A stretch of 20,881 bases of DNA from a virus, in IMG/VR virus record IMGVR_UViG_3300007344_000326, positions 1 through 20,881 of that record; one strand, 5' to 3'. Below, one piece after another: positions 1 through 20,881 of this stretch (within the stretch, counting starts at the first letter, position 1; every line of letters starts with the position of its first letter). A program made the position numbers and the translations under genes. A model generated the notes under the pieces. It had not been told where the DNA came from. It did no database searches and was given only the letters and a program-made list of their open reading frames with translations.

Positions 1-16
1 CTATCTACTGCTGTAT

Positions 17-634
17 CTAACTAATTACTTTTAACGCTCCCATATAAACAGGCAGCGGATAATATTGTTGTCCAGGTCTATATGATTTACTAACAAATAT
101 TTGAGAAGGTTGATCCTGTTTTAACATAGGGTTAAATACAGGTAGGTAATGAACATCTTCTCCTACTTCACTGTATTTTTTCCATTCTTCTGATATGTAG
201 TATCCTGGTATATGACCTCTATGATCTTTTTCTTGTGCTCTAATAGTAGAGAAGTCAATGTGATATGCTTCTGCTATTTTACTTCTGTCTCTTGACCAAA
301 TAATCTCTAAAGAAAATGAACCATGTAAATAAAAGTCTAAAGCAGCTTTATTGAATATATCGTTCCATGTTTCGTTATGATGATTGGCTTTATCTAAAAA
401 TGTTTCTTGATTTGCAGTAAGTCCTTCTCCTACAATTGCTTCTACGATTGCATTTACTGCTGCTGCATGTATTGATGATCTGTTATATAATTCGATTATA
501 TGTTGTGGAAAATTATTATCATTCCCACTGCGAACGTACTTACCATCAGATTTTTCTTTATATGACAAAAGAGGTGTAGCAAACCTCTCAAGCTTAGCAA
601 AGTGCATCTTATTTGTATTTGTTTTATTTGCCAT
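17..634 (-). CDS. Phage portal protein, N-terminal part (frame broken at window edge)
   Basis: The 205 residues resemble the N-terminal half of portal proteins from flavobacterial and marine metagenomic phages. The opening LLSYKEKSDGKY and GNDNNFPQHIIELYNRSSIH, then VEAIVGEGL, and the late YYPLPVYMGALK are patterns I associate with this family. Portals form the dodecameric ring at the capsid vertex through which DNA is packaged and to which the tail attaches. Full-length portals usually have 400-500 residues, so this is about half. The frame ends at a TAG at 17-19, but skipping two bases (as if one base were missing) opens a frame reading LDTAVD to the window edge, which fits a portal continuing. 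The gene starts at ATG 634, one base after the stop of the upstream gene. Identification is from motif memory; it could also be a genuinely truncated gene. Confidence 0.72.
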   Translation of the reverse strand: MANKTNTNKMHFAKLERFATPLLSYKEKSDGKYVRSGNDNNFPQHIIELYNRSSIHAAAVNAIVEAIVGEGLTANQETFLDKANHHNETWNDIFNKAALDFYLHGSFSLEIIWSRDRSKIAEAYHIDFSTIRAQEKDHRGHIPGYYISEEWKKYSEVGEDVHYLPVFNPMLKQDQPSQIFVSKSYRPGQQYYPLPVYMGALKVIS

Positions 635-635
635 T

Positions 636-1145
636 TTAATGATATGTTATGTAAGCTCCAGTTTGTACTGAACCTGTATACTGTATGTTGTCTGGTGGTG
701 TTGATCCACTATCATAAATATATTCTGTAGATGAAGTTGTATATGATTGAAAGTTTATTGCATCACTGCCAGATACTTTAGCTCTATCTGAGTCTATTAG
801 TGATTGACTAATGTCGTTGTTTAATTCTGACCATCTAACATGATAGTCGTTCCAAATAAAATGAGCTTGTCCCCACTTATACGATACTTTTAATGATTCT
901 TGTAAAGTAAACGTATATAAACCACTCCATTCAGGTATTGCTGAACCTGTTACTTGAAATACAAGTCTTGGATTAACTCTGGTTGGTGTATTAATTAAAG
1001 ACCCGGTAAAGGTAGTTAAACTCCTATCATAATCCTGATCTAAAGTAAAAGTATACCTAACGTCCGGTCTATTAGAATATGACGATGTATAGTCAGGGTA
1101 TACTGCAAACGTATTAGTAGGATTATTTCTGTAGAAGTTTATCAT
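636..1145 (-). CDS. Hypothetical virion-associated protein
   Basis: This 169-residue protein is rich in Tyr, Thr and Ser, with a predicted all-beta character (FRLVFQVTG-like strands, GLYTFTLQES, YKWGQAHFIWNDYHVRW). It has no signal peptide or membrane segment. It lies between the major-tail-like gene and the portal gene, one base from the portal start, and follows an intrinsic terminator. Proteins of this size and pattern occur beside capsid genes in Bacteroidota phages and are usually left unnamed. A capsid decoration, fibre or connector role is only inferred from position. I do not recognise a named domain. Confidence 0.7.
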   Translation of the reverse strand: MINFYRNNPTNTFAVYPDYTSSYSNRPDVRYTFTLDQDYDRSLTTFTGSLINTPTRVNPRLVFQVTGSAIPEWSGLYTFTLQESLKVSYKWGQAHFIWNDYHVRWSELNNDISQSLIDSDRAKVSGSDAINFQSYTTSSTEYIYDSGSTPPDNIQYTGSVQTGAYITYH

Positions 1146-1160
1146 TACTTATAATATAAG

Positions 1161-1190
1161 AAAAAGGGATTAAGCCTAAAACCTAACCCC
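1161..1190 (-). terminator. Intrinsic terminator after the major-tail-like gene
   Basis: Read on the minus strand, the arm GGGGTTAGG, a loop TTTTAGG and the arm CTTAATCCC form a 9-bp stem with two G-U pairs, directly followed by TTTTTC. It lies between the stop of the gene at 1206 and the start at 1145. Read-through would be needed to express the downstream unknown and portal genes from the same transcript, so it may act as an attenuator. Confidence 0.7.
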
Positions 1191-1205
1191 TGTTTCTAAG
1201 TTAAT

Positions 1206-1751
1206 TTATGCTACAGTGATACCTGTTAAAGCGTCAGTTAAAGCACCTGATGTGGTGATTTCTTCTGCTGGGTAAGGTTCTCCGTTTGCTTCAAAAGTAA
1301 GTGAGTACTGGTTAGCATCCGAGAATGCAGCTCCAGTAGTTCCAGCACCTCCTGTTAGAGTTGCTCCTCTATATCGTCCTACGTAGAAGAATTTTCCTAC
1401 GTTGTCGTCAGCACCATTTGCGGTCTGAACTACGATTTTCAAGTCAGGTGATTGTGCAAGCACTTTCACTTGATTTCTTAAAGAAGCATCTAATTTTGGA
1501 AATGCCACGTTGATTGTTTGTACATAATGCACGGTTCCATTTTCTAACGATGGAGTTGGTGTTTCGGTATAATCACCTACACCTCTCTGAAGATTCAATT
1601 TAAAGAAAGTTCCAGATCCATTAATGTCAGAAATAGCACCTGCACTATCGGTAATAGAGCTTACAGATCCAGATAAAATATAGATAGCGTCAATACCACC
1701 AATATTATCTCTACATTGTAAACTTATACCTGAAGTTAAACTACATGCCAT
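1206..1751 (-). CDS. Putative major tail (tube) protein
   Basis: This 181-residue protein opens with MACSLTSGISLQCRDNIGGI and contains ENGTVHYVQTINVAFPKLD, VGRYRGATLTGG and NQYSLTFEANGEPYPA. I associate this overall pattern with an abundant structural protein encoded just downstream of the capsid gene in flavobacterial and marine metagenomic phages, usually interpreted as the tail-tube protein. The beta-strand-rich composition with no signal peptide or membrane segment agrees with a tube or head-fibre subunit. It is flanked by strong intrinsic terminators on both sides, so it is probably transcribed at its own level. The main alternative is a capsid decoration protein, as no experimentally named domain is visible. 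Confidence 0.65.
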   Translation of the reverse strand: MACSLTSGISLQCRDNIGGIDAIYILSGSVSSITDSAGAISDINGSGTFFKLNLQRGVGDYTETPTPSLENGTVHYVQTINVAFPKLDASLRNQVKVLAQSPDLKIVVQTANGADDNVGKFFYVGRYRGATLTGGAGTTGAAFSDANQYSLTFEANGEPYPAEEITTSGALTDALTGITVA

Positions 1752-1774
1752 TTTTTATATGTTTTAAATTAGTT

Positions 1775-1802
1775 AAAAAAAAGGCCGACCAATAAGCCGG
1801 CC
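1775..1802 (-). terminator. Intrinsic terminator after the major capsid gene
   Basis: On the minus strand GGCCGGC, loop TTATTG and GTCGGCC form a 7-bp GC-rich stem with one G-U pair, followed at once by eight T residues. It is 14 bases downstream of the capsid stop codon. This is the best textbook intrinsic terminator in the window and implies strong transcription of the capsid gene with partial read-through into the tail-like gene. Confidence 0.85.
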
Positions 1803-1816
1803 CTTATTATTGCTTC

Positions 1817-2710
1817 TTATAAGTTATTTGTAAGAATATACTCAGGGAAAGCTACAGCAACACCTAACTTATGTTTTAGACGGTGTTTAAGCTGATCTGA
1901 GTTGATATCGTAGAACAACTGGAAGTTGTCGATATCTTCTAAAGAATCTGTACCTACCACAGCATAAGCATCAGGCATTAATACGATTCTTCCACCTGTA
2001 ATACCAGGAGTACCTACTACTTTTACGTTAGCAAAAGGATACTGAGACATTAAAGTACCTTGAGCAGCTCTTGATCCATCTACTGAACCATCGTAATAGT
2101 TGTTAGTTTTACGAAGTGCAGCAATGTACTGACGGAAGTTAGAAACTGACATCCAAATTGTCAAATCATCACGGTCTGCAATATCAGAAGGAATATCAGC
2201 GATATAAGCATCTAATACGTCTAATGCAGTAGTAGAAGTAAATGATCCTGTTCCTTCAGGAACTAATACAGATCCAGAAGCTACAGAAGTAAGACCGCCA
2301 AGGTTAGAAGAGTTCCACAACCAAAGGTCGTCGTCTTTCTTCATTTGATTTACAATCTGAGATGTGTAAACTTCAGCTAATTTGAAAGTTTCATTATAAC
2401 TCCCCGCATCTAAAGCAGAGATACCTAAGTATTTAGGGTTAAGTTGATCCAAGCAAAGACCATCGAAAGAAGTTCTTTGGGTAACAGTAATAGTTTTTTG
2501 AGTTGCAGTGAAAGACCCAGAAGGAGTCGATACGCAATCTCCAGTTTGAACTACTAATGTAGTGTCAAAAATGTTAAGTGGCTCTTGATATTTGATTCCA
2601 GTTTGGATAGGAAGCACAGAAGTAGTATATCCTTCGAATACCATTCTTGGTACTACTTTACCAGCTACCTCATTTGAGAAATCATTTAAAGCCGAGACAT
2701 TTAATGCCAT
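1817..2710 (-). CDS. Major capsid protein
   Basis: This 297-residue protein has the length and layout of HK97-fold major capsid proteins. It has an N-terminal segment with VAGKVVPRMVFEGYTT, a central part with FKLAEVYTSQIVNQMKKDDDLWLW, an Asp-rich turn followed by a predicted long helix (IWMSVSNFRQYIAALRK), and a C-terminal region with VKVVGTPG, GRIVLMPDAYAVVGTD and LKHRLKHKLGVAVAFPEYIL. The last part matches the usual capsid pattern in which a residue stretch ends near the C-terminus with a glycine-valine and a tyrosine. The gene follows the scaffold gene by 19 bases and precedes a strong terminator, the normal arrangement for an abundantly made capsid subunit. The fold is inferred from sequence pattern and context. 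Confidence 0.85.
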   Translation of the reverse strand: MALNVSALNDFSNEVAGKVVPRMVFEGYTTSVLPIQTGIKYQEPLNIFDTTLVVQTGDCVSTPSGSFTATQKTITVTQRTSFDGLCLDQLNPKYLGISALDAGSYNETFKLAEVYTSQIVNQMKKDDDLWLWNSSNLGGLTSVASGSVLVPEGTGSFTSTTALDVLDAYIADIPSDIADRDDLTIWMSVSNFRQYIAALRKTNNYYDGSVDGSRAAQGTLMSQYPFANVKVVGTPGITGGRIVLMPDAYAVVGTDSLEDIDNFQLFYDINSDQLKHRLKHKLGVAVAFPEYILTNNL

Positions 2711-2729
2711 AGTGTTTAAATTTTATAGG

Positions 2730-3380
2730 TTATTTACGTTTATTTAAAATTGCGTCTAATTGTGCTTTTTTAAAGTTGTAGTTAGTAGATAAAAAATCTA
2801 ACGAACTTCCTTCTTTAGCAAATTTAGACTCTTTTGTTGGTTGGGCAGCTGGAGCACTCATATGCTCTTTCATTGCTTCCTCAATCTCAGCCATTTTCTT
2901 TTTCATAGCTTCGATTTCTGGTGCTACTACTTCAGCAATTGCCTCAATAATAGCTTCTTTTACATCACCGTCCTCCATAGCAACCTCTTCGATTACTTCT
3001 TCTTCGGCCAGTTCTGTTTTATTCTCTTCAGTAGTTGTTTCTTCAGCAGCCATTTCTTGTTCTGCTAATGAACCATCTCCTTCTGAGTCTGGGTGATGAA
3101 CACCGGTTATAATACCTTCACCATCAACGGTGATTACAATACCTGATTCTGTGGTATGTTCCCCGGATGGAGCTAACACATGTTCACCAGACTCTGTAAT
3201 AACATGTAAAGTTTGTCCTACTTCGAAATCTCCATCTACCATATTGGTAATTTTGGTTCCATCAGCAAGAGTAGCTTCAGTAAAAGATTGCTCTTTCACT
3301 TCTTCGTTATTTTCAGTTGTAATATTTTCCGTCAAATTAAAGTATTTTTTAACCAATGTTTTTAATTCCTCTTTGTTCAT
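2730..3380 (-). CDS. Putative capsid scaffolding protein
   Basis: This is a 216-residue acidic protein. Residues about 35-95 form a repetitive beta domain (TLADGTKITN, GDFEVGQTLHVITESGEHVL, GIVITVDGEGIITGVH). A long Glu-rich stretch follows, then a coiled-coil helix (IEAMKKKMAEIEEAMKEHM) and a basic C-terminus ending in LDAILNKRK. A scaffold normally fills the procapsid, guides shell assembly and is removed by the prohead protease; a charged coiled coil with a basic tail that touches the shell is typical. It lies immediately upstream of the capsid gene. In this phage group such genes are commonly annotated as scaffold or left hypothetical. No catalytic motif is visible. Confidence 0.72.
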   Translation of the reverse strand: MNKEELKTLVKKYFNLTENITTENNEEVKEQSFTEATLADGTKITNMVDGDFEVGQTLHVITESGEHVLAPSGEHTTESGIVITVDGEGIITGVHHPDSEGDGSLAEQEMAAEETTTEENKTELAEEEVIEEVAMEDGDVKEAIIEAIAEVVAPEIEAMKKKMAEIEEAMKEHMSAPAAQPTKESKFAKEGSSLDFLSTNYNFKKAQLDAILNKRK

Positions 3381-3471
3381 AAGAAAAAATTAATAGGTTA
3401 ATAAATAATTACACTATCTTTGTGATAGCCTTAATATTCATAAATAGGTAGAGTAACTAAGACCGAGAGTT

Positions 3472-3972
3472 TTACTTTTTTTCGTAACTTCCTAAGTATG
3501 TCTTCTGGTAGTCTGGGTTGTAAACTATATTTAATCTTGGTCTAAGTTTTGCTATCCAATACTTTTCTCTTTGTAATCTCTTTCTTTTACTATCTATCTC
3601 TTCTAACAGAATAGCATAAATTACAAATGCTCCTTTGTGTTTCATATTACCCTTAAAATCACTGTTTCTATGCTGTTTTATTCTGTGTTCATACTTATCG
3701 GTACTACCTACATATAAACCTTTAGTAGTTACAAGCAGATACACTCCTTTACGGTCTCTACCAAACATTGCCTGTTGAGCTTTTTGAACATCCTTACTCC
3801 AACGTTTAGGATTATCCTTTCTCCATTTGTGAGCCGTATGTTTAGTCATCTTTTCATAATGGCATTTGCGACAGTAATTGTATGTATACGTTTTTGCATA
3901 CTTACTTTTTATTGTATAGTATTCTGTTATGGGTAAGTTTTTACCACACTTTGTACATATTTTTGTTTCCAT
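3472..3972 (-). CDS. GIY-YIG endonuclease with zinc-ribbon N-terminus (homing-type)
   Basis: Residues 6-37 hold a CxxC...CxxC zinc ribbon (C6, C9, C34, C37). Residues 76-150 are a GIY-YIG nuclease domain: GVY at 76-78, YVG at 87-89, the catalytic arginine in HRIKQH (R97), and a glutamate in QREKYWIAKLRPRLN. These four positions are the expected catalytic set, so it looks active. Enzymes of this type cut one DNA site and spread their own gene, or act in free-standing homing between phages. I start it at ATG 3972 (166 residues); an in-frame ATG at 4047 would add 25 residues overlapping the upstream gene with no similarity, and the chosen start is one base after that gene's stop. It lies between accessory genes and the scaffold gene, a usual homing-gene location. 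Confidence 0.85.
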   Translation of the reverse strand: METKICTKCGKNLPITEYYTIKSKYAKTYTYNYCRKCHYEKMTKHTAHKWRKDNPKRWSKDVQKAQQAMFGRDRKGVYLLVTTKGLYVGSTDKYEHRIKQHRNSDFKGNMKHKGAFVIYAILLEEIDSKRKRLQREKYWIAKLRPRLNIVYNPDYQKTYLGSYEKK

Positions 3973-3973
3973 G

Positions 3974-4585
3974 TTATTTGTTTTTACAGTTATTTCCATG
4001 CCACCTATAAAAGTTTCCTGAACCAGATCCAGATATAGTTTTACCACAATGTGGACATGTCAAAGAAATTGTTCTTCTTATTTTTACACTTCCAGGTATC
4101 TCTGAATATTTTCTACCCTCTATCAAACTTGTCATAGTATATAAAGAAACGTTATACCTTTTTGCCAGATCGTTAGCTGATAGAGTTTTGTTTTGTTTAT
4201 ACTCCTCTCTTATACATATCACCTGTTCTTGTGAAAACTTTCTGGTTGTACCTATAGAAGCTTTTCTGTAGTCATTATTAGCTACTTGCTTGGCTATAGC
4301 CTCTTTTGTACAGCTTTTAGGGTTTTGTACTAAGACTGTATACCAGTATGGGTCTTTATCAACGTGATATCCTTTCTCTGCTTGTAACTCTCGTTCGATA
4401 TCACTTACGGTAAAGATGTCTGTATATTCACCAAGGATAATCATTTCTCCTTTATCTCTCTGAAAATGCTGTCTCTGAGAGAAGTTCATAGTTACACCTA
4501 CTTTCTTACCTACAATCTCGTATAAGTAAAAAACTACATCACCTAATGATTGTACTTTCTGAAGGATTTGTTTACTTACTTCCAT
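3974..4585 (-). CDS. GIY-YIG-like homing-endonuclease relative with HTH and Cys/His finger
   Basis: This 203-residue protein has three parts. Residues about 17-80 hold VFYLYEIVGKKVGVTMNFSQR and a later VSDIERELQAEKGYHVD, a divergent GIY-YIG-like module of the kind found in phage endonucleases. Residues about 118-165 are a helix-turn-helix (KFSQEQVICIREEY, then LSANDLAKRYNVS and LIEGRKYSEIP), typical of the DNA-recognition part of homing enzymes. The C-terminus has CPHCGK followed by RWHGNNC, the Cys/His finger often seen at the end of phage HNH and GIY-YIG homing proteins. The usual catalytic tyrosine pair is less clear than in the neighbouring gene, so it might bind DNA more than cut. It starts 3 bases after the lipoprotein gene and ends one base before the next nuclease. 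Confidence 0.72.
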   Translation of the reverse strand: MEVSKQILQKVQSLGDVVFYLYEIVGKKVGVTMNFSQRQHFQRDKGEMIILGEYTDIFTVSDIERELQAEKGYHVDKDPYWYTVLVQNPKSCTKEAIAKQVANNDYRKASIGTTRKFSQEQVICIREEYKQNKTLSANDLAKRYNVSLYTMTSLIEGRKYSEIPGSVKIRRTISLTCPHCGKTISGSGSGNFYRWHGNNCKNK

Positions 4586-4588
4586 ATC

Positions 4589-4813
4589 TTAATAATCTAA
4601 ACATATATAATCTCCTACAGAGAAAGAGTTAAATGTTAACTCATCAACCTGAGCTTTATTATCTACATCCAGTCTGAAGTAATAATTGTACTCAAGGTAG
4701 TAATCGTTCCATTCACTGTAACCACCAAGAATTACACCGCATATATCTTCTTGCTTAGAACAAGAGGTTAACAATACCATAAAGCTTATTAACAAGTATA
4801 CTATCTTTCTCAT
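4589..4813 (-). CDS. Small phage lipoprotein
   Basis: Starting at ATG 4813, this is a 74-residue protein with a short lipoprotein signal: basic MRK, a hydrophobic core (IVYLLISFMVLL) and the lipobox LTSC with the modified cysteine at residue 18. The mature part of about 56 residues is acidic and Tyr-rich and ends in VGDYICLDY. The alternative start at 4834 would add seven residues and overlap the upstream gene by 20 bases. The chosen start is one base after that gene's stop, which favours it. Phage lipoproteins can sit on the host membrane and block superinfection, but nothing in the sequence proves that role. I do not recognise a named family beyond similar small Bacteroidota phage lipoproteins. 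Confidence 0.75.
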   Translation of the reverse strand: MRKIVYLLISFMVLLTSCSKQEDICGVILGGYSEWNDYYLEYNYYFRLDVDNKAQVDELTFNSFSVGDYICLDY

Positions 4814-4814
4814 C

Positions 4815-5201
4815 TTATTCAAATATTTTATCAAACTCTTTAACTCTATCTATAACTATCTCTTTATCTATATCTATACCTTTATCTATATCTATATCTA
4901 TAATGGCATCGTTTAGCATACTTGAGGATGCTTGAGCATGCTTAGGCATACTATTCCATCTACTTTCTGCTGCTTTTTTAGCTTTTTCTTTACGTGCTTG
5001 AGCTTGCTCAAGGTTAAACTTGTTTACTCGAGCATACTCATCTAATGCTATAGCATACATACCACTAACGTAAGCATCCTTAGGCATGCTTGAGCATACT
5101 AAAGCACGAATAAGCATTCCAAGTTGTTCGTCGTTTAAGGATTTGTTTTCAATCCATTCTTTTTTAATTAACGACCATTTTTTTTCTTTATTATTTACCA
5201 T
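4815..5201 (-). CDS. Replication-associated-like phage protein (DUF4373/DUF6291-like pattern)
   Basis: This 128-residue protein starts KEKKWSLIKKEWI, followed by the pattern LNDEQLGMLIRALV, then a helix, then KEKAKKAAESRWNS. It ends in a low-complexity Ile-Asp tail (IDIDIDKGIDIDKEI). The 'LxDEQLGxLIRAL ... KKAAxxRW' order recalls small phage proteins of the DUF4373/DUF6291 type, which often lie beside replication genes and carry a short basic linker ahead of a repetitive tail. Function is not established. The gene contains two copies of a Ser-Met-Pro-Lys segment encoded by iteron-like DNA (listed separately). It follows a leader of about 90 bases with an inverted repeat and a candidate promoter. 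Confidence 0.6.
   Translation of the reverse strand: MVNNKEKKWSLIKKEWIENKSLNDEQLGMLIRALVCSSMPKDAYVSGMYAIALDEYARVNKFNLEQAQARKEKAKKAAESRWNSMPKHAQASSSMLNDAIIDIDIDKGIDIDKEIVIDRVKEFDKIFE
4841..4904. repeat. TATCTA-type hexamer repeats coding Ile-Asp tail
   Basis: The stretch is made of near-perfect TATCTA/ACTATC/CTTTATC units. On the minus strand they encode alternating Ile-Asp with interspersed Lys and Glu. Short tandem repeats like this are prone to slippage, so the tail length probably varies between relatives. Confidence 0.6.
4914..5106. repeat. Iteron-like repeats with TGCTTGAGCAT core inside a gene
   Basis: Repeated elements are: AGCATACT-like units near 4915, 4945, 5030 and 5092; TGCTTGAGCAT at 4929 and 5087, with a variant at 4995; and CTTAGGCAT near 4940 and 5079. 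TGCTTGAGCA is nearly palindromic. The units lie within the coding sequence and partly explain the repeated Ser-Met-Pro-Lys and Ala-Gln-Ala-Ser residues. Origin or operator function is only a possibility. Confidence 0.5.
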
Positions 5202-5238
5202 GTTATTATGTTTAAAAATGAAACCCCTTACAAGGCCG

Positions 5239-5292
5239 GTGAGAGACGGACACTTATAAGAGGCTTCTAAAAATACTATACAGGACTCTCAC
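5239..5292 (-). promoter_or_regulatory. Inverted repeat in the 5' leader (possible RNA hairpin)
   Basis: The arms GTGAGAG at 5239-5245 and CTCTCAC at 5286-5292 are exact reverse complements. Between them are 40 bases with a palindromic CTTATAAG. The element lies just downstream of a candidate promoter and about 40 bases before the ATG at 5201, so it could fold in the leader RNA. It might instead be a protein-binding site. The whole 5202-5351 interval (150 bases) has no gene. Confidence 0.4.
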
Positions 5293-5299
5293 TTCCTTT

Positions 5300-5327
5300 A
5301 TTATAATTATCACGGTTTACCCAAAAA
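5300..5327 (-). promoter_or_regulatory. Candidate promoter for the 5201 gene
   Basis: On the minus strand TTTTTG (5322-5327) and TATAAT (5300-5305) are separated by 16 bases. This suits a sigma-70-like promoter and would start RNA near the inverted repeat leader. It is a pattern match only; AT-rich DNA yields such matches by chance. Confidence 0.4.
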
Positions 5328-5351
5328 CCTATGATACAGTGTAATTTTTTT

Positions 5352-5735
5352 TTACTTTGTTATTTCTGTCATATACTTTTCCAATCCTCTGATATCAGCT
5401 CCTACCTTAAGCATAACATCCCACGGAAGATCTTCTTTAATCATACGTTGTGAAAACATACGATACAACTCTTTTGCTTCTTGATAGGTAAGTTTCTCAT
5501 CAACTATACCCCAAAACTTTTTTTCTGCTTGTGTCATAAACTTTTGTGAATACTGAGCCATAGTAATTTCAGTATTATCAGAAAGAACTAAAACACTTCT
5601 ATCACCCACTAAAAATACTGAATCTTTAGTTTTTCTCTTTCCTAATAACTTACCGTACATATCAGCATACTGATAGTTGTTGTTAATAGTTTTGAATGAT
5701 TTCTCTGAACTAATTTGTTTACTAATGTTTATCAT
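5352..5735 (-). CDS. Hypothetical phage protein
   Basis: This 127-residue protein is not recognised. Its N-terminal half has short hydrophobic stretches (VFLVGDRSVLVLSD), and the C-terminal half is helical and charged (FWGIVDEKLTYQEAKELYRMFSQRM). No metal-binding or catalytic motif and no signal peptide is visible. It is the first minus-strand gene left of the divergent plus cassette, with its own candidate promoter upstream. The position next to accessory and replication-like genes suggests early expression, but this is only inference. Confidence 0.6.
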   Translation of the reverse strand: MINISKQISSEKSFKTINNNYQYADMYGKLLGKRKTKDSVFLVGDRSVLVLSDNTEITMAQYSQKFMTQAEKKFWGIVDEKLTYQEAKELYRMFSQRMIKEDLPWDVMLKVGADIRGLEKYMTEITK

Positions 5736-5764
5736 AACCTTAATTATTTTATTATTATTATACC

Positions 5765-5795
5765 TTAATATAGTAACTTTTTCTCAGAGTACCAA
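5765..5795 (-). promoter_or_regulatory. Candidate Bacteroidota-type promoter for the 5735 gene
   Basis: On the minus strand a TTG (5793-5795) and TATATTAA (5765-5772) are separated by 20 bases. The Bacteroidota pattern is TTG, about 17-23 bases, then TAnnTTTG; six of the eight downstream positions match. It lies 30 bases before the ATG. The divergent region 5736-5875 has no gene and holds this and a weaker plus-strand candidate. Confidence 0.45.
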
Positions 5796-5829
5796 CTTTT
5801 AAACAAAAAAATAAATTTTTTTTTCATTT

Positions 5830-5861
5830 TTGTGGATCCTGTGACTAATTATTATTATAAT
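5830..5861 (+). promoter_or_regulatory. Weak candidate promoter for the plus-strand cassette
   Basis: TTG at 5830-5832 and TATAAT at 5856-5861 are 23 bases apart, about 15 bases before the first plus-strand ATG. A promoter must lie near here because the strand switches, but the exact element is uncertain. Confidence 0.3.
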
Positions 5862-5875
5862 ACATAAAGTAAGAT

Positions 5876-5986
5876 ATGAAAGATAACAATTTAACTTGGG
5901 AAGAATTTGAACAAAGACTTAACAAGATCTTTGACGAAATACAAAGTCTTATAAAAGATACTAATGAAAACAAAAAAAATGATTAA
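5876..5986 (+). CDS. Very small ORF, 36 residues, predicted coiled coil
   Basis: This ATG-initiated frame encodes a 36-residue acidic and basic helix with a heptad-like pattern (WEEFEQRLNKIFDEIQSLI). It is the first frame after the divergent promoter region and about 95 bases upstream of the next plus-strand gene. Its helix resembles the start of the coiled coil in the following protein only in general character. It may be a small regulator or leader ORF; no family is recognised. The reading is moderate because the frame is short. Confidence 0.5.
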   Translation: MKDNNLTWEEFEQRLNKIFDEIQSLIKDTNENKKND

Positions 5987-6081
5987 TTAGTTGGAAGTTA
6001 AAGAAAAGGTTCTTACATTGTATTTATATATATAAGTTTAACAAACCGGCGACAGGGAGATAATACTGAAGTAATAATAAA
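5987..6081 (+). promoter_or_regulatory. Gene-free leader before the 6082 gene
   Basis: These 95 bases hold TAAGTTTA at 6033-6040, which resembles a Bacteroidota -7 element, but no convincing TTG lies at the right distance. The segment AGGGAGAT at 6053-6060 is a purine-rich tract 22 bases before the ATG. I see no gene or terminator here; a second promoter is possible. Confidence 0.25.
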
Positions 6082-6534
6082 ATGAGTAAAACAAATGAAC
6101 AAATTGCCAACCTTTCTACACAAATTGGTAATTTAACTTACGTAATCGAACAACTTACCGATTCGTTAAACAAAACCGACGACTTTAACAACTGGTCTTA
6201 TGCTGATTCTTTTGCATCCATTGCTAACAGTTTGGTTAAAGCTAACTCTTTACACAAGACTGAGTTAAACATCAGAGGTAAACAATCACTACTTAACAAA
6301 GATTGGTTTGAAGAAAATCCTTACATGAAGTTTGAACACAGTGGGCAAACTAAATGGCAACCAATCACCAATGAAATGGCTACAAGGTTAACAAAAGCTA
6401 AACAAACTCTTAACCTACCACAAGAAGATGTAGCATTTATTGATCAGATGTGTAGTGTAGATGATGGTACTGTTGGACAGTTTAAGAAAATCAACGCTAT
6501 TATTTATCAGCTTTACAACCAAAAGGTAGCTTAA
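6082..6534 (+). CDS. Hypothetical protein with N-terminal coiled coil
   Basis: This 150-residue protein opens with a heptad-like helix (NEQIANLSTQIGNLTYVIEQL). A polar middle part and a region with ENPYMKFEHSGQTKWQPITN follow, then a helical C-terminus (LPQEDVAFIDQMCSV). It may oligomerise through the coiled coil. No catalytic or metal-binding pattern is seen. It is separated from the kinase-like gene by one base, so the two are translationally coupled. The family is not recognised. Confidence 0.7.
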   Translation: MSKTNEQIANLSTQIGNLTYVIEQLTDSLNKTDDFNNWSYADSFASIANSLVKANSLHKTELNIRGKQSLLNKDWFEENPYMKFEHSGQTKWQPITNEMATRLTKAKQTLNLPQEDVAFIDQMCSVDDGTVGQFKKINAIIYQLYNQKVA

Positions 6535-6535
6535 T

Positions 6536-7075
6536 ATGAAAATAGCTATCACTGGAGCACAATCTACTGGTAAGTCAACTTTACTTAACGCTATTAAGAA
6601 AGATGAACTTAGGGATGGGGTGTTATCTGGATATGTGTTCAATGATGAGCTAACAAGAAGCATAAAAGAGAGAGGTATTGTCATCAACGAAAATGGTGAC
6701 AACCTCACTCAGCTTCTAACTATAAACGTTCATGTTAGTAATATCATTCAACCTAAATTCGTATCTGATAGATGTATCATTGATGCTGTTTGCTATACCC
6801 ACTGGTTATACAAAAATGGTAAAATCGATGAATGGGTAATGGATTACTCTACTAAAGTTTTACAACAAATAATTTTTTCTTACGATCATATTTTCTATCT
6901 TCCGAACGAATTACCAATTGAAGATGACGGTATAAGAAGTAATAATGAAAAATTTAGAAATGAAATAGTGGAGTTATTTGAATACTATATAAAAACTTAC
7001 AACTTACCTGTTATTACTTTAACTGGTAGTGTACAAGACAGAGTAAAACAATTTTACAACACTTTAAAACAATAA
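6536..7075 (+). CDS. P-loop ATPase/kinase, NadR-like (AAA_28-like)
   Basis: A Walker A motif GAQSTGKST is at residues 7-15, directly at the N-terminus. VSDRCIIDAVCYTHWL around residues 77-92 suits the Walker-B-like/substrate region of this group. YDHIFYLPNELPIEDDGIR followed by FRNEIVELFEYY matches the C-terminal pattern of the AAA_28 and NadR nucleoside-kinase-type family. Such proteins phosphorylate ribosyl nicotinamide or related substrates, and phage members may support NAD or nucleotide salvage. The substrate cannot be read from sequence. At 179 residues it is a single kinase domain, lacking the adenylyltransferase of cellular NadR. It lies one base after the coiled-coil gene and five bases before the GNAT gene. 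Confidence 0.8.
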   Translation: MKIAITGAQSTGKSTLLNAIKKDELRDGVLSGYVFNDELTRSIKERGIVINENGDNLTQLLTINVHVSNIIQPKFVSDRCIIDAVCYTHWLYKNGKIDEWVMDYSTKVLQQIIFSYDHIFYLPNELPIEDDGIRSNNEKFRNEIVELFEYYIKTYNLPVITLTGSVQDRVKQFYNTLKQ

Positions 7076-7080
7076 TAATC

Positions 7081-7434
7081 ATGAAGACAGAAACATTACA
7101 ATATTTCAACGATGCCAATTTATATTGGAGTCAAAACGGTTATGACAGAATGGATAACTGTGCAGTAATTAACTACAAAGACAAAGGATGGATGTGGATA
7201 AGAGAAAGACAAGAAGATAATCATGTCCACTTATCAAGATTTGTAGTAAATGAAAAAAGAACAGGATTAGGAAGTAAAATGATCGATATACTTAAAGATG
7301 GTTATGTTAGTATATCAGCTTGGATTAAACCAGAGTTATTTCCTTTCTATATTAAGAATGGTTTTACCATACAGTATGATAGTGAAGATCAATACGGTTA
7401 CTACTACTGTACTTGGGATAAATTAAAAAGATAG
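7081..7434 (+). CDS. GNAT-family N-acetyltransferase
   Basis: This 117-residue protein is compact for the GNAT fold. The centre has a strand and the acetyl-CoA-binding loop (LSRFVVNEKRTGLGSKMIDIL), the 'RxxGxGxxLL'-like motif A. A C-terminal part with FPFYIKNGFTIQYD then follows, the usual 'FY.k.GF' feature of the last GNAT strands. It would transfer an acetyl group from acetyl-CoA to an amine; the acceptor is unknown. It is the last gene of the plus cassette and is followed by terminator-like hairpins. Confidence 0.78.
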   Translation: MKTETLQYFNDANLYWSQNGYDRMDNCAVINYKDKGWMWIRERQEDNHVHLSRFVVNEKRTGLGSKMIDILKDGYVSISAWIKPELFPFYIKNGFTIQYDSEDQYGYYYCTWDKLKR

Positions 7435-7478
7435 TTGTATAAATGAAAAGAGGTTCTTATCTTTTGGTTATGTAAGAT

Positions 7479-7537
7479 GGGTAGGTAAGTTCACACCACG
7501 CTACGATACGCCTACCCGGGTTATACTTTTTTTCATT
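7479..7537 (+). terminator. Long-loop hairpin after the plus cassette
   Basis: GGGTAGG (7479-7485) and CCTACCC (7511-7517) pair perfectly over 7 bp around a 25-base loop; a T-rich stretch follows at 7527-7533 after about ten bases. The loop is longer than usual, so this may be a terminator or a structured RNA end. The 138-base interval 7435-7572 has no gene. Confidence 0.45.
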
Positions 7538-7543
7538 GAGTTG

Positions 7544-7575
7544 AGGGTCGTTTAATTACGGCCCTTTTCTTTTTA
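7544..7575 (+). terminator. Intrinsic terminator of the plus-strand cassette
   Basis: AGGGTCG (7544-7550), loop TTTAATTA and CGGCCCT (7559-7565) form a 7-bp stem with one G-U pair, followed by TTTCTTTTT. It acts on the plus strand; no T run follows the stem on the minus strand. It separates the plus cassette from the convergent minus-strand genes. Confidence 0.72.
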
Positions 7576-7707
7576 TCTACCTTGACCTCTGTAATGTTTA
7601 AGATAGTTTTTGCTTGATTTTAACTTTGAGGATTTAGACTTAGAGTGTATTCCTGGTCTATTTTTTTTAGGTTTATCTCTGTGGATAAATGCAATAACTT
7701 TTGCCAT
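7573..7707 (-). CDS. Small basic phage protein, 44 residues
   Basis: The ATG at 7707 opens a 44-residue frame, starting MAKVIAFIHRDKPKK and ending SKNYLKHYRGQGR. About a third of the residues are Lys or Arg. The Lys-Ser-rich middle followed by 'SKNY...YRGQGR' is a pattern I recall from small proteins of Bacteroidota phages. It might bind nucleic acid or a capsid surface; no function is known to me. It directly follows the small membrane protein stop, and its stop overlaps the edge of the plus-strand terminator. Confidence 0.65.
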   Translation of the reverse strand: MAKVIAFIHRDKPKKNRPGIHSKSKSSKLKSSKNYLKHYRGQGR

Positions 7708-7869
7708 TTATATTTTACCGTTAGCTTTCAACCAAGAGTAAATCTTCATTAAATTGTAAGTAAGTGCAGTAACTCCTACACCGATAGCAATTACTCTTTC
7801 TACATTCATCATCTGAACAGATAAAGCAAAGATATTTAGTATGTTTAGTTTGAGTGTTTCTATGTCCAT
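7708..7869 (-). CDS. Small membrane protein, possible holin-like
   Basis: The ATG at 7869 opens a 53-residue frame two bases after the protease-like gene. Residues about 25-46 (RVIAIGVGVTALTYNLMKIY) form one predicted transmembrane helix, followed by a short WLKANGKI tail. Such single-pass proteins in phages are sometimes holins, spanins or superinfection proteins. Nothing here selects among these, and no lysis enzyme is in the window. Confidence 0.65.
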   Translation of the reverse strand: MDIETLKLNILNIFALSVQMMNVERVIAIGVGVTALTYNLMKIYSWLKANGKI

Positions 7870-7871
7870 TA

Positions 7872-9056
7872 TTAAGCTTGTATAAGTTTATCTGCAAAAT
7901 AACCTTCTATAGAAAAACCAGTTACCTGCCCGTCTTTTACTTTTTTCCAATCTGATAAATTATCTATTTTATACATTCCCATCCAAGTTCCTTCTGGGTA
8001 GTTAAATCCATAAGCATTAGACTTATCGTTTTTAGTATCTGTTATAATCCAGCTTTCAACCATATACCCATCTACTTTATCTTCTGGGTTATGCTCTAAG
8101 TTTACTTGATCTAACAGTTTAGATCTCATCATTTTATTGGCTATCTGTGTAACGGTGTCCTTGGAAAAGTAAACGAAGTAAGGATCTCCGTTTTCATCCA
8201 TTCTAAATATAAGTTTGTCTGGTATTAGTAGAGGACCCACTATTAACTGATTGTCTCCATCAGTTGCAAACTTGTGTTTGTAAGTTTTTTGAGATGACAT
8301 CTCTTGTTTTTGGTAAGTATACACCTTTTTCCATATGTGTCTACAGTGAATACCGCCTTTAAACTGTAAAATATCGTAAGTAGAAGCACCTGCAGCAGCA
8401 AAATCACTGTTAACTCCTATTAAAGACATCTGATCTATATCTTCTTTTCTGAATAGTAAATCTAAATCTAAAAGTCTTCTACAGAAGTCTCTATTCTTTT
8501 CGTCTTTTGGTCCTCTATACTGATATAGTATTTTAAATTTACCTTTCATGTCAGCAGTACTTCCTTTAGGATCAGCACTTGCAGCAGTAGGTAATAAATT
8601 AAATTTTTCTTTATCTTTTATGAAATCTTCTTCTTCCAATAAGATATACCCTTGAGACTCAAGCGTATCCCTTTTTATCCCTTTATTTGCTAACGTCTCC
8701 AAGAGGTTATCCTGTACGTTAGATGGTAGGTCATTAAAGTAAGAAAACTCTTGAGAGAGACGTTCTTTTGAAAGACTGGCATAACATATAGCAGTAGCTT
8801 GATCTTGGTCATATCCTTCATCTATCAGTACTGGAATGCATCTTGCTACATAATCATCTTGAGATTCACCAGGAAGTCTATCAACAAATAATTCTTGTAC
8901 GGCATTTTTTATTAATTCGAACTCTATTAGATCTAAAGCATCACCTTCGTTAAAAGCATAGAAAGGTGCTTCATGGGCAGGCTGTCCTACTAAAGCTACA
9001 GCTTCAAACCCGGTTAAGTCATCTAATTCGTCGATTTTTAATTCTATTATTTTCAT
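7872..9056 (-). CDS. Fused head-morphogenesis (Mu gpF-like) / XkdF-like protease protein
   Basis: This 394-residue protein has three parts. Residues about 57-95 have RLPGESQDDYVARCIPVL and DQATAICYAS, a pattern that often precedes phage proteases. Residues about 170-255 hold YRGPKDEKNRDFCRRLL, then KGGIHCRHIWKKV, which matches the 'RGP.D...R.FC ... GG..CRH.W' pattern of Mu gpF-like head-morphogenesis proteins. Residues about 305-390 have LEHNPEDKVDGYMVESWII, YGFNYPEGTWMGMYK and VTGFSIEGYF, the core pattern of XkdF-type prohead serine proteases. It would mature the procapsid by cleaving scaffold and capsid. The catalytic serine is probably in the GFSIEGYF region with a histidine in LEHNPEDK. 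It follows the tape-measure gene by 14 bases. Confidence 0.75.
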   Translation of the reverse strand: MKIIELKIDELDDLTGFEAVALVGQPAHEAPFYAFNEGDALDLIEFELIKNAVQELFVDRLPGESQDDYVARCIPVLIDEGYDQDQATAICYASLSKERLSQEFSYFNDLPSNVQDNLLETLANKGIKRDTLESQGYILLEEEDFIKDKEKFNLLPTAASADPKGSTADMKGKFKILYQYRGPKDEKNRDFCRRLLDLDLLFRKEDIDQMSLIGVNSDFAAAGASTYDILQFKGGIHCRHIWKKVYTYQKQEMSSQKTYKHKFATDGDNQLIVGPLLIPDKLIFRMDENGDPYFVYFSKDTVTQIANKMMRSKLLDQVNLEHNPEDKVDGYMVESWIITDTKNDKSNAYGFNYPEGTWMGMYKIDNLSDWKKVKDGQVTGFSIEGYFADKLIQA

Positions 9057-9070
9057 ACTTGTTTATTTTA

Positions 9071-10678
9071 TTATGCAAGTGTTCTTCTTGCATTTAGTTT
9101 TGCATCTGCTTCTTGAGTTGATCTTACATCTCCTGATAATACATATGCTTTAACTGTTGGTGTTGCTGTTAATGTTTGTGGAGCATCAAATCTTGGTACC
9201 TGTTGTGGTGCAGCAGCACTTGTTGCAGCTCCTCTTGGTGATCCCATAGAACCTCCACCACCACCACCTTTTAATGGAGTAGCTTTAATATTTTTAACAG
9301 CACTTAATCCTGATGCTAATATTGTAGCTACGTTTGCTACTTTTACAATAACGTCAAATGGTGAAGGTAAGGTAGATTTCTGTCTAAGTACTTCTGTAAC
9401 ACCGAGATAAGTATTTATTAATGCCGATGAAATAGCTAATGCTTTAGCTGCAGCAGACTCTTGATTTAATACTGAACCTAACTCTCCTAATGCTTGTCCG
9501 GTAGCAGCTAATCCTTCTCTTTCTCTTTCCTGTTTTGCAATTTTAGCTTCTATAGCTTTTTTATTATCTATATAAGCTTGTTGCTCATCAGTAAGAGTAA
9601 CTGTTACACCTTTAACACTTTCTTTTAACTGATCTTCAGCAGACTTTAAACCTAACTTAGCACCAGTTAATACACCGGTAACCTTAATACCTTTTTCAAG
9701 TACCTCAGCAGTTTTTTCAAACCCAGCTATTTCTTCTTGTCTTGCTTTTAAAGCAGCTTCTTGTCTTTTAGCTTCTTCTTCTTCTTTTATCCTTGTTCTT
9801 TCTGCTTCTTGTAAGGCAAGTAATTCTGTTTCAGCTTTATATATTTCTTCTTGTTCAGCACCGTCAGCTTTTAATCTTTCTAATTCTGCTTTGGCTAATT
9901 TTTCTCTTATCTTAAATAACTCTTCAGCAGATGCTTTTCTTGCTTGAGCTAATGCTAACTCTCTTTCACCTTCTTCGAGTATTACAGTATTAGCTTTTAC
10001 TACAGCTATGGCAGCTCTTTCTGCTTCGTCTGGAAGAATACCTAAAAACTCTAATACAGGTCTAAACGCATCTACTAAGTTATTAAATTGTTCTTTAATA
10101 GTTTCGATAGCCTTACCTACAAGAGGAAAACTATTAGCAGCTTTCTTAACTCCTTTAACAATATCATCCCAATAAGCAACAATAGTACCTAAAGCAACAA
10201 CAAATGCTCCTACACCTGTGGCAATTAAAGCTGTTTTGGTTGTATTACCAAATAATTTAGCAGCAATACCAGACTTTTTCATGACAGTAGTAAACTGACC
10301 GAATCCTTCTGATACATCTTTAATACCCATACCTACGGCAATGGCTGATGCTGCTTTCTCTTCAAATTCACCAAATACTTCTGATTCTACCCCTAATACT
10401 CCTAATGTACCTACTACAGAAGATAGAGAACCACCTAATACTTTGATAGCACCATCGGCAGCCTGTAGTTTATCTTCAAGCTTTAAACCTGCTATTTCAT
10501 TATTTGTTTTCTCTAACTGAGCATTTAATGCTTGGGCATCCTTAGCAGCTTGTTTAAAAGCATCACTATTTCGATCAAGGTTCTTTAACTCAGAGTTTAC
10601 TTGTTCTAACTGAGATTCTAACTGACCTATCGAAGGAGCATTAACATCTATGTCAAGAGTATATGTCTTTTGTGCCAT
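9071..10678 (-). CDS. Tail tape-measure-like protein
   Basis: This 535-residue protein begins with a long coiled coil (IGQLESQLEQVNSELKNL and ALNAQLEKTNNEI). A hydrophobic stretch around residues 140-170 (TALIATGVGAFVVALGTIVAYW) follows, then a second charged helical region around 225-310 (AERELAL... Glu/Ala/Lys-rich). The C-terminal part is hydrophobic and ends in a glycine-rich segment before PQTLTATPTVKAYVL. This is the usual order of tape-measure proteins, which set tail length and help inject DNA. At about 0.15 nm per residue it would predict a tail near 80 nm. It lies between the radical SAM gene and the protease gene. The alternative is another large coiled-coil structural protein. Confidence 0.75.
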   Translation of the reverse strand: MAQKTYTLDIDVNAPSIGQLESQLEQVNSELKNLDRNSDAFKQAAKDAQALNAQLEKTNNEIAGLKLEDKLQAADGAIKVLGGSLSSVVGTLGVLGVESEVFGEFEEKAASAIAVGMGIKDVSEGFGQFTTVMKKSGIAAKLFGNTTKTALIATGVGAFVVALGTIVAYWDDIVKGVKKAANSFPLVGKAIETIKEQFNNLVDAFRPVLEFLGILPDEAERAAIAVVKANTVILEEGERELALAQARKASAEELFKIREKLAKAELERLKADGAEQEEIYKAETELLALQEAERTRIKEEEEAKRQEAALKARQEEIAGFEKTAEVLEKGIKVTGVLTGAKLGLKSAEDQLKESVKGVTVTLTDEQQAYIDNKKAIEAKIAKQEREREGLAATGQALGELGSVLNQESAAAKALAISSALINTYLGVTEVLRQKSTLPSPFDVIVKVANVATILASGLSAVKNIKATPLKGGGGGGSMGSPRGAATSAAAPQQVPRFDAPQTLTATPTVKAYVLSGDVRSTQEADAKLNARRTLA

Positions 10679-10725
10679 ATTATTAAATATCTTTTATCCT
10701 TATGGTTTGGTTACCATTTATAATA

Positions 10726-11652
10726 CTATTTTTCCCAGATGGCAGATGTACATTGAGCACATATTGTTCCCCAGGCATGTTCTAACACCTGTTTATGCTT
10801 ATCGTTCATCCATAAATCTTCTAACTTGTTTTCTTTTAGGTTACCGTATTTGTGTTCCATATGGTAATCGTTACAACATAAGAAAAGTTCTGAGTTAGCA
10901 TTTATATGTAACCATTCTGTATCTCTTTTACCTTGACATCCTATCACCTTTTTATCTTTTTGTATAAAAGGAGAAGATGAGATATATTCGTCTATTAAAC
11001 CTACCCTATCGATAAGGTGTGGTTGTTTAAATACATTTACGTTAGGAAATAATCTCTTTGCTTCTGCTACCTGTTCGTCAAGTTCGGTAGGTGATATATC
11101 TGGAAACTTAGGACCTTTTAAAGCACCTGATTGTCTATCATGTCCGTTAACTTGAACAGATAATAGGTTTTTGTTTATAAGGTTATCAGCAGCATACTGT
11201 ACGTTTTCTTTAAGTTTATAAAAGAGTTCTTTTCTCATGTTAACTCTCTTTTCAAATAATTCAGCATCTGTCCAGATAGGAGCATTTACACATACACCCC
11301 ATACTACATCTTGGTATTTGTTTATTATATCTGTTTTAGCCGGAGTTAAAGGTGTACCATTTGTTAAAACAACCATACCCAGTTTGAACTCTCTTAACGT
11401 TTCTAACATTTCTTCAAAATGAGCATATATTAAAGCTTCATTATAGTGTGAAGTATAGATACCGTTAAAAGCTGGAGATACTATACCTCCTTTGTTATCG
11501 TGTATTTGTTGTATTATGTTTCTAAACTCTTGAGGTGTCATTTGATTAACACCCTCTGTAGGGTTACCGTGATAGGCAACAGGACAGAACCAACAACCGG
11601 CGTTACATAATCCGTTTGGGTCTATTTGTGCGTATCTTATTTGATCTGCCAT
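10726..11652 (-). CDS. Radical SAM protein with SPASM-type C-terminus
   Basis: This 308-residue protein has the CxxxCxxC cluster motif at C16, C20 and C23 (CNAGCWFC), which binds a 4Fe-4S cluster and S-adenosylmethionine. The following core has GIYTSHYNEALIYAHF and VVLTNGTPL, the expected barrel strands. The C-terminal part has GCQGKRDTEWLHI, LFLCCNDYHMEHKYGNL, LEDLWMN and CAQC, the Cys pattern of a SPASM/twitch auxiliary cluster. Enzymes of this type often modify peptides or sugars through radical chemistry; the substrate cannot be read. It overlaps the upstream glycosyltransferase by 16 bases, so they form a coupled unit directly after the Thr/Cys-rich adhesin. It lies within a structural operon and was probably gained as an accessory gene. 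Confidence 0.85.
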   Translation of the reverse strand: MADQIRYAQIDPNGLCNAGCWFCPVAYHGNPTEGVNQMTPQEFRNIIQQIHDNKGGIVSPAFNGIYTSHYNEALIYAHFEEMLETLREFKLGMVVLTNGTPLTPAKTDIINKYQDVVWGVCVNAPIWTDAELFEKRVNMRKELFYKLKENVQYAADNLINKNLLSVQVNGHDRQSGALKGPKFPDISPTELDEQVAEAKRLFPNVNVFKQPHLIDRVGLIDEYISSSPFIQKDKKVIGCQGKRDTEWLHINANSELFLCCNDYHMEHKYGNLKENKLEDLWMNDKHKQVLEHAWGTICAQCTSAIWEK

Positions 11653-12488
11653 GACTCTTGTGTTTCTTTTATTGTTTTAAAATCTTCGTTTATATCAAGA
11701 TGGTTATAAATTAACCCCATAGGATTGTTAAACCTTTTTAACCACATTCTATTTGCTTTTACCTTATCGTAAGAAAATCTTAACACTTTACTTCCTTGGT
11801 AAGGATCTATATGTGTTGTAAAATGGTAAAATCTTACCCTTGTACCGTCTGGGTTGTTTACTATAAACTTACCATCTTTAACAGATAATGTTTTTGGTAT
11901 GTTATGATTCTCCCATAGATGCATATACTGCATAAAATCAAGCTCTAAGACATCTACGTTATCTTCTTGTACTATATCACATAGAGAGAACATCTCTGTG
12001 TTAGGAACTTTACCTTCCCTATATGGTTGTTCAAGCATCCTTTCAACACTTCTCTGCAACAGGGATTTACCTTGTTTTCCTATGACCATAAGACCTATAT
12101 TGAAAAGGTTTCCTGCTCTATGTGTTAAAACGTATTCTGGAACAACTATAAGTTTGTGATCTTCAAGTTTATCTATAAGGTCATCCAGGTTATCTAAAAA
12201 CAAAGTATCTGCATCTAAAAGAACCTCTACATCACAATCGCTTTCTATAAGACCTTTCCATTTAAACCCATATAGGTTATAGTATGTCCATAAATCCCAA
12301 TCTTCTTGGTGTACATCTATTACCTCTACACCTATATCTTTCAGATGTTGTCTTTTATCTTCATCTAAAGTATGCCAGCTATATACTCTGAAAGGATGTT
12401 TATGTTCATATAGAAGATAACTTTTATATAAGACAAGACACTGTTCGTAGTATGTGTTGTTTACAAATGTTGAGAACCTTACCTTCAT
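11637..12488 (-). CDS. Glycosyltransferase, GT-A type (GT8-like)
   Basis: This 283-residue protein shows the GT-A order. There is an N-terminal strand MKVRFSTFVNNTYYEQCLVL, a nucleotide-sugar region, and a DxD motif LLDADTLFLD at residues 91-99 (D92, D94) for the metal and the nucleotide sugar. NIGLMVIGK in the middle resembles 'fN.G.mvi' in GT8-like enzymes, and FYHFTTHIDPYQGSK near the C-terminus includes the usual late histidine. It would transfer a sugar from a nucleotide-sugar to an unknown acceptor. It overlaps both neighbours (4 bases with the upstream enzyme, 16 with the radical SAM gene), so the three are translationally coupled. Confidence 0.8.
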   Translation of the reverse strand: MKVRFSTFVNNTYYEQCLVLYKSYLLYEHKHPFRVYSWHTLDEDKRQHLKDIGVEVIDVHQEDWDLWTYYNLYGFKWKGLIESDCDVEVLLDADTLFLDNLDDLIDKLEDHKLIVVPEYVLTHRAGNLFNIGLMVIGKQGKSLLQRSVERMLEQPYREGKVPNTEMFSLCDIVQEDNVDVLELDFMQYMHLWENHNIPKTLSVKDGKFIVNNPDGTRVRFYHFTTHIDPYQGSKVLRFSYDKVKANRMWLKRFNNPMGLIYNHLDINEDFKTIKETQESWQIK

Positions 12489-13432
12489 ACCAAACAGCTC
12501 TTCTTACCTACCTCTTGTATATACTCAAAGTATTTCCAACCGGTTACATTTTTGTTAGCATTTTCGATAACATGTCCGTAAGGTAACTTTCTATCAAACA
12601 TACCTTTAAAAAAGATACCTGATTTGTCATTTACTACTCCGGCGTTATGAAAAAAAGCATATTCTTCCCATCTATCTATGTTGTCGATAGCAAAGTGAAA
12701 GTTAAACTCCTTAGGAACACGTGTCTCTCTGTTATACTTCCAAGCTGTCCATAACTCTGACCACATAGACATAGTCCAATGCTGTAGAACCATGTAGTTT
12801 TCTCCTGCTATATCTTTCTTCTTTTTGATAGCGTTAGATATTGGAGGTATCTTTTCCCATAACTCCATCTGTAAGTTATAGCTATCTCTCCAGTATTGTG
12901 TAGGAACGTTCTTTATAAGTTTCTGAGCACCACCAGAGTTTTTTTCTTGACTTTCTACAAAGTCTGGATCTAAACCTGCTATACCACACATAGAATGGAA
13001 AACAAGATTACCTTTAGATTTAATATAGTTTGCTCCTATATAAGAACATGTATCTGATAGATACCATATATCATCTTTTAGGTAAGGTGTAAAGTCAAAA
13101 GGTTTTGTAAAGATAAAATCAGCATCATGAAAGAATATCTCCATATGCTGTAGATGTGGATTTGCTATCCAGTGTTTCTCTAAGATGTGTGCCTGTAAAG
13201 AAGGTTGATAACTGTTTAACCCTCTTGTATCATCATAAAAAAAGAACTGTACACCTTTAAAATGGTCTTTCAACCTTATCCAATCCATCGGTATACCTGG
13301 TCTTGCTATATCTAATCCTAACACAACATGTATGTCTGCTGGATCGATACCCATATCTAAAAAGTTATTTACATAAACCTCTACCTCCCATGTATACCTT
13401 GGTATGGCTGGTTGACAACTTAAATATATCAT
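12485..13432 (-). CDS. Glycosyltransferase-like protein, viral type
   Basis: This 315-residue protein has a DxD-like motif HDADFIFTKPFDF at residues 102-114 (D103, D105) in the right context for a GT-A enzyme. It opens with MIYLSCQPAIPRYTWEVEVY and has WRDSYNLQMELWEKIP in the middle and FHNAGVVNDKSGIFFKG in the C-terminal half. I recall similar proteins in marine phages, where they are annotated as glycosyltransferases. The resemblance to plant peptidyl-hydroxyproline or serine glycosyltransferases is only a suggestion from the arrangement of motifs. It is the first enzyme gene after the adhesin region, 18 bases from its end, and overlaps the next gene by ATGA. Confidence 0.72.
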   Translation of the reverse strand: MIYLSCQPAIPRYTWEVEVYVNNFLDMGIDPADIHVVLGLDIARPGIPMDWIRLKDHFKGVQFFFYDDTRGLNSYQPSLQAHILEKHWIANPHLQHMEIFFHDADFIFTKPFDFTPYLKDDIWYLSDTCSYIGANYIKSKGNLVFHSMCGIAGLDPDFVESQEKNSGGAQKLIKNVPTQYWRDSYNLQMELWEKIPPISNAIKKKKDIAGENYMVLQHWTMSMWSELWTAWKYNRETRVPKEFNFHFAIDNIDRWEEYAFFHNAGVVNDKSGIFFKGMFDRKLPYGHVIENANKNVTGWKYFEYIQEVGKKSCLV

Positions 13433-13450
13433 CTGCCTGTTTTTTATCTG

Positions 13451-14398
13451 TTAACAAAATACCTCATCTACTACTATACCAGTTGGTCCTATCTGTATCG
13501 CAGCTCCATCTCCTGTCTTATACCAGTTACCTCCTCCGTTAAACGTTGATGAACAATCTACGTTAGAGTATACTGTATCTCCTATGGTTGGTTCAAATCC
13601 AGATCCGTCATGTCTTCTTCTTGTTGGAGCTGTTGCACTACAAGCTGCTGCTGATGTTGAATATCCAGATGTTGAGCTAAAGAATTGGTTACAGTTAGCT
13701 AATGTTGTAGTTGTAGTTGTTGTACTTGTAGTTGTAGGTGGAGGACAAGCTCCTGTTATCAAGTAGTCTATAGTTCCGCTATATACCGCTGCACCTAAAG
13801 TCCAACATTGTCCTGATCCATCGTTAACAAGTACTTCATCTCCTGGACTATATCCTCCATAAGGTCCTACAAATCCTAAATCTCCTCCATCGTTACGTTC
13901 TGCTATATAAGCGTTTGGTGTTTGTGTTGTAGTAGTTGTAGTTGTCGATGTAGATGTCGTAGTAGGAGCAGCAGTTGTTGACGTTGTTGACGTACTTGTT
14001 GTAGTAGGAGCTGATGTTGTAGTCGTTGTTGTTGGTGGTGTACAACCAGCACAGCTGTTATATCTTGTTACAGTTTGTCCATCTACATTACCAGATATAC
14101 TGCCTTGTGGTGCTACTGTATCAAGGTATGTACAAGCACTTACACAAGTATTGTAGAATGAGTTTCCTATTGACCAGTTACCTACTTGGTCTGATAAAGT
14201 TTGTAGATTTCCTCCACAGAATACTTGATTACCACTATCACAATATCTTAGGTAATAGTATGTTGTTGATAATGTAGTTGTACTTGTGGTTGTAGAAGTA
14301 CTTGTTGTAGTAGTTGTTGGTGGGTTACAAGCATTACAATCTATGTACGAGTTAATAACATCGTTTGTGTTTGTAGGTGCTCCTTCTGAACCAACTTC
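13451..14398 (-). pseudogene. In-frame continuation of the adhesin gene after a TAA stop
   Basis: From 14398 to 13451 the reading frame of the upstream 1173-residue protein continues for 315 codons without another stop. It starts EVGSEGAPTNTNDVINSY and carries three more Cys-containing modules separated by Thr/Ser linkers at about 14325-14270, 14040-13915 and 13740-13700. It ends GIVVDEVFC. I found no ATG, GTG or TTG in this frame between the stop and 13762 (TTG, in GTIDYLITGAC), and that TTG sits in the middle of a module. Independent translation of the whole segment is therefore unlikely. The region is either read through the stop, or has been cut off by a recent nonsense mutation or a sequence error. 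The next gene begins 18 bases later. Confidence 0.7.
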
Positions 14399-17300
14399 TT
14401 AACATGTTAGACCATATCCTGCTATCTGTACAGATTCTCCTGGGTTGTATATCGTTAGAGATCTAAAGTATACTGTTGAACCACCACCACATGGTTGAGC
14501 AAAGTAGTAGTAGTATGGATCAACCGTCGTTGTGCTGGTTGTTGTAGATGTAGTTGTTGTAGGAGGTAACGTTGTACTTGTTGTTGTGGTCGAAGTACTT
14601 GTTGTTGTAGTTGTACATGGTCCTGTAAGTGTTACCGTTCCTCCTGTAATAGTTGGTGTAGGACGAGCACACTGTAGACCAACAGCTTCGTAAGGTAAGC
14701 TATATGATTGTGGATTACCATCACAGTCTGTATAACTAACATTACATCCTCCAGGGTTTAAACATTCTAACTCATACTCATAACATCCTGTTGGATCTAT
14801 GGTTGTAGTTGTTGTGGTAGTAGATGTTGTTGTAGGTTCTGGTCCACATCCTGCCCATACAAATACGATATCATAAGATAACGATCCTCCTTGTCTCTCA
14901 ACTGATCCAGAACAAGCACAGAAATCTGGTGTTGTAGTATCTGGTAACACAACGTTATCGTAAGACATACTTCCTGAACAATCCAGATATTGGTAAGTTA
15001 ACGTTTGACCCAGGTCATAGTTTTCGATATAGTACGTGTAACAATCAGCACATGTTGTTGTGGTGGTTGTAGTACTTGTAGATGTAGTTGTTGTAGCACA
15101 AGTTCCTGTCAAGGTAACTACACCTCCTGCTATACTTGGAGTAGGACGAGCACAAATAAGTCCTGCTTGATCGAAAGGAGCTGTAAACTCTTGAGCATCA
15201 CCATTACAATCAGTATATTGTACCAAACATCCACCTGGTGTTAAACACTCTACCTCCCATTCGTAGCATCCTAAAGGATCTAACGTAGTAGTTGTAGATG
15301 TTGTTGTAGTAGTGGTTGGTTCTGGACCACATCCTTCCCAATCTAAGATGATGTCGTAAGCTAAACTTCCACCTTGACGTTGTACTGAACCTGAACAAGC
15401 ACAGAAGCTTGGAGTTGTTGTATCCGGAAGAACAACATTATCTTGGATGATGCTACCTGAACAATCTTGATACTGGAATGTCAACGTTTGACTTAGATCG
15501 TAGTTCTCGATGTAGTAGCTGTAACAGTTACAAGAGAACGTCGTAGTTGTTGTCGTTGTAGAAGTACTGGTTGTCGTTGTGGTTGTAGGAACGGTTGTAG
15601 TACTTGTTGTGGTTGACGTTGATGTGGTAGTCGTAGTTGTGGTTGGTACCGTAGTACTTGTAGTCGTGGTAGACGTAGAAGTAGTTGATGTGGTACTTGT
15701 TGTAGTTGTAGATGTAGTGGTTGTTGTGGTAGGTCCTACAGGTACTTCTGGTGTTGTATAATAAGCAGGATATAAACGGATAAGCTGTACCGTAGCTACA
15801 TCTTTATTAGAAATGTTAAAACCGCTAATCTTATTGATGCGGTATAATTGGTCTTTTATAAAAATTTTATCGTTTAATCTTATATCTTTATACTCCTGTT
15901 GATTAAACTTTATATCTAAAGTAACCTTTTTACTTTCATCCCAGTAAAGGCTATCAATGTATGTTTTCCAATATTGTGTATATACTGTCTTTCCAGATAC
16001 TACGTTTACACCACCGGTAAAAGGTACATAGGTGTTGTTGAAGTGTAAATCCAAGGTACTACCTGTAACAGAAGGTATCTCCGAAACGTTCGATAGTGTA
16101 GCATACTGTCCTGTCACTTCAATATTTTCTACTGGGAGACCTATATAAATGGGAACAGGTAAAGTACTGGTTGCTTTATATCCTATACGTGGTTTAAATT
16201 TATACGCCTTTTGTTCTGCGTTTTCAAACTTATATAGGTGAGGAAATACAAAAGAAGAAGCAAGGTTAAGATTAAATGTTGGATTACCTTGTTCGTCAAC
16301 ACTTCCTGATTGTATCTCTGAACCTAATACAGTGGGAGCAAATAAAGTACCTATATTTTTATCTCCCTGTGATATATTATTTTGTGATAATAGACGTAAG
16401 GTACCGTACTGAAAGTTTGGTGTATCTTCTTGAGCTACTTTAGAAAATCTATCACTGTCTTCTACGTTAGCAAGTTTTATTTCTCTTTGTTGTTCAGATA
16501 CTGTATGTCTTATACCAACTCTTTCAGCTGTTTGAAATTTATCTGTCCAATCTATGAATCTACCTTGTAACATCCATTGATCGAACGTATCTATCGATAT
16601 TTTATTGTTTTCGTTATATACTGGTGTAAGAACAAGATTAAACTGTTCTATGAGACCTTTTAAGATATCTAAACTTTTTGTTTGAGCATCCCATTGGTTG
16701 GCCATATTAACCGTAGTACCTTCGTATGTTGTTGGAGCTGAACTGTTAGGTAAAGACCATGTAGATCTAAAAGGAAAAGATTGTAGTTGGGTACCACTAT
16801 AAAAAGCTGTTAACCTACATGTTATAACATCACCAGCAGTTAAAGCATATGTCTGGGCAGGTAAGGTTTGTGTTATAGGAGCATCAAGATAGTTTAACTG
16901 TTCTACATCATATACTCCTATAGGTGATCCGTTTCTGTAGAACTGTAGTTCAAACTGTACCGGAGTGTTACCTGGTCCAACTGGGTTGGTAATATATGTA
17001 AAAGTAGCTGACATGGTATAGTCACCACTTACCGGAACTGTATATGTGTTTGTACTGTTGTTAAAGTTTCCTCCTGGATCAGAATAAGCTTGAACGTTTA
17101 ACACATAAGTTGTACCTGATGTCATCTGAGGCATAACTGTACCTCCTACACCTTCTAAACCGTTAAACTGAGCATCACCTGCTCCTAAACCTTCTGTTGC
17201 TTTAGGTAATATATATAAGTTTTCCCAAGATGATCCTGTTACAAAAGATCCTGTATATGTAAAACCTACCTGATCAAATAAAACATCTAACGTATCTTTA

Positions 17301-17920
17301 ACTCTTATGGCAGGTAAAAACTGTTTAGCCTGCATCGGTGTAGATCCTGTTGTGATATACCCTGGTGTAGTACCTGTAGCCACTCTTGGTATGTTAGGCC
17401 AATCTGCTTTAGAATCAGATCCAAAGTCACATAAAGGGTAAAATACTGAACCAGATAAAAGGTTACCTGACCAGCTATCTACAATAGATGCTGATGTTAA
17501 TGTATGTGTATAAGCTGACCAATCTCCTTCAGCTATGAGTTTATTAGCTATTGCATCTTTAAACTGTACAACCTGATCTGATATCTGTACTTTATAAGTA
17601 ACATACCCTTCTTGATCGGTTAAAGCTTCTAACAGTAGTAACTGACCTTGTATAAGCGTCTCTCCGTCATAGATAACATAAGCCTGTATGGTATTATAAA
17701 AAGCAGGTATATCTGTTGCTCCTATTTCGTAAGCATGTTTGAAGAACTTGTTGTTCTTTTTGGTACCTGGTAAATCAAATGTTTGAGAACCTACACCAAA
17801 GAAAGAACCTAACCTATCATTTTCGATAGCAGACACATCAAGACGTAATGGTATATCACTTTGGATATCCAGGTCGTATGTCGTTCCTTCAAATACTACT
17901 CTTAGGATGATATTTGCCAT
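14399..17920 (-). CDS. Tail-tip/adhesin protein with Thr-rich linkers and Cys modules
   Basis: The 1173-residue protein has two very different parts. Residues 1 to about 725 are a phage tail protein: DIPLRLDVSAIENDRLGSFF then FDLPGTKKNNKFFKHAYEI recall the N-terminus of large tail-tip proteins in flavobacterial phages. From about residue 727 a Thr/Ser/Pro-rich linker of some 67 residues leads to Cys-containing modules. Two A modules (FSCNCYSYYIENYDL and CADCYTYYIENYDL) and two B modules (GCYEWEVECLTPGGC and GCYEYELECLNPGGC) alternate with further Thr-rich linkers in a 161-residue tandem duplication. The last module begins YYYYFAQPCGGG and ends in LTC just before TAA. Such surface modules probably bind the host. 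It starts immediately after the structural gene at 17921; glycosyltransferases follow. Confidence 0.8.
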   Translation of the reverse strand: MANIILRVVFEGTTYDLDIQSDIPLRLDVSAIENDRLGSFFGVGSQTFDLPGTKKNNKFFKHAYEIGATDIPAFYNTIQAYVIYDGETLIQGQLLLLEALTDQEGYVTYKVQISDQVVQFKDAIANKLIAEGDWSAYTHTLTSASIVDSWSGNLLSGSVFYPLCDFGSDSKADWPNIPRVATGTTPGYITTGSTPMQAKQFLPAIRVKDTLDVLFDQVGFTYTGSFVTGSSWENLYILPKATEGLGAGDAQFNGLEGVGGTVMPQMTSGTTYVLNVQAYSDPGGNFNNSTNTYTVPVSGDYTMSATFTYITNPVGPGNTPVQFELQFYRNGSPIGVYDVEQLNYLDAPITQTLPAQTYALTAGDVITCRLTAFYSGTQLQSFPFRSTWSLPNSSAPTTYEGTTVNMANQWDAQTKSLDILKGLIEQFNLVLTPVYNENNKISIDTFDQWMLQGRFIDWTDKFQTAERVGIRHTVSEQQREIKLANVEDSDRFSKVAQEDTPNFQYGTLRLLSQNNISQGDKNIGTLFAPTVLGSEIQSGSVDEQGNPTFNLNLASSFVFPHLYKFENAEQKAYKFKPRIGYKATSTLPVPIYIGLPVENIEVTGQYATLSNVSEIPSVTGSTLDLHFNNTYVPFTGGVNVVSGKTVYTQYWKTYIDSLYWDESKKVTLDIKFNQQEYKDIRLNDKIFIKDQLYRINKISGFNISNKDVATVQLIRLYPAYYTTPEVPVGPTTTTTTSTTTTSTTSTTSTSTTTTSTTVPTTTTTTTSTSTTTSTTTVPTTTTTTSTSTTTTTTTFSCNCYSYYIENYDLSQTLTFQYQDCSGSIIQDNVVLPDTTTPSFCACSGSVQRQGGSLAYDIILDWEGCGPEPTTTTTTSTTTTLDPLGCYEWEVECLTPGGCLVQYTDCNGDAQEFTAPFDQAGLICARPTPSIAGGVVTLTGTCATTTTSTSTTTTTTTCADCYTYYIENYDLGQTLTYQYLDCSGSMSYDNVVLPDTTTPDFCACSGSVERQGGSLSYDIVFVWAGCGPEPTTTSTTTTTTTIDPTGCYEYELECLNPGGCNVSYTDCDGNPQSYSLPYEAVGLQCARPTPTITGGTVTLTGPCTTTTTSTSTTTTSTTLPPTTTTSTTTSTTTVDPYYYYFAQPCGGGSTVYFRSLTIYNPGESVQIAGYGLTC
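14615..15540 (-). repeat. Tandem duplication of A+B Cys modules, period 483 bp
   Basis: The A modules begin at about 15538 and 15055, and matching bases (for example ACGTTTG at 15484 and 15001) are 483 bases apart, which is 161 codons. Each unit holds A (CY.YYIENYDL, DCSGS, NVVLPDTTTP, FCACSGSV, RQGGSL, GCGPEP), a Thr linker and B (GCYE, ECL.PGGC, YTDC, CARPTP, GG.VTLTG.C). The copies differ at many synonymous positions, so the duplication is not recent. Confidence 0.85.
15541..15740 (-). repeat. Long Thr/Ser-coding low-complexity tract
   Basis: About 67 codons, almost all ACN and AGT/TCN with a few GTT-CCT (Val-Pro) breaks, make the first mucin-like linker. Shorter linkers of the same kind occur near 15330-15280, 15110-15055, 14845-14790 and 14620-14520, and beyond the TAA stop. 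The repeats are short and imperfect, so they are prone to slippage and to misassembly. Confidence 0.85.
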
Positions 17921-18982
17921 CTATCGTGCTTGTCTTGGGTTAGCGTATCTGTATTGTATCTCGTATTGGAAAAGTTTTTGTCCTCTACGGTTAGTATTAT
18001 GTGTGTATGTAGAGTTTGAAATCTCGATAGGTACAAACTGTACACCTTGCTGTATAAACACTTCTGGTGATTCTAAAAGTTGTGTTAACCATTCTGCATG
18101 GTCTTGAGAAATAGGAGGTGTGGTAACTACATAATCATCAGTATACTTTACATTATATGTATCAATACCTCTTCGGTTAACGTTATATGGTGAAAGGTTG
18201 GAACTATAGTTTACAAAAGGTTTTAATATTGTTTGTCTGTTTACAGATGTTTCTTTTCTTATTGGTAGATTAATTCCATAGTAGTCCCAAAACCCGTAGT
18301 TGTTGATAAAAGCAAAGTTTACTCTATCATAGTTACAATCCTCTTCTACAGGTACGGTTATAGATGTACCGTTATATGTTATAGTCTTATCAGAAGATGG
18401 AGTTAATGTAAACTGTTTAAACTCTCCAGCAGGAACACTTCCTCCTTCACCTCCTGTTATAGATAAAGTCTTAGATGTACCTGTTCCGTTATATGCTGTA
18501 ATAGAAAAGATATCTGTAGAAGATACAGGTATGTTAGAAGGTCTGTCAGTAAGTAATACAGCTGAACCACTATCTAACCAGTTATAAGATATACCGTTAT
18601 TAGGGTCAACTATACCTGGAAATACTTCTATGGTATCAGAAGCTAAGTTAGGATAAACGGTAATAGAAGAAGAAGGTGATGTACCATACTCTTCTCCAAA
18701 CTGTATATCAAAAGACTGTACAGATGTTACAGGTGTAAAGTCATCCTGTATCCAAGATAGATCATATTCGAGGTAATCGTTTAAAACTCTTGATGGGTCA
18801 AATACACCAACACCATATGGATTAGGATATTGTTTTATCCTTGTTAAAAGGTCACCTCCTTGTTTTACATCCATCACATATTGAAATTGTGGTGAGGCAA
18901 AAGCAGAAGAAGAAACTACATATACAAGATTTGTATACGTTACGTTTGGTGTGGTTGGCTGTTGGGTTATACTGTAAGCCAT
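17921..18982 (-). CDS. Virion structural protein, tail-associated
   Basis: This 353-residue protein has a beta-rich composition with Ser/Thr/Gly. Near residues 62-82 it has FDPSRVLNDYLEYDLSWIQD and then FDIQFGEEYGTSP, a pattern I recall from unnamed structural proteins of marine Bacteroidota phages. The C-terminal part has RKETSVNRQTILKPF and YEIQYRYANPRQ. No enzymatic motif, signal peptide or membrane segment is seen. It lies between the HK97-gp10-like gene (overlap 1 base) and the adhesin gene (adjacent), which suggests a tail or baseplate role. I cannot name it further. Confidence 0.72.
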   Translation of the reverse strand: MAYSITQQPTTPNVTYTNLVYVVSSSAFASPQFQYVMDVKQGGDLLTRIKQYPNPYGVGVFDPSRVLNDYLEYDLSWIQDDFTPVTSVQSFDIQFGEEYGTSPSSSITVYPNLASDTIEVFPGIVDPNNGISYNWLDSGSAVLLTDRPSNIPVSSTDIFSITAYNGTGTSKTLSITGGEGGSVPAGEFKQFTLTPSSDKTITYNGTSITVPVEEDCNYDRVNFAFINNYGFWDYYGINLPIRKETSVNRQTILKPFVNYSSNLSPYNVNRRGIDTYNVKYTDDYVVTTPPISQDHAEWLTQLLESPEVFIQQGVQFVPIEISNSTYTHNTNRRGQKLFQYEIQYRYANPRQAR

Positions 18983-19449
18983 TACTTAAAGTTTGGGTTA
19001 TTTTTAAATGATTCCTCTATTGTAAATGCTACTTCGTTTTCCATAGCGTCTAATATAATGTCTTCTCCTTCATTAAATGCAGCATCGATAGATCTTTCTA
19101 TGAAAGGAAAAGGTGTAATACCTTTCTCTTTGATCTTTCTACCTATAAGGAATGCTGCACTATCAAGAGATATCTTTTTTAATCTTATTGGTTTATTTTT
19201 TATCCATTTTTTGATAGCCGGTGGTGGAGGAAAAGATCCTCTCTTTCTACCTTCATCTACAAACTGTCCGTAGTATTCCATATTGATGGCTATATCTACT
19301 ACATCACCTGTCTGAGATGTTGTTACATTAATGCTGTTAGATAAATCACCTGTAGAGTCTTTCTTACCTCTTTTTAAGGCAACTCTCATATTTTCGGCAG
19401 CTAATTCTCCGAATCTTTCTAACCCATCAAGTAATTTTTTACCTATCAT
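18982..19449 (-). CDS. HK97-gp10-like tail-completion/neck protein
   Basis: This 155-residue protein has the layout of the HK97-gp10 group: an N-terminal helix (LLDGLERFGELAAENMRVAL), then TGDLSNSINVTT, then MEYYGQFVDEGRKRGSFPPP and a helical C-terminus ending FIERSIDAAF. 'YG.fVd.GR....PP...I..W' is the hallmark part. Family members connect the head to the tail or complete the tail end. It overlaps the upstream gene by four bases and the downstream gene by one, so the connector genes form one coupled unit. Confidence 0.8.
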   Translation of the reverse strand: MIGKKLLDGLERFGELAAENMRVALKRGKKDSTGDLSNSINVTTSQTGDVVDIAINMEYYGQFVDEGRKRGSFPPPPAIKKWIKNKPIRLKKISLDSAAFLIGRKIKEKGITPFPFIERSIDAAFNEGEDIILDAMENEVAFTIEESFKNNPNFK

Positions 19450-19907
19450 ATTGAACCTGTAGGATAGCTACAGTAATCTAATTTAAATGGTGTTGTTACA
19501 TTTATTGTTGCAACCCAACCAAATACTCTATCTTGAAATGCTTCATTGACGGGTAATATGTTCTGAAGAGTAATATCGTATGTTTGTTGTATGTTAGTCT
19601 GACCGAAGTTAAACCAAGCCATCAAGTCATAGATATAAATCTCAGTATTGGATATTACCTCTATATTACTACCATCAGATACTTTAGGTATATCTAAACT
19701 GTATAATTCGAAGTTTAATATTCTTGTCCTATCAGTTAAGTTAGCACCGGTAGGTCTTAGATAGATGTAAGGGTATAATTTATTTACTGCATTAGCATCT
19801 AAATAATCTAAAGTACCACTATCGAATTTGGCTATCTGTAAATGTGCATTACAAGCAGCTTGAAACTCGTTTACTATCTGACGGTATGTAAGGTTATTTG
19901 TAGTCAT
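19446..19907 (-). CDS. Tail-completion/terminator-like protein
   Basis: This 153-residue protein begins with a helix (LTYRQIVNEFQAACNAH) and has LYPYIYLRPTGAN, ILNFELYSLDIPK and SNTEIYIYDLMAWF. It ends in VATINVTTPFKLDYCSYP. The order of helix, 'yPy...p', a strand pair and 'd....l..p...D.C' is one I recall in a small protein placed beside HK97-gp10-like genes in flavobacterial phages, presumed to cap the tail. It overlaps the HTH-like gene by 14 bases and the downstream gene by 4. The function is inferred from position and pattern. Confidence 0.68.
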   Translation of the reverse strand: MTTNNLTYRQIVNEFQAACNAHLQIAKFDSGTLDYLDANAVNKLYPYIYLRPTGANLTDRTRILNFELYSLDIPKVSDGSNIEVISNTEIYIYDLMAWFNFGQTNIQQTYDITLQNILPVNEAFQDRVFGWVATINVTTPFKLDYCSYPTGSI

Positions 19908-20097
19908 TTAACGTACTTACTTGTATCATTAATGTTGCAGCTATTTTATTGTCATCAAACCCTTTATCTCTTAACGCTTTTACTTTATCTGCTAAAGGAT
20001 CTTTTACTACGTTAACTGTTGGTGTTTCGATAGGTTTATCCTCTGTTAGAGAAGGTGTTTGAATTGGTTCGTTTATTTCGATTTTTTTCTTAGCCAT
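19894..20097 (-). CDS. Small HTH-like phage protein
   Basis: This 67-residue protein has a basic N-terminus (MAKKKIEINEP), a Pro/Thr-rich linker and a C-terminal helical part (LADKVKALRDKGFDDNKIAATLMIQVSTLNDYK). That part is helix-turn-helix-like in pattern ('vkaLrdkG..d.kIA..L.is...'). It could bind DNA or act as a small connector; the position inside a structural operon favours a virion or assembly role. It starts two bases after the frame-corrected end of the upstream gene. Confidence 0.55.
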   Translation of the reverse strand: MAKKKIEINEPIQTPSLTEDKPIETPTVNVVKDPLADKVKALRDKGFDDNKIAATLMIQVSTLNDYK

Positions 20098-20099
20098 AA

Positions 20100-20881
20100 T
20101 TATCTATATCTTGCTCTTATTTGTGCCTGTTGGTGGGCCTTTCTTTCGGCTTTCTCAACCTCTCTATTATAATCTTTATCTATCTCCAAATAGTTACACG
20201 CAAATAAGAAGTTTAAGTCTGTGATTGATTTGTCTCCAGTGATTGAAAGTATGTTGGTCTTAGAGAGACTGTAAAGGGTACCAAACCACCCCCAATGCTC
20301 TCCAAAAGACTTAGAATTTGATTCTCGTGTCTCTCCTTCGTCCTCCTCGACATGTTTCCCTCCAAATATTGAATATGATTCAAGTATAGGCTTGCAGTGC
20401 TTAAAAAAAAACTAACACCGCCTAACACTATATCTACTGGAAGGTTTTTAAACTTATCTGCTCTTTTATCGAGTTTATCACTATCGTACTTTTCTATGGT
20501 GTAGTAATCAAATGGGTTCTCTATAGAGTCTCTTAACGATTTAACATGACTCTTAACCGCCCACTTTAAACTACCAAAGCGATGATCTGTTACAGGTCGA
20601 TACAGTATCGCTGCTATCTTATGTAGGTTACCTTCTGGATTCTTAGTAAATGTTTCTAAGTCAATCCATTCACCTACCGATGTTTGTTTAATATTAGCAA
20701 ATCCATACATCTCACCATCATACTCAAATAATGTGTGAAACGTTTCTTTAGGGTCTGCTAATTCAGCAAAATCATTAGCTATCTGTGTTAGTGTTGTAAT
20801 AGGCCAATCTCTTACTTGTGATACTGGTAGACCGGTAATTACACTTACTGATTTTATTAGTTTACCAAAAGGTGAATCTCC
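20100..20881 (-). CDS. Tail-assembly-like protein, 5' partial, frameshift at T9 run
   Basis: The gene enters the window open at its 5' side: the frame before ATG 20710 is open to 20881 and reads GKLIKSVSVITGLPVSQ. It then has YGFANIKQTSVGEWIDL and HKIAAILYRPVTD. At 20403-20411 the minus strand has nine T in a row. In frame 0 translation ends at TAA 20213 after a Ser/Arg-rich tail, but in the -1 frame it reads on for 100 codons (FKHCKPILESYSIF, then FGEHWGWFGTLYSLSK and LNFLFACNYLEIDKDY) to TAA at 20100, two bases before the next gene. The -1 frame has the better protein-like pattern. The N-terminal 'iTGL....v...p...L..i' resembles phage tail-assembly proteins. Identity is moderate; the frame break may be recoding or an error. 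Confidence 0.65.
20403..20411 (-). other. T9 homopolymer at the frame break (slippery-site candidate)
   Basis: On the minus strand the codons are AGT TTT TTT TTA AGC. Slipping back one base gives TTT TTT TTT AAG CAC and opens the long downstream frame. One additional T would do the same in the DNA. It is either a programmed -1 site (as in many tail-assembly genes), transcript slippage, or a homopolymer length error. Confidence 0.6.

Follow-up and report, generated by a model that had tools for sequence, protein, structure and literature searches.

A single-base nonsense change very probably interrupts the gene of a modular phage tail adhesin

The 20,881-base window analyzed here, an IMG/VR virus record, carries on its minus strand a gene for a Thr/Ser-rich, Cys-modular adhesin that is halted by an in-frame TAA, beyond which the same frame stays open. 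The locus raises the question of whether this codon is a one-base lesion in a continuous gene, a read-through signal producing short and long forms of the protein, or the end of one gene ahead of a second. Translation from 17920 to 13448 bore out the reported open frame, with TAA 14401–14399 as the sole interruption between ATG 17920 and TAA 13453–13451. The relevant features are the following.

14399–17920, minus strand: pre-stop frame from ATG 17920 to TAA 14401–14399, 1,173 aa (translation)
15760–17920, minus strand: N-terminal domain, residues 1–720, a probable tail-tip or baseplate anchor (gene order, homology in viral contigs)
14327–14515, minus strand: interrupted Cys module YYYYFAQPC...LTC-stop-EVGSE...CNAC (homologs, AlphaFold model)
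14399–14401, minus strand: premature TAA at a tyrosine codon that is otherwise invariant (comparison of homologous modules)
13451–14398, minus strand: post-stop open frame of 315 codons plus TAA, lacking a usable start before TTG 13762 (translation)
14042–14260, minus strand: post-stop Cys module YYYLRYCDSG...CAGC (translation)
13745–13915, minus strand: post-stop Cys module NAYIAERNDGG...QCWTLG...ITGAC, with 70% identity to one in relative L008 (comparison with the unbroken gene of L008)
13454–13693, minus strand: C-terminal cap module, PHROG 21885 (matching module last in the protein at 19 of 19 other loci)
13451–13453, minus strand: natural stop codon of the gene, TAA, 18 bases ahead of the next ATG at 13432 (translation, frame list)

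The architecture of Thr/Ser linkers and Cys modules continues past the stop, as originally predicted: the post-stop frame contains 23% Thr and 14 Cys, and the modular part ahead of it 30% Thr and 26 Cys. When the bases of the post-stop stretch were shuffled 2,000 times, the frame never remained open, and the other two forward frames of the stretch contain 22 and 26 stops. In a control covering the 24 listed frames, long open frames also followed three other stops of the window, so the length of an open frame after a stop is not unusual by itself; those three open frames seem to belong to neighboring genes that abut in frame. The unusual feature of the adhesin's post-stop frame is its missing start codon, the scan having placed the first in-frame ATG, GTG or TTG at TTG 13762, where it had been reported. 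The distance of 18 bases between the natural stop and the next gene is as expected for a tight operon.

Genes of the window encode head and tail components of a tailed phage, among them a tail-completion protein, a tape-measure protein, an XkdF-type protease and a portal. Based on its modular architecture and on the gene order, we infer that the adhesin is located at the tail tip and that its function is host-surface binding. Conserved counterparts of its N-terminal domain occur in viral contigs with identities of 82%, 48%, 45% and about 23%; Pfam gave no matches to this domain, and no Pfam or NCBIfam family matched the protein. The structure model of the domain had a low confidence, with a pLDDT of 47, and was left out of the analysis. 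Among the Cys modules, the first four (14600–15540, minus strand) are a two-module unit present twice, as CNCYSYY+GCYEWEV and as CADCYTYY+GCYEYEL. Since L008 has a single copy of this unit, the unit was probably duplicated in the lineage of the window.

To identify the codon that homologs carry at the stop site, we used the interrupted module as the query, with the stop read as Tyr for the search only. The direct homologs, L041 (67% identical module) and L042 (55%), have TAC and TAT at the site, respectively, and both frames run through it. Searches with the L042 and L041 modules yielded more loci, and a profile was then run against six-frame translations of all collected loci, in which stops were masked to keep any in-frame stop detectable. 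Among the 33 distinct modules found, 32 have Tyr at the site (21 TAT, 11 TAC) and that of the window is the only one with TAA, a count that carries a mild bias towards Tyr from a profile seeded with Tyr-bearing sequences and from scan patterns that in some cases include Cys-Tyr, tempered by the fact that several patterns and most of the profile fall elsewhere in the module. The expectation that the residue following the last pre-stop Cys is aromatic in this kind of module held in every homolog (Cys-Tyr in 32 of 32), and the QCWTLG motif of the NAYIAERN module, which had been put forward as a parallel, does contain Cys-Trp, with its Trp in the same column as the interrupted Tyr. In all 32 homologs, the sense codon is one base away from a stop.

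AlphaFold modeled the module, with TAA read as Tyr, at high confidence (pLDDT 95.7) as five strands (residues 3–9, 16–20, 29–32, 39–45 and 53–58) and a short helix. The stop leaves three strands and drops the last two conserved cysteines; because its position is in the fourth of the five predicted strands, a module truncated there could not, on this model, close. The 63-residue module (14327–14515, minus strand) occurs in one to three copies per protein in many viral contigs. It had no match in Pfam, PHROG or PDB and was not found in the genome collection searched, and a structure search with the model retrieved nothing significant from PDB or among viral structures (best viral E value 0.2). 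From the comparison emerges a Cys module that is widespread, has a confidently predicted fold and matches no entry of Pfam, PHROG or PDB.

The whole gene could be followed in relatives. The nearest one covering it, L008 (N-terminal domain 82% identical, downstream genes 80% identical at the DNA level), encodes the adhesin in one unbroken 1,359-residue frame, which includes the counterpart of the post-stop NAYIAERN module. An unbroken frame across the site is also present in L009, L041 and L042, and a scan of the other collected loci revealed no stop between two linker-bearing parts in any of them. Searches of a phage collection (DNA and protein) and a plasmid collection (protein) found no relative. 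At all 19 matched loci, some of which are redundant, a stop directly follows the cap module, which identifies it as a C-terminal cap and 13451 as the natural gene end. A stop conserved in relatives together with a new start before the second part, originally proposed as a refuting arrangement, was looked for and did not occur.

These comparisons make it very likely that a single-base nonsense change, by mutation or assembly error, has hit an invariant Tyr codon within one continuous gene. The simplest account offered originally, a one-base change of TAT or TAC to TAA, accordingly agrees with the Tyr found in all 32 homologous modules and with the intact long frame of the nearest relative. The stretch 17920–13451 on the minus strand would then be one gene, encoding a 1,489-residue modular tail protein that would consist, in order, of the N-terminal domain, small Cys modules joined by Thr/Ser linkers and the cap module, and the change would have converted the invariant Tyr codon of the fifth Cys module to TAA. 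In a phage that does carry this base, translation would end after residue 1,173 with this module half-made; the truncated product would retain four complete Cys modules along with the N-terminal domain but lose the cap and the two full modules preceding it, a presumed loss of binding modules, and the remainder of the frame would stay untranslated save for rare, unprogrammed suppression. The change is recent, since the frame shows no other decay. Within the interrupted module, dN/dS relative to L041 was 0.19 before the stop (38 codons) and 0.18 after it (25 codons), values whose position below 1 reflects the long divergence of lineages with intact genes and is no measure of post-stop translation in the window strain.

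The original prediction had also raised read-through giving short and long adhesin forms. The TAA would then be real and either tolerated or selected, some ribosomes would insert tyrosine or a similar residue at it, and virions would mix long and short adhesins with different surface-binding modules. We regard such programmed read-through as very unlikely. In bacteria, stop codons inside genes can be retained under purifying selection (Belinky et al. 2021, PMC7918605). The frame past the stop is intact and protein-like, and restoration of the invariant Tyr by a near-cognate tRNA-Tyr is possible in principle. However, none of the 32 homologs has a stop at the site, none of the other loci has one between linker-bearing parts, and the stop lies inside a module rather than between complete domains. 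The RNA around it folds no better than shuffled sequences (z −0.36), structure not always being needed for read-through, and no tRNA genes were found in the window, which represents an incomplete genome. With the stop conserved in none of the homologs and no RNA structure around it, this reading is without support. Moreover, TAA is the usual stop of the window, ending 18 of the 24 listed frames, in line with its earlier description as an ordinary stop there.

The same stop usage bears on the notion that the phage reads TAA as a sense codon, which we hold to be the most improbable of all: reassigned TAG is known in phages (PMC9523058), but reading on through TAA in the window gives just short tails or abutting genes. 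Separate translation of the post-stop part as a second gene, which would suit the tight packing of the neighboring tail genes of the operon, is opposed by the lack of an in-frame ATG, GTG or TTG until 13762, two modules on, and by the single frame in relatives; we consider it extremely unlikely, if not quite as much as reassignment. A separate start, a reassigned code and RNA-stimulated recoding were rejected on the start scan, the stop usage and the fold z-score of −0.36, respectively.

Within the nonsense account, the TAA may be a true mutation of the strain or a wrong base in the consensus of the metagenome assembly. By judgement rather than computation, we lean slightly towards a true mutation and treat the wrong base as a serious, if somewhat less probable, possibility. 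The contig carries a second single-base lesion: the portal gene (1–634, minus strand) is cut to 205 residues by a one-base loss of frame near position 22, about 22 bases from the contig end. Loci L074–L076 differ from the window at this lesion and are 99.94% identical to it over 1.8–3.6 kb, with zero or one mismatch, and the record behind L075 has an unbroken portal frame of 401 aa. Because a portal is normally indispensable, this lesion is very probably an error, and probably one of the contig-end type. In addition, the TAA lies amid repetitive Thr linkers, which are difficult to assemble. On the other hand, the portal lesion is situated at a contig end, where errors are common, whereas the TAA is interior. 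Over 17150–20881, 21 bases separate the window from each of two other strain contigs. For one of these, the nearest strain, 16 differences lie in coding frames that were examined, and 13 of the 16 are synonymous, which fits sound sequence. L010 and L011, which match the window at 99.4% identity over 3.7 kb, break off within the N-terminal domain, short of the stop, and a degenerate DNA pattern spanning the stop retrieved no near-identical contig across it from the viral collection.

Whether it arose in the phage or in the assembly, the single-base nonsense change is an ordinary lesion of a modular adhesin gene. As a broken distal tail protein, the adhesin has its nearest precedent in the side tail fiber of laboratory lambda, whose gene in lambda PaPa (stf, ORF401–ORF314) is broken by a frameshift relative to Ur-lambda (PMC9659904). 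In both cases, a one-event lesion splits a receptor-binding tail protein in its distal part while the intact gene persists in relatives. Unlike the lesion in the window, that of lambda stf is a frameshift and not a nonsense change, and lambda is an isolated laboratory phage whereas the window is a metagenome contig; the likeness is not based on sequence relation. The cases described by Belinky et al. 2021 (PMC7918605) resemble the present one in having a stop within an otherwise intact coding frame, but they are backed by evolutionary conservation, whereas the stop of the window is shared by no relative. A long open frame past the stop of a phage adhesin can thus mimic recoding, and it is the relatives that reveal a one-base nonsense change. 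Should the base be real, the tail protein would be naturally truncated at its distal end, which probably binds surfaces, much as in the broken lambda fiber.

Several features of the neighborhood were also recorded. Two glycosyltransferase-like genes, recognized by eye from DxD-type motifs and without a match to any named family, and a radical SAM/SPASM gene follow the adhesin at 10726–13432 (minus strand). The same set is found in L008 (7537–10243) and L021 (7931–10823). It is present in the three loci with Thr/Ser-rich linkers (the window, L008 and L021) and was not found in the two relatives with Pro-rich linkers (L009 and L041), a very small sample; the products might modify the Thr/Ser linkers. 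In L008, a 154-residue methyltransferase-like gene (by eye; 7059–7523, plus strand) lies between the adhesin and the glycosyltransferase-like genes, with no counterpart at the corresponding place in the window. Finally, two overlapping homing endonuclease-like frames, one with a GIY-YIG domain, adjoin the capsid genes of the window at 3472–4585 (minus strand).
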